Source of the DNA: Nitrospinota bacterium
GTDB taxonomy: Bacteria; Nitrospinota; Nitrospinia; Nitrospinales; VA-1
Length of the DNA stretch: 53,343 nucleotides
Direction: 5' to 3'
Assembly: GCA_009873635.1 (NCBI GenBank)
Contig: WAHY01000010.1
Location: 27,067 to 80,409 of the forward strand
Under the pieces are notes generated by a model. That model searched no databases and was not told the origin of the DNA. It saw only the letters and a list, made by a program, of their open reading frames with translations. This document shows positions 1 to 53,343 of the stretch, in pieces. A program made the position numbers and the translations under genes. Each line of letters begins with the position of its first letter. Position 1 is the first letter of the stretch.

Positions 1-291
1 ACCCGCTTTTTTTGAAGCTCGCCATCGCCTCTCACCCACTACCAACTCATAACCCGATTCTGCTCGTTGCACCACTACCGGCTGCAAAACTCCATTCTCC
101 TTAATAGAGGCTATCAGCTCTTCAAGTTTTTCATCATCAAAATATTTTCTAGGTTGAAAACGATTAGGCGAAATTTCGTCGATCAACAATTCCTTACTAT
201 GCATCGTTTCTTGCGCATCTGTTTCAGGAACTCCCATCTCGAAGTCTGGGATCAACGCATTGATACCTTTGCCTAATGCTTTTCTATTCAT
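1..291 (-). CDS. parB: ParB chromosome-partitioning protein, N-terminal part (cut by window edge)
   Basis: This is the first 97 codons of a ParB/Spo0J-type CTPase that loads on parS and spreads to build the partition complex. The translation opens [16 protein letters not shown], a typical ParB start, and contains [10 protein letters not shown] (the N-terminal ParB/Srx domain) and GERRWRA, the conserved arginine-rich box of the CTP-binding region. The ATG overlaps the parA stop as ATGA, so the two genes are translationally coupled. The C-terminal HTH and dimerisation parts lie outside the window. A matching parS site lies 0.2 kb upstream of parA. Identification is secure; completeness cannot be judged. 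Confidence 0.93.
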
Positions 292-1082
292 ATCGCAGTG
301 CCAGAAAGCGAAACCTGTTCATCGGTTTTGGAACGTGAAATAATTTCTTTAGCCAATTCCACATAAGCATCCGCACCCCGGGAACGACCTGCATAGAGCA
401 TGATGGGCTTGCCATGACTGGGAGCCTCGCTCAAGCGCACATTCCTGGGTATGACCGTTTTCAATAAAAAATCGCTGAAATATTTTTGCACCTGATCTTT
501 CACCTGCGCGGCCAAAAGAGTCCTGGTGTCATACATTGTTAATAAGATACCTTCCACTTTTAAATCCGGGTTGATTGATTTTTTTACCAGCTTTAATGTC
601 TTCAGCAAATGACTCAATCCCTGGAGTGCATAGTATTCACATTGCATGGGTATCAATACAGAGCTGGAAACAGCAAGAGCGTTCAAAGTTAAAAGTCCCA
701 AAGAAGGCGGGCAGTCAATCACCACAAACTCAAATTCTTCACGTACACCATTGAGGGCCGACTTTAAAACTTTTTCCCGCGCTTCCCTTGCGACCAATTC
801 AATTTCGGCACCCGTAAGATCTACCTTGGAAGGAATAATTTTAAGAGTTTCAATTTCGGTGGAGCGTATGACTTGCGCTTGCGGCACCTCACCCATCAAG
901 AGCTCATAAATTCCCTGGGTGTTTTCGTCAATACCCAAACCACTGGAGGCGTTGCCCTGAGGGTCAATATCAATCAGCAACACTTTTTTGCCCGAAAGGG
1001 CTATTGATGCTGCCAGATTGATAGCAGTAGTGGTTTTACCCACCCCGCCTTTTTGATTTGCAACGCTTATGATTTTGCCCAT
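288..1082 (-). CDS. parA: ParA/Soj chromosome-partitioning ATPase
   Basis: 264 aa, the normal size for a chromosomal Soj-type ParA. It is a nucleoid-binding ATPase that works with ParB to segregate origins. The deviant Walker A motif KGGVGKTT is at residues 11-18, Walker A' (DIDPQGN) at about 38-44, and Walker B ([10 protein letters not shown]) near 120. It lacks the N-terminal HTH extension of plasmid ParAs, consistent with the chromosomal class. It is downstream of rsmG and parS and overlaps parB by four bases. The order rsmG-parA-parB near dnaA is classical. Confidence 0.97.
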
Positions 1083-1262
1083 GAAACTCCCGGGGAATAG
1101 TGCGGCAATCGAACTAAAACTACCATATTTTCAATTCTCTGCCAACATAATTTTGGATTATCAGACCTCTCGGTTCGGTGCCGGTGAGGATGAATTTCTC
1201 AGTCGCATGCATTTTTATATAACCGATTGATAATTTTAATCTTCCAGTTGACAGCTTGACAT

Positions 1263-1278
1263 TGTTTCACGTGAAACA
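1263..1278. promoter_or_regulatory. parS centromere site
   Basis: TGTTTCACGTGAAACA is a perfect 16-bp palindrome, identical to the bacterial parS consensus recognised by ParB. It lies in the 267-bp gap between rsmG and parA, about 4.3 kb from dnaA. The rest of that gap shows no other feature I can support. No second copy was seen when reading the window. Confidence 0.95.
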
Positions 1279-1349
1279 CCGCTCGGCGTGGGGCCGGTGA
1301 TTGTGAACCTCCCGGACGGATTTCTTTTTCAGGGTTATATCTATTGCTT

Positions 1350-1991
1350 CTAGCGGTTCGCCGCCAACTCATAAACCAGCAAGCTTGAGACCAGACCTTT
1401 ATAACTGGTAATTGGGATATCTTTTTTTATGACCAGGTTTGTACTTTGTTGGCAAGGGGCTTCGTCCGGGGGTTTTTTTACTATGAGCGTTCCGCCTGGT
1501 TTCAAAAACCTCTCTCCAAGAGCCAGACATGATTCTAAACTTGTTACAGCTCGGAAAACCACTTTGTCATATCGGTCCTCATGTTCCCCAGACAGATCTT
1601 CCGCGCGAGCGTTGATCACCTCGACCCGATCCAGTCCCAGCTCACGGACCACAGTTTCCAGAAAACTGCAACGCTTGCGTTGGCTCTCTACCAGGATCAA
1701 TGTGATTCCGGGACAAGTAATTTTTAATGGCAGGCCTGGAAAACCGGCACCGCTACCAATGTCCATCACTCTTGAATCGGGGTCCAGCACACGTAAATAT
1801 TGCAGTGAGTCAAACACATGCTTCTTAAGCATAATGTCCGGGTCTTTGTCTGCTGTAAGATTAATTTTGTCATTCCATTTTACCAATAGGTCTAAAAACT
1901 GCTGAATCTTCACATCCGTATCATCCGGAAGTTCTCGATTGATAGATAATCGGGGATCCTGCAGAACTTCTGAAAGGCTGGCCCGCTGCAT
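1350..1991 (-). CDS. rsmG: 16S rRNA (guanine-N7) methyltransferase RsmG
   Basis: 213 aa, the usual RsmG (GidB) length. It methylates N7 of G527 (E. coli numbering) in the 530 loop of 16S rRNA, using SAM. Visible hallmarks are LVKWNDKINLTA near residue 37, the SAM-binding motif DIGSGAGFPGLPL near residue 97, and VESQRKRCSFLE after it. It lies upstream of parA as in many bacteria. mnmG is not adjacent; the upstream gene is etfA. Loss of rsmG often gives low-level streptomycin resistance in other species; nothing here suggests loss of function. Confidence 0.95.
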   Translation of the reverse strand: MQRASLSEVLQDPRLSINRELPDDTDVKIQQFLDLLVKWNDKINLTADKDPDIMLKKHVFDSLQYLRVLDPDSRVMDIGSGAGFPGLPLKITCPGITLILVESQRKRCSFLETVVRELGLDRVEVINARAEDLSGEHEDRYDKVVFRAVTSLESCLALGERFLKPGGTLIVKKPPDEAPCQQSTNLVIKKDIPITSYKGLVSSLLVYELAANR

Positions 1992-2013
1992 ATTAAAAAG
2001 AAGAAAGTATTAT

Positions 2014-3000
2014 TCAGGAAGCGAGAATCTTTTTAAATTCCCGGGTGAGAGCAGGTACCACTTTTAGCGCATCACCGACAATTCCATAGTCAGCGACGGA
2101 AAAAATAGCGGCATTGGGATCGGAGTTGATGGCCACAATACATCTTGAAGAAGACATTCCTGCCAGATGCTGCACAGCACCGGAGATGCCACAGGCAATA
2201 TAAAGGTCGGGGGAAACGGTTCTGCCAGTCTGGCCGACCTGATTGGAATATTCACGCCATCCATTATCAACCACCGGCCTGCTTGCACCCACCGCGCCAT
2301 TCAAGACATCGGCAAGTTCTTCCAATAAACCAAAATTTTCTGGTCCCTGCATACCCAGTCCACCTGACACCACGATGCGGGCTTCCGTGATGTCCATTTT
2401 CGAGCCGACCTGTTTGACCAGTTCACGGGCCCTTTTAGAAAATTCCGGTAATTGGATTTCCTCCTCAACAATATCACCTTGCCGCTCAGTTTGAGGACTA
2501 CGAAAAACATTTGGCCTTAAAGAAACAATATAAGGTCTATTCCCGCTAAAGCTGATCGTAGAATGTGCCTTGCCAGAAGAAACAGGCCGCACCGCTTCTA
2601 CATCCCCTTCCCCATTGACAGAAAGGGATATGCAATCGGTCGCCACCCCTACTCCCAGTTGAGCAGAAAGAACTGCTGATAATTCTTTGCCATTATTGCT
2701 GGCAGGCATGAACAAAAAATCAAACGGAGATTTTTCATGTTGCTGCAATAGAACCGAAGAATAATTTTCATGAATATAGTTTTGCAGATCTGGATGAATA
2801 AGAAATCGTACTTCATCAGCACCATGCTTAATAAACGACTCAGGATTTAAATCCTTAGAATGACTACAACATAAGGCAATAACTTTTCCTGAGATCTGAT
2901 CCGCAAGTTTTCTGGCTGCGGCAAGAACCTCTAAAGATACCGGCTTAATGTTACCCTGGTCATGTTCAACAACCACTCCCAATATCCTGTTATCACTCAC
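2014..3000 (-). CDS. etfA: Electron transfer flavoprotein, alpha subunit
   Basis: 328 aa. This is the FAD-carrying half of the ETF heterodimer that shuttles electrons between acyl-CoA or other dehydrogenases and the quinone pool. The C-terminal FAD domain is clear: GGLGMQGPENF, then SRPVVDNGW, QVGQTGRTVSPDLYIACGIS, INSDPNAAIF and ADYGIVGD, the standard order. The N-terminal ETF fold follows MSDNRILGVVVEHDQG. It is encoded downstream of etfB with a 62-codon membrane-protein gene between them, instead of the usual direct etfB-etfA junction. No ETF:quinone oxidoreductase or dehydrogenase is visible nearby. Confidence 0.96.
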   Translation of the reverse strand: MSDNRILGVVVEHDQGNIKPVSLEVLAAARKLADQISGKVIALCCSHSKDLNPESFIKHGADEVRFLIHPDLQNYIHENYSSVLLQQHEKSPFDFLFMPASNNGKELSAVLSAQLGVGVATDCISLSVNGEGDVEAVRPVSSGKAHSTISFSGNRPYIVSLRPNVFRSPQTERQGDIVEEEIQLPEFSKRARELVKQVGSKMDITEARIVVSGGLGMQGPENFGLLEELADVLNGAVGASRPVVDNGWREYSNQVGQTGRTVSPDLYIACGISGAVQHLAGMSSSRCIVAINSDPNAAIFSVADYGIVGDALKVVPALTREFKKILAS

Positions 3001-3126
3001 TAAAAAAACTCCTGCATAAAAAATTTATCCGCCTTGATATCAACCCAACAATAAAAACCATATTTGCCCGTATGGGCTCATATTAATCAAAGCCTTTCAG
3101 AATAGATGGAAATCTTCACAGAATGG

Positions 3127-3315
3127 TCAATATTTACCGGGGGGCCGAAACAGGGGCAGATCCAAAATCCATTCTATCTCCCAGATTTCACCAATGGTTC
3201 CAAGTCCAAGAAGAAAAACATACAAAACCAGGAGACCGATTCCAATTTGCCCCTTGTATTTCTGTGCAAGGCCTTTTATCCCTGTATCATCAGGGGTGGA
3301 GGAATTTTCATTCAT
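3127..3315 (-). CDS. Small single-span membrane protein inside the etf operon
   Basis: 62 aa, family not recognised. A polar N-terminus of about 22 residues leads into one hydrophobic segment, about residues 25-48 (IGIGLLVLYVFLLGLGTIGEIW), followed by a short tail ending PLFRPPGKY. It starts 15 nt after the etfB stop and ends 126 nt before etfA, so it is probably co-transcribed with both. Position and a plausible membrane span argue for a real gene. It could tether or tune ETF at the membrane, but that is only inference from position. Confidence 0.6.
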   Translation of the reverse strand: MNENSSTPDDTGIKGLAQKYKGQIGIGLLVLYVFLLGLGTIGEIWEIEWILDLPLFRPPGKY

Positions 3316-3330
3316 AGGATAGATAAAAAA

Positions 3331-4113
3331 TTATATGATTTTCTCTTCTTCCCGCAAAAGACGCGTCAGTTCTTGACTGATCTCTTCATCAGTACCTTGA
3401 AGAATTATTCCCTTTTTTCGTTCCGGGGGCAAGCATAGATTTTTCTCAATCACACGCTTGTCGCCAATTTCAAGCGTTTCAAAATCCAGATCCGTTGCAG
3501 AAACTGTTAAAACCTCTTTTTTCTTAGCAGCCATTATACCTTTAAGCGAAGGCAGTCGCGGTTCATTCAATCCTTTTTGGCAAGTGAGTAAAAGTGGAAG
3601 AGGCAACTCACGAACCTCACTACCCCCTTCAACCTGCCGGGTAATTTTTGCATGTTTAAAATCATCGGAGAACTCCATGCCGGTCACAACCGTAATAAAA
3701 GGTATGCCAAGAAGTGTTGCCAGGGCCGGACCAGTCTGGGCCTGGTCAAGGTCGACAGCCTGCCGTCCACAGAGAATCAGATCGTAAGGAATTTTTTCAA
3801 TACTGCGAACCAGTAATCTAGCAAGAGAATAAGAATCCAGCTGTTCAAATTTTTCATCCATCAAATGAACAGCCTTGTCGGCCCCCATGGCAAGAGCCTT
3901 TTTTATGGAGTCTTTAAATCCCTCTGGGCCCAGAGATAAAATTGTGATTTCAGTATCAGGTTTTTTTTCCTTGATACGGACAGCTTCTTCAATCGCAAAC
4001 TCATCATAAGGATTAATAATGCGGGGGCTTCCGGGAGAAACCACCTGTCCATTTTCAATCTGTATTTGAGCCGCTGTGTCCAGCACCTGTTTGACACAAA
4101 CAATGATCTTCAT
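3331..4113 (-). CDS. etfB: Electron transfer flavoprotein, beta subunit
   Basis: 260 aa, standard EtfB size. It opens MKIIVCVKQVLDT, followed by INPYDEFAIEEAVRIKE, which is diagnostic. The AMP-binding and signature region is present as LCGRQAVDLDQAQTGPALA near residue 117. It pairs with EtfA to form the soluble ETF electron carrier. It is the first intact gene of the leftward etf unit; upstream are two reading frames that look broken. Confidence 0.96.
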   Translation of the reverse strand: MKIIVCVKQVLDTAAQIQIENGQVVSPGSPRIINPYDEFAIEEAVRIKEKKPDTEITILSLGPEGFKDSIKKALAMGADKAVHLMDEKFEQLDSYSLARLLVRSIEKIPYDLILCGRQAVDLDQAQTGPALATLLGIPFITVVTGMEFSDDFKHAKITRQVEGGSEVRELPLPLLLTCQKGLNEPRLPSLKGIMAAKKKEVLTVSATDLDFETLEIGDKRVIEKNLCLPPERKKGIILQGTDEEISQELTRLLREEEKII

Positions 4114-4179
4114 ACTTGTACCAAAATTAAAGTTAAAGGGATATTATCTCAGAGGAAACCAATTTGCAAAACACTTAGT

Positions 4180-4482
4180 TTATGTTAAAGCCTGACTGAT
4201 TTTTTTCAGAGCCGCCTTGATATGATCCGAAATTGCCTGGCTGCTTATTTTCATTATTCGCGCCGCAAGTTTTTTACTAAGCCCTCCATAAAAAACCAGC
4301 GACACGGCCATCAGTTGCCGGTCCGTTAATCCCATGCCTTCAAGATTGATCGGCTCTTCTTTCAAATAAGAATATTTTGAACCTAGAAGATAATCATGCC
4401 ACGCAACACCAAAGTTTTGAGCATTACGAATAATCTCCAGTTAATCAAGGTGCTCCATGTTATCAGACAAGGACCCAGACAT
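4180..4482 (-). pseudogene. Small sigma-70 region-4-like HTH protein, interrupted by an in-frame TAA
   Basis: The downstream part encodes an HTH resembling sigma-70 region 4 or LuxR-type modules: LTDRQLMAVSLVFYGGLSKK, then AARIMKISSQAISDHIKAALKKI. The same frame continues upstream through LEIIRNAQNFGVAWHDYLLGS to a TAA at 4441-4443, and beyond it to an ATG at 4482 (MSGSLSDNMEHLD). No ATG or GTG gives the whole product; the nearest alternative start is a TTG at 4365, giving 61 aa. Either the gene has decayed by one nonsense change or a short form starts at TTG. Family assignment is by motif only. Confidence 0.5.
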
Positions 4483-4828
4483 ATCTATTTTCCCCGGCGT
4501 TCAGCGCACCAACAATTTGATTTACAGACTTTGCAAGCTCGTTCAATTGTTTAAAGATTCTGATTATCAAAGCTTCATTTTTTTCGAAGGCAACATAAAA
4601 AGCTTTTAAGTCTACATACTGCTCTAAAAAATATTTTTGATCGTCCTGTCTTATTCGATCAATGTCACGAAGCAAACCTTCGATATCTTCAATATTTTTC
4701 TTAAAATCGCTAAATCGCAGGAGGTTATCTGCCAACATCCAACGCAATAACCATCCTATCGTTCCAACTACAAATAATAGTAATAGCGTGATTCAGGGGG
4801 TTAAAGCTCGGAATAATTCAAGATTCAT
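4463..4828 (-). pseudogene. Membrane-anchored coiled-coil protein, interrupted by an in-frame TGA
   Basis: Reading from the ATG at 4828 gives MNLELFRALTP, then TGA (4793-4795), then in the same frame ITLLLLFVVGTIGWLLRWM, an obvious membrane helix. A helical region follows: DFKKNIEDIEGLLRDIDRIR and FKQLNELAKSVNQIV. The membrane helix has no ATG, GTG or TTG start after the TGA; a TTG at 4747 would delete most of it. The next gene downstream also has an in-frame stop, so local decay or sequencing error is likely. The family was not recognised. Confidence 0.5.
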
Positions 4829-4868
4829 ACTTTTGATCTCATAATAGTGTTGTAGGATTGACCCATTG

Positions 4869-5081
4869 TTAACCCGCATGGGCAAAATTTATATTCTTCA
4901 CGACTTCATGAACAATACTTTTCTGGGTTTGGCTGACCCCAATACGTAAAGTAGAAAGACCCATAGCTTCCAGAATGTTGATGATTTGTTCACCATTTAA
5001 AAACTCTTTCAGTGTTAAGTCGCCGGTGAATTGATGAATTAAAGACCACCAGGAAAGAAATAATATACGTTTTTTAGCCAT
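4869..5081 (-). CDS. Hypothetical protein, possibly frameshifted near its start
   Basis: 70 aa, family not recognised. The C-terminal two-thirds (LTLKEFLNGEQIINILEAMG ... EVVKNINFAH) looks protein-like. The first about 18 residues (MAKKRILFLSWWS) look less so. An overlapping frame starting at the ATG at 5111 gives MRADVNELVEWLKNVYYF and stops at GGL; it reads more like a natural N-terminus for the same protein. A one-base slip in the A-rich stretch around 5068-5075 would join them. It adjoins two other damaged frames. Confidence 0.35.
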   Translation of the reverse strand: MAKKRILFLSWWSLIHQFTGDLTLKEFLNGEQIINILEAMGLSTLRIGVSQTQKSIVHEVVKNINFAHAG

Positions 5082-5524
5082 TCAACCAACTCATTCACAT
5101 CTGCCCTCATCAAATAAATTAATTTTTTTCGGTTGCTTACCAATTGGAAGGAGGAAAGGCTTGATAAGTAAATAAGTAATTATGGGCTAACTTTAAGTCA
5201 ACGAACTAATATCCGTTTTTCCCGAAATATTTTTTTCCAGAGTTAGACTTTAGAGTCAGCCTCTTAAACTATGTAAAAAAGAACAAGGTATAAAGCTCCT
5301 AAACCACTAGAAAAACATGTCTTTTATTATTAAAAAGTTAAGTAATCAAAAAAGGGTAGTTAAAAATACTGAAGGAATAAAAATGTTTGAAATGAAAACT
5401 TTTGTTAATGCTGGAGTTGGAAAGCTTTTGTTTGAACCTGAGCTTTTGAGGTTGCTTTAAGCACTCTTCTTTTATATATTGGGTGCCGATTTCCCCCCAC
5501 AACTCATTATCTGTTTCCAAAATT
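5082..5524. other. AT-rich divergence zone upstream of dnaA; candidate replication origin
   Basis: About 440 bp without a convincing gene lie between leftward genes (parB to the damaged frames) and rightward genes (dnaA onward). It is strongly AT-rich, with runs such as TTAAAAAGTTAAGTAATC. A one-mismatch DnaA-box-like sequence (TCATTCACA) is at 5091-5099; no perfect box was found. Transcription divergence, the dnaA neighbour and parS 4 kb away all favour an origin here or in the dnaA-gyrB gap. The assignment is inferred. Confidence 0.4.
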
Positions 5525-6877
5525 ATGGAAGTTAAAGAAGCCCTTTGGAAAAAGTGTCTAGAAAAGATTGAGGAGCAAATACTCCCGGAAAACTACACCA
5601 CCTGGTTTTCCCCAACATATCCGAGAGCCTTTGATGAAGGCTTAATGACAATTGCGGTTCCAAACCAGTTTTATAGAAAGTGTCTGATAGAAAATTACAG
5701 GGACCTGATTGAAACCACTTTAAAATCTGTAGCGGAAAAATCTATCTTAGTAGATTTTTGTATAGAGTCTGAAATATTAGCCCAAACGGAACATATCAAT
5801 GAGGCGCCTGAAGTGCCTGTAACAGAACCCATTGAAAGTTCAATATCTTCGGTTTCGTCCTCTCTCAATCCTAAATATGATTTTTCTAATTTTGTCGTCG
5901 GTTCCAGCAACCAGTTTGCTCATGCTGCTGCTTTAGCGGTCGCTTCACATCCGGCCATGGCCTACAACCCCTTATTTTTATATGGGGCCGTTGGGTTGGG
6001 TAAGACTCATCTATTGCACGCGATAGGCAATAAAATTCGTGAAAATAATCCTGATTCTCGGGTTCGTTATATCTCTGCAGAGAGTTTTACCGTAGATCTT
6101 ATAGAATCTATTAAAAGAGATAAGATGCCGTCTTTCCGAAAAAGATATCGGCCTTTAGATGTTTTACTTGTTGATGATATCCAGTTTATTGCTGGAAAAG
6201 AAAGAACACAGGAAGAGTTTTTTTATACCTTCAATGCACTATACGAATCCCACAAGCAACTTGTTATTTCAAGCGACAGATACCCTAAAGACATTCACAA
6301 CATGGAAGAGCGGTTGAGATCCAGGTTCGAATCCGGGCTTGTAGCTGATATTAACCCCCCGGACTTGGAAACGAAAGTTGCTATTCTGTACAAAAAAGCT
6401 GATTTCCATAAGAAAACGATCCCACAGGACGTTGCGATCTTTATAGCAGGAAACATAAAGTCCAATATCAGGGAATTAGAAGGGTTTTTGCTGAGAGTGA
6501 TAGCATATTCATCCTTTACACATCGTAAACTTGATTTAGAGCTCACAGAGGAAGTTTTAAAGGATTTTACTCTGGATAAAAATAAGCATTTTACAATCTC
6601 AAATATCATCAAATTTGTTGCCGCATATTACGGACTCAAGGTCTCAGATATAAAATCAAAAAGGCGCACCCGGGACATTTCCATACCCCGTCAGATAGCC
6701 ATGTTTTTGTGTCGGGAACACACCAAATCTTCTCTTCCTGAAATTGGTCGCCAGTTTGGCGGCAAAGATCACACAACGGTAATTTTCTCTCACAAAAAGA
6801 TATCCAAATTAATCAAAGAAAACAAAGAGTTAGAGACCTCCATCCAGGAAATAATAAACCTGATCGAAAAAGGATAA
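5525..6877 (+). CDS. dnaA: Chromosomal replication initiator DnaA
   Basis: 450 aa from the chosen ATG; an in-frame GTG at 5483 would add 14 residues that do not resemble DnaA. Domain I opens MEVKEALWKKCLEKIEEQIL. AAA+ Walker A (GAVGLGKTHLL) is near residue 154 and Walker B (LLVDDIQFIAGKE) near 214. Domain IV carries the DNA-binding HTH, with IPRQIAMFLCREHT and GGKDHTTVIFSHKKI near residue 411. The protein binds DnaA boxes and opens the origin. It is followed by a 236-bp AT-rich gap and gyrB. Confidence 0.98.
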   Translation: MEVKEALWKKCLEKIEEQILPENYTTWFSPTYPRAFDEGLMTIAVPNQFYRKCLIENYRDLIETTLKSVAEKSILVDFCIESEILAQTEHINEAPEVPVTEPIESSISSVSSSLNPKYDFSNFVVGSSNQFAHAAALAVASHPAMAYNPLFLYGAVGLGKTHLLHAIGNKIRENNPDSRVRYISAESFTVDLIESIKRDKMPSFRKRYRPLDVLLVDDIQFIAGKERTQEEFFYTFNALYESHKQLVISSDRYPKDIHNMEERLRSRFESGLVADINPPDLETKVAILYKKADFHKKTIPQDVAIFIAGNIKSNIRELEGFLLRVIAYSSFTHRKLDLELTEEVLKDFTLDKNKHFTISNIIKFVAAYYGLKVSDIKSKRRTRDISIPRQIAMFLCREHTKSSLPEIGRQFGGKDHTTVIFSHKKISKLIKENKELETSIQEIINLIEKG

Positions 6878-9714
<2,837 letters not shown>

Positions 9715-9794
9715 TATACAGCCTATGGCTGTTTTCCTTTTTGACCACTGCGCCAACACCACTTTTTAGAATTCATACACTGAAAGGTATTTGA

Positions 9795-12212
9795 ATGCCA
9801 GAAACGATCGAACCGATCAATATAGATGATGAAATGAAAAACTCGTACCTTGATTACGCAATGAGCGTAATCATTGGACGTGCCCTGCCAGATGTTCGAG
9901 ACGGGTTGAAACCAGTACACCGCCGTGCTCTGTACGCGATGCATGAAACCGGTAATGCCTGGAACAAACCCTACAAAAAATCGGCGCGTATTGTTGGTGA
10001 TGTAATGGGTAAATATCATCCTCACGGAGATCAGGCAATATACGACACGATTGTTCGGCTGGCACAGGAGTTTTCTCAAAGGTATCCACTGATTGATGGT
10101 CAGGGGAACTTTGGTTCTATAGATGGTGATTCCGCCGCCGCCATGCGTTATACAGAAATCCGTATGGAGGAAATCACCGGGGAATTACTCCGGGACCTGG
10201 ATAAAAACACAGTCCAATTCATTCCCAATTATGATGATTCATTGGAAGAACCTTCCGTCCTTCCGGCGAGCTTTCCTCAACTGTTGGTTAATGGTTCGTC
10301 AGGAATAGCTGTAGGCATGGCGACTAATATTCCTCCGCATAACCTGGGGGAGGTTATAGATGCCACCGTTCACGTTGTTGATAACCCTGATTGTACTGTT
10401 GAAGATTTGATTGCGCTTATGCCCGGCCCCGATTTTCCCACCCGGGGAATCATACAGGGAAGAAACGGCATTCAGGCGGCTTATAAAACCGGCAAAGGAA
10501 TCATCAGGGTTCGGGGTCGTGCAGAAATTGAAACCATGGAGAAGGGCGACCGGGAGCGCATAATTATTAACGAATTGCCATATCAGGTAAACAAAGCGAA
10601 ATTTGTAGAAAAAATCGCTGAACTGGTGCGAGATAAAAGGTTGGATGGGGTATCGGACCTGAGAGACGAATCTGACCGGGATGGAATCCGCGTAGTGGTT
10701 GAGCTGAAAAAGGGCACTGTGGGTCAAGTGGTTTTAAACTCCCTTTATAAAAACACCCAACTTCAAGATACCTTCGGGGTCATCCTGCTGGCACTGGTAA
10801 ATCAACAACCCAGAATTCTTAACCTGAAAGAGTTTTTACACCACTTCATTCTCTTCCGTAAAGAAGTGGTAACCAGAAGAACGGAGTTTGATCTAAAGAA
10901 GGCCCGGGAAAAAGAACACATACTCGAGGGACTGGCCACCGCGCTGGATAATCTGGATGCTGTCGTCCAGCTCATTCGCGATGCTGACGACCCAGTCACC
11001 GCCCGTGATGGATTGATGGCAGAGTTTGGCCTGTCAGAAATCCAAGCCAAGGCGATTCTTGAAATGCGTTTGCAACGCCTCACAGGATTAGAACGGAAAA
11101 AAATAATAGAAGACCTGGAGGATACCCGCAAACTGATCAAAGAACTTTTGGAAATACTGGCCCATGAAGAAATCAAACTCAGAATAATTAAAGAAGAGTT
11201 GATAGAAATTAAAAACAAGTACGGCAATGAAAGACGAACAGAAATTGCCGATACGGATGAAGGCGATTTGGTAATTGAAGACCTCATTGCGGATGAGGAT
11301 GCTGTGGTCGTTTATACACGCAGTGGATACATCAAACGCCAAACGGTCGATAATTACAGAGCGCAAAGAAGAGGCGGCAAGGGTATCAGGGGCATGAACC
11401 TCAAGGAAGAAGATGTTGTTGAAAAACTTTTCATTGCCTCAACACTGAGCCACCTCCTGGTGTTTACCAGTATTGGAAAGATTCATGCCTTGAGGGTTTA
11501 CTCCATTCCCGAAGTGAGCCGGATTGCCAAGGGAAAATCCATTGCAAACCTTTTGCGGCTCCAGCCTGGAGAATCTATCGCCAGCATTCTTTCCCTAAGG
11601 GAATTTGAAGAGGATAAATTTGTAATGGTAGCCACAGAGCGTGGTATCGTTAAAAAAACATCTTTAATGGCATACAGAAAACCCAGGCAGGGGGGAATTA
11701 TCGGGCTGACCATTGATGAGGGAGACCGTGTGATTGCCGCTGAGTTGTGTGATGGAAAAAGTGATATTTTGCTTGCCACCGAAAAAGGATTTTCCATTCG
11801 TTTTAATGAGGAAGAAGTGCGCCCCATAGGACGCACAGGTAGAGGGGTTCGAGGGATACGACTTAAAAAAGATGACCGTGTGGTGGGTGCGGAAATTGTT
11901 CAAGATGGCAATAAACTCCTTACAGTTACCTCAAATGGTTATGGCAAAAGAACACCGTTGGAAGAATATCCCCAGCAAGGCAGGGGCGGAATGGGTGTTA
12001 TGACGATTCGTTGTAACGAAAAAATAGGAAGCGTGGTGGGTGTGCAACAAGTTGATGAGCAAGATCAACTTTTGGTCATCACTTCTGATGGTAATATTGT
12101 TCGTATGCGGGTTAGCGAAATATCCTTGATAGGTAGAAATACCCAGGGAGTTCGCCTGGTAGGTACCGGTCAAGACAACCAGGTTGTCAGCATAGAAAAA
12201 CTGGTTGAATAA
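9795..12212 (+). CDS. gyrA: DNA gyrase subunit A
   Basis: 805 aa. The N-terminus [35 protein letters not shown] (two adjacent blocks) is diagnostic. The catalytic tyrosine is Y119 in [11 protein letters not shown]. The C-terminal beta-pinwheel carries the GyrA box QRRGGKG near residue 523, which distinguishes gyrase from topoisomerase IV ParC. Quinolone-region residues sit in [14 protein letters not shown] (Asp rather than Ser after HPHG, then Ala). It follows gyrB after 80 bp and is followed 10 bp later by a lipoprotein gene. Confidence 0.98.
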
Positions 12213-12222
12213 TACTTTCCTT

Positions 12223-13047
12223 ATGGATGTAACCACTCCCAGGAGCACTAACCTGAAGGGTTGGAGCAAACTGAGCGCAGGCATTTTTCTTCTGGCATGG
12301 GTTTTCTCTGTTTCCTGCTCGGAACAGATGGATCCTCTACTTCAGAAGGCTAATGAAGAGTGGATTGAAGGCAGAAACCATAGCGCTATTGAGATGTTTA
12401 ATGAGGTGTTGAAAAAACATCCCAGCGGACCGTTAGCGGAAGAAGCCCTGTTTCGACTCGGAGAAATACATCATTTCAGCCTGAATAACAGTTCACGGTC
12501 TCTGGTTTATTTTCAGGAAGTCCTGCAAATGAATCGAGATGGGGAGTTTGCGTATCCGGCGCAAAAATACATTGCGGAAATCGCTGAGTTTGGATTGAAA
12601 GATTACGATCAGGCCATCATTGAATACCAGAATTTAATCAATCAATATGCTAATAAAAACGGAAACGATGACCATCAATATCGAATAGCCTCTATCTATT
12701 ATAAAAAACAAAACTATGAGCAGGCCCTTGTAGAGCTGGAAATTTTGCTGGAAAACTATCCTAAAAGTTCCTGGGCGGAAGAATCTAAATTTAAAATAAT
12801 AGAAATTCTTTATGCGTTAAGCCGCTGCCCCGAAGCGAGGGAAAAGTATCGGCATTTTAATCTGGAATATTCAGAAAGCCGCTTCAAAGAAGATATGGAT
12901 TTTGTTGTCGCCTCTTGCCTGGAAGAAGAAGGACACCTGCAAGAGGCTTATAACCGGTTTAAAGCTCTGGAAGGTCAATATGTCTACCCTGCCATACTTA
13001 AAATGAAACTCGTTGGCATTGAAAAAAGGATGAAAAAGCAACGCTGA
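12223..13047 (+). CDS. TPR-repeat outer-membrane lipoprotein (YfgC/BamD/YbgF-like)
   Basis: 274 aa from the ATG at 12223; a TTG at 12205 overlapping gyrA is less likely. The signal peptide ends in a lipobox, LAWVFSVSC, with the lipidated Cys followed by [18 protein letters not shown]-like helical pairs follow across the rest ([39 protein letters not shown] and so on). The family is of the tol-pal/BamD helical-scaffold type, but the exact orthologue is not identifiable. Its TGA overlaps the serS ATG by one base (TGATG), so the pair is coupled. Confidence 0.8.
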
Positions 13048-14324
13048 TGCTTGATATAAAAATCATTCGCGAAAATCCCGAAGCTGTTAAAACCAGCCTC
13101 AAACGCAGAGGCGGTGACTTTAAGGAACTGGATGAACTGCTCAAACCTGAAGAAGACAGGAGGGCGGGACTTCAAGAGTCGGAATCATTAAAAAACAGGA
13201 AAAAGAAACTTTCGGCTGAGGTAGGGAAACTTAAACAAAATGGACAAGACGCTTCACAACTTATGGAAGAGGTCAAGGCCATCAATGTTTCTATAAAAGA
13301 GCTGGACGATAAAATCCAATCCTGGGAAACACAGGTACAGGAAAAACTGCTTGGTATCCCAAATATTCCTGACGACACAATTCCCGATGGTGCGGATGAA
13401 ACCGCTAACCGAATGGTGCGTGACTGGGGAACGAAACCGCAGTTTTCTTTCAAACCAAAAAGCCATGTTGAAATCGGGGAACAACTTGGACTGATAGATT
13501 TAAAAAGGGCGGCAAAAATCTCCGGCGCCCGCTTTGCTGTTTACAAAGGACAAGGGGCAGGGCTGTTGCGGGCTTTGATTAATTTCATGATCGATGTGCA
13601 GACTCGCGAAAATGGTTATCAAGAATTGTATCCACCTTTCCTGGTTAATAAAGAAAGTATGCAAGGTACAGGGCAACTGCCCAAGTTTGAGGAAGAGTTG
13701 TTCGCTACACGCGATGACCCTTTGTATCTCATCCCGACAGCCGAAGTTCCTGTGACAAACTTTCACCGTGATGAAATACTGGAAGAGGAATCGCTGCCAA
13801 TCTGTTATGCCGCTTACACTCCTTGTTTCAGAAGAGAAGCGGGATCTTATGGAAAAGATACGCAAGGGTTGATTCGGCAGCACCAGTTTGACAAGGTCGA
13901 GCTGGTTAAATTCAGTCGTCCCCGGGAATCAGAAGCAGAGCTCGAAAGTCTGGTTACGAACGCGGAGTCTATTCTTCAAAAACTTGATCTGCATTATCGG
14001 GTCGTGGAGCTTTGTACGGGTGACCTGGGTTTTTCCGCCGCTAAAACTTATGATCTGGAAGTATGGCTTCCCAGTCAGGATACTTATCGTGAAATTTCAT
14101 CCTGTAGTAATTTTACCGACTATCAGGCCCGACGTGCCCGGATTCGCTGTAAAAAACGTACAGGCGGTAAACCTGAATTCGTGCATACCTTGAATGGGTC
14201 CGGCCTGGCCGCGGGCAGATTGTTTGTAGCTCTTCTCGAAAATCATCAACAGGAAGACGGAACCGTAAACGTGCCGGAAGCCTTGCGGCCTTATTTGCAT
14301 GGTCAGGAAGCTATAAAGCTATAA
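13047..14324 (+). CDS. serS: Seryl-tRNA synthetase
   Basis: 425 aa, standard bacterial SerRS. The N-terminal coiled-coil arm that grips the long variable arm of tRNA-Ser is seen at about residues 30-105. Class II motif 2 is [21 protein letters not shown] (in two blocks) near residue 258. Motif 3 is [19 protein letters not shown] near 384. The serine-site region TAEVPVT is present. Two tRNA-Ser genes follow within 400 bp and a third within 2 kb, an unusual clustering of enzyme and substrates. Confidence 0.97.
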
Positions 14325-14353
14325 AGCATTGACTTAAAACTGGAAACAGTCGC

Positions 14354-14381
14354 TTGACATTTTCCCGCAAGTAGATAAATA
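14354..14381 (+). promoter_or_regulatory. Probable sigma-70 promoter for tRNA-Ser(UGA)
   Basis: TTGACA at 14354-14359, a 16-nt spacer, then TAAATA at 14376-14381. It lies 21 nt upstream of the tRNA. The same -35 sequence and a TAAATT -10 appear before tRNA-Asn, which supports the reading. Confidence 0.5.
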
Positions 14382-14402
14382 TAGCCGGGTTCACGATATA
14401 AT

Positions 14403-14488
14403 GGAGGGATGGCCGAGTGGTTTAAGGCGGCGGTCTTGAAAACCGTTGTACGAAAGTACCGTGGGTTCGAATCCTACTCCCTCCGCCA
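14403..14488 (+). tRNA. tRNA-Ser (anticodon TGA)
   Basis: 86 nt including an encoded CCA. Acceptor GGAGGGA pairs with TCCCTCC, discriminator G. The anticodon stem GCGGT/ACCGT encloses the loop CTTGAAA, giving anticodon UGA. The long variable arm and the GGTTCGAATCC T-arm are typical of tRNA-Ser. It is immediately followed by a CCCAC-TTGC-GTGGG hairpin shared with the other two tRNA-Ser genes. Confidence 0.97.
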
Positions 14489-14508
14489 CCCACTTGCGTG
14501 GGGGGCAG
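14486..14508 (+). repeat. tRNA-Ser trailer hairpin, copy 1
   Basis: CCACCCAC-TTGC-GTGGGGGG followed by CAG; the hairpin begins inside the CCA end of the tRNA. The same about 28-nt trailer follows the other two tRNA-Ser genes (14793 and 16372). No T-run follows, so it is not a classic intrinsic terminator. Confidence 0.75.
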
Positions 14509-14587
14509 TTAGCTATAGCTCATCAGTACCATATAAGGGATGAGCGTAGGAAAAGGATATAGCGTTTTATTTGTGGAAGTTATTTTT

Positions 14588-14601
14588 CCCACTTGAGTGG
14601 G
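14588..14601 (+). repeat. Related hairpin CCCAC-TTGA-GTGGG
   Basis: A perfect 5-bp stem with tetraloop TTGA, in the spacer between two tRNA-Ser genes, preceded by TATTTTT. It shares the CAC-TTGN-GTG core with the tRNA-Ser trailers. Confidence 0.55.
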
Positions 14602-14632
14602 ATGCCACTTACAATGATCGCTGGTCAAAATG

Positions 14633-14646
14633 CTCACTTGGGTGAG
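14633..14646 (+). repeat. Related hairpin CTCAC-TTGG-GTGAG
   Basis: A perfect 5-bp stem with loop TTGG, in the same spacer. The outer pair has changed with compensation relative to the 14588 copy, which keeps the stem. Confidence 0.5.
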
Positions 14647-14703
14647 GGCAAATAACAAGTCCGATCAAGCTTTGTAGTTTGCTGGCAGGGTAAAATATAA
14701 AAC

Positions 14704-14812
<109 letters not shown>

Positions 14813-14849
14813 CAGATAGCATTGGGCCTATATACTAAAAGGACAAACT

Positions 14850-15440
14850 TTGAAACAACTAATTAAATATATAGCCGTACTGGTATTGGTCACAGGTTGT
14901 ACTTATGAGAGCAAGGAAGATATTGCCAACCTGGAGAAGAAGGACATTAGCAAACTGAATGTTTCCCAATTCGAGGGGTCGCGGTCGAAAACCCCGCCAA
15001 TGCAGGCTGATTTGGATAGCCCACTACCTGAAGACGGAAGTCACCCCAATGTTCAGGAAGCGGTAAAAATCGAACGGAAAATTGTTGTACCCGATGAATC
15101 AGAGGGCAAGTGGAAAGCGGTCAAGCTTCTGATCAAGAACAAAAAAGACGAAGCACGCAATGAAATGAAAACCGTTAACCTGGGTTCCAAATTTGAATTG
15201 GAAGACTCAGGCATCAATGTCACGGTGGGACCGTTTCTACCTAATTTTGTGATGAGCAAGGGTGCTTATACATCCAAAGGCAATGACTTGATCAATCCGG
15301 CTGTTCAATTAGTGGTTGAACAAAACGGCAAGACCCTTTATACAGGGTGGGCATTTGCGAAATATCCCACAATGTATGCGTTTGAGCATGAAGATTTTGC
15401 TCTGCAATTAATAGATTATATACCTGTAGACGTATCCTGA
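14850..15440 (+). CDS. DUF2155 lipoprotein
   Basis: 196 aa, starting at TTG with an AAAGGA ribosome-binding site 6 nt upstream; no ATG fits. The signal peptide ends in the lipobox VLVTGC (Cys at residue 17). The C-terminal two-thirds matches the DUF2155 pattern: VPDESEGKWKAVKLLI, LEDSGINVTVGPFLPNFVM, NPAVQLVVEQNGKTLYTGW and FAKYPTMYAFEHEDFALQL. The function of the family is unknown; such proteins are periplasmic or membrane-tethered. It sits between tRNA genes and is probably transcribed alone or with tRNA-Arg. Confidence 0.8.
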   Translation: MKQLIKYIAVLVLVTGCTYESKEDIANLEKKDISKLNVSQFEGSRSKTPPMQADLDSPLPEDGSHPNVQEAVKIERKIVVPDESEGKWKAVKLLIKNKKDEARNEMKTVNLGSKFELEDSGINVTVGPFLPNFVMSKGAYTSKGNDLINPAVQLVVEQNGKTLYTGWAFAKYPTMYAFEHEDFALQLIDYIPVDVS

Positions 15441-15455
15441 TCTGCTCGCTACAGG

Positions 15456-15472
15456 AGCGGAGTCACTCCGCT
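15456..15472. repeat. Short palindrome AGCGGAGT-C-ACTCCGCT
   Basis: Perfect 8-bp arms around one base, 14 nt upstream of tRNA-Arg. The same GCGGAG/CTCCGC core recurs at 16456 (upstream of the SRP RNA) and 47152 (upstream of tRNA-Val). Confidence 0.7.
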
Positions 15473-15486
15473 TAAAACCCAATTAT

Positions 15487-15563
15487 GCGCCCATGGCTCA
15501 GCTGGATAGAGCGACGGTTTGCGGTACCGTAGGTCGCAGGTTCGAGTCCTGCTGGGCGCGCCA
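15487..15563 (+). tRNA. tRNA-Arg (anticodon GCG)
   Basis: 77 nt with CCA. Acceptor GCGCCCA pairs with TGGGCGC. D-arm GCTC/GAGC contains the arginine identity base A20 (AGCTGGATA). The anticodon stem ACGGT/ACCGT encloses TTGCGGT, giving anticodon GCG with G37. T-arm GCAGG/CCTGC. Most bacteria read CGY with an ACG tRNA deaminated to ICG; a GCG anticodon is uncommon. Confidence 0.93.
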
Positions 15564-15569
15564 GTTTTC

Positions 15570-15591
15570 GGGGAGAGGGCATGCTCTCCCC
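15570..15591 (+). terminator. Hairpin after tRNA-Arg
   Basis: GGGGAGAG-GGCATG-CTCTCCCC, a perfect 8-bp GC-rich stem just after the tRNA. There is no T-run after it, only CAAGTTTAA, so it may be a processing or attenuating hairpin. Confidence 0.5.
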
Positions 15592-15623
15592 CAAGTTTAA
15601 AATAAACCAGGGAAAAGTTTTTT

Positions 15624-15821
15624 ATGGCTAAAAGAGAGAAACGGCCGAAGATGGTTTTTCAAAAGTTTTTAAAGGACAACCAACAACGAATGTCAAATTA
15701 CTTGAGTCGTGTTGAAGCTTCCGAAAAGTATGAACGGGAACCCTGGATGTTAGGATCCGATCCTGAAAAAATCGTCACCCCTGAAACCATTGTTGAACTC
15801 AATCAATTGGGAGACGGTTAA
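15624..15821 (+). CDS. Small basic hypothetical protein
   Basis: 65 aa, family not recognised. It opens MAKREKRPKMVFQKFLKDNQQ, rich in Lys and Arg; the second half is acidic (EPWMLGSDPEKIVTPETIVEL). It has no membrane span. A GGGAAAAG ribosome-binding site lies about 7 nt before the ATG. The gene is followed by another very small frame and an intrinsic terminator. Confidence 0.6.
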   Translation: MAKREKRPKMVFQKFLKDNQQRMSNYLSRVEASEKYEREPWMLGSDPEKIVTPETIVELNQLGDG

Positions 15822-15858
15822 GAACATTACGCTCCGACTCAAATAACCATAACTTTAG

Positions 15859-16017
15859 TTGAGAAACGGGTTTAAATTCATCCTGAATGTTATGACCATC
15901 GGTTGGCTCATTGGGGTCGCTATGATCTATTATTATTCAGGTGGAATGGGCCCGGGTATTTATATGAGCGGTGTCATGGTAGGTTTGACCTGGGCGGTCT
16001 GGTATTTCATGGATTGA
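15859..16017 (+). CDS. Very small membrane protein
   Basis: 52 aa from a TTG at 15859, or 41 aa from the ATG at 15892; neither has a clear ribosome-binding site. The product is nearly all hydrophobic: TIGWLIGVAMIYYYSGG, then GIYMSGVMVGLTWAVWYFMD, suggesting two spans around a Gly-Pro turn. An intrinsic terminator lies 120 bp downstream. The function is unknown. A bias toward membrane-protein composition over the whole frame is the main support. Confidence 0.45.
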   Translation: MRNGFKFILNVMTIGWLIGVAMIYYYSGGMGPGIYMSGVMVGLTWAVWYFMD

Positions 16018-16139
16018 TATTTGCAGGAACTCTTTAGTTTTCAGTCAGATTCGAAAACAAAAGGTTTGAGAGTTTTTAGATTGGAATTGACCTTGAATCT
16101 CAAGGTGGATGAAACTAGAATACTGCACGCTTTGATTGT

Positions 16140-16185
16140 GGTCGGGACCAACGTCGAATAAGCGGACGTGTTCTCGGCCTTTTTT
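16140..16185 (+). terminator. Intrinsic terminator
   Basis: Arms GGTCGGGA and TCTCGGCC (with G-U pairs), plus an inner ACGTC/GACGT stem, are followed by six T residues. It probably ends the two small genes upstream. The rest of the gap up to the tRNA at 16285 shows nothing I can support. Confidence 0.7.
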
Positions 16186-16284
16186 GTTAGAATAGCCCTT
16201 AACAGGGCAGGTAAATTATCAATCCTGCAGAGAAAACTATTGTTTGCAAGGTAGGGTGATTGCTCGTTGGCCCTGCGCCTGACA

Positions 16285-16391
<107 letters not shown>

Positions 16392-16455
16392 CAGTTAGTA
16401 TTGATCTTACGGTTTGCTAAACTGCTGGTTGCAAGATAAATTATTGCAAATCACC

Positions 16456-16472
16456 AGCGGAGGTACTCCGCT
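16456..16472. repeat. Short palindrome AGCGGAG-GTA-CTCCGCT
   Basis: Perfect 7-bp arms, 40 nt upstream of the SRP RNA. Second member of the GCGGAG/CTCCGC family (15456 and 47152 are the others). Confidence 0.7.
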
Positions 16473-16511
16473 TGGTTGAATAGAGTTTCTGAGTCCAGTG
16501 TCACGCTGGTT

Positions 16512-16622
16512 GGCAGTTTTGTTGGGCCTCACGCAACATAGCTTTGTGAAACCCGTCAGGTCCGGAAGGAAGCAGCGGTAGCAAAATACTATGTGTGCTG
16601 TGAGTTCCCCAACAATTCTGCC
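16512..16622 (+). ncRNA. ffs: Signal recognition particle RNA, small bacterial type (4.5S)
   Basis: The universally conserved tip is present: GTCAGGTCCGGAAGGAAGCA, then GCGGTA, the Ffh-binding region with its GGAA tetraloop. The long helix is closed by GTTGGG (16521) with CCCCAAC (16607), extended by GGCAG (16512-16516) with CTGCC (16618-16622), giving about 111 nt. The ends are set by pairing and could shift by a few bases. The order tRNA-Ser, ffs, dnaX, ybaB, recR is a familiar bacterial arrangement. Confidence 0.95.
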
Positions 16623-16778
16623 TTTTACGATATAATCCAGAATGGGGAAACCACCCCGGCCCTTTGCGGTACGCCCTTCATTTGATTTCATGCCCCGAAG
16701 GGGTGCTTCATAAAGAGGGGTCCCGTTAAACATTGCCGGCGATCAGTGCTCGCAGGCAAATCATTGATGTATTGAACA

Positions 16779-18392
16779 ATGGATTTTCAAGTCTCAGCCC
16801 GAAAATGGCGTCCCCAAAAATTTAATGAACTGGTTGGGCAGGAACACATTGTCCGTACCCTTTCAAATGCTATTGAGCTGAACCGTGTTTCGCATGCGTT
16901 TTTATTTTCCGGAACAAGGGGTGTCGGTAAAACAACCATGGCGAGGATTCTGGCACGGGTCCTCAATTGTGAAAAGGGTCCGACCATAGAGCCTTGCGGA
17001 ACCTGTAGTTTGTGCGTCGAAATTACAGAAGGCCATTGTATTGATGTCCAGGAAATTGATGGTGCCTCAAATAATGGAGTGGCTGAAGTTCGTGATCTCA
17101 TCGACAATGTGCAATACGCCACATCTTCCGCCCGTTACAAAGTTTATATAATCGATGAAGTTCACATGCTTTCAAAAAGCGCGTTCAATGCTTTGTTGAA
17201 AACACTGGAAGAACCACCTCCACGCGTTATATTTATTTTTGCTACCACCGAGTTGATTAAAATTCCTGAAACGATTCTTTCTCGTTGCCAGTGTTTTGAG
17301 TTCAAACCGTTGTCTAATGCCCAAATCACAAAACAACTGGAACTGATTTGCGGACAGGAAGGAATAGAAATTGACGCAAAAGGTTTGGATGAGATTTCAA
17401 AAGTAGGCGCAGGCAGTATGCGTGACGCGCAAAGCCTGCTGGATCAGGTTATCGCATACAGCGGTAAAACAATTGATGCTGATTCGGTGGAGTCGGTGCT
17501 GGGTATTGTTGGGGGAACCACTCTGGAACTTTTTGCTGATCGTCTTATCAAAAGAGAACCTGCCGAATTGATCAGCCTGGTACAGGAAGTTGCCAACCAG
17601 GGTAAGGACCTGGGACTTTTCTGCCGCAGCGTGATGGAATATTTAAGGAACCTGTTGATGGTCAAAGTTTCCCGCAACCCGGAAAAGCTGTTAAACACCC
17701 ATACCTGCAATTTGGATGTTTTGAAAAAACAAGCCGAAGGTTTTCATGTCGATGAGTTACAGCAAATGTTTACCATTCTTTCCCGGACGGAAGCAGAGAT
17801 GAAACAAAGTTCGTTGGGGCAGATGGTTTTTGAAATGGCTATTTTAAGGTTGACGGAAACAAGGCCGTTTAAAAATATTGATGACCTTATTAACAAGATT
17901 AATCAGGCGGAAGGTGAAGTACAACCCGCCCAACATACAGTAACAACGGTTGCGCCGGTGCCGCAAAATAATTCCTCGCCCGTGAAGAGCGCTCCGACTG
18001 CTCCGCAACCTGAAAATGGTTCTTACGACTCTAAGGTTTGGGACAAGGTCCGCCAGGAAGTATCACGCAAAAGGCCCGCGTTTGAACATTATCTGGATAA
18101 ATGCAAGGTGCTTGCGCTTGACGATAAAGAAGTTCAATTGATGTTCGGAGATTCTTTCACTCTTGAAATGGTTGAGAGCGCGGAAAATATACAGTTCATA
18201 AAAGATATAATCAAGTCCGTCAGTGGTAACGAAGTTCAGGTAGTTTTGAAACTGGGCGAGGCCAAACCTGTTTCTTCATCAAGTCAACAGGAAAAAAAAA
18301 ATTTAGTTGATGAAAACCAGGGTAGGCAGAAAACGGAATCGGAAATCATTCAAGACGCTCTGGATATTTTTGGGGGCACGGTAGTGAAGTGA
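16779..18392 (+). CDS. dnaX: DNA polymerase III subunits gamma/tau
   Basis: 537 aa. It is the clamp-loader ATPase that also ties polymerase cores to the helicase. Walker A (GTRGVGKTT) is at about residues 45-53. The zinc module has Cys in NCEKG, EPCGTC and SLC. Walker B and sensor regions are VYIIDEVHMLS and ATTELIKIPETILSRCQCFEF. The C-terminus ends IIQDALDIFGGTVVK, as in many short tau proteins. A ten-A run at 18292-18301 near the 3' end could give slippage products. ybaB follows 21 bp later. Confidence 0.97.
   Translation: MDFQVSARKWRPQKFNELVGQEHIVRTLSNAIELNRVSHAFLFSGTRGVGKTTMARILARVLNCEKGPTIEPCGTCSLCVEITEGHCIDVQEIDGASNNGVAEVRDLIDNVQYATSSARYKVYIIDEVHMLSKSAFNALLKTLEEPPPRVIFIFATTELIKIPETILSRCQCFEFKPLSNAQITKQLELICGQEGIEIDAKGLDEISKVGAGSMRDAQSLLDQVIAYSGKTIDADSVESVLGIVGGTTLELFADRLIKREPAELISLVQEVANQGKDLGLFCRSVMEYLRNLLMVKVSRNPEKLLNTHTCNLDVLKKQAEGFHVDELQQMFTILSRTEAEMKQSSLGQMVFEMAILRLTETRPFKNIDDLINKINQAEGEVQPAQHTVTTVAPVPQNNSSPVKSAPTAPQPENGSYDSKVWDKVRQEVSRKRPAFEHYLDKCKVLALDDKEVQLMFGDSFTLEMVESAENIQFIKDIIKSVSGNEVQVVLKLGEAKPVSSSSQQEKKNLVDENQGRQKTESEIIQDALDIFGGTVVK
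18292..18301 (+). other. A10 slippery run in dnaX
   Basis: Ten consecutive A residues span codons GAA AAA AAA AAT. Both alternative frames stop almost at once: one A fewer gives ATT TAG, and one A more gives TTT AGT TGA. This resembles the transcriptional-slippage site of Thermus dnaX. A shortened product would lose about the last 30 residues of tau. Confidence 0.4.
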
Positions 18393-18413
18393 GAAACAAT
18401 AACAGGTGTATTT

Positions 18414-18734
18414 ATGAGCGATAGCAGCTGGCTTTCAATATTCAAACAAGCTCAAGACATGCAGTCCAGGCTTTCTGAAATTCAGGAAGGGCTCGCTGAG
18501 AAAACGGTAGAAGTGTCCACCGGGGGCGGTATGGTAAGGGTGGTTGCAAATGGACTCAATGAAATAGTCTCGGTTCATATCGATGACGAGTTGATTAATA
18601 TGAGTGACCGGGAAGTTCTTGAAGACCTGATAGCTGGCGCCATGAACGAAGTTCAAAAAAAAGTGAAAGAACTGGCGCAGGGCGAAATGTCCAAATTGAC
18701 AGGTGGACTGAAAATTCCCGGACTCTTTACTTAA
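18414..18734 (+). CDS. ybaB: YbaB/EbfC nucleoid-associated protein
   Basis: 106 aa, standard length. A DNA-binding dimeric protein of the YbaB/EbfC family. Visible family features are FKQAQDMQSRLSEIQEGLAE, the glycine-rich strand TGGGMVRVVANGLNEIVSV, the region LEDLIAGAMNEVQKKVKEL, and the tail EMSKLTGGLKIPGLF. It lies between dnaX and recR, its usual place. Confidence 0.95.
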   Translation: MSDSSWLSIFKQAQDMQSRLSEIQEGLAEKTVEVSTGGGMVRVVANGLNEIVSVHIDDELINMSDREVLEDLIAGAMNEVQKKVKELAQGEMSKLTGGLKIPGLFT

Positions 18735-18838
18735 GGGCGCCTCTAAAAATTGCCATAAAGTATAAATATTGAAATATTAGGGTTCTCTTTAATGAGTTTG
18801 TTGAAAATTTTAGACAAGAACTGTTGGGATGTCTCACC

Positions 18839-19441
18839 GTGAAACGACCTGCCGCTGTTACCAACCTCATAGATGAGTTAAAAAGGCTGCCTGGCATTGG
18901 TCAAAAAACCGCTGAACGGTTGTCATTTTTCCTGATGCGAGGAAAAGCCGAGCAGGCCCATAAACTTGCCGCAGCAATCCAAAACCTGAAGGAAAAAATA
19001 GTTCTTTGTTCGGTTTGTCATGGTATCACTGAGCCCGACCCTTGTGATATTTGTTCAGATACTTCCCGCGATCATTCTCAGGTTTGTGTTGTAGAAGAAC
19101 CGCACGATGTATATGTGATGGAAAACATGGGTTATTTCAAAGGAGTTTATCATGTGCTGATGGGGGTGATTTCTCCTCTGGATGGTATAGGGCCTGATGA
19201 CCTGAATATTGAAGGATTGAAAGATAAGGTTGAAAAACAGGAAATCAAGGAAGTCATTCTGGCAACCAATCCTGATATGGAAGGGGAATCTACAGCCGTC
19301 TATATTTCAAAAGTTTTAAAACCTTTTTCACAAGTCAAGGTTACACGAATAGCCCGGGGTCTTCCGGTTGGCTCAGATATTGAGTATGCCGACTCGGTGA
19401 CACTGCTGAAATCCCTGGAAGGCAGGATGGAAATGGGCTAA
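18839..19441 (+). CDS. recR: Recombination protein RecR
   Basis: 200 aa from the GTG at 18839 (VKRPAAVTNLIDEL), which matches the usual RecR start; a TTG at 18824 adds five odd residues. HhH motif LPGIGQKTAERLSFFL, then a C4 zinc finger (CSVCHGITEPDPCDIC), then a TOPRIM domain (VCVVEEPHDVYVME; LATNPDMEGESTAVYI). It acts with RecO and RecF to load RecA at gaps. A 16-codon frame (ATG at 18792, MSLLKILDKNCWDVSP) ends overlapping the GTG and could be a leader, but support is weak. Confidence 0.95.
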   Translation: MKRPAAVTNLIDELKRLPGIGQKTAERLSFFLMRGKAEQAHKLAAAIQNLKEKIVLCSVCHGITEPDPCDICSDTSRDHSQVCVVEEPHDVYVMENMGYFKGVYHVLMGVISPLDGIGPDDLNIEGLKDKVEKQEIKEVILATNPDMEGESTAVYISKVLKPFSQVKVTRIARGLPVGSDIEYADSVTLLKSLEGRMEMG

Positions 19442-19516
19442 CGGCTTGCCGCATGGGCAATGAGTGGCTAGTGGTCCGTCGTGTTGGAAAATCTAATTTT
19501 TTGGCTTCAAAACACC

Positions 19517-19545
19517 TTGACATTATGATACAAAACAATTAAATT
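19517..19545 (+). promoter_or_regulatory. Sigma-70 promoter for tRNA-Asn
   Basis: TTGACA (19517-19522), a 17-nt spacer, TAAATT (19540-19545), placed 32 nt before the tRNA. Confidence 0.65.
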
Positions 19546-19577
19546 TCAGTGTTTTAGTTCAATTCAAAAAATACCAT

Positions 19578-19652
19578 TCCGGTGTGGCGCAATGGTAGCG
19601 CAATCGGCTGTTAACCGATGTGTTACAGGTTCGAGTCCTGTCACCGGAGCCA
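19578..19652 (+). tRNA. tRNA-Asn (anticodon GTT)
   Basis: 75 nt with CCA encoded. Acceptor TCCGGTG pairs with CACCGGA, discriminator G. The anticodon stem ATCGG/CCGAT encloses CTGTTAA, giving GUU. Standard D- and T-arms. Confidence 0.97.
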
Positions 19653-19684
19653 GTTTTTTCCCTTTAACAAGGGTATAAACCCGC

Positions 19685-19713
19685 AAACCCTGTCGAATTT
19701 TCGGCAGGGTTTT
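19685..19713 (+). terminator. Intrinsic terminator after tRNA-Asn
   Basis: AAACCCTGTCGA-ATTT-TCGGCAGGGTTT hairpin with a T-rich end, 33 nt after the tRNA. Confidence 0.7.
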
Positions 19714-19788
19714 GCTTTAGGTTGCATTGGCCAAACTGATTCGCTATTCTTCTTCATGTTGTTTAACCTACTGAAATAAGAAATACTT

Positions 19789-20772
19789 ATGATTCAGCGA
19801 CCGCGTAGAAACAGACTGAACCCATCCATTCGGGGACTGATCCGCGAATCGCAGGTGAGTTCTGCCAATCTTGTCTGGCCGGCTTTTGTTCAGGAGGGTA
19901 ATAACCTGCGCAGTCCTATTGTTTCCATGCCGGGCATTTCACGCCTTTCCATTGATGAATTGGTGGCCGATTGCCAACAGGCATTTGATTTGGGAGTTCC
20001 GGCGGTTGCCCTCTTCCCCGCTTTGGAAGACTCGTTGAAAAACTCTGAGGGAAAGGAAAGTCTCAATCCCAACGGACTGCTGCAACGTGCGGTGAAGGAA
20101 TTGAAAAAAACCATTCCAGGTATGCTGGTGATTACCGATGTGGCGTTGGATCCTTATTCCAGTGACGGGCATGATGGGCTGGTTAAGGATGGCATAATAG
20201 TGAATGATGAAACGCTGCCTCTGCTTGCGGGGATGGCCGTGGCACAGGCAGAAGCGGGTGCCGATGTGGTGGCCCCTTCCGATATGATGGATGGACGGGT
20301 TGAGGCCATTCGCTGGGCTCTGGATGAAGCCGGATTCCAGGATGTATTAATCTGCAGTTACTGTGCGAAATACGCGTCGGCATTTTATGGTCCGTTTCGT
20401 GATGCTCTCGATTCGGCTCCTAAAGAGGGTGATAAAAAAACTTATCAAATGGATCCCGCCAATGCCCGTGAAGCAATACGGGAAATCATGCTGGATGAGG
20501 AAGAGGGTGCAGACTGGATACTGATTAAACCGGGTCTGCCCTATCTGGATATTATTAGGTTGACGCGAGAACACACGGTTTTACCTGTTGCTGCTTATCA
20601 TGTTAGTGGTGAGTTTGCCATGCTCAAAGCCACCGCAGAAAAAGGCTGGCTTGATTATGATAGTTGTTTGATAGAATCGCTCCTCAGTATGCGCCGGGCA
20701 GGAGCAGACATGATCTTCACATACGGCGCCATCGATGCCGCAAAACTTTTAAGCGACACAAACACCAAATAG
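19789..20772 (+). CDS. hemB: Delta-aminolevulinic acid dehydratase (porphobilinogen synthase)
   Basis: 327 aa. It condenses two 5-aminolevulinates to porphobilinogen in haem synthesis. The Schiff-base lysines are in SYCAKYASAFYGPFR and WILIKPGLPYLD. The metal-site segment reads DVALDPYSSDGHDG: aspartates replace the cysteine triad of zinc enzymes, so it belongs to the zinc-independent, Mg-type class. Haem supply is relevant to the cytochromes at the right end of the window. Confidence 0.97.
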   Translation: MIQRPRRNRLNPSIRGLIRESQVSSANLVWPAFVQEGNNLRSPIVSMPGISRLSIDELVADCQQAFDLGVPAVALFPALEDSLKNSEGKESLNPNGLLQRAVKELKKTIPGMLVITDVALDPYSSDGHDGLVKDGIIVNDETLPLLAGMAVAQAEAGADVVAPSDMMDGRVEAIRWALDEAGFQDVLICSYCAKYASAFYGPFRDALDSAPKEGDKKTYQMDPANAREAIREIMLDEEEGADWILIKPGLPYLDIIRLTREHTVLPVAAYHVSGEFAMLKATAEKGWLDYDSCLIESLLSMRRAGADMIFTYGAIDAAKLLSDTNTK

Positions 20773-20826
20773 CAGTTTTATCTCAGCTGATTTACTTCCG
20801 CCACCTTAACAGCCAGGTTTGAGACT

Positions 20827-21642
20827 ATGGCAAGCCCCAGTTACTGGGTTCACGATCTGGACCCGTTCCTAATTCAATTTTCAGAGAACTTTGGCATCCG
20901 TTATTACGGGTTGGCCTATGCGTTGGGTTTTCTGGCTGGAATGTGGTTGTTGCACCTTTTCTGTAAACATGGAAAAGCGGCTCTCACGCCTGAACAGCAG
21001 TCGTTCACGATCACCGCTATGATGATCGGTGTATTGCTGGGTGGGCGTTTGGGTTATTCCCTGTTCTACGCCCTGAATGAAACTTTGCATAGACCCTGGA
21101 CCGTATTTCAAATTTGGAAAGGGGGCATGGCCAGCCATGGCGGGTTCATCGGTGTGATTGCGGCCTGCTGGTGGACAGCGAAAAAACTGAAGATTTCTTT
21201 TTTACAACTTGGGGATATCTTATGCCCTCTGGTTCCTCCGGGAATTTTACTGGGACGCATTGCCAATTTCATCAATGGAGAATTGTGGGGCAAAGTCACC
21301 AACGTTTCCTGGGCGGTGATCTTTCCTCAAAGTGCCCTGCCGGGAACTCCTTTTGATCAAATCGCGTCTCGGCACCCTTCGCAACTTTATGAGGCTGGCC
21401 TGGAAGGAGCATTACTGCTGATCTACAGCCAATGGCGGCTGTGGAAAACAGATGTTCTGAATTATCCCGGAAGATTGACTGGAGAATTTCTGATTATCTA
21501 TTCCGTGGTGCGGGTCTTTGGTGAACAGTTCAGAGAACCCGATGCGCCGCTCATTTTTGACCTCAGCCGGGGCAGTTTTTATAGCCTGTTTCTGCTTGCC
21601 GGTGGACTTTTCCTCGTTTTTCGATCCAGAAAAACAGCTTAG
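20827..21642 (+). CDS. lgt: Prolipoprotein diacylglyceryl transferase
   Basis: 271 aa integral inner-membrane enzyme that adds diacylglycerol from phosphatidylglycerol to the lipobox Cys. Hallmarks are RYYGLAYALGFLAG, MASHGGFIGV and GRIANFINGELWG (the Lgt signature with the essential Arg), then HPSQLYEAGLEG. Several hydrophobic spans. At least five lipobox proteins in this window would be substrates. It is 54 bp after hemB. Confidence 0.96.
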   Translation: MASPSYWVHDLDPFLIQFSENFGIRYYGLAYALGFLAGMWLLHLFCKHGKAALTPEQQSFTITAMMIGVLLGGRLGYSLFYALNETLHRPWTVFQIWKGGMASHGGFIGVIAACWWTAKKLKISFLQLGDILCPLVPPGILLGRIANFINGELWGKVTNVSWAVIFPQSALPGTPFDQIASRHPSQLYEAGLEGALLLIYSQWRLWKTDVLNYPGRLTGEFLIIYSVVRVFGEQFREPDAPLIFDLSRGSFYSLFLLAGGLFLVFRSRKTA

Positions 21643-21697
21643 TTCTACGGGTTCGCCCCTACCCGATTGCAACCCATTATATTCCAATACTCCAATC

Positions 21698-21856
21698 GTT
21701 ATAATCAGGCCTACAAATAGTTATAATAAAAATATCATATAGTTATAAAAGCTAAATACACTATATAGAGTATAGTTTTAATATAGATTTCTCATTTAAC
21801 GTCTTTTGACAGACAAATTATAATTAGTTATAGTTATAATTAACATTAGTTATAAA
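21698..21856 (+). promoter_or_regulatory. Run of TAGTTATAAT repeats, probable operator array
   Basis: Copies of (T)AGTTATAA(T/A), exact or nearly so, start at 21698 (GTTATAAT), 21718, 21740, 21773 (TAGTTTTAAT), 21825 (TAGTTATA), 21831 and 21847. An inverted ATTATAA is near 21818. The last copy abuts the ribosome-binding region of the HTH gene at 21870. The 227-bp lgt-HTH gap is otherwise AT-rich with nothing else recognisable. Binding by the downstream HTH protein is inferred. Confidence 0.6.
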
Positions 21857-21869
21857 AAAGGATTCAAAA

Positions 21870-22910
21870 ATGGTCAAGAATCAGGCTGAAGAAATACGCA
21901 CCTATTTATTAGCAAAAATACCGGTGCACCCGAAAAATATTGTCGCCAAAGCTTCTAAGGCGTATGCGTGCAGCCGCATGACGGTCCATCGGCATCTGAA
22001 TCGCCTGATACGCGATGGAAAGATCATCAAAACCGGTACCACCAGACAGGTGCAATATTATTTAATATCTGAAAAGAATAAAGAGATCATTGTCTCATTG
22101 AGAGATGGTGTTGTGGAGGAGCATAAAGTCTGGCAGGAAAATTTTTTAAAGGATTTTGAAACATTACCCCAAAATATTCTGGAAATTTGCGAATACGGTT
22201 TTCTGGAAATGCTCAACAACGCCATCGACCATTCAGAGGGAAAGGCCGTCGTTATCAGTACAGAATGGGAGCCTGATTCCGTTAAGATAGAGTTTGGGGA
22301 TGATGGCATTGGAATATTCCAAAAGATCAAAAAAACCTTGAGCCTTGAAGATGAAAGAGAAAGCGCCCTGCACCTTTCGAAAGGCAAATTCACGACCGAC
22401 CCGGAGAACCATACCGGTGAAGGCATATTTTTCACTTCCCGAGCATTCGATGATTTTTATATAACTTCAAGAGGTATGGCTTATCGGAAGGATAATGTAG
22501 TCGAAGACTGGTATATAGAAAAAGTAAAAAACTCTAAATTTTCCGGAACGGGTTTGGCAATGGAAATTGCTCTGGATTCAGAAAGAAAAATGCAGGAGGT
22601 TTATAATGAATACCAGCAAGAGGGTTCTGACGGAATAGAAAAGTTTGATAAGACTCATATTTTAGTGCAATTGAGCATGTTGGGTGACGAACGCTATGTT
22701 TCACGCTCACAGGCAAGACGCATCTGTTTAGGTCTGGAAAAATTCAAGCATGTTGTTCTCGACTTTAAAAACATTTCAACAGTGGGCCAGGGCTTTGTCG
22801 ATGAGGTGTTTCGCGTGTTTCAGTCCAAGCACCCCCGGATAAAAATCACATACACCAACGCCAATGACGATGTTCAATTCATGATCGAAAGAAGCCTCCC
22901 TGTTCTGTAG
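21870..22910 (+). CDS. HTH - GHKL ATPase - STAS-like (DUF4325) protein
   Basis: 346 aa with three modules. Residues about 1-75 form a winged HTH (SRMTVHRHLNRLIRDGKIIK). Residues about 95-240 are a GHKL ATP-binding fold: N-box LEMLNNAIDHSEG, G1 box GDDGIGIF, and a G2-like HTGEGIFFTSR. Residues about 270-346 match DUF4325, a STAS-like domain (YVSRSQARRICLGLEKFKHV; VLDFKNISTVGQGFVDEVFR). There is no phospho-acceptor His domain. This resembles an anti-sigma kinase and its STAS antagonist fused to a DNA-binding domain. Its ligand and targets are unknown. A GG-rich site (AAAAAGGATT) precedes the ATG. Confidence 0.8.
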   Translation: MVKNQAEEIRTYLLAKIPVHPKNIVAKASKAYACSRMTVHRHLNRLIRDGKIIKTGTTRQVQYYLISEKNKEIIVSLRDGVVEEHKVWQENFLKDFETLPQNILEICEYGFLEMLNNAIDHSEGKAVVISTEWEPDSVKIEFGDDGIGIFQKIKKTLSLEDERESALHLSKGKFTTDPENHTGEGIFFTSRAFDDFYITSRGMAYRKDNVVEDWYIEKVKNSKFSGTGLAMEIALDSERKMQEVYNEYQQEGSDGIEKFDKTHILVQLSMLGDERYVSRSQARRICLGLEKFKHVVLDFKNISTVGQGFVDEVFRVFQSKHPRIKITYTNANDDVQFMIERSLPVL

Positions 22911-22989
22911 AGAGACCGTAATTATGGTGTCTAAAGCCTGGAACAGGGTTGCTTGCCAGTTCAAGTTATTGCCAGATGGACCCATTGCC
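22911..22989. repeat. Dispersed 79-bp repeat, copy 1
   Basis: Begins directly after the stop of the HTH-GHKL gene and ends about 30 bp before the thermonuclease gene. It matches copy 2 (26646-26724) over its whole length, with an exact core GGTGTCTAAAGCC and further exact blocks GAACAGGGTTG and TTGCCAGTTCAAGTTAT. In this copy TTGCCAG occurs three times at a 16-bp period (22953, 22969, 22985). Confidence 0.8.
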
Positions 22990-23019
22990 AGCGGCGGCTC
23001 GCCGGTGTAAAATTTTATT

Positions 23020-23700
23020 ATGGGAATAAAGACGGGTTTATTAGTTCTGATGTTGTTTCTGGTTCCGCAGGCGGAGCTGACGAAGATCAACGGCGAAGTG
23101 ACTCTCGTTCGCGATGGAGACACGTTGACCGTTAAAACAAAACGCGACAAATTATTTAAGGTGCGTTTGGCCGATATTGACGCACCGGAAATAGGTCAGC
23201 CTTTTGGCAAGCCTTCCCGCAGACTTGCATCTGATTTGGCTTTGCATAAAACGGTGCGCGTGAACTATACCTTTAAAGATAAATATGGTCGTTTGATAGG
23301 AGAAGTATTTTTACCCGATGGCAAACTATTGAATGAGGAGATGCTTAAGGCAGGCCTGGCCTGGCACTACCGGGTTAAGCACCCCCATAGCAGTTTTCTT
23401 GAAAAACTCGAATACAAGGCGTGGAAAAAACAGTTGGGACTTTGGGTCCAGGAGAAACCGATTCCACCGTGGGAATTCCGTCGGGAAAAAAGGCTACCAT
23501 CTCCTCCCTCCCGGCCAGAGAATATGGATTATGACCTGTTTTTGTTATATGGCCTGGTGGGAAACCCCAAGACTCTTGTTTATGAGTGGCCGGAATGTGA
23601 AGGCTATCCTGAAGATACCAAGGGTTATCTTAGTTTCGGAAACCTTCTTGAAGCCGAAACCCTGGGGTACAGGGCTTCCTCAAGGTGTGAAACAGAATAA
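23020..23700 (+). CDS. Secreted thermonuclease (SNase) with a cysteine-bearing C-terminal module
   Basis: 226 aa. A signal peptide or anchor occupies about residues 1-18 (GLLVLMLFLVP). The SNase/OB-fold follows with the catalytic pattern DGDTL, VRLADIDAPE (Arg and Asp) and YGRLIGEVF (Arg). The tail from about residue 180 (NPKTLVYEWPECEGY ... ETLGYRASSRCE) resembles the small Ada-type metal-binding module often found after nuclease domains, with a YxxPxC...GYRxxxxC pattern. Probably acts on extracellular or periplasmic nucleic acid. No clear ribosome-binding site. Confidence 0.85.
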   Translation: MGIKTGLLVLMLFLVPQAELTKINGEVTLVRDGDTLTVKTKRDKLFKVRLADIDAPEIGQPFGKPSRRLASDLALHKTVRVNYTFKDKYGRLIGEVFLPDGKLLNEEMLKAGLAWHYRVKHPHSSFLEKLEYKAWKKQLGLWVQEKPIPPWEFRREKRLPSPPSRPENMDYDLFLLYGLVGNPKTLVYEWPECEGYPEDTKGYLSFGNLLEAETLGYRASSRCETE

Positions 23701-23761
23701 TTATTTTCCTAATGGTAAAATCCATATGATCACCGGAAAAACCATAACGATATACTAAACC

Positions 23762-25201
23762 ATGCCAACTAAAGACCTGTTATTTGTTGTGGATACGGAC
23801 ATACCTCATCGAGACATGATGGCGGGATGGCTTCAGGACCAGGGTTATCGGGTTAAAGTTTTTGATAATGGAGAGCTTTGTCTGAATACCCTGGATGAAA
23901 ACCCGGGTGCAATTTGTTTAGACATCAACATGTCAGAAGGACTGGATATTCTCAAGCAATTAAAACTGGCTAACAGGGATATTCCTATTTTAGTGGTGAC
24001 AAAGAATGATGCGGTGGATTCTGCTGTGGAGGCTATGAAAATAGGCGCGTTCGATTATATGGCAAAGCCCGTGGATAAGGTTCGCCTGAAAACGAATGTA
24101 GACAGGGCCATAGAAATGCACACGATGGTCAACAAGATCCAGCGGTTGCAAGGTGAACTGAAGCAAACGTATTCTTATAAAAACATTGTAGGGCAGAGTG
24201 ACTCCATGAAAAAGGTGTTTGCCCAGATAGATGAGGTTTCAGCGATCAACATCAATGTTTTTATCAATGGGGAAAGTGGAACCGGAAAGGAGTTGGTAGC
24301 AAAGGCTTTGCACTTTAACAGTGCCTACAAAACGGGAGATTTTGTTGCGATAAATTGCGGCGCTATTCCCGAAGAGCTTCAGGAAGCCGAATTTTTTGGT
24401 CATGAAAAGGGAGCTTTTACCAGCGCAGATGATTCACGTGTTGGAAAACTGGAAGTCGCTAATGGGGGCACCTTGTTTCTCGATGAAGTGGGGGAAATGC
24501 CTCCTAAAATGCAGGTAAAACTTTTGCGTTTTTTACAGGATAAAAGTTTTGAGAGGGTGGGTGGTAATAAAAAAATACATGTGGATTTAAGAATCATTTC
24601 TGCGACAAACAGAGACCTGGAAGAAGCTGTCCGAAAAGGAAAGTTTCGAGAAGACCTTTATTACAGGTTGGTGGTTTATTCGATATCAATACCTCCGCTT
24701 AGAGAGCGTAGAGAGGATATTCCTATTCTGATCAATCATTTTCTCAAAAAATACAAATCGGATATTACTAAAAAAATCACAACGGTCAGTTCCTATGCAT
24801 TGGAAGCGCTTGTCCGTTATATCTGGCCGGGAAATGTGCGGCAGCTGGAAAATGAAATATACAGAACCATGGTTTCAACTCGAACCGATACGGTGCAAAT
24901 AGAAAACCTCTCCCCTGAAATTCAAAAGTTTCGCGCTGGATATGTGGGTGAAGATAACCGTTTCATACCTGCGCAGGAAAACCCCGAGCCAGCTTTTCCC
25001 GCAACCCCCACCCCTGTAAAACAACCGATACCTCGTTCCGTCCCTTCACCCGACTCATCAACATTTGACGAAATTGAGAAACGGGCGTTCCTGGAAGCGC
25101 TAAACCGGGCGAATGGAAAGGTTCCGCAGGCTGCGAAGGAATTAGGAATCAGTCGGGCTACATTTTATAGAAAAATTAAAAAATACCGTCCTCCCAACTA
25201 G
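23762..25201 (+). CDS. NtrC-family sigma-54-dependent response regulator
   Basis: 479 aa. Receiver domain with phospho-acceptor D54 (CLDINM) and the conserved Lys in MAKPVDK. Central AAA+ domain with Walker A GESGTGKE near 170, Walker B TLFLDEVGEM, the arginine-finger region FREDLYYRL, and a GAFTGA loop that reads GAFTSA. C-terminal Fis-type HTH (KVPQAAKELGISRATFYRKI). No kinase gene is adjacent; a PilS-like kinase lies at 39.3 kb. Probable binding sites and a sigma-54 promoter lie directly downstream, so it most likely drives the next gene. Confidence 0.95.
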   Translation: MPTKDLLFVVDTDIPHRDMMAGWLQDQGYRVKVFDNGELCLNTLDENPGAICLDINMSEGLDILKQLKLANRDIPILVVTKNDAVDSAVEAMKIGAFDYMAKPVDKVRLKTNVDRAIEMHTMVNKIQRLQGELKQTYSYKNIVGQSDSMKKVFAQIDEVSAININVFINGESGTGKELVAKALHFNSAYKTGDFVAINCGAIPEELQEAEFFGHEKGAFTSADDSRVGKLEVANGGTLFLDEVGEMPPKMQVKLLRFLQDKSFERVGGNKKIHVDLRIISATNRDLEEAVRKGKFREDLYYRLVVYSISIPPLRERREDIPILINHFLKKYKSDITKKITTVSSYALEALVRYIWPGNVRQLENEIYRTMVSTRTDTVQIENLSPEIQKFRAGYVGEDNRFIPAQENPEPAFPATPTPVKQPIPRSVPSPDSSTFDEIEKRAFLEALNRANGKVPQAAKELGISRATFYRKIKKYRPPN

Positions 25202-25210
25202 GAAAACTAC

Positions 25211-25268
25211 TGTCTCAATCTGTCTCAAATAGTCTCATATTGATACAATTTTGTCTCATAATGAGACA
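25211..25268 (+). promoter_or_regulatory. Enhancer-like array of TGTCTCA heptamers
   Basis: Heptamers begin at 25211 (TGTCTCA), 25221 (TGTCTCA), 25231 (AGTCTCA), 25241 (TGATACA, inverted type), 25252 (TGTCTCA) and 25262 (TGAGACA, inverted). Spacing is 10-11 bp, one helical turn. The last pair forms the perfect palindrome TGTCTCATAATGAGACA. The array ends 98 bp upstream of the sigma-54 promoter, a normal enhancer distance. Binding by the NtrC-family protein encoded just upstream is inferred. Confidence 0.75.
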
Positions 25269-25366
25269 AAATCTCACCGGGATAGACTTCACCTTCCAGT
25301 ATTCACTTTCAATAAAAACCCTTATTTATTGTCACTTATGGGTTTTTACCCCCTGCCTGTCGGGGT

Positions 25367-25384
25367 TTGGCATAACTTATGCTT
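25367..25384 (+). promoter_or_regulatory. Sigma-54 promoter (-24/-12)
   Basis: TTGGCATAACTTATGCTT has GG at 25369-25370 and GC at 25381-25382, exactly 10 nt apart, close to the consensus TTGGCAC-N5-TTGCW. It lies 43 nt upstream of the 86-codon gene that follows. Confidence 0.8.
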
Positions 25385-25426
25385 TATATATTGATATAAA
25401 TAAAGATAGTTAATTGAGGTGAAATA

Positions 25427-25687
25427 ATGACAGCAGCAACAACAATTAAATCCAAAGCGAAAATCAAATCACGAAAATCAGCCAGGTCTTCTGAGCGGAA
25501 TGCAGAAAGTTCTGTCCCTAAAAAGAGGGGTGTGGCCAGAAAAAATTCGCCTTGGAAAGCCATATTAATTTTCCTGATCTTTGCGGGTTTGGTGGCATAT
25601 ATGTTCTCCCCGAACGTTCCGAATTCGCAAAGATCGGGTTCTCAAAGTTCATCTGATAGTGGATTTGCTAAAACCTTGGCTAAATAA
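25427..25687 (+). CDS. Small basic single-span membrane protein under sigma-54 control
   Basis: 86 aa, family not recognised. The N-terminal about 45 residues are highly basic (KSKAKIKSRKSARSSE; PKKRGVARKNSPWK). A membrane helix follows (AILIFLIFAGLVAYMF), then a short Ser-rich tail. The basic half should lie in the cytoplasm and might bind nucleic acid or lipid headgroups. It is the first gene after the enhancer array and sigma-54 promoter, and is followed 20 bp later by the first of three cyclic-nucleotide-domain genes. Confidence 0.7.
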   Translation: MTAATTIKSKAKIKSRKSARSSERNAESSVPKKRGVARKNSPWKAILIFLIFAGLVAYMFSPNVPNSQRSGSQSSSDSGFAKTLAK

Positions 25688-25707
25688 TTTTCAGGCTTAT
25701 AGCGTAT

Positions 25708-26100
25708 ATGACAAATCAAGTTGAAACTTTGAAATATAAAAAAGGCGAGCCCATTATTCGTGAGGGTGAAAGAAGCGACTGCGCCTATATTCTGGAATTT
25801 GGGTCCGCTGAAGTTTACAAATCTCTTCCAAACGGCGAACAACAGTTTTTAGGAGTTCTAAAATCAGGAGATATTTTTGGGGAACTGGGGCTGATTGATG
25901 GACTTCCCCGTTCGGCATCTGTCAAGGCGCTTGATACTTGTAGAATTCAAAAAATATCGCATGAGACTTTTAATTCGCTTGCTCAGCAAAATCCCAAGGC
26001 TTTAATGCCGATTTTAAAAGTTATTGCAACTCGGTTGAGACAAACCTTGAAGCTGGTCAACAGGCTTGAAAATAAGAGGCTGGAGCCAGAGGCAGTCTAG
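25708..26100 (+). CDS. Stand-alone cyclic-nucleotide-binding-domain protein, copy 1
   Basis: 130 aa, a single cNMP-binding (Crp-type) beta-roll with no HTH and no other domain. The phosphate-binding cassette is intact: GDIFGELGLIDGLPRSASV, with the Gly-Glu and Arg-Ser that contact the cyclic nucleotide. The final helix (ALMPILKVIATRLRQTLKLV) corresponds to Crp helix C. It is the most divergent of the three tandem copies. Probably co-transcribed with the upstream small membrane protein from the sigma-54 promoter. Confidence 0.85.
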   Translation: MTNQVETLKYKKGEPIIREGERSDCAYILEFGSAEVYKSLPNGEQQFLGVLKSGDIFGELGLIDGLPRSASVKALDTCRIQKISHETFNSLAQQNPKALMPILKVIATRLRQTLKLVNRLENKRLEPEAV

Positions 26101-26236
26101 CCAGGTTCATATTTTATCCCTTATTATTTTTACTTTCAAAAAATCTTAACATTGGTTTTGCTGTTCCCAACGGTGTTTTGCTTCTCAAAAAATACTTAAT
26201 TCTTCCTATTACCAGATCAATATAGATGGAGTAAAA

Positions 26237-26608
26237 ATGAAAAAACAATATTTCAAAAGAGGCGCACAAATCATAAAAGAAGGTACCTTGAGTGACTGTG
26301 CCTATATCATTGACTCAGGAAGCGTAAGGGTTACTAAAACCTTGAGCACAGGTGAAGTACAAACTATAGGCACTTTACAGGAAAATGATATTTTTGGGGA
26401 AATGGGTTTAATTGACAACCTTCCTCGATCTGCCAACGTGGTAGCTTTGGAGGATTGTTCCGTATCAGTGATGACTCAGGAGGCTTTTCAATCACTTTCA
26501 AAACACAACCCCGGGGCCTTGGTTCCTGTTTTAAAAGTTCTTGCGAAACGTCTGAGAAAAACGTTAAGCACTATTGAAGAGCTTGAAGGCTCTAAAAGCT
26601 TTTCATGA
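26237..26608 (+). CDS. Stand-alone cyclic-nucleotide-binding-domain protein, copy 2
   Basis: 123 aa. Same architecture as copy 1: cassette NDIFGEMGLIDNLPRSANV, terminal helix ALVPVLKVLAKRLRKTL, no effector domain. A GGAG ribosome-binding site precedes the ATG. It is closest to copy 3 (shared EGTLSDCAYIIDSG, LQENDIFGEMG and VVALEDC). The 136-bp gap before it shows no recognisable promoter. Confidence 0.85.
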   Translation: MKKQYFKRGAQIIKEGTLSDCAYIIDSGSVRVTKTLSTGEVQTIGTLQENDIFGEMGLIDNLPRSANVVALEDCSVSVMTQEAFQSLSKHNPGALVPVLKVLAKRLRKTLSTIEELEGSKSFS

Positions 26609-26645
26609 AAAATCAGGATATATCAGGAGTTGGTTTGAATTCTAA

Positions 26646-26724
26646 GAGACAATAATTTTGGTGTCTAAAGCCGAGAACAGGGTTGTTTGCCAGTTCAAGT
26701 TATAGCTAGTTGGCCCCACGCCAA
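26646..26724. repeat. Dispersed 79-bp repeat, copy 2
   Basis: Second copy of the element at 22911-22989, in the 348-bp gap between the second and third cNMP-domain genes. It shares AGAGAC at the left end and GGTGTCTAAAGCC in the middle, then GAACAGGGTTG and TTGCCAGTTCAAGTTAT. The 16-bp TTGCCAG periodicity is degenerate here. The rest of the gap (26725-26956) has a TTG-initiated frame with a hydrophobic stretch (26687-26875) that I do not regard as a supported gene. Confidence 0.8.
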
Positions 26725-26956
26725 GTGGATTGATATAAATTATTTCAAATTTTCAATGGTTTGTGCAGGATCTGCAATGCCAATATGCAGATCCTTTTTA
26801 CTTTTATTGTTGTTTACAGGCTCTTTTGCGAGCACAGGCTTATATTGCAATTATATACTTAAAGAATTACACTAGAGGACCATAAATTTCGCCAGGTTCA
26901 TAGCTCTGAGCCAAAGGTTATTATATTCCCGGTAACGAACTCGTTGGGTTGTTTTT

Positions 26957-27346
26957 ATGAAAACAGTATATTTCAAAAAAGGCGAAGAAATAATTCAGGA
27001 AGGAACCCTGAGTGATTGTGCCTATATTATTGACTCTGGTCAGGTTGAGGTTTCAAAAAAAAAGCCAAATGGTGAAAAGCAAATTATAGGTATACTCCAA
27101 GAAAATGATATTTTTGGAGAAATGGGGATGATAGATGGGTTTCCACGCTCTGCCACTGTAGTGGCTTTGGAAGATTGTACAATTTCGATCATGACTCAGG
27201 AAGCATTTAATTCCCTGGCTCAACATAATCCACAAGCTCTTATGCCCATACTTAAAGTTTTGGCAAAAAGGCTTAGGGCTACCTTGTCGCTTGTAGAAGA
27301 ATTGCAGGAAGGCAAGCCTTCCTCACATTTGAAAGACCATATTTAA
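26957..27346 (+). CDS. Stand-alone cyclic-nucleotide-binding-domain protein, copy 3
   Basis: 129 aa. Cassette NDIFGEMGMIDGFPRSATV and terminal helix ALMPILKVLAKRLRATLSLVEEL; ends in a short polar tail. Close paralogue of copy 2. Without an output domain these proteins would have to act by binding partners or by buffering ligand. No adjacent nucleotide cyclase is visible in the window. Confidence 0.85.
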   Translation: MKTVYFKKGEEIIQEGTLSDCAYIIDSGQVEVSKKKPNGEKQIIGILQENDIFGEMGMIDGFPRSATVVALEDCTISIMTQEAFNSLAQHNPQALMPILKVLAKRLRATLSLVEELQEGKPSSHLKDHI

Positions 27347-27461
27347 CACTCCTTTGTATTTTAAATTTATTCAAACTATCCATTTTATTTGAGATTATTG
27401 CAGTGAAGCGCTTCTTTGGTGTAAGCTGGAAAGCTGAATAATACAAAATGGCAATAAGGTT

Positions 27462-28748
27462 ATGACCCCAGAACTATTAGCGCCTGCTGGCAGCCCTGAA
27501 AAATTGAAATACGCTTTAGCTTATGGCGCGGATGCCGTGTATGCAGGCATCCCAAAATTTTCGTTACGGGCGAGAGAGAATCCCTTCAAAAATGACTTGC
27601 TTGAAGATGCCATTGCCTACACCCATGATAAGGGCAAGAAGATTTATGTTACAGCTAACATTCTTCCGCCTAACAGAAAAATTGCATCCTTTAAAAAGTC
27701 CTTGGCTCAACATGCTGAGTTAGGGCCTGACGCATTCATCATGGCTGATCCGGGAATGATTCAGTTTGCTCTAAAGGAGTTTCCCCATATTCCTGTTCAT
27801 TTGTCGGTTCAGACGAATACTATGAACTGGTCATCCGTTGAATTTTGGTACAACCTTGGGGTTAAGCGGATCATTTTATCGAGAGAACTTTCTTTAGAAG
27901 AGATTCAGGAAATTCATGAGCGGGTTCCGGGTATGGAACTCGAGGCTTTTGTGCACGGGTCGATTTGCATTGCTTATTCTGGGCGGTGCCTGTTGTCGAA
28001 TTATTTTAATCATCGTGATGCAAATCAGGGTACCTGTACAAACAGTTGTCGATGGGAATTTAATATTAATGAAGAAACCGGAACGGAAACCGAGCAATAT
28101 CAACCCCTGAAGGGTAATTATGCCATTGAGGAAAATCAGCGGGATGGAGAAATGATGCCTATTGATGAAGACGAACATGGCACTTATATCATGAACTCCA
28201 AAGATCTTAGGGCGGTAGAATATTTAAAACCGCTTCGTGAGTCTGGTGTCATGTCATTTAAAATTGAAGGCCGTTCGAAATCTATTTATTATTTGGCCAT
28301 GGTTACCCGGGCTTATCGAAAAGCTATCAATGATATTACAGAAGGGAAATCATTTGATCCAAGTTTACTTGGAGAAATAAATAAAACAGCGAATCGGGGT
28401 TTCACATCGGCATTTCTAATTTCTCCTTCCAACAGAGAAACAGAACGGTTTGATTCGCCACAGGAAAATGACCAGCCTCAGGTATTTGGTGGCCAGATTG
28501 TTAATGAGAGACCAGGCTGGATAGAGGTAGATGTGAAAAACAGAATTGAGTTGGGAGATGAAGCAGAATATATTTCTCCCAGCGGGCAACACAAGTTTTC
28601 TATAAGTGCCATGGAAACCAGTGCTGGTGAAAAAAAGAATGTAGCGCATGGTGGCAATGGAACTGTTTGGATCGGGATTGATTGGCAGGCAGAACCTTTT
28701 TCTCTATTAAGTCTGTTGCAAAAAAGCGGGACCCTAGAGACAACCTGA
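27462..28748 (+). CDS. trhP: U32-family tRNA hydroxylation protein TrhP (YegQ-like)
   Basis: 428 aa, the short single-domain U32 class. It opens MTPELLAPAGSPEKLKYALAYGADAVYAG (two blocks), and has the signature LEAFVHGSICIAYSGRCLLS, then GTCTNSCRWEF with clustered cysteines, and NSKDLRAVEYL. YegQ/TrhP proteins take part in prephenate-dependent hydroxylation of U34 in tRNAs (ho5U, the precursor of cmo5U), despite the peptidase name. Family assignment is firm; the paralogue choice (TrhP rather than RlhA or UbiU/V) rests on length and motifs. Confidence 0.85.
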   Translation: MTPELLAPAGSPEKLKYALAYGADAVYAGIPKFSLRARENPFKNDLLEDAIAYTHDKGKKIYVTANILPPNRKIASFKKSLAQHAELGPDAFIMADPGMIQFALKEFPHIPVHLSVQTNTMNWSSVEFWYNLGVKRIILSRELSLEEIQEIHERVPGMELEAFVHGSICIAYSGRCLLSNYFNHRDANQGTCTNSCRWEFNINEETGTETEQYQPLKGNYAIEENQRDGEMMPIDEDEHGTYIMNSKDLRAVEYLKPLRESGVMSFKIEGRSKSIYYLAMVTRAYRKAINDITEGKSFDPSLLGEINKTANRGFTSAFLISPSNRETERFDSPQENDQPQVFGGQIVNERPGWIEVDVKNRIELGDEAEYISPSGQHKFSISAMETSAGEKKNVAHGGNGTVWIGIDWQAEPFSLLSLLQKSGTLETT

Positions 28749-28767
28749 AACTTATCGGCAGTTATAT

Positions 28768-28965
28768 TCACTTATGGTTGTTTTCGTCCGGGTGGGTTTT
28801 GGTGGTTTCTGCCCAGTACAGGGTGAGCAAAACCCCTATGACTAAAGCCAGTCCCAACCAGCCTGAAGCTGTATGAATCCCATAATCGAAAATATCTTTT
28901 GCCAAAGTTCCGTCAATAGCTATTGCTACCAAGACAAAAACAATAAAGAAAAACAACTTTTTCAA
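28768..28965 (-). CDS. Small two-span membrane protein
   Basis: 65 aa, family not recognised. Two hydrophobic segments: about residues 2-20 (KKLFFFIVFVLVAIAIDG) and 33-51 (ASGWLGLALVIGVLLTLYW), with a charged tail TTKTHPDENNHK. Convergent with trhP, 19 bp after its stop. The gap from here to hpnH (about 200 bp) shows an imperfect hairpin near 29044 (GGGATAAAG/CTTTATTCCC) and nothing else. Confidence 0.6.
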   Translation of the reverse strand: MKKLFFFIVFVLVAIAIDGTLAKDIFDYGIHTASGWLGLALVIGVLLTLYWAETTKTHPDENNHK

Positions 28966-29168
28966 AATTGATTTCCGGTTAAAGGGTCTTTTGCCAATAT
29001 ACGTATGTTATGGCAAAAATCTATAGGTTTCATTTTAGAGTCAGGGATAAAGTTCTTTATTCCCCAAACAATCTGGCTTTATAATAAGGTTTTAAAATTT
29101 TAACAAGAAATCTTGTTGGTGCAATTGATTATTTCCTTACTTAAACAATTTAATTGGATTTTAATTAC

Positions 29169-30176
29169 ATGTCTGTCCCGCTGATACAAGCGTTGAAAAT
29201 AGGAACTTATATTTTCCGGCAAAAACTAAAGGGGAACAAGCGTTATCCACTTGTGATGATGTTAGAGCCTTTATTCCGTTGTAATTTAGAATGTATTGGT
29301 TGTGGAAAAATTCAAAAACCCAATGAAATTCTAAAACAGAATATGACCCCTGAGCAGTGTTTTAAGGCCGCCAAAGAATGTGGTGCTCCTGTTGTCTCTA
29401 TTGCAGGTGGAGAACCGTTGATGCATCCGCAAATTGTGGAAATCGTCAAAGGCCTGGTTGCGATGAAACGTTTTATTTATTTATGCACCAACGCCATTCT
29501 CCTTAAGGATTTTCTAGACCAGTTACCCGTATCACCTTATTTAACCCTTTCCATCCACCTTGATGGCATGGAAGAAGAGCATGACCGCATTGTTGACCAG
29601 GAAGGAACTTTCAAACTGGCTATTGAGGCGGTCCGGGAAGCTAAGAAAAAAGGATTTCGAGTAACCAGTGCAACCACATTTTTTGATGACACAAGTGTGG
29701 AAATGGCAGAGCAGTTTCTTGATTTTTTAGTTCCTTTAGGGATAGATGGTGTGACCATGGCATCTGCATTTCGCTATCCTGACGCACCGGATCAGGACCA
29801 TTTTTTTGCACGGCGACGCACGTTTGAATTTTTTGACAAATTGTTGGAGAAAAATAAAAAAGGGCGATGGGATTTAAATCATTCGCCACTATACTTACAA
29901 TTTTTGCGTGGTAAAAGAGATTATTCCTGCACTCCCTGGGGCAACCCGAATTATTCTGTATTAGGTTGGCAGAAGCCCTGCTATCTTTTGGACGATGGAT
30001 ATGCAGAATCTTTCAAAGAGTTGATGGAAACTACAGAGTGGGAAAACTACGGGCACCAGAATAATCGTAAATGTGCGGATTGTACTGCCCACTGTGGATA
30101 TGAAGCCACTGCTGTTGAAGATGCGACCTCCAGCTTAAAAGGGATGTTTGATTCTGCCAAAATGGTTTTTCAGTAG
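29169..30176 (+). CDS. hpnH: Radical SAM adenosyl-hopene transferase
   Basis: 335 aa from the ATG at 29169 (MSVPLIQALKIGTYIFRQKL), which matches HpnH starts; a TTG five codons earlier is less likely. Radical SAM cluster motif CNLECIGC, preceded by LEPLFR. SPASM-like C-terminal cysteines include NRKCADCTAHCGYEA. HpnH joins the 5'-deoxyadenosyl group to diploptene, the first step of hopanoid side-chain synthesis. No squalene-hopene cyclase or other hpn gene is visible in the window, so it is isolated here. Confidence 0.92.
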   Translation: MSVPLIQALKIGTYIFRQKLKGNKRYPLVMMLEPLFRCNLECIGCGKIQKPNEILKQNMTPEQCFKAAKECGAPVVSIAGGEPLMHPQIVEIVKGLVAMKRFIYLCTNAILLKDFLDQLPVSPYLTLSIHLDGMEEEHDRIVDQEGTFKLAIEAVREAKKKGFRVTSATTFFDDTSVEMAEQFLDFLVPLGIDGVTMASAFRYPDAPDQDHFFARRRTFEFFDKLLEKNKKGRWDLNHSPLYLQFLRGKRDYSCTPWGNPNYSVLGWQKPCYLLDDGYAESFKELMETTEWENYGHQNNRKCADCTAHCGYEATAVEDATSSLKGMFDSAKMVFQ

Positions 30177-30267
30177 TTCTGATCCTGGGAACATACCCCT
30201 TCTTGCCATATCAAGATTTACACTTTTCCAGTATTCATTTCCATACCATGAAGGGCTTATTGAGTCT

Positions 30268-30287
30268 TGGAAATTGGATAATTTCCA
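30268..30287. other. Perfect hairpin after hpnH
   Basis: TGGAAATT-GGAT-AATTTCCA with 8-bp perfect arms, about 90 bp after the hpnH stop. A second small hairpin, CTCTC-GTTA-GAGAG followed by TGG and six T residues, overlaps the 3' end of the opposing pentapeptide gene (30305-30327) and could terminate hpnH transcription. Confidence 0.45.
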
Positions 30288-30310
30288 GTTGAGGCATTTT
30301 TCTTCTCTCG

Positions 30311-30775
30311 TTAGAGAGTGGTTTTTTCATCGGTGTGGGCTGTTGCCAGTTGTTCCTGTGTGAGCCCTTCAGCCATTTTCAGGTTGGCACCTTCGAGTCT
30401 GGCGTCTTTAATATCAGCCTGAAGAAAATCAACGCGAACAAGATTGGCATTTTTCAAATCAGCATTTTTCAGATTGGCCCACCGAAGATTGGCCCCACGT
30501 AAATTAGCCCCCTGTAATGTTGAATTCTCAAGGTTGGCATTTTTTAAGTAGGCTCCGTACAAATTGACCCCCTCAAGGTTCGCGTTGCTGAGATCAGCAC
30601 CCACCAGCACAGCTCCTTTTAGATAACAACCTTCCAAGTTAGCGGGTTTTCCATCCTGACCGTTTGAATTCAGCCAGGTTTTGTGGTCGGTAAGAATGGC
30701 TTTTAATTCTGCAGCCGTAAAAGTGTTTTCTTTGGAAGTTTGGGAGTCAATATTATCCATCCCGGTATTGTACAT
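30311..30775 (-). CDS. Pentapeptide-repeat protein
   Basis: 154 aa. From about residue 45 to 135 it is a run of A(D/N)LxxA pentapeptides (ANLEGCYLKGAVLVGADLSN; ANLRGANLRWANLKNADLKN), which fold into a right-handed beta-helix. The first 40 residues are polar, with ELKAILTDHKTWLNSNGQDG, a lead-in common in cytoplasmic pentapeptide proteins. There is no signal peptide. An alternative start is the ATG at 30760. Function is unknown; some relatives mimic DNA and protect gyrase, but nothing here demonstrates that. Confidence 0.85.
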   Translation of the reverse strand: MYNTGMDNIDSQTSKENTFTAAELKAILTDHKTWLNSNGQDGKPANLEGCYLKGAVLVGADLSNANLEGVNLYGAYLKNANLENSTLQGANLRGANLRWANLKNADLKNANLVRVDFLQADIKDARLEGANLKMAEGLTQEQLATAHTDEKTTL

Positions 30776-30855
30776 CCGGAGAATTTAGAACTGCAAGTAT
30801 TCCTGCGCGAAACTATTGGGAGCTGAATCCCTCCCTTGGTATTGTCAAAAATATT

Positions 30856-31701
30856 TTAGGAGGAAAAAGCTTTATTATAAAGTTCCTGAAACTTTAAATT
30901 TCCAGGGTCGGCCTGAATAGCTTTCTCCAGGTTTAGTTTGGCGGACTCTTTATTATTGGTTTTAAGGTGGGTATTCGCAAGCTGGTAATAGGCTTCAGTG
31001 TATGTTGGGTTGATATTTAATGATTTTTGAAATGAGTCAATAGCTTTTTGAAACTTTCCATTAGTTTGGTAAAGGATTCCCAGGTTGAAATGGGTGAGCA
31101 TTCCATTTGTATCAATTTCAAGGGACCTTAATAGTGTTTTTTCGGCTTTTTCCAAGTCTCCTTTGAGCCGGTAGCTGTCTCCCAGGTTATTCAGGTAAGT
31201 AGAGTTTGTAGGCTCATAGGCAATGGCTTTTTGATAATACTCGATAGCTTTTGGGAAATCGTTGTTCGCTTTGTAAATATTTGCGATATTATTCAATGCT
31301 TTAGAGTCATTATCATCAGGGTTGATGCCTACTGCGTGCTCCCAGCTTTTCAGAGCTTTGTTTTTGTTCCCCGAAGTGAGATGAACCATACCAAGATTGA
31401 TATGGGCCTGAACGTCTTTTGGGTCTAATTCAATAGTTTTTTGAAAACTGTTTTTAGCCTCTTCATATTGTTTCATTCCGAAAAGGAGAATGCCTTTTTT
31501 CCTGTATAGTTTTGGATCTTCCGGATTAAACTTTATGGCCAGATCAAATTCTTCCAAAGCATTTTTGAACAGATTCAACTGTGCCATTTCCAATGCTAAT
31601 TTATAATGCGATTGCGATTGTTTCGCATCAATTTTTATGTCTTGGTTAGAACAGGCAAAAAATAAAGAAGAAATTACAACGAGGAAAATTGAGCGTCTCA
31701 T
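30856..31701 (-). CDS. TPR-repeat lipoprotein
   Basis: 281 aa. Signal peptide with lipobox SSLFFAC (Cys near residue 17). Canonical TPR units run from about residue 30 to 275, for example AIKFNPEDPKLYRKKGILLF, AHINLGMVHLTSGNKNKALK and HFNLGILYQTNGKFQKAIDS. It resembles PilF/Tgl-type pilotins or O-linked GlcNAc-transferase-like TPR scaffolds, without a catalytic domain. It lies downstream of a strong terminator that ends the next gene, so it probably has its own promoter. Confidence 0.85.
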   Translation of the reverse strand: MRRSIFLVVISSLFFACSNQDIKIDAKQSQSHYKLALEMAQLNLFKNALEEFDLAIKFNPEDPKLYRKKGILLFGMKQYEEAKNSFQKTIELDPKDVQAHINLGMVHLTSGNKNKALKSWEHAVGINPDDNDSKALNNIANIYKANNDFPKAIEYYQKAIAYEPTNSTYLNNLGDSYRLKGDLEKAEKTLLRSLEIDTNGMLTHFNLGILYQTNGKFQKAIDSFQKSLNINPTYTEAYYQLANTHLKTNNKESAKLNLEKAIQADPGNLKFQELYNKAFSS

Positions 31702-31728
31702 AGTTCAGATCCTTTGAACAATAAGGTG

Positions 31729-31761
31729 AAAAAAAGGGGCCAGCCATCAATGGCCGGCCCC
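31729..31761 (-). terminator. Strong intrinsic terminator (leftward)
   Basis: On the minus strand: GGGGCCGGCCAT-TG-ATGGCTGGCCCC followed by seven T residues. One mismatch in a 12-bp stem. It lies 31 bp beyond the second stop (31792) of the secreted-protein gene and well after the amber codon, so it ends the full-length frame. Confidence 0.9.
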
Positions 31762-31791
31762 TGAGGTGAAGATTTGATTCTAACAACCGGT

Positions 31792-32418
31792 CTAGTTGAT
31801 ACCTCGACCAGCCGGAACAAAACCATCAGCTCTGCCACCCGCAGCAACATTAGTGAGGTTACCACCAACAGTGGAATCCTACATGTCGCCGATAAACTCC
31901 ATGGCAAATCCCGTAGTGTTTTGTTCTATAACCACCGAACCCCAGAAGGATAACATCGTAGCATCACGATATCCATCACCAGCCCCAAGAGGATCAGCAC
32001 CTGTCAAGGAATTTACATCAGTGGCTATTGGATCGATGCGAACATGTCCATGAGTAAAATTGGTGGTTCCACTAATGAACTGTCCGGTCGGAATACTGGT
32101 CGGATTAACCGTTGCGTGATTCGTGCTTACGAGAAATACTCTGGTCGTTGATCCTGAAGTGATGGTGAAATCCACTGCTGTACCAAAAGTACTGTTCTCA
32201 CTGGTGATGGCGTTTACAGTTAATCCAATCTGAGAGGCCATACCTGAAAGTGAGGTGTGACTCACAGCAATAAAGGTATAGGAACCAGAATCAGACTGCC
32301 AGTAAGGAGATACAATTCTACTTCTATTCTCTATCGCGAAAGCGTTTCCTGCCAAGAGGGCCAGAAAGGCTAAAATCGCGATTAATTTTGAAAATCGCTT
32401 TGTCAGCTTAGTTTTCAT
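31792..32418 (-). pseudogene. Secreted protein of unknown family with an in-frame amber codon
   Basis: 179 aa up to a TAG at 31879-31881, then 28 more in-frame codons to a second TAG at 31792. Clear signal peptide (FSKLIAILAFLALLAGNAFA). The mature part is rich in Ser, Thr, Gly and Asn, like a beta-rich surface protein. The frame after the amber (DSTVGGNLTNVAAGGRADGF, then VPAGRGIN) has the same composition, and the terminator follows it. A CAG-to-TAG change would explain the interruption (GDM-Q-DSTVGG). AGGAGAG 8 nt before the ATG is a strong ribosome-binding site. Confidence 0.6.
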
Positions 32419-32939
32419 TATACTTCTCTCCTATTGTATATATGCTTCAATTGAAAGTGATATCTATTTTGGGTAAATCTTCAAAACAAGTTTTTCCAGG
32501 CGCCTCCTTTCAAAAATTTGGTTAACAAGATAATTTATATTGAGCTTATCCACTCTATATTCAAAGGGTCACGCAACAAACACGTCCCCTTAGATACAAA
32601 ATAGTATATATAATTCAATAATATAATTCTACCAATTTGGCTTAAATTATCTATTAAAGCCCTGTCTTAAAATAACCCATCTATTCTTTTTAATAACTAA
32701 AACCACTTTATTTATGGTGGTTTATGTCATTTTTGGGCACAAAAACAGGTGTATTAGACAATTTTCATCATAACTTTTATCGGCCCAATAAGTGCTATTC
32801 TTTAAAAAAATTTTAATGTTTTTTGATTTTATAGCTTTGGCCTTTGATTCTTTGTTAGTTACGCAGTTGAGAAAAATTTAGCGATTTGGTACAATCGGTA
32901 CTCGGTATATTTAAATAACTTTATAAAATTTATAAACTT
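32419..32939. other. 521-bp AT-rich divergent intergenic region
   Basis: Separates the leftward secreted-protein gene from the rightward pilus operon. It holds a hairpin AAACCAC/GTGGTTT (32700-32723) and a weak sigma-54-like sequence, CGGCCCAATAAGTGCTA, with GG (32782-32783) and GC (32794-32795) 10 nt apart, about 145 bp before the operon. No open frame is convincing. Confidence 0.4.
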
Positions 32940-33734
32940 ATGGGCTTTTTACCGGTGAGGACTCTATTGTCTGAAAAATGGGGTGAGGCTGTAATTTTAT
33001 TGCTGATGCTGGCATTTTTTACTTCTTGCGCAGCCTCTGATCTGAAACCGGATGATAATAAATCTTTGGCACAACAAAAACTCAAGGAGGCCCTGCAGGC
33101 AGGATCATTAAACCAACAAGAAAAAATGGTGGCTTTGCTAAAAGAGGCCCAGGAGCTAAACCCTAAAGAACCAAACTACTATTTTTTCCTGGGAGAGGCT
33201 TATTTTACTCAAGGGGATCTAAAGCAAGCAGAACAGGAGTTTCTAAAAAGTATACAGTTATTCAAAGATTTAAAGGACTCTTACCGACAGCTGGGTTTGA
33301 TTTACATGCAACAGGGGCAATGGGAGAAGAGCATTCAATACTTTCGGGAATATCTGGATAGACCCGGAACCCTGCAACCCCAGCAAATATATAATTGGGT
33401 TGCACTGTGTTTCTACAATTTAGGGAAAAAGAACGAAGCGGAAATTGAATGGAAAAAAGCCCTTGAAATTAAAGATAATGCAGGAATCAGGCTTAATCTG
33501 GCATTGGCTTATATAAACCAGGAGCGTTTTGATCGAGCCAAGACTTCCTTGCTGAAGGCTTTGTCTTTGAAACCTCGTTTTTCGCAGGCCCATTATGAAT
33601 TGGCACAATTGTATTTAAAGGAAAAAAATAAGGACCAGGCACTGGATCATTTTCAAAAAGTGATTCTTTACTCTCCTAGAGGTAGCTTGGCCAAAAAATC
33701 TAAGGAATATATTGAACTGGTTCGCCCGGAATAA
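32940..33734 (+). CDS. PilF/Tgl-like TPR lipoprotein
   Basis: 264 aa. Signal peptide with lipobox AFFTSC (Cys near 30). TPR units run across the remainder: NYYFFLGEAYFTQGDLKQAE, SYRQLGLIYMQQGQWEKSIQ, IRLNLALAYINQERFDRAKT and AHYELAQLYLKEKNKDQALD. PilF/PilW/Tgl proteins are outer-membrane pilotins that assemble the PilQ secretin of type IV pili. Being first in an operon with a RodZ-like protein, pilT homologues, pilC and a pilS-like gene supports that role, although secretin genes are not in the window. Confidence 0.8.
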   Translation: MGFLPVRTLLSEKWGEAVILLLMLAFFTSCAASDLKPDDNKSLAQQKLKEALQAGSLNQQEKMVALLKEAQELNPKEPNYYFFLGEAYFTQGDLKQAEQEFLKSIQLFKDLKDSYRQLGLIYMQQGQWEKSIQYFREYLDRPGTLQPQQIYNWVALCFYNLGKKNEAEIEWKKALEIKDNAGIRLNLALAYINQERFDRAKTSLLKALSLKPRFSQAHYELAQLYLKEKNKDQALDHFQKVILYSPRGSLAKKSKEYIELVRPE

Positions 33735-33742
33735 AAAAAATA

Positions 33743-34651
33743 ATGGTAGAAGATTTTGGTTCCTATTTAAAACATGAACGCGAATTAAGAGGTGTGCCTC
33801 TGGAAGAAATCTCCGGGGCCACAAAAATTCATATTCGTTTTCTTAAAGCTCTCGAAGAAAACTCATTTGATGAACTCCCTGGCGAGGTTTTCATTAAAGG
33901 ATATATTCGATCTTATGCAAACACCATAGGTTCTGATGTAGAGGAAATGCTCAATATCTACAAAGAGTCTGTGGAATTGAAAAATCAGGAAAATCTTCCA
34001 GCTGAAGAACCTTCTTCTAAAGGGAGCCAAAAAAACTATTTATCGTTTGGTTTGATGGCTCTGGGATTTCTTGGGCTCCTGTTTGGGGTTGGTTTCCTGG
34101 TAACAAAAGGAGATGACCCAAAGGAGATAAAAATATCTCCTGATCAAAAAAAGGTTGAGGAAATCAAACCGGAACCTTCAGTTCAATCCGAAATATCCAA
34201 AGAAATGACAAGTGAAGAAACATTGGATGCTAAGGATGAGGCTTCTACCCAATCTAAAACTGACAAAAAACCTGAGAGTTTGGCTGTTCAACAGGTTCCG
34301 CAGGAAGACTCGCTTCAAACGAAGTTGACAGAGCAAAGTGAAAAAAAAGTAAATGATTCACAGTCTGATCTTGGTCTACAAGGTTCTCGGGATATCGAAA
34401 AACCTTTGAAACTTATAATTTCTACTAAGGAAAACTCGTGGTTTAATATGACTATCGATGATTTCCGTGAAGAGGATTTTATTCTTACTGCTGGATCCGC
34501 AAAGACCTTTTGGGCAAATGATGCCTTTCGGTTGACCGTGGGGAATAAGTCGGGAGTGGAATTATCATTAAACGGCAAGGATATAACTTTGCCGGAAAGT
34601 AATAATAAGGTGATAAAGGACTTTATTATTAACTCTGAACGGGTGGAATAA
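33743..34651 (+). CDS. RodZ-like protein (HTH_25 - TM - DUF4115)
   Basis: 302 aa. N-terminal Cro-type HTH (FGSYLKHERELRGVPLEEIS; LPGEVFIKGYIRSYAN), one membrane span at about residues 97-118 (YLSFGLMALGFLGLLFGVGF), a long acidic Ser/Lys-rich periplasmic linker, and a C-terminal DUF4115 domain (LKLIISTKENSWFNMTIDD ... GNKSGVELSLNGKDI). RodZ links MreB to the cell-wall machinery. In deltaproteobacteria such genes often accompany pilus genes. Starts 8 bp after the TPR gene. Confidence 0.85.
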   Translation: MVEDFGSYLKHERELRGVPLEEISGATKIHIRFLKALEENSFDELPGEVFIKGYIRSYANTIGSDVEEMLNIYKESVELKNQENLPAEEPSSKGSQKNYLSFGLMALGFLGLLFGVGFLVTKGDDPKEIKISPDQKKVEEIKPEPSVQSEISKEMTSEETLDAKDEASTQSKTDKKPESLAVQQVPQEDSLQTKLTEQSEKKVNDSQSDLGLQGSRDIEKPLKLIISTKENSWFNMTIDDFREEDFILTAGSAKTFWANDAFRLTVGNKSGVELSLNGKDITLPESNNKVIKDFIINSERVE

Positions 34652-34654
34652 ACT

Positions 34655-35728
34655 GTGGCTAAAATTGATGCCTTCTTCAAGCTGATGAATGAGCAGGGTG
34701 CTTCAGATCTTCATCTTGTTGCAGGCTCACAACCCATACTCCGGGTTCATGGAGACATGGAGCGAATCAAATATAAGCCACTTGATAATGATGAACTGAA
34801 AGCCATGTTGTATGAAATTGCTCCAGAAAACAAGATCAAGGATTTTGAAGAAACTGGAGATGTGGACTTTGCTTATGAAATTCCCAACCTGGCCCGTTAT
34901 CGGGCAAATTATTTTCAGCAGAAATGGGGTGTGGGAGCTGTATTCAGAGAAATACCGAGCGAGATCCTGACCGCTGAACAACTTGGATTACCAAAAGTCA
35001 TCACAAAACTTTCCATGCTGCATAAAGGAATGGTTCTGGTTACCGGTCCGACGGGTAGTGGTAAGTCTACTACTCTTGCTGCAATGATGGATTTCGTCAA
35101 CAAAAACAAAAAAAGCCATATTATTACTGTTGAAGACCCGGTTGAATTTGTTCATAAAAGCCAAAACTGTATAGTGAATCATAGGGAAGTGGGAGTGCAC
35201 ACAAAAGGTTTCAAGTCAGCCTTGCGGGGAGCTTTACGGGAAGACCCGGATATCATTCTGGTTGGTGAAATGCGTGATTTGGAAACGATTGAACTGGCTT
35301 TGGAAGCTGCATCCACGGGTCATCTGGTATTAGGAACACTTCATACCCAAAGTGCAGCAAAAACCATTGACAGGATTATTGATGTATTTCCGGCACATCA
35401 GCAACCTCAGATTCGTACTACTCTTTCAGAATCATTGAAGGGGGTTGTGGCTCAAAACCTATTTAAGCGTATTGATCAAAAAGGCAGGATGGCTGCTTTA
35501 GAAATCCTGATTGTAACTCCAGCGGTCTCCAACCTGATTAGAGAAGGAAAAACCTATCAAATTCCTTCAGCAATTCAAACAGGTAAAAAGTATGGTATGC
35601 AATCTTTAGATGACGCAATTCTCGCTGCTTTGGAAGAGAAAAAAATTAGCCCTGAAGATGCGTATGACAAAGCAATAGTTAAAGAAAGGTTTATCCAATA
35701 TTTAAATACGCCACCAGAGTTTTTATGA
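34655..35728 (+). CDS. pilT: Type IV pilus retraction ATPase PilT
   Basis: 357 aa, starting at GTG 3 bp after the upstream stop. PilT/VirB11-family hexameric ATPase. N-terminal PAS-like part LMNEQGASDLHLVAGSQPIL. Walker A GPTGSGKST near residue 131. Asp box TVEDPVEFVH, Walker B (PDIILVGEMRD) and His box LVLGTLHTQSA. The PilT-specific AIRNLIREGK motif is present as VSNLIREGKTYQI. It powers pilus retraction and twitching. Confidence 0.95.
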   Translation: MAKIDAFFKLMNEQGASDLHLVAGSQPILRVHGDMERIKYKPLDNDELKAMLYEIAPENKIKDFEETGDVDFAYEIPNLARYRANYFQQKWGVGAVFREIPSEILTAEQLGLPKVITKLSMLHKGMVLVTGPTGSGKSTTLAAMMDFVNKNKKSHIITVEDPVEFVHKSQNCIVNHREVGVHTKGFKSALRGALREDPDIILVGEMRDLETIELALEAASTGHLVLGTLHTQSAAKTIDRIIDVFPAHQQPQIRTTLSESLKGVVAQNLFKRIDQKGRMAALEILIVTPAVSNLIREGKTYQIPSAIQTGKKYGMQSLDDAILAALEEKKISPEDAYDKAIVKERFIQYLNTPPEFL

Positions 35729-35735
35729 ATTATTT

Positions 35736-36908
35736 ATGAGAAAAGCCGAAGTTGATCATATTTTAACTACAATGCTGGAAGCGTTCGGAAATATTTCCGA
35801 TTTAAATATAACTGTCGGTAAAGCTTGCCAGGTTGAATCTTCAGGGCAGTTAACGGCTGTGCCTATCGTTCCTCCTATTGAGAAACTCACACCCTTTCAG
35901 GCAGAAGTATTTGCCTTAAACCTAATCAATTCAGACAGAAGGCTGACAGAAATATTAATCAGGGAAGGTTCTTGCGATTGCTCCTATTTTCTTCTGGGCA
36001 AAGCTCGTTTTAGGGTTAATATTTTTTCTCAACGCGGAAATTATTCAATTGTATTAAGAAAACTAGAAACACGAATTTCATCTATAGAAGACTTAAAACT
36101 TCCGGCTCAGTTTGCAAAAGCTGCGGAAGAAAAAAATGGATTGATTCTTGTAACAGGTGGGACTGGTAGTGGTAAGTCTACGACTCTAGCTGCGCTGTTA
36201 AATGATATGAACGAAGGTAAATCCATACATATTATTACTCTTGAGGACCCGGTTGAATTTGTACACCCGCATAAAAAAGCCACCTTTAACCAAAGGGAAT
36301 TAGGGATTGATTACGATTCTTTTTCAAGTGGACTTAGGGCTGCTCTTCGTCAGGCGCCCAAAGTTATTCTAGTCGGGGAAATGCGTGACCGGGAAACGGT
36401 TGAAATAGGTCTTAGTGCTGCTGAAACGGGTCATTTGGTAATGAGTACTTTGCATACGGTTGATGCCGGGCAAACCATAAATCGTATCGTGGGTATGTTC
36501 TCCCAGGAAGAAGAACAACAAATACGCATTCGTCTTGCTGATACGATTCGTTGGATCATTTGTCAGCGTTTGCTTCCCAAAGTGGGAGGAGGGCGAGTGG
36601 CCCTGCTTGAGATTATGTCTTCCAATATGCGGGTGAAGGACACAATCATCAATGGCGAATCTGAAGGAAAAACATATTACGAAATCATCACTAATGGTGA
36701 TGCATACGGTATGTGGACTTTCGACCAGCATATAATGAAATTGTATCAGGACGGTCTTATAACAGAAGAAACCGCTTTGGCATATGCTTCACGCAAGGCT
36801 GTGGTGGGTAGAGGAATTGACACGCTCAAGTCGGCGAAAGGTGAAAAAACCACAGATATTGATGAGCTTGGTATGGACGATGAATATGGGGCAAACATTA
36901 AAAAATAG
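35736..36908 (+). CDS. Second PilT-family ATPase (PilU/PilT2-like)
   Basis: 390 aa. Walker A GGTGSGKST near residue 141, TLEDPVEFVH, APKVILVGEMRD, LVMSTLHTVDAGQ. The C-terminus (TNGDAYGMWTFDQHIMKLYQ) resembles PilU/PilT2 rather than PilT, and the AIRNLIREGK motif is replaced by MRVKDTIINGESEGK. Probably an accessory retraction ATPase. The extra-basic N-terminus of PilB is absent. It follows pilT by 7 bp. Confidence 0.88.
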   Translation: MRKAEVDHILTTMLEAFGNISDLNITVGKACQVESSGQLTAVPIVPPIEKLTPFQAEVFALNLINSDRRLTEILIREGSCDCSYFLLGKARFRVNIFSQRGNYSIVLRKLETRISSIEDLKLPAQFAKAAEEKNGLILVTGGTGSGKSTTLAALLNDMNEGKSIHIITLEDPVEFVHPHKKATFNQRELGIDYDSFSSGLRAALRQAPKVILVGEMRDRETVEIGLSAAETGHLVMSTLHTVDAGQTINRIVGMFSQEEEQQIRIRLADTIRWIICQRLLPKVGGGRVALLEIMSSNMRVKDTIINGESEGKTYYEIITNGDAYGMWTFDQHIMKLYQDGLITEETALAYASRKAVVGRGIDTLKSAKGEKTTDIDELGMDDEYGANIKK

Positions 36909-36923
36909 GAAGGGATAAGAACT

Positions 36924-37592
36924 ATGCAAGTAGTATGTGATTCTTGTAAAAAGTCCATGAATATTCCTGATGAAAAGTTGCCGAAGGATCAGGCTTTTTC
37001 AATCACTTGCCCTGGGTGTAAAAACAAAATCAAAGTGGACCAGCATCTTAAATCCAATGAGCCATCAACTCCTCCCGCACCTGAACCAGAAGAAGCTATA
37101 GATACACAAAGCATGGTTGTTCAACATGAAGACTTTGAAGATGATGAGCTGGTCATTTATGATGAAAACGACCAACTGGCATTGGTGTTGGATGAAAAAA
37201 ACCAGTCTGTGTGGACCGAAGCACTCGAAAGTAAAGATTTTAAAATTCAATACGCTAAATCACCTGAGCATGCTGTGCATAAAATGAAGTTAACCCATTT
37301 TCACTTTATTGCATTGCACGAAAACTACGGAAACAAAAACTTGGAAAGCAGCCCGGTATATCAAACCTTACTCGAAATGCCTATGGTCACGCGTAGAAAC
37401 ATATTTCTTGCACTATTAGGATCAAACTTTAAGACATTAAACAACATGGAAGCTTTTCAGAAAAGCGCTAACGTTGTAATCAATGAAAAGGATTTGGATA
37501 AATTGAGAGACGTGTTAAAAAAATCAATTACTGATAATGAAATGTTTTACAAAGTGTTCAAAGAAACTCTTCACGCAATGGGGAAAGCATGA
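36924..37592 (+). CDS. Zinc-ribbon (MJ0042-type) protein with a receiver-like C-terminal region
   Basis: 222 aa. An N-terminal MJ0042/zinc-ribbon (VVCDSCKKSMNIPDEKL ... SITCPGCKNKI; CxxC-CxxC) is followed by a Pro/Glu-rich linker at about 50-75. The C-terminal about 130 residues alternate beta and helix (LALVLDEKNQSVWTEALESK; FHFIALHENYG; RRNIFLALLGSNFKTLNN), like a response-regulator fold without the phospho-acceptor Asp pattern. The family was not recognised. Its TGA overlaps the next ATG (ATGA), tying it to the cyclic-nucleotide-domain gene, so the two may form a complex. Confidence 0.65.
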   Translation: MQVVCDSCKKSMNIPDEKLPKDQAFSITCPGCKNKIKVDQHLKSNEPSTPPAPEPEEAIDTQSMVVQHEDFEDDELVIYDENDQLALVLDEKNQSVWTEALESKDFKIQYAKSPEHAVHKMKLTHFHFIALHENYGNKNLESSPVYQTLLEMPMVTRRNIFLALLGSNFKTLNNMEAFQKSANVVINEKDLDKLRDVLKKSITDNEMFYKVFKETLHAMGKA

Positions 37593-38014
37593 GCCTAAAA
37601 GACACACCTATTCAGCAACATTACTCTGATGGCGATACGATCGTTACAGAAGGAATTATGAGCAATAATGCTTATGTGATTATAAAAGGTCAGGTTCGCG
37701 TTTCACAAAAAGTCGATAAAAAAATTGTGACCATAGGAACCCTCAAAGAAGGGGAAGTATTTGGAGAAATGGGTTTAATAGCAGAAACAGTGAGAAGTGC
37801 CAATGTTTCAGCTGTTGGAGATGTGACGGTTGGTGTGATTGGAAAAGATTTTTTTGACAACGCGATGGACGAACTTTCAGATGATATGAAGCCTATCATT
37901 TTAGCTTTGGTGAAGCGCCTGAGTAATACAACTCATTTATTGACGCGCATTGGACTTGAGCTTGAAAGCACAAAAAGTAAGATTAATGCGTACACCTTGA
38001 AACAACAGGAATAG
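37589..38014 (+). CDS. Stand-alone cyclic-nucleotide-binding-domain protein, pilus-operon copy
   Basis: 141 aa, one cNMP domain and no HTH. Cassette region GEVFGEMGLIAETVRSANV: the usual Pro before Arg-Ser is Val, but Gly-Glu and Arg-Ser are kept. A longer C-terminal helix (LALVKRLSNTTHLLTRIGLE) than in the three tandem paralogues at 25.7-27.3 kb. Translationally coupled to the zinc-ribbon gene and 11 bp before pilC, which suggests cyclic-nucleotide input to pilus function. Confidence 0.82.
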   Translation: MSLKDTPIQQHYSDGDTIVTEGIMSNNAYVIIKGQVRVSQKVDKKIVTIGTLKEGEVFGEMGLIAETVRSANVSAVGDVTVGVIGKDFFDNAMDELSDDMKPIILALVKRLSNTTHLLTRIGLELESTKSKINAYTLKQQE

Positions 38015-38025
38015 TACAAAATCAT

Positions 38026-39225
38026 ATGCCTACTTTTACCTATAAATCGCGAGTCCGGGGAAAAATGAAAGCCGGAGAAGTGGAAGCGGAAGACGAAAAG
38101 GCTGCGATCTCGAAGCTCAAACAGCAGAATATTCGTGTTACCACCGTTAAGAAAAAAAGTGAAGGCAGCGCTTTATTTGGGCCTAAGCAACATAAAATCA
38201 CCACCCGTGATGTGGTTATTTTTACAAGGCAATTTTCTACCATGGTTGATGCCGGATTGCCCCTGGTTCAGTGTTTGGAAATTCTTGGAAAGCAGTCTGA
38301 AAATCCAACTTTTGGCGAAACAATTCTAAAGGTCAAAGGGAATATTGAAATCGGAAACAATCTCTCTGAATCCCTGAAAAAATTTCCTGAAATTTGGGAC
38401 TCGTTGTATTGCAACCTGGTCGAAGCTGGCGAGGTAGGGGGAATTCTGGATGTCATCCTCCGGAGGCTGGCTGAATATATTGAAAAAGCAGAAGCACTGA
38501 AGAAAAAAGTAAAATCTGCAATGGTGTATCCGGGAGCCATTGTTACTGTGGCGTTTGTTGTCGTGGCATTTTTAATGATATTTGTAATTCCTGCCTTTGC
38601 CACCATGTTTGAAGGGGGAGGAAAGGAACTTCCGGGACCAACTCAGATTGTTATGAATGTCAGTAGTTTTTTCCGAAACCAGTGGTGGGTCATGTTAGGA
38701 GGGGCGGTAACCTTTTTCTTTGTTTTCAAAAAAGTCTATGCAACGGAGCGAGGAAATATTGAAATAGACAGGCTTGCTCTAAAACTCCCTGTATTTGGGA
38801 TGTTAATTCGCAAGGTTTCGGTGGCAAAATTTACCAGGACCCTTGGAACGCTGATTTCCAGCGGGGTGCCTTTGATTGAAGGTCTGGATATCTGTGCGCG
38901 TACTTCAGGAAACAAAATTGTCGAAATAGCCGTGTTTAAAACTATTGAGGCTATTAAGGAAGGTGAAACCATTGCGGCACCTCTTGCGCGCGAAGATGTG
39001 TTTCCACCAATGGTTATTCAGATGATTGATGTTGGAGAAGCCTCTGGTTCCCTGGATAAAATGCTGGCCAAAATTGCAGATTTTTATGATGAAGAAGTTG
39101 ATGCCGCGGTTGAAGGCCTGACGGCCATGCTTGAACCCATGCTCATGGTTTTTCTGGGAATTATTGTTGGATTCATTGTTGTCGCCATGTATCTACCTAT
39201 ATTCAAGATGGGAGAAGCTATTTAG
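38026..39225 (+). CDS. pilC: Type IV pilus inner-membrane platform protein PilC
   Basis: 399 aa. Two GspF/T2SSF domains: the first with VVIFTRQFSTMVDAGLPLVQ and CNLVEAGEVGGILDVIL, the second with FTRTLGTLISSGVPLIEGLD and MIDVGEASGSLDKML. Three membrane spans (GAIVTVAFVVVAFLMIFVI; WWVMLGGAVTFFFVF; LMVFLGIIVGFIVVAMYL). It forms the base on which PilB and PilT act. pilB is not in the window. Confidence 0.95.
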   Translation: MPTFTYKSRVRGKMKAGEVEAEDEKAAISKLKQQNIRVTTVKKKSEGSALFGPKQHKITTRDVVIFTRQFSTMVDAGLPLVQCLEILGKQSENPTFGETILKVKGNIEIGNNLSESLKKFPEIWDSLYCNLVEAGEVGGILDVILRRLAEYIEKAEALKKKVKSAMVYPGAIVTVAFVVVAFLMIFVIPAFATMFEGGGKELPGPTQIVMNVSSFFRNQWWVMLGGAVTFFFVFKKVYATERGNIEIDRLALKLPVFGMLIRKVSVAKFTRTLGTLISSGVPLIEGLDICARTSGNKIVEIAVFKTIEAIKEGETIAAPLAREDVFPPMVIQMIDVGEASGSLDKMLAKIADFYDEEVDAAVEGLTAMLEPMLMVFLGIIVGFIVVAMYLPIFKMGEAI

Positions 39226-39258
39226 AAGAAGGACAATTTTAGCGGAACCGACCGCACT

Positions 39259-40953
39259 ATGGCACGAGATATCCAAAATAAGGATCAAGAGCTACAGCAA
39301 AGAGTCAGAAGAATAATGCTCTTAAGAGTTTTCTTTTTGACTGGGTTTTTGGGCCTGTTGCTTGTATTTCAAAAACGACTGGGAATCACCGCGCCTATCG
39401 AGCCTGTCTGCACGGTAATCGGGATAGGCTTTTTCATGTCCTTGATTTATGCGGTACTTTTTAGATATTTGACCCTGACTGAGACTGCATCGATCCAGGT
39501 AGCAGGAGATTTACTTCTCGTAGGCGGCATTCTCTTTACCACGGGGGGTATTGATAGCCCCATTTCCTTCCTTTTTTTATTTGTAATTATTGCCTCCGGT
39601 GTCATGTTACCAAGAGCCGCAGCTTATTTGGCGGCCTCCGGTGCCATTATCATTTATGGCGTACTGGTTGACCTGGAATATTTTGGCATCATTACACCCG
39701 TTTATTTGTTTCCCGAATCTAAGGTATCTTTTGCAAGTGGTTATGTCTTTTATGTGATTTTTTTGAACATTGTTTCTTATTACACAGTGGCCTATCTCAG
39801 TAGCTTTCTTTCGCATAGGTTACGAATTGTTAAAGAAGAACTGGCCCGCATAAATTTAAACTTAGAAGAACAAAGGGCCTTTAACAGAAATATTGTTCAG
39901 AATATGGGAAATGGGTTGATCACCACCGACTCTGAAGGCAAGATCACATCAAGTAACCCTGCAGCAAGTGCCCTAATGGGTTTTTCTGTGAAAGAAAGTT
40001 TGGGGTACCCAATAGAACAATTAATACCTTTAACAGAGTTAAAAGAATTATTTCATGGTGATAAAAAATTTTATCTTCCCAAACAAATAGAAGGTGAGTG
40101 CCAAAGGAAAGATGGAAGAATAAATTTCATTCGTATAAAAATCAGCCACCTTTCAGACCTTAATAACTCAGCAGGATACATCCTCGTATTTGAAGATCTC
40201 ACGGAAGTTAAAGAAATGCAGAATAAAGTATTGAGGACCGAACAGCTGGCTGCTGTAGGAAGGTTTTCTGCGGGGCTGGCCCATGAAATCAGAAACCCGT
40301 TGACTTCTTTGAGCGGTTCTATTCAGGTTCTATCCAGAGGCCTTAAACTTGAAGACTCTTATAAAAAACTCATGGAAATAGTTATGAAGGAAACGGATCG
40401 TTTAAATAGCATTCTTTCAGATTTCCTTAATTATTCTCAGCCAAAAAAAAATAATAATACTATTATTGATTTGACCCAACTGATTCAAGATGTAATCACA
40501 CTGTTAAAAAACAAAGAAGATTTAAGTACTAGAAAAAATATTGTTTTCAATAGAACCTCAGACCATTTGACTTTAAATGGGGATGAGGAGCAAATTAAAC
40601 AGGTTGTATGGAATTTGTGTATCAATGCTTTGGAGGCAATGACCCAGGGAACCCTGACCTTATCTTTAAAGGAAGTTGTTTCTTATAATAGCGGTGATTT
40701 CAAAACTGATCAGGCAGGAATGGTGCTTGAGGTTCAAGATGAAGGATGCGGAATAGCCTATGACCAGATCAATAATATCTATGATCCATTTTATTCTAGC
40801 AAGAAAGACGGTGTTGGGTTAGGGTTGGCTACTGTTTATCAAATTGTTAATCGAAATGGAGGAACTTTGAATGTTCAAAGTACTCCTGGTAAGGGAACTT
40901 TGTTCACGGTTTTTTTACCCGATCAGGAAACTATAAAACCGGTTTCTTTGTAA
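39259..40953 (+). CDS. PilS-like membrane sensor histidine kinase
   Basis: 564 aa. About six hydrophobic spans in residues 20-190 (for example FFLTGFLGLLLVF, FLFLFVIIASGVMLP), then a PAS domain at about 210-325 (MGNGLITTDSEGKITSSNPA). HisKA has the phospho-acceptor His near 342 in GLAHEIRNPLTSL. HATPase_c has NLCINALEAM, DEGCGI and GVGLGLATVYQIV. Layout and the GLAHEIRNPL box match PilS. No pilR lies beside it; the NtrC-family regulator at 23.8 kb is a possible partner, unproven. Confidence 0.88.
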   Translation: MARDIQNKDQELQQRVRRIMLLRVFFLTGFLGLLLVFQKRLGITAPIEPVCTVIGIGFFMSLIYAVLFRYLTLTETASIQVAGDLLLVGGILFTTGGIDSPISFLFLFVIIASGVMLPRAAAYLAASGAIIIYGVLVDLEYFGIITPVYLFPESKVSFASGYVFYVIFLNIVSYYTVAYLSSFLSHRLRIVKEELARINLNLEEQRAFNRNIVQNMGNGLITTDSEGKITSSNPAASALMGFSVKESLGYPIEQLIPLTELKELFHGDKKFYLPKQIEGECQRKDGRINFIRIKISHLSDLNNSAGYILVFEDLTEVKEMQNKVLRTEQLAAVGRFSAGLAHEIRNPLTSLSGSIQVLSRGLKLEDSYKKLMEIVMKETDRLNSILSDFLNYSQPKKNNNTIIDLTQLIQDVITLLKNKEDLSTRKNIVFNRTSDHLTLNGDEEQIKQVVWNLCINALEAMTQGTLTLSLKEVVSYNSGDFKTDQAGMVLEVQDEGCGIAYDQINNIYDPFYSSKKDGVGLGLATVYQIVNRNGGTLNVQSTPGKGTLFTVFLPDQETIKPVSL

Positions 40954-40992
40954 TAAGATTAATTAAAAAAACTTTTTAAAAGGATTCCAATC

Positions 40993-41220
40993 ATGTCAGG
41001 AGAGGGACCAATAAAAATAACCGATACTTCTGAAATAGCTGTTTGTACCTGTATGCAGTCAAACCATTGGCCGTTTTGTGATGCCACGCACCATACTACA
41101 GGGGGCGAGCCAGAAATCGTCCAACTGGATAAAAACAAAACCTATTACTTGTGTGGATGCTTCAGAACGAAAAAAAGGCCGTTTTGTGATGGGTCCCATG
41201 AAAAAATAAAACCAGCATGA
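40993..41220 (+). CDS. Tandem CDGSH iron-sulfur protein
   Basis: 75 aa with two CDGSH-type [2Fe-2S] motifs: CTCMQSNHWPFCDATH (about residues 19-34) and CGCFRTKKRPFCDGSH (about 53-68). Each has three Cys and one His ligand. The first has Ala-Thr in place of Gly-Ser. AAAAGGATT precedes the ATG. Tandem bacterial CDGSH proteins are soluble, redox-active and of uncertain role. Confidence 0.93.
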   Translation: MSGEGPIKITDTSEIAVCTCMQSNHWPFCDATHHTTGGEPEIVQLDKNKTYYLCGCFRTKKRPFCDGSHEKIKPA

Positions 41221-41335
41221 AGATTTGGATTAGACTGGCAATAACTGGCGATAGGTAAAAAGTTTCTCGTCTTAAAGAAATAATGAAGCATTGCTAATGC
41301 GTGGCAACTTTCCATTTCTAACCGATTTCCAAACA

Positions 41336-42181
41336 ATGAAAAACAAAAAATATTTTAAAATCCTGAAAGGGTTGATAATAGCTCTTCTATTTCCTGCATG
41401 CACTTCCAGTTTTGAAAAAAATCCTCCTATGGTTTTCATTCCTGAAGGTTCTTTTACTATGGGATTTGCCATTGAAAACGAAAACGAATGGGGAGACATG
41501 GACGAAGACCCTGTTCATGAAGTTATGCTTAGTGATTATTGGATCGATAAATTTGAGGTGACAAGTGCCGACTTTGCCGAATTTTTAAATTCTCATCAGG
41601 ATTCAGCAGAGAGGTTTATAGAAATTACCCCAAGCGTAACCATTCAATATGTAGGGGGAAAATACAAACCCCGTCCCGGTGTGAAGAAACTTCCTGTCAA
41701 TCGCGTATCCTGGTTTGGTGCTGATGCTTATTGCAAATGGAAAAATAAACGCCTGCCTACGGAAGCGGAATGGGAAAAGGCCGCGAGGGGAACTGACCAG
41801 AGAATTTTTCCCTGGGGAAATGAATACCCTGACAATAGCCGGGTTACTTTCCGACGTAAATTTTCTGAACAGGGTTTTAAGGTGATGGAGCCTGTAGATA
41901 GTATGAGCCAGGGCGCATCTCCTTATGGTCTTCATCACATGGCTGGCAATGTCTGGGAGTGGGTGTCAGACTGGTTTGATGGCGGTGCCTATGAAGATCG
42001 AAATCCTATAGACCCTCAAGGTCCCAAATCGGGAGTCAGCAAGGTCTTAAGGGGAGGCAACTGGTATTACAAGGCCTATTATATGAGAACCACATACAGG
42101 TTTAATGAGCGCCCTGAAAAGTTCAATATCTGGCAGGGGTTTCGCTGTGCCCGTACTGCGGCTGATAGCAACAAGCCGTGA
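41336..42181 (+). CDS. FGE-sulfatase-domain lipoprotein
   Basis: 281 aa from the ATG at 41336, which opens a proper signal peptide with lipobox LFPAC; an upstream ATG at 41291 adds 15 residues without a role. The SUMF1/FGE-sulfatase fold is clear: FIPEGSFTMG, PVHEVMLSDYWIDKFEVTSA, PVNRVSWFGADAYCKWKNKR, LPTEAEWEKAARGT, GNVWEWVSDWFDG, LRGGNWYY and GFRCAR. Such proteins are often non-catalytic binding or oxidase-like domains. No sulfatase is adjacent. Confidence 0.88.
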   Translation: MKNKKYFKILKGLIIALLFPACTSSFEKNPPMVFIPEGSFTMGFAIENENEWGDMDEDPVHEVMLSDYWIDKFEVTSADFAEFLNSHQDSAERFIEITPSVTIQYVGGKYKPRPGVKKLPVNRVSWFGADAYCKWKNKRLPTEAEWEKAARGTDQRIFPWGNEYPDNSRVTFRRKFSEQGFKVMEPVDSMSQGASPYGLHHMAGNVWEWVSDWFDGGAYEDRNPIDPQGPKSGVSKVLRGGNWYYKAYYMRTTYRFNERPEKFNIWQGFRCARTAADSNKP

Positions 42182-42255
42182 CTTCATCTTTTTAAAAGTG
42201 GTTTTGGAGTGATTACCTGCTGGAGAATTTTATCCGCAACGTTATTTGCTTGAGC

Positions 42256-43185
42256 TCAAGCCTGGTTGCGGTTTTTTCGTTTCAGTGCTTTTTTCAATAT
42301 CCAGGGGATATTAATTTTTTTTGTACAATGCTTGATAATAGCTTCCGTCAACGGTTCAACGGTGCAGTTATCCGTCAGTATGCCGGCCTCGCTGCAATTG
42401 GAAAGTTTTAATGGATTATCCCGTTTCCAGGTTGTGAATGCCCAGTTAAACCATTCTTTGGATACAGACATGGATTTTAATGTTCGCAAACTTTTTCCAT
42501 TAATGTCTGTTTCCAAAACCAGGTTGTCCTTTTGTTTTTCCATCATGAGTTTCAAGCCTTGTCCCGAAGCATCGCTGCCTTGGCTATGTGAGTTTTTTTT
42601 GGGATAAGAAAGATCCTGACCAACAAAAATAATCGGAGCACTTCCAGCCTGAAAGGCCAGATCATAGGTTACCGACAACACCGTTCCCCCGGGAGTTAAT
42701 ATGCCGATGTGGGGAACAGCTTTTTGAATTTCAACTAATGTGGGAATATCAGGAGCAAACTTGTTGAAAAACAGAATATCGCTTTCCCAGAGTTCAAGTA
42801 TATGCGGGTGCACGATGGAAGGGACTACAAGGGTAATTCCCTTATGAGGAACATTCATAAGAAACCGGGAAATTTCTTCTTGTGGATCAAGGCAGACCAC
42901 AAAGTCCGGGGTGATGCCGTGACTCATTAAAGGCTTTAATGCTGCGTCACAAGAAATTATTACAGCTTTATTTTGAGCACGATGAAGAAAGCGTATATTT
43001 TTATCCAACGATGGCCCAGCCCCTACCACGATACTGGGTAAATCTCGGAATTTGTTTTTCAAGGCTATGACACCGGGATTTTTTTGTATGGCACTTTTAT
43101 TGGTCTGAAAGTTTTGTTTCCAAATCTGATTAAAGCGGAGAAATGTGGCGGATTTTACTTCGCGGATTTGTTCATCACGACTCAT
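42256..43185 (-). CDS. MAF-type (DUF115, MptE-like) protein, probable flagellin glycosylation factor
   Basis: 309 aa from the ATG at 43185 (MSRDEQIREVKSATF). DUF115 hallmarks: IVVGAGPSLDKNIRFLHR, VISCDAALKPLMSHGITPDF, VVCLDPQE, and IFVGQDLSYP followed by SHSQG. These proteins (motility accessory factors) transfer nonulosonic sugars to flagellin in several bacteria, or belong to the pterin-kinase MptE superfamily. The neighbouring flagellar hook operon on the same strand favours the flagellar role. A strong terminator separates them. Confidence 0.8.
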   Translation of the reverse strand: MSRDEQIREVKSATFLRFNQIWKQNFQTNKSAIQKNPGVIALKNKFRDLPSIVVGAGPSLDKNIRFLHRAQNKAVIISCDAALKPLMSHGITPDFVVCLDPQEEISRFLMNVPHKGITLVVPSIVHPHILELWESDILFFNKFAPDIPTLVEIQKAVPHIGILTPGGTVLSVTYDLAFQAGSAPIIFVGQDLSYPKKNSHSQGSDASGQGLKLMMEKQKDNLVLETDINGKSLRTLKSMSVSKEWFNWAFTTWKRDNPLKLSNCSEAGILTDNCTVEPLTEAIIKHCTKKINIPWILKKALKRKNRNQA

Positions 43186-43235
43186 GTGTCTAATGTAGCA
43201 AAGCCTGGGTTCTACAGGCAAGTTATCGTTGCAAT

Positions 43236-43266
43236 AAAAAAGGCCCGGGCTAAAACCCGGGCCTTT
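43236..43266 (-). terminator. Intrinsic terminator after flgE
   Basis: On the minus strand AGGCCCGGG-TTTTAG-CCCGGGCCT (9-bp perfect stem) is followed by a run of T residues. It ends the fliK-flgD-flgE unit, 24 bp after flgE. Confidence 0.9.
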
Positions 43267-43289
43267 AGAAGATTAAACCTGTTGCAGAT

Positions 43290-44519
43290 TTACCGTACTA
43301 GATTCACAGCTTCTGTCAGTAAATCGTCAGTTGTGGTAATGATTCTGGCGCTGGCTTGAAAAGCTTGTTGCATTTGAATAAGAGAAACAAATTGTTCTGC
43401 TAAGTCAACATTTGATAACTCTAAGGACTGGCCAGTAATATCACCAAAACCTCCGGTCCCAGCAGTTCCAAGTACAACTTGCCCTGAGTCAGCAGTTTCT
43501 GAAAATAAGTTGTTACCCATTCGCGTTAATCCTGAGGGTGCCAGAAAATCTCCTAAAGTGACTTGATATAATTGATCTGTTTGTCCATTATTAAATAAAC
43601 CTGAAATAATACCGGCTCCATTAGTTGTCAGGCCAATAAGAGTCCCTGTGCTAAAACCGTCTTGCACAAGAGAATTATTATTAGATGATGCAGCAAAACC
43701 CGTAAGTTTACCATTTGTAGTACCAGATGAACCTATTAGATCCCAATTTAAAGTCTGGCTAGCGGCAGGTGATGTAGCAGAAGAGTAATCAATAACTATA
43801 CTTGGGTCGGTTGTTGGTGAACTCAATTGTCCTGAGTTATCAAAACTAACAGTACCAGATGCGCCTGAAGTAACGGTACCCTCAGAAGTAGTAATTCCAT
43901 AAGTCCATGAATTGCTACCTGAGACTTTAGTAAATTGAATACTAGCTATAACTTGAGTACCTACAGAATTATAGATACTTACGGGTGTAGTAAAAGTAGT
44001 AGACGCAGATGATGAGGAGTCTAGGTTTGTTCCAATTGTAAATGTTGTTGTGGCTTGAGGAGCAGATTGAACTCCTGCAAGATCTATATTACCAACAGTA
44101 GTAGAAACAACACCATTCTGTATTTGTTGACCTTGCAATGTCTCTCCAGTAATAGATTGAACTAAACCATTTTCACTTAATCTAAATTGACCGGCTCTAG
44201 TATATTGATTTCCACTACCATTGTTCACAACAAAGAAACCAGAGCCATCAATAGCCATATCTAAAGCATTTGATGAAGATTCAAATGCACCCTGACTGAA
44301 TTCCTTAAGGGACCCAGATAATGCAGCTCCTCGTCCTAATTGCCGGGTTGTCGAACCGTTTGCCAAAACAGTGCTAAATAATTCGCTGAAAACAGCTCTA
44401 CTACTCTTAAACCCAACTGTATTTACGTTTGAAATATTATCACCAATGATTCCCATAGCTTCAGAGTTTGCCGAAAGGCCTGAGACTCCAGTGAATAATG
44501 AACTAAGTAAAGAGGGCAT
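43290..44519 (-). CDS. flgE: Flagellar hook protein FlgE
   Basis: 409 aa. N-terminal rod/hook signature LFTGVSGLSANSEAMGIIGD, then ISNVNTVGFKSSRAVFSELF; C-terminal LELSNVDLAEQFVSLIQMQQ, then AFQASARIITTTDDLL. The middle is Ser/Thr/Gly-rich, as in hook domains D1 and D2. It polymerises into the flagellar hook. It is last of three leftward genes, 25 bp after flgD. Confidence 0.95.
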   Translation of the reverse strand: MPSLLSSLFTGVSGLSANSEAMGIIGDNISNVNTVGFKSSRAVFSELFSTVLANGSTTRQLGRGAALSGSLKEFSQGAFESSSNALDMAIDGSGFFVVNNGSGNQYTRAGQFRLSENGLVQSITGETLQGQQIQNGVVSTTVGNIDLAGVQSAPQATTTFTIGTNLDSSSSASTTFTTPVSIYNSVGTQVIASIQFTKVSGSNSWTYGITTSEGTVTSGASGTVSFDNSGQLSSPTTDPSIVIDYSSATSPAASQTLNWDLIGSSGTTNGKLTGFAASSNNNSLVQDGFSTGTLIGLTTNGAGIISGLFNNGQTDQLYQVTLGDFLAPSGLTRMGNNLFSETADSGQVVLGTAGTGGFGDITGQSLELSNVDLAEQFVSLIQMQQAFQASARIITTTDDLLTEAVNLVR

Positions 44520-44544
44520 TATAATCTCCTAGTATTTATATTGA

Positions 44545-45201
44545 TTAAAGGCTTACTTTTGAAATTTCGCTTACAGAAAGTTTTTGTCCATTTACAACTG
44601 CAAATGCTTGGCCGTCCTCAAAAATTACGTCAGTAACTTTTCCTGCAGTAAACGTTTCAGCAGATACGAAATTATTTGAAGTATCAGAAGCTGTTACACT
44701 GAAGGTATACATTCCGGGAGGCACTAATGAACCTGAAGTGTCTCGACCGCTCCATATGTATTCATGTATTCCTTTGTCTTGAGCGCCAAGATTGACAGTA
44801 TTTACTTTAACTCCCGTGCTATCATAAATATCAATACTAACTTCACTAGCATCATCTTTTACTGAGAAGGATAAAGTTTCGATTTCACCAGATTTTAAGT
44901 CTATAGTATTGCCAGGTGCATCAACAGACTTTCCAATTAAGGCAAGTGTTGAGTTGTTACTCAAGGCGATATTAAGGGACTGCATTGTTTCTAAGTTTCC
45001 ATTTACATTAGTCAATTGCTCAAGACTACTAAACTCTGCTAGTTGCGATGCGAATTCCTGACCTTCCATGGGCGAGAGTGGATCTTGGGCTTCCATTTGA
45101 GCAACCAAAATTTTCATAAAAGCGTCTTTACCTAAGGAGCTATCCCCGGCGACACCTTTCACTCCTATTGAATTTGTTGAAAGTGGGTTTATAATTGGCA
45201 T
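44545..45201 (-). CDS. flgD: Flagellar hook-capping protein FlgD
   Basis: 218 aa. N-terminal cap motif GKDAFMKILVAQMEAQDPLSPMEGQEFASQ (in two blocks), then LAEFSSLEQLTNVNGNLE. The C-terminal Ig-like/FlgD domain (DIYDSTGVKVNTV; YIWSGRDTSGSLVPPGMYTF) is complete. It guides FlgE assembly at the hook tip. Confidence 0.95.
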   Translation of the reverse strand: MPIINPLSTNSIGVKGVAGDSSLGKDAFMKILVAQMEAQDPLSPMEGQEFASQLAEFSSLEQLTNVNGNLETMQSLNIALSNNSTLALIGKSVDAPGNTIDLKSGEIETLSFSVKDDASEVSIDIYDSTGVKVNTVNLGAQDKGIHEYIWSGRDTSGSLVPPGMYTFSVTASDTSNNFVSAETFTAGKVTDVIFEDGQAFAVVNGQKLSVSEISKVSL

Positions 45202-45236
45202 ATAGATTCCTGATCAAATAATGTTTTTATTTTTTA

Positions 45237-46835
45237 CTAAGCAATAATACTTATAGATTGATTGTCGTTAAAAAACAGAGGTAGTGTCTCAATCTCTTCT
45301 TTTTCATTTAGGTTTTTGTCAATAGTATCTTCAGGCATGGAAGCAATATTTTCTTTGCTGGATGAGTCTTCAAACTGATTCTCCTGATTTGACTCACCCC
45401 CAACCGTTACAGTGAAGCTATCTACCTTAAGACCCTGTTCCCCCATAGCATCACGCAACTGATTAAAATTATTTTCGATGACCTGCTTCACGGCATGGTT
45501 TTCCGCAACAATCACAGTCCTTACCGTATCTCCGGAAGTGGTGATATTCATCCTCACTGTTCCCAGAGATGGTGGATCGAGTTTTAGATGAACTTCATTC
45601 TTTGACCCGTTGGAACGGATAGTCATCTTGTCAGCAATTTGGTTGATAATTTTTGCTTCCGTTGCTCCCCTGGCCAGCAGGTTCTCAGGTAAAATTGGTT
45701 TGCTAGACTCCACCGATTTCACAGCGTTATTAGCGGTTGTCGTGGGAGGCTGAATTTGCAGGTCGGGGCTTGCCTTGGTTGTTTCCAGACCTTTAATATT
45801 CTTGCCGTCGGAAAAACTTTCCGTTTGGAGTATGTTTGCCTGGGTATTTTTGTCAATCAACAACTCACCTAGATTGGAAGTTGCGCCAGGCTTTTCTCTT
45901 ACCGGTTCCTGATTGGTAATTCTTGGAGCCTCATTTTGTTTTGATTTTTCATGGAGCTTGTCAGCAGAAGAAGAGCTATTGGTCTTTTCTGTTCTTTTAG
46001 AGAGGGTGTCGGTTTTTTCAGTTTCTTTTGCAGGATTCTTAAGTTGTGCTAATACATTTGGTCCTTCTTCAGTATCATCCTGAGTATTTTCAATTTCAGA
46101 ATTTTTTGTGGTTGTTTCAGAAGACTGGCGTAACTGAGAATCTATTTTGGCCTGAAGATCGAACTCCTTATTAAGTTCTTTTTGAGCGTGTGCATTTTTC
46201 AAAGATTGTAAATGATCCAGCAGTTTATTTGCATCCTGCTCAGACAAACCAGCCTGCTTAAGAAGATCAACCGCCTCCCCTTTATTTTGTTGAATTCTAT
46301 TTAAAAGATCTACAACACCTGTTTTTTTAACAGCGTTTTCCTGTGTTTTTTCAACAGCATTTTCCTGGGCCATGTTTAATGCTTGAGATAATGTCTCGAG
46401 CAAATCATCCATATCAGCATCACCGTTTAAACCCAGTAGATCCAATAATGCTTCAAACTGATCCTGGTTGATATCAAGCTCCTGCAACTGGGCGGAAAGA
46501 ACCTCTGTATCTTCTATGAGGGACTCTTTGGAAACCCTTTCGAGTTTTGTTTGAGGTTTGTCCTGGGAAGAGACTGAGACCTCTTGATAATTTGAGTTTT
46601 CCTCGTCTTTTGGCTCGGTCTTCGGTTTTTGAGATTGAGTCTTACCAGTCTGAGTATCATTCTGGTTTTGCGGAGAATTTTCTTTGGATGGTTTTTGAGC
46701 CGTGTCGGTTTTATGTACGGCTGTATCCATAAAGTTTTTAAAGTCTGAACTGTCGTCACCTATTAAATCCTGATTAGGACCAGTAGGTTCCACAGGGGGT
46801 TTAACAGCGAATATAGCTAGTGCGTTTGCGGCCAT
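45237..46835 (-). CDS. fliK: Flagellar hook-length control protein FliK
   Basis: 532 aa. The first about 370 residues are low-complexity and rich in Gln, Lys, Glu, Asn and Ser, as in the molecular-ruler part of FliK. The C-terminal Flg_hook domain (about 400-490) is conserved: NEVHLKLDPPSLGTVRMNIT, then VRTVIVAENHAVKQVIENNF and LRDAMGEQGLKVDSFTV. It is exported, measures hook length and switches export specificity. First gene after the sigma-54 promoter at 46.9 kb. Confidence 0.9.
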   Translation of the reverse strand: MAANALAIFAVKPPVEPTGPNQDLIGDDSSDFKNFMDTAVHKTDTAQKPSKENSPQNQNDTQTGKTQSQKPKTEPKDEENSNYQEVSVSSQDKPQTKLERVSKESLIEDTEVLSAQLQELDINQDQFEALLDLLGLNGDADMDDLLETLSQALNMAQENAVEKTQENAVKKTGVVDLLNRIQQNKGEAVDLLKQAGLSEQDANKLLDHLQSLKNAHAQKELNKEFDLQAKIDSQLRQSSETTTKNSEIENTQDDTEEGPNVLAQLKNPAKETEKTDTLSKRTEKTNSSSSADKLHEKSKQNEAPRITNQEPVREKPGATSNLGELLIDKNTQANILQTESFSDGKNIKGLETTKASPDLQIQPPTTTANNAVKSVESSKPILPENLLARGATEAKIINQIADKMTIRSNGSKNEVHLKLDPPSLGTVRMNITTSGDTVRTVIVAENHAVKQVIENNFNQLRDAMGEQGLKVDSFTVTVGGESNQENQFEDSSSKENIASMPEDTIDKNLNEKEEIETLPLFFNDNQSISIIA

Positions 46836-46882
46836 GTGTTATTTCCGATCAAGTAGTAATAATTTTTCTGCACCCCCTTCTT

Positions 46883-46900
46883 GAGCAAAACCGATGCCAA
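46883..46900 (-). promoter_or_regulatory. Sigma-54 promoter of the fliK-flgD-flgE operon
   Basis: Minus strand TTGGCATCGGTTTTGCTC: GG and GC exactly 10 nt apart, TTGGCA box exact. It is 48 nt upstream of the fliK start. Sigma-54 control of hook genes is standard in polar-flagellated bacteria. Confidence 0.75.
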
Positions 46901-47017
46901 ACACAATTATTTGTTTGCAAATGGTTTAATTATATAGGCTTACGCTATTTTGTGCGGATGAGTTTTATTCCTCAGAACAGGGTAAAAACTGCCTTGATAA
47001 GAAAAAAAATTCCTCAC

Positions 47018-47083
47018 CCCACTCGGAGTGGAGAAGAGAGGAGTTAATTGTTTATCTAACGCCTTCCCTCGCTCGGAGTGAGG
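47018..47083. repeat. Two related palindromic elements sharing CTCGGAGTG
   Basis: CCACT-CGG-AGTGG at 47019-47031 and a CCTC...GAGG palindrome around GCTCGGAGT at 47067-47083. The 381-bp gap between fliK and tRNA-Val also holds the sigma-54 promoter and the palindrome at 47152; I see no gene in it. Confidence 0.5.
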
Positions 47084-47151
47084 TCAATGAACAAGCACTT
47101 TTTGAAAAGTGAAAGAGCCAGTCGGCAAAATAAAGACATGCGAATTTACCT

Positions 47152-47166
47152 GCGGAGATTCTCCGC
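47152..47166. repeat. Short palindrome GCGGAGA-T-TCTCCGC
   Basis: Third member of the GCGGAG/CTCCGC family, placed immediately upstream of the tRNA-Val -35 box. Confidence 0.7.
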
Positions 47167-47168
47167 AC

Positions 47169-47197
47169 TTGACCAAATTCGTTGTAGGAATTACAAT
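47169..47197 (+). promoter_or_regulatory. Sigma-70 promoter for tRNA-Val
   Basis: TTGACC (47169-47174), 17-nt spacer, TACAAT (47192-47197); 19 nt before the tRNA. Confidence 0.7.
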
Positions 47198-47216
47198 AAC
47201 CAACATCTTTTTTTTC

Positions 47217-47288
47217 AGGCGCGTAGCTCAGGGGTAGAGTACTTGCTTGACATGCAAGGGGTCGGCGGTTCGAAACCGCCCGTGCCTA
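47217..47288 (+). tRNA. tRNA-Val (anticodon GAC)
   Basis: 72 nt, CCA not encoded (TTTTG follows the discriminator A). Acceptor AGGCGCG pairs with CGTGCCT. The anticodon stem CTTGC/GCAAG encloses TTGACAT, giving GAC. T-arm GGCGG/CCGCC. All other tRNAs in the window encode CCA. Confidence 0.93.
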
Positions 47289-47352
47289 TTTTGTGAAAAC
47301 CTTTTCATTGAGTTAGCCTTATCCGGTGAGGCAAGGTAGTTTATAAATCCAC

Positions 47353-47389
47353 CTTCACCCCCACCCTCTTCCTTCAAGGGCGAGGGGGC
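47353..47389. repeat. CACCCCCACCCT...AAGGGCGAGGGGG intergenic repeat, copy A
   Basis: About 37 bp with imperfect inverted arms (CACCCTC / GAGGGGG). It resembles the widespread bacterial TCACCCCAACCCTCTCCC-type interspersed palindrome. A related copy lies at 47500-47537. The remainder of the 289-bp tRNA-Val to thrS gap is unremarkable. Confidence 0.65.
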
Positions 47390-47499
47390 TAGAGGCTTTC
47401 ATTCCATAATTCATGAATAATTGGATTTTGGATCAAAGTCGGGCATCATACCGGTGCGTATGGTGCCTTTTGTCTATGAACAACAAATAAATGTGAATC

Positions 47500-47537
47500 A
47501 CTCTCACCCCAACCCTTTACCCTCAAGGGAGAGGGAG
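47500..47537. repeat. CTCACCCCAACCCT...AAGGGAGAGGGAG intergenic repeat, copy B
   Basis: About 38 bp, arms CTC.CCCTTTACCCT / AGGGAGAGGGAG, ending 40 bp before the thrS start. Same family as copy A. Confidence 0.65.
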
Positions 47538-47577
47538 TTATAAAGGGGAAAATAATTTTTAATCTGTATTTTAAGTA

Positions 47578-49332
47578 ATGATACCTAACGCAAATCCTAG
47601 CGAGCTGGAAACCATTCGACACAGTTGCGCCCATTTGATGGCGCAGGCGGTTCAGGAGCTGTTCCCCGGAACCCAGGTCACCATCGGACCTGTTATCGAA
47701 GACGGATTCTTCTACGACTTCCACCGTGACAAGGCGTTCGTTCCGGAAGATCTGGAAAAGATCGAGAAGCGCATGAAGGAGATCGCCAAACAGGATCTCA
47801 AAATAGAACGATCGGAACTCACCCGCGAAGAGGCGGTCAAAAAGTTTGGCGACATGGGTGAGAAGTTCAAGCTCGAGATCATCGACTCGATTGAAGAGGG
47901 CGAAGCGATCACGGTTTATTCCCAGGGCGACTGGTCGGACCTTTGCGGCGGACCACATGTCGAGTCGACCAAGCAGATCAAGGCGTTCAAGCTGTTGCAC
48001 ACGTCTTCGGCCTACTGGCGCGGGGATGAGCGCAACCCGGTTCTGCAACGCATTTACGGCACCGCCTGGAATACGGAAAAGGAACTGCGCCTCTACCTGA
48101 AACGGCTGGAAGAAGCCAAGAAACGCGACCACCGCAAGCTGGGTAAGGAGCTCGACCTGTTCTCGGTTTCGGACGACATTGGTCCCGGGCTCATCCTCTG
48201 GCATCCCAAGGGCGCGCGCATTCGCCACTTGATGGAAGAGTTCTGGAAGAAGGAACATTTCAAGCACGGTTATGAGATGGTCATCAGTCCGCACACGGCG
48301 AAGATCGACTTGTGGAAGACCAGCGGCCACACGGAGTTCTATAAGGAGAACATGTTCTCCAATATGGATATCGAGGGCAAAGAGTATGTGATGAAACCGA
48401 TGAACTGCCCGTTCCACATTCAAATTTATAAAAGCCAGTTGCGCAGTTACCGGGACCTGCCGGTGCGGTTTGGTGAGCTGGGCACGGTTTATCGTTACGA
48501 GCGTTCCGGCGTTTTGCATGGGTTGCTCCGTGTACGCGGATTCACCCAGGATGACGCGCACCTGTTCTGCCGTCCGTCGCAGATTGAAGATGAGATCACC
48601 AAGGTTCTCGACCTGATTGTTTATATTCTGCAGTCGTTCGGGTTCTTCGAATACAAAATTTATTTGAGCACACGACCGGATAAATATGTCGGCGCGGATG
48701 AGGACTGGGAAAAGGCAACCAAGGCGCTGGAAACCGCGTTGAACAACAAGAAGCTGGATTTTGAGGTGGACCCCGGCGAGGGTGTTTTTTATGGACCGAA
48801 GATCGACATCAAGATCAAGGACAGCCTGAACCGGTATTGGCAGGTATCGACGGTGCAGGTCGATTTTAACCTTCCCGAACGCTTTGACATAAGTTATATT
48901 GAGGAGGATGGTCAACGCCATAAGCCGATCATGCTCCACCGGGCTTTAATGGGCTCGCTGGAGCGTTTTTTTGGTTGTCTGGTCGAGCATTATGCAGGCG
49001 CTTTCCCGTTGTGGCTGGCCCCGGTTCAGGTGATTCTTTGTACCATTACCGAAAATCAGGCCGAATATGCCGAAAAATTGGCCAAACAGCTTGAAAATTC
49101 AGACATACGGGTAGAAAAAGACTTGCGAAATGAGAAGATTGGGTTCAAGATACGGGAGGCCCAACTACAGAAAATCCCTTATATGGTCGTTTTAGGGGAT
49201 AAAGAAGTTGAATCCCAGACTCTGGGTGTTCGCAAACGCCGTTCCAAAGAAACCCGGACCCTCGATTTCGAGACCTTTCTTTCAGAACTGAAATCTGGCA
49301 TAGATTCTAGAATTATAGAGTCTGATGATTAA
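47578..49332 (+). CDS. thrS: Threonyl-tRNA synthetase lacking the TGS domain
   Basis: 584 aa against about 640 usually: it starts directly in the N2 editing domain (LETIRHSCAHLMAQAVQELF) with no TGS domain, and an in-frame stop two codons upstream excludes a longer form. Editing motif DLCGGPHVES. Class II catalytic core: MKPMNCPFHIQIYKS (zinc Cys), VYRYERSGVLHGLLRVRGF, and IMLHRALMGSLERFFG. Anticodon-binding domain from about residue 480. Codons in the first about 480 residues are GC-rich (AAG, GAG, CTG), then the composition drops to the local AT-rich level. Followed by infC. Confidence 0.95.
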   Translation: MIPNANPSELETIRHSCAHLMAQAVQELFPGTQVTIGPVIEDGFFYDFHRDKAFVPEDLEKIEKRMKEIAKQDLKIERSELTREEAVKKFGDMGEKFKLEIIDSIEEGEAITVYSQGDWSDLCGGPHVESTKQIKAFKLLHTSSAYWRGDERNPVLQRIYGTAWNTEKELRLYLKRLEEAKKRDHRKLGKELDLFSVSDDIGPGLILWHPKGARIRHLMEEFWKKEHFKHGYEMVISPHTAKIDLWKTSGHTEFYKENMFSNMDIEGKEYVMKPMNCPFHIQIYKSQLRSYRDLPVRFGELGTVYRYERSGVLHGLLRVRGFTQDDAHLFCRPSQIEDEITKVLDLIVYILQSFGFFEYKIYLSTRPDKYVGADEDWEKATKALETALNNKKLDFEVDPGEGVFYGPKIDIKIKDSLNRYWQVSTVQVDFNLPERFDISYIEEDGQRHKPIMLHRALMGSLERFFGCLVEHYAGAFPLWLAPVQVILCTITENQAEYAEKLAKQLENSDIRVEKDLRNEKIGFKIREAQLQKIPYMVVLGDKEVESQTLGVRKRRSKETRTLDFETFLSELKSGIDSRIIESDD

Positions 49333-49356
49333 TATTTTTTAGAAGGTTGTATTTAA

Positions 49357-49956
49357 ATTAATAAGAAACAGCGTATCAATAATATGATTCGGGTACGAGA
49401 AGTATCCGTGGTTGATGATGACGGAGAGTCGATCGGTGTAATGCCGACGGAAGAGGCTCTGAGTTTGGCTCAAGATCGCGACTTGGATCTTGTAGAAGTT
49501 GCACCCAACGCTAATCCCCCTGTGTGCCGTATCATGGATTATGGCAAACACAAGTATAAGATTAGCAAAAAGGCGCACGAGGCAAAAAAGAAGCAGAAGG
49601 TCATTCACCTCAAGGAAGTCAAGTTTCGTCCCAATACCGACCAGCACGATTTCGATTTTAAATTGCGGAATGTCCGCCGGTTTATTGAAAATGGCGACAA
49701 GGCCAAGGTGGTGATTTTCTTTAAGGGACGTGAGATCGTCCATCGTGAATTTGGTATGAGAGTGCTGGAGCGTATCGCCGAGGCTACTGAAGACCTGGCG
49801 ATGATTGAACAGCAGGCCAAGCAGGAAGGGCGCACTCTGGTCATGATTCTGGCACCCTTAAACACAAAGACTAAAAAAGGCGGCGCCGTTAAAGTGCAGC
49901 CGGTTGCTGATCCCGAACCGGCGGTTACTGCTGACGAGAAACCTGAAGAAAAATAA
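49357..49956 (+). CDS. infC: Translation initiation factor IF-3, probable AUU start
   Basis: 199 aa if it starts at ATT (49357), 190 aa from the ATG at 49384. The ATT start gives INKKQRINNMIRVREVSVVD, matching the usual IF-3 N-terminus (RIN..IR..EVR), and has AGAAGG 10 nt upstream. The internal ATG would cut into this conserved segment and has no ribosome-binding site. E. coli infC also starts with AUU, which IF-3 itself discriminates against, giving autoregulation. Core motifs: EEALSLAQDRDLDLVEVAPN, PPVCRIMDYGK, and the C-domain KVVIFFKGREIVHREFG. Confidence 0.93.
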   Translation: MNKKQRINNMIRVREVSVVDDDGESIGVMPTEEALSLAQDRDLDLVEVAPNANPPVCRIMDYGKHKYKISKKAHEAKKKQKVIHLKEVKFRPNTDQHDFDFKLRNVRRFIENGDKAKVVIFFKGREIVHREFGMRVLERIAEATEDLAMIEQQAKQEGRTLVMILAPLNTKTKKGGAVKVQPVADPEPAVTADEKPEEK

Positions 49957-49975
49957 ATAGAACACGGAGCTAAAA

Positions 49976-50170
49976 ATGCCAAAGATGAAAACCAACAAAG
50001 GTGCCGCTAAACGGTTCCGCAAAACAGGCACCGGTAAGATTGTCAAGAACAGCGCTTTCACCAGCCATATCCTGACAACTAAAACCACCAAAAGAAAAAG
50101 AAACCTGCGTAAATCCACCATCATGGCGCCGGGGGATGCAAAACGCATGAAAACTTTGCTCCCTTACTAA
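49976..50170 (+). CDS. rpmI: 50S ribosomal protein L35
   Basis: 64 aa, the standard size. [20 protein letters not shown], then [18 protein letters not shown], typical L35. Placed between infC and rplT in the conserved order. A GGAG site (CACGGAGCTAAAA) precedes the ATG. Confidence 0.96.
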
Positions 50171-50247
50171 ACAGGGTTCATCGCAAAAATAATTACACAT
50201 TGCCGCATTGACGCTGGTGATTGTGCAGGCCAAAGGAGAAATTAAAA

Positions 50248-50604
50248 ATGCCACGAGCAGTAAACGGGACTGTTGCCCGAAACCGAAGAAAGAAAATCTT
50301 AAAATTAGCCAAAGGCTACCGCAGTGTCCGCAGTAACTGTTTTCGCAAAGCCCGGGAAGCGGTTGAACATGGTCTGGCTTATGCCTATCGCGACCGGAAA
50401 AACAAAAAGCGCGAATTTCGACGGCTCTGGATTTCCAGAATCAACGCTGCGGTCAGAGCTGAGGGATTGAACTACAGCCAGTTCATGTATGGCCTGAAAA
50501 AAGCTGAGATTGAGCTCGACCGTAAAGTTCTTTCTGAAATGGCAATCCATAACCAGGATTCCTTCAAGGCCCTGACCGAAACTGCCCGCGCCCAACTCAG
50601 CTAG
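50248..50604 (+). CDS. rplT: 50S ribosomal protein L20
   Basis: 118 aa from the ATG at 50248 ([20 protein letters not shown]), with AAAGGAGAA upstream; the TTG 27 nt earlier is not a sensible start. L20 motifs: [60 protein letters not shown]. It binds 23S rRNA early in assembly and represses this operon in E. coli. Confidence 0.96.
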
Positions 50605-50713
50605 GTTTCGGGCCCGTGGGCTCGTGAATTTATCCTGAGCTATCGAGGGGTAATCGTTAACCAAATCCCTGGCGTTGGAAATAGTTGTCAGGTCGATCCT
50701 GCCGAACCCCAAA

Positions 50714-51718
50714 ATGATTGATACCATAGAAAAACACCGCAGGGAATTCGACTCCCGCATCCAATCTGCTTCAGAACCACTCAAGCAATTACGCATAGAT
50801 TTCCTGGGCAAGAAGGGTTGTGTTCAGACTCTCATGAAAGGACTGCGCGAGGCCGCGCCGGAAGAAAAACGGCAACTGGGCAAACTCATCAACGATTTCA
50901 AGCGGCACGTTGAAACCAAACTCGAAGAAAAAGAAGCCGGGCTCGATAAATCTTCCCAGTCTTCCAAAAACGCGACCTTTGACACCTCACTGCCCGGAAG
51001 AAAAGAGATAACCGGAACCCTGCACCCCATCACCCAGGTGATGGAGGAAATCACCACCATTTTTATGAGTCTGGGATTTCAAATTAAGGAAGGTCCTGAA
51101 ATTGAAACGGACTACTACAATTTTGAAGCTTTAAACATACCCAAAGACCACCCGGCGCGGGATATGCAAGACACTTTTTATGTGGAAGGTGAAACCGTTT
51201 TGCGCACACACACTTCTCCCGTACAGATTCATGCGATGGAGAACAGCGAACCCCCATTACGTGTTATCGCACCGGGAAAAGTCTACCGATGTGATTCCGA
51301 CATATCTCACACACCCATGTTCCACCAGATTGAAGGACTCATGATCGACAAAAATGTTTCCTTCAGTCATCTTAAAGGCATTATGAATATTTTCCTCCAG
51401 GAAGTATTCGGCAAAGACACGCAAGTCCGGTTCCGGCCCAGCTTTTTTCCTTTCACCTGCCCCAGCGCGGAAGTCGATATTCAATGCGTCATTTGCGGGG
51501 GAGACGGGTGCCGGGTTTGCTCGCAAACCGGGTGGCTGGAAATTCTCGGTTGCGGAATGGTAGACCCCGCGGTTTTAAATTTCGTCAAGTATGACCCGGA
51601 AGAATGGACCGGTTTCGCGTTCGGGCTTGGCATCGAACGCATATCAATGCTGAAGTACGGCATCAACGATATACGGCTGTTTTTTGAAAACGACCTGCGC
51701 TTCCTGAAACAATTCTAA
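50714..51718 (+). CDS. pheS: Phenylalanyl-tRNA synthetase, alpha subunit
   Basis: 334 aa from the ATG at 50714 (MIDTIEKHRREFDSRIQSAS). N-terminal coiled-coil, then the class II core: HPITQVMEEITTIFMSLGF, DTFYVEGETVLRTHTSPVQI, GKVYRCDSDISHTPMFHQIE, and C-terminal GFAFGLGIERISMLKYGIND. A CVICGGDGCRVCSQTGW segment is the usual Cys-containing loop. The partner pheT, normally adjacent, is not downstream; a cytochrome gene follows. Confidence 0.96.
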   Translation: MIDTIEKHRREFDSRIQSASEPLKQLRIDFLGKKGCVQTLMKGLREAAPEEKRQLGKLINDFKRHVETKLEEKEAGLDKSSQSSKNATFDTSLPGRKEITGTLHPITQVMEEITTIFMSLGFQIKEGPEIETDYYNFEALNIPKDHPARDMQDTFYVEGETVLRTHTSPVQIHAMENSEPPLRVIAPGKVYRCDSDISHTPMFHQIEGLMIDKNVSFSHLKGIMNIFLQEVFGKDTQVRFRPSFFPFTCPSAEVDIQCVICGGDGCRVCSQTGWLEILGCGMVDPAVLNFVKYDPEEWTGFAFGLGIERISMLKYGINDIRLFFENDLRFLKQF

Positions 51719-51808
51719 CCACGCAACGTGTGGCAGAAATCGACTATCGCTTTATAGAGCGAGCAAGGATTTCCCTGGTTCGCTAAGTTTTCCCCAGTTT
51801 CTAAAACG

Positions 51809-52786
51809 ATGAATCTTTCGGCCAGGCTCTTAAATCTTCTCACCGCTATAGGCTGTTTTGCAATTGCCGGAATTGCTATTGCCTATTTTCTTATCAATGA
51901 AAAGTTTGAATGGATTCCGGAGTCCGCTCTTGAACTTGTTCGCGTGAAAGAACTGCTGGAGCGTCCCGAAGCCAAACGCTGTTCTGAATGTCACAAAGAA
52001 ATTTATGATGCGTGGAAGGAAAGCCGGCACTCCATTTCATGGACCAGCAAGACTTATATCGAAGCATCTGAAGACCGCACAAAAGAAAAATGCCTGGCCT
52101 GCCATATTCCCGAATCCGTTACCGGAGAAAAACCCAGCCCCAGACTGGACCGGCGTGATGAAGGTATCTATTGCGTCTCCTGTCATTTTATAGATGGAAA
52201 AATGAATGGGCCCTATGATCTGGTCGCTCCTCCACACCCCACCTACCGCAATCCGGATTACGTAAACTCCAAACTTTGTGGTTCCTGTCACCAGAAAACT
52301 TTTAAGGAATGGAAGGAAACAGGAATAGAAGACACCTGCCAGGACTGCCATATGCCCCGCAAGAAAGACTGGCTGACACAAAAGTTTCCTTTAAATTTGT
52401 TACACAAAAAAAAGTGGGTTGGGAATCACGAGTTTTTACACGGCGACTTAACAGAAAAAGACATACAAATGGAGGCGCAGTTTAAGAATAATTTTTTCAA
52501 TTTAAGCCTGCTTAATAAAACTATTCCGCATTGGGTACCCACTGCGGACAATGGAGATCCCCGGCTTTATCTTTACATCACATTCTTAGACTCAGCAGGG
52601 GAAAAGGTTGACCAGGCTAAGGAGATTATCGCTCCCCAGCAGGAAACGGCTTTGCCTTATCAAAAGAAGGTGAATTTCCGTTACCGTCTTTTCGATTCGG
52701 TAGCAAAAGCGGGTATCGCCTTAAAATATCAACCGGCATGGTCGAAGGAAAAAGAGCTTATCTGGGAAAAAACCATCCAATTCTGA
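51809..52786 (+). CDS. Membrane-anchored pentahaem c-type cytochrome
   Basis: 325 aa. An N-terminal membrane helix (about 10-30, IGCFAIAGIAIAYFLI) serves as anchor or uncleaved signal. Five CxxCH haem-binding motifs occur in order: CSECH, CLACH, CVSCH, CGSCH and CQDCH, all before residue 195. The last 120 residues are haem-free and beta-rich (LYLYITFLDSAGEKVDQAKE). It resembles the cytochrome c554-like multihaem family. The exact redox partner is unknown. It is followed by another cytochrome, suggesting a periplasmic electron-transfer cluster. Confidence 0.85.
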   Translation: MNLSARLLNLLTAIGCFAIAGIAIAYFLINEKFEWIPESALELVRVKELLERPEAKRCSECHKEIYDAWKESRHSISWTSKTYIEASEDRTKEKCLACHIPESVTGEKPSPRLDRRDEGIYCVSCHFIDGKMNGPYDLVAPPHPTYRNPDYVNSKLCGSCHQKTFKEWKETGIEDTCQDCHMPRKKDWLTQKFPLNLLHKKKWVGNHEFLHGDLTEKDIQMEAQFKNNFFNLSLLNKTIPHWVPTADNGDPRLYLYITFLDSAGEKVDQAKEIIAPQQETALPYQKKVNFRYRLFDSVAKAGIALKYQPAWSKEKELIWEKTIQF

Positions 52787-52873
52787 CAAGTTATCATTTG
52801 ATTGTTACGGCCTTTTTCAATTAAACTTTTTATAACTTCCCAATTTGTTTTATCTCGTATATGGAGGCAGATC

Positions 52874-53343
52874 ATGAATTCAGTCCTAAATATTTCTTTA
52901 CTTGTTGCAATCTTTTTTTTCCTGGCAGTTCCAGTTCAAGCTAAAGATATGGTTATAAAGGAGCCACCAAAGTCTTTGTCAAAATACTATCCTCCAGAGA
53001 GTAAACAACCAAAATGGATTCAACAGATGCATAAAATGAGCACACATTTTGGAGGAGTGTTTGTGAACCTGAAGGAAAAAGATTACGAAAACGTCGATAA
53101 ACATGCTGATAAGCTTGTTGAGGAATATAAAAAGACTTCAGAGATGGTTCCGGAATGGGAAGAGTACTTTGATATTAAAGCTGCAGAAGCATTTGCCGCG
53201 GCGGCCAAAACCCACAACATAGCCAAGGCCGGCAAAGCCTCAGGGGGACTTGGTAAAACCTGTGGAAAATGTCACGCGGAACAGGAAGTCGCTGTGTGGA
53301 CAAAATTTCACTGGCCCAGTTTTCACAAGATAAAAGTAACCGA
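52874..53343 (+). CDS. Secreted monohaem cytochrome c, N-terminal part (cut by window edge)
   Basis: 156 complete codons, running off the right edge. Signal peptide about residues 1-23 (LLVAIFFFLAVPVQA). A helical, Lys/Glu-rich domain (IQQMHKMSTHFGGVFVNLKE; HADKLVEEYKKTSEMVPEW) leads to one haem motif, CGKCH, near residue 134 in LGKTCGKCHAEQEV. The single haem site after a four-helix-like region suggests cytochrome c-prime or a c554-type fold. GGAGG (ATGGAGGCAGATC) precedes the ATG. Confidence 0.8.
   Translation, partial: MNSVLNISLLVAIFFFLAVPVQAKDMVIKEPPKSLSKYYPPESKQPKWIQQMHKMSTHFGGVFVNLKEKDYENVDKHADKLVEEYKKTSEMVPEWEEYFDIKAAEAFAAAAKTHNIAKAGKASGGLGKTCGKCHAEQEVAVWTKFHWPSFHKIKVT

Follow-up and report, generated by a model that had tools for sequence, protein, structure and literature searches.

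The characterised system nearest in spirit to the regulator described here is CapK/CapS. CapK carries a helix-turn-helix (HTH), a STAS and a GHKL domain in one protein, in the order HTH-STAS-GHKL, and acts as a single-stranded DNA (ssDNA)–activated kinase that phosphorylates the repressor CapS (EMBO J 2026, PMC13373217). The capK gene is always followed by capS, mostly ahead of immune operons, and the HTH of CapK is dispensable in a reporter (PMC13373217). The present protein is like CapK/CapS in joining the three kinds of domain in one chain, in its resemblance to anti-sigma kinases, and in having an autoregulatory promoter operator, which in the CapK/CapS system is bound by CapS. However, its order is HTH-GHKL-STAS-like, its gene is solo, its operators consist of direct repeats in 22-bp steps, and the phospho-acceptor Ser has become Gln. 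Since the order, the genetic context, and the phospho-acceptor all differ, the regulator was not classed as a CapK. An earlier, sequence-only reading of this DNA held that GHKL and STAS domains normally sit on separate proteins; with CapK joining both to an HTH, this is no longer quite true (PMC13373217).

The SpoIIAB/SpoIIAA and RsbW/RsbV partner-switch systems are also alike in combining a SpoIIAB-type GHKL domain with a STAS-like one, but the present regulator is a single polypeptide with its own DNA-binding domain and has Gln307 at the position of Ser58. Another precedent is BldC, a 68-residue HTH alone that assembles head to tail on multiple direct repeats of 9-bp sites and controls a broad regulon (PMC5859096). 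Head-to-tail assembly on direct repeats is the point of likeness, along with the MerR-type HTH of the actinobacterial members of the present family. In contrast to BldC, the HTH here is fused to GHKL and STAS-like domains, and the array is phased at 22 bp and nearly private to the gene. The protein is not a stand-alone BldC-like MerR HTH; it has a winged HTH (wHTH) within 346 residues of multidomain protein. Free-standing DUF4325 (PF14213) proteins have the STAS-like domain in common with it but lack the HTH and the ATPase. A literature search that fell short of most subscription journals found no paper on the HTH-GHKL-DUF4325 architecture; two of the papers covered mention DUF4325, and neither, judging from its abstract and title, deals with this arrangement.

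The regulator gene lies in a window of 53,343 nucleotides, the whole stretch of DNA analysed, from a Nitrospinota bacterium (Table 1). The sequence-only reading had placed an HTH, a GHKL fold with N, G1, and G2 boxes, and a DUF4325 domain in one 346-aa protein, and Pfam, hhalign, and an AF2 model (pLDDT 94.6, pTM 0.89) together bear this out.

Table 1. Features of the regulator locus, in window coordinates.
Feature	Position	Strand	Basis or detail
Putative distal operator array, three sites at exactly 22-bp steps	21696..21748	+	Lag-22 statistics; kept in Nitrospina relatives
Distal sites: TCGTTATAA; TAGTTATAA (twice)	21696-21704; 21718-21726 and 21740-21748	+	Starts 21696, 21718, 21740
AT palindrome of CTATATATAG type, then weak site TAGTTTTAA (21773-21781)	21757..21781	.	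Alignment
Sigma70-type promoter, TTGACA-17-TATAGT	21806..21834	+	11/12 consensus; -10 inside proximal operator
Putative proximal operator cluster	21818..21855	+	Forward 21825-21833, 21831-21839, 21847-21855; inverted 21818-21826, 21834-21842
HTH-GHKL-DUF4325 regulator gene	21870..22910	+	346 aa + stop; ORF, Pfam, alignment of relatives, AF2 model
Winged HTH, residues 1-66	21870..22067	+	AF2 model and profile matches to wHTH proteins
E84xxxW88 motif between HTH and GHKL domain	22119..22133	+	Alignment of 55 relatives
GHKL ATPase core	22200..22574	+	Fold match, profile alignment, residue counts
DUF4325 STAS-like domain	22635..22895	+	Pfam core = residues 281-336; AF2 model

In Pfam, the DUF4325 (PF14213) match over residues 281-336 has an E value of 8e-17 and scores 61.2 bits against a gathering cut-off of 23, while the HATPase_c and HATPase_c_2 matches of the 346-aa protein fall slightly below their curated cut-offs. 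The HTH is weak in Pfam and clear both in the AF2 model and in profile matches to wHTH proteins. The top PDB fold match of the model is SpoIIAB (1til, TM 0.73 by target), and a profile of 55 relatives aligns with SpoIIAB at an hhalign E value of 3.7e-8, with the N and G1 boxes in register. The features of a SpoIIAB/RsbW-type GHKL domain are present, namely the catalytic Glu and Asn of the N box (E113/N117/H121), the DxGxG of the G1 box (D144-G146-G148), and the GxG of the G2 box (G183-G185), together with a KGK at 171-173. N116, N117, H121, D144, G146, G148, and G183 occur in 55/55 relatives and E113 in 52/55. With catalytic residues that vary little or not at all, the ATP site looks intact, of SpoIIAB type, and apparently active. 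A BFVD fold search with the regulator gave generic wHTH and GHKL matches and nothing else. Assignment to a defence system was dropped, as PADLOC gave just a weak HTH match to Csa3.

The STAS-like domain departs from the classical partner. STAS proteins of the phosphorylatable SpoIIAA/RsbV/CapS type have a Ser or Thr at the N-terminus of the second helix; here that residue is absent and Gln307 (22788-22790) stands where SpoIIAA has its phospho-acceptor Ser58, by an ungapped hand alignment anchored on the spacing of the strand HVVLD and on the helix start in the AF2 model. The SpoIIAB and SpoIIAA reference sequences were checked against PDB chains, and profile comparison with SpoIIAA gave no match and no detectable sequence relation. 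With Gln at this position in 54/55 relatives, the protein is unlikely to work by classical partner switching, through phosphorylation in cis. The source genome also has two free-standing DUF4325 proteins (L145:2560-2916, + strand, and L146:2599-3000, - strand), whose genes lie beside those for a TPR protein and a cyclophilin; either might be a partner of the GHKL domain in trans.

The protein might instead be a stress kinase of the CapK kind, in which GHKL, upon a signal such as ssDNA, would act in trans by phosphorylating a STAS protein or some other one, and the HTH would just set the kinase level. CapK itself, an ssDNA-activated kinase combining the same three kinds of domain (PMC13373217), is the model for this, and E113, the counterpart of the SpoIIAB N box Glu, is retained in 52 of the 55 relatives. 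The two free DUF4325 proteins would be candidate substrates. The motif ahead of the GHKL domain, with E84 in 52/55 relatives and W88 in 45/55 (F in 5), supplies an aromatic residue that loosely recalls W68 of CapK. However, the domain order is unlike that of CapK, and no capS-like (STAS-wHTH) gene lies downstream, an SNase homologue being there instead, nor is there an adjacent immune operon. Also, CapK does not need its HTH in a reporter, but here the HTH and the operator have been kept as a pair. Such a kinase is thus an unlikely reading.

The operator evidence begins with the repeats. At up to one mismatch, the window holds 22 sites of the TAGTTATAA type; nine of these fall within 21696-21855 and 13 elsewhere. 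The nine comprise the seven forward copies that the sequence-only reading had counted and two inverted ones. When the local sequence was shuffled preserving dinucleotides and any 9-mer was allowed, the 8 forward copies observed were more than in any of 300 shuffles (at most 6), and so were the 4 exact copies (at most 3). Beyond that reading, the distal copies are phased at exactly 22 bp and the proximal copies overlap the -10 box. Rfam showed no structured RNA over 21400-23200.

Among Nitrospina relatives, the distal positions are unchanged in the alignment, and in most near relatives 83-86 bp separate the last distal site from the first proximal one. The promoter is found at the matching place as TTGACA-17-TATAAT in 9/11 near relatives, and in several relatives the proximal operator is a perfect palindrome, AGTTATAA-N6-TTATAACT. 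In Nitrospina relatives, a palindrome of the CTATATATAG type (window 21757-21775) is also conserved in the stretch from the distal to the proximal operator, outside the TAGTTATAA array.

Cooperative assembly is suggested because protomers 22 bp apart would sit on almost one side of the helix, and repression is suggested because the operator covers the -10 box. Some 57 bp upstream of the -35 box, the distal array could serve activation instead. The regulator would then be an activator of its own gene, with the array recruiting RNA polymerase in a bistable positive feedback and the proximal sites capping the level. The conserved position of the array, at its steady distance from the proximal operator in most near relatives, fits this. 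The promoter hexamers, however, match the consensus at 11 or 12 of 12 positions as they stand, and no site is more constant than the one over the -10 box, which favours repression, so that self-activation seems a decidedly poor prospect.

GTDB contigs, scanned once, gave 79 family loci, the 51 closest of which were used for the lag test. The same architecture with upstream repeats, which the sequence-only reading had proposed to seek in relatives, turned up in Nitrospinota, Planctomycetota, Gammaproteobacteria, Bdellovibrionota, Patescibacteria, and Auribacterota. An exact 7-mer is repeated at lag 22 in 32/51 family promoters as compared with 9/279 control upstream regions from the same loci. 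Orthologues without repeats would have told against that reading; the family as a whole does not show this, although about a third of its close members (19/51) lack an array by this strict criterion. Lag 22 is the peak in each of four taxonomic sets (Nitrospina; other Nitrospinota plus one planctomycete; Gammaproteobacteria/Bdellovibrionota; Patescibacteria/Auribacterota/others), with sums of 71, 19, 38, and 77 against expectations of 0.12-0.75. For example, Nitrospina relatives have sites at -179/-157/-135 and -51/-29, and a Bdellovibrionales relative of 45% identity has them at -177/-155 and -51/-29.

The repeat word itself varies by lineage (TAGTTATAA, ACATGTTATAA, GTTTACAA, and others). 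Residue 37 of the HTH, at the start of the recognition helix, goes with this word, being T or M where the word has TTATAA and Q where it has TTACAA. The match is suggestive (Fisher p 0.0017, with no correction for phylogeny and with the residue picked post hoc). Actinobacterial relatives, which have the MerR-type HTH in place of the winged one, show no array in their GC-rich promoters. The family tree mixes phyla, notably with Planctomycetota inside Nitrospinota; more than one change in such a tree is no proof of horizontal transfer. Searches of plasmids, phages, and viral contigs gave zero relatives of the regulator, leaving an origin in a mobile element or phage unsupported. One gammaproteobacterial locus has a second family member at +1890, 1.9 kb downstream of the first.

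Over about 80 genomes, the paired sites stand mostly before the regulator gene; they are nearly private to its promoter and not equally common in other AT-rich gaps, the circumstance that the sequence-only reading had named as damaging to it. In the source genome, the pair AGTTATAA N9-19 AGTTATAA is found once, at this promoter, and GTTATAA N8-20 GTTATAA three times, all at this promoter. Across 61 genomes from relatives of the window, the source genome included, the AGTTATAA pair has 22 matches, 19 of them before a regulator gene; two of the others lie in arrays without a gene and one in a coding region. When contig coordinates were compared with the table of family loci, 14/20 paired sites in the nine genomes with the TTTACAA word and 10/15 in the eleven with the GTTATAA word likewise preceded a regulator gene. 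Single TAGTTATAA sites elsewhere in the source genome number 19 in the list, at 18 loci and mostly within long open frames; none of these 18 carries an array. A few are intergenic and might be minor targets. An isolated overlapping double site, GTTATAATAGTTATAACTA (L138 398-410; G000:C20:17093), is a candidate second target.

The two arrays without a gene come from G053 and G054, incomplete MAGs of one genus (70-72% complete) that hold a distal TAGTTATAA array of 4-5 good sites between convergent SUMF1 and lipoprotein genes (L027 1498-1600; L028, reverse complement, 1500-1610). On comparison with L065 3830-5056, L148, and L149, the same interval contains the regulator gene in G042 and neither gene nor array in G044 and G048. 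Either the gene was lost recently from these genomes, or the solo array is a site bound in trans.

The ParR and TubR systems also have phased direct repeats in arrays around the promoter of their own gene. The array might accordingly work like a centromere or a set of iterons and be the true target of a nucleoprotein assembly of that kind, with promoter control secondary. The resemblance in layout and the arrays that G053 and G054 keep without an adjacent gene speak for it. But a gene for a separate motor is absent, the searches of plasmids, phages, and viral contigs gave no relative, and the gene is a single-copy chromosomal one in ordinary synteny within Nitrospinota, which together make this explanation very improbable.

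No conserved neighbour gene was found outside Nitrospinota. Because the adjoining genes are unrelated across loci and often convergent, the regulator gene appears mostly to form its own transcription unit. Within Nitrospinota, the SNase-type nuclease gene directly downstream (window 23020-23700) is kept beside the regulator in 15 loci. Farther along, at 25708-27346, lie three consecutive small proteins, putatively cyclic-nucleotide-binding-like (25708, 26237, 26957), that are alike by eye and have homologues in related loci.

These comparisons give good support to autoregulation through the upstream repeats, which are conserved across phyla, phased at 22 bp, promoter-overlapping, and nearly gene-private, with a word that shifts with the HTH. 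We consider it probable, though well short of assured, that the regulator is a solo, self-targeting autorepressor that binds cooperatively and is gated by its ATPase. The wHTH would recognise a short word, TAGTTATAA in this genome, and protomers would assemble cooperatively on one DNA face at 22-bp steps. Bound at the distal array and at the proximal operator over the -10 box, the regulator would repress its own promoter; the repressive sign is inferred from that overlap. Binding or hydrolysis of nucleotide in the SpoIIAB-like GHKL domain would most likely alter the assembly and free the promoter. The STAS-like domain may be a built-in partner of GHKL that, lacking classical phosphorylation, serves as a docked regulatory or sensory surface and not as a kinase substrate. 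Gating by ATP and docking are likewise inferred. Of the autoregulated switch in the sequence-only reading, the autoregulation through conserved, phased, promoter-overlapping repeats is therefore well borne out, and a phosphorylation form of the gating is disfavoured, given Gln in 54/55 relatives. A broader view can be offered only tentatively: the fold of a partner-switch kinase, with a non-phosphorylatable STAS-like pseudo-substrate in cis, may gate assembly on a 22-bp array that is essentially its sole genomic target, making this a cross-phylum one-component family of ATP-driven autoregulatory switches.

The design shared across several bacterial phyla suggests a hitherto undescribed family of self-controlling switches, in which the chemistry of the GHKL/STAS switch would be tied directly to DNA binding within one protein. 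Its natural variants, with many phyla, several operator words, and both wHTH and MerR-type heads, are material for studying ATPase-gated cooperative assembly on DNA, and DUF4325, an uncharacterised domain, gains its first concrete context. That a conserved regulator should have no clear target but itself also raises a pointed question, namely, which output does it serve?
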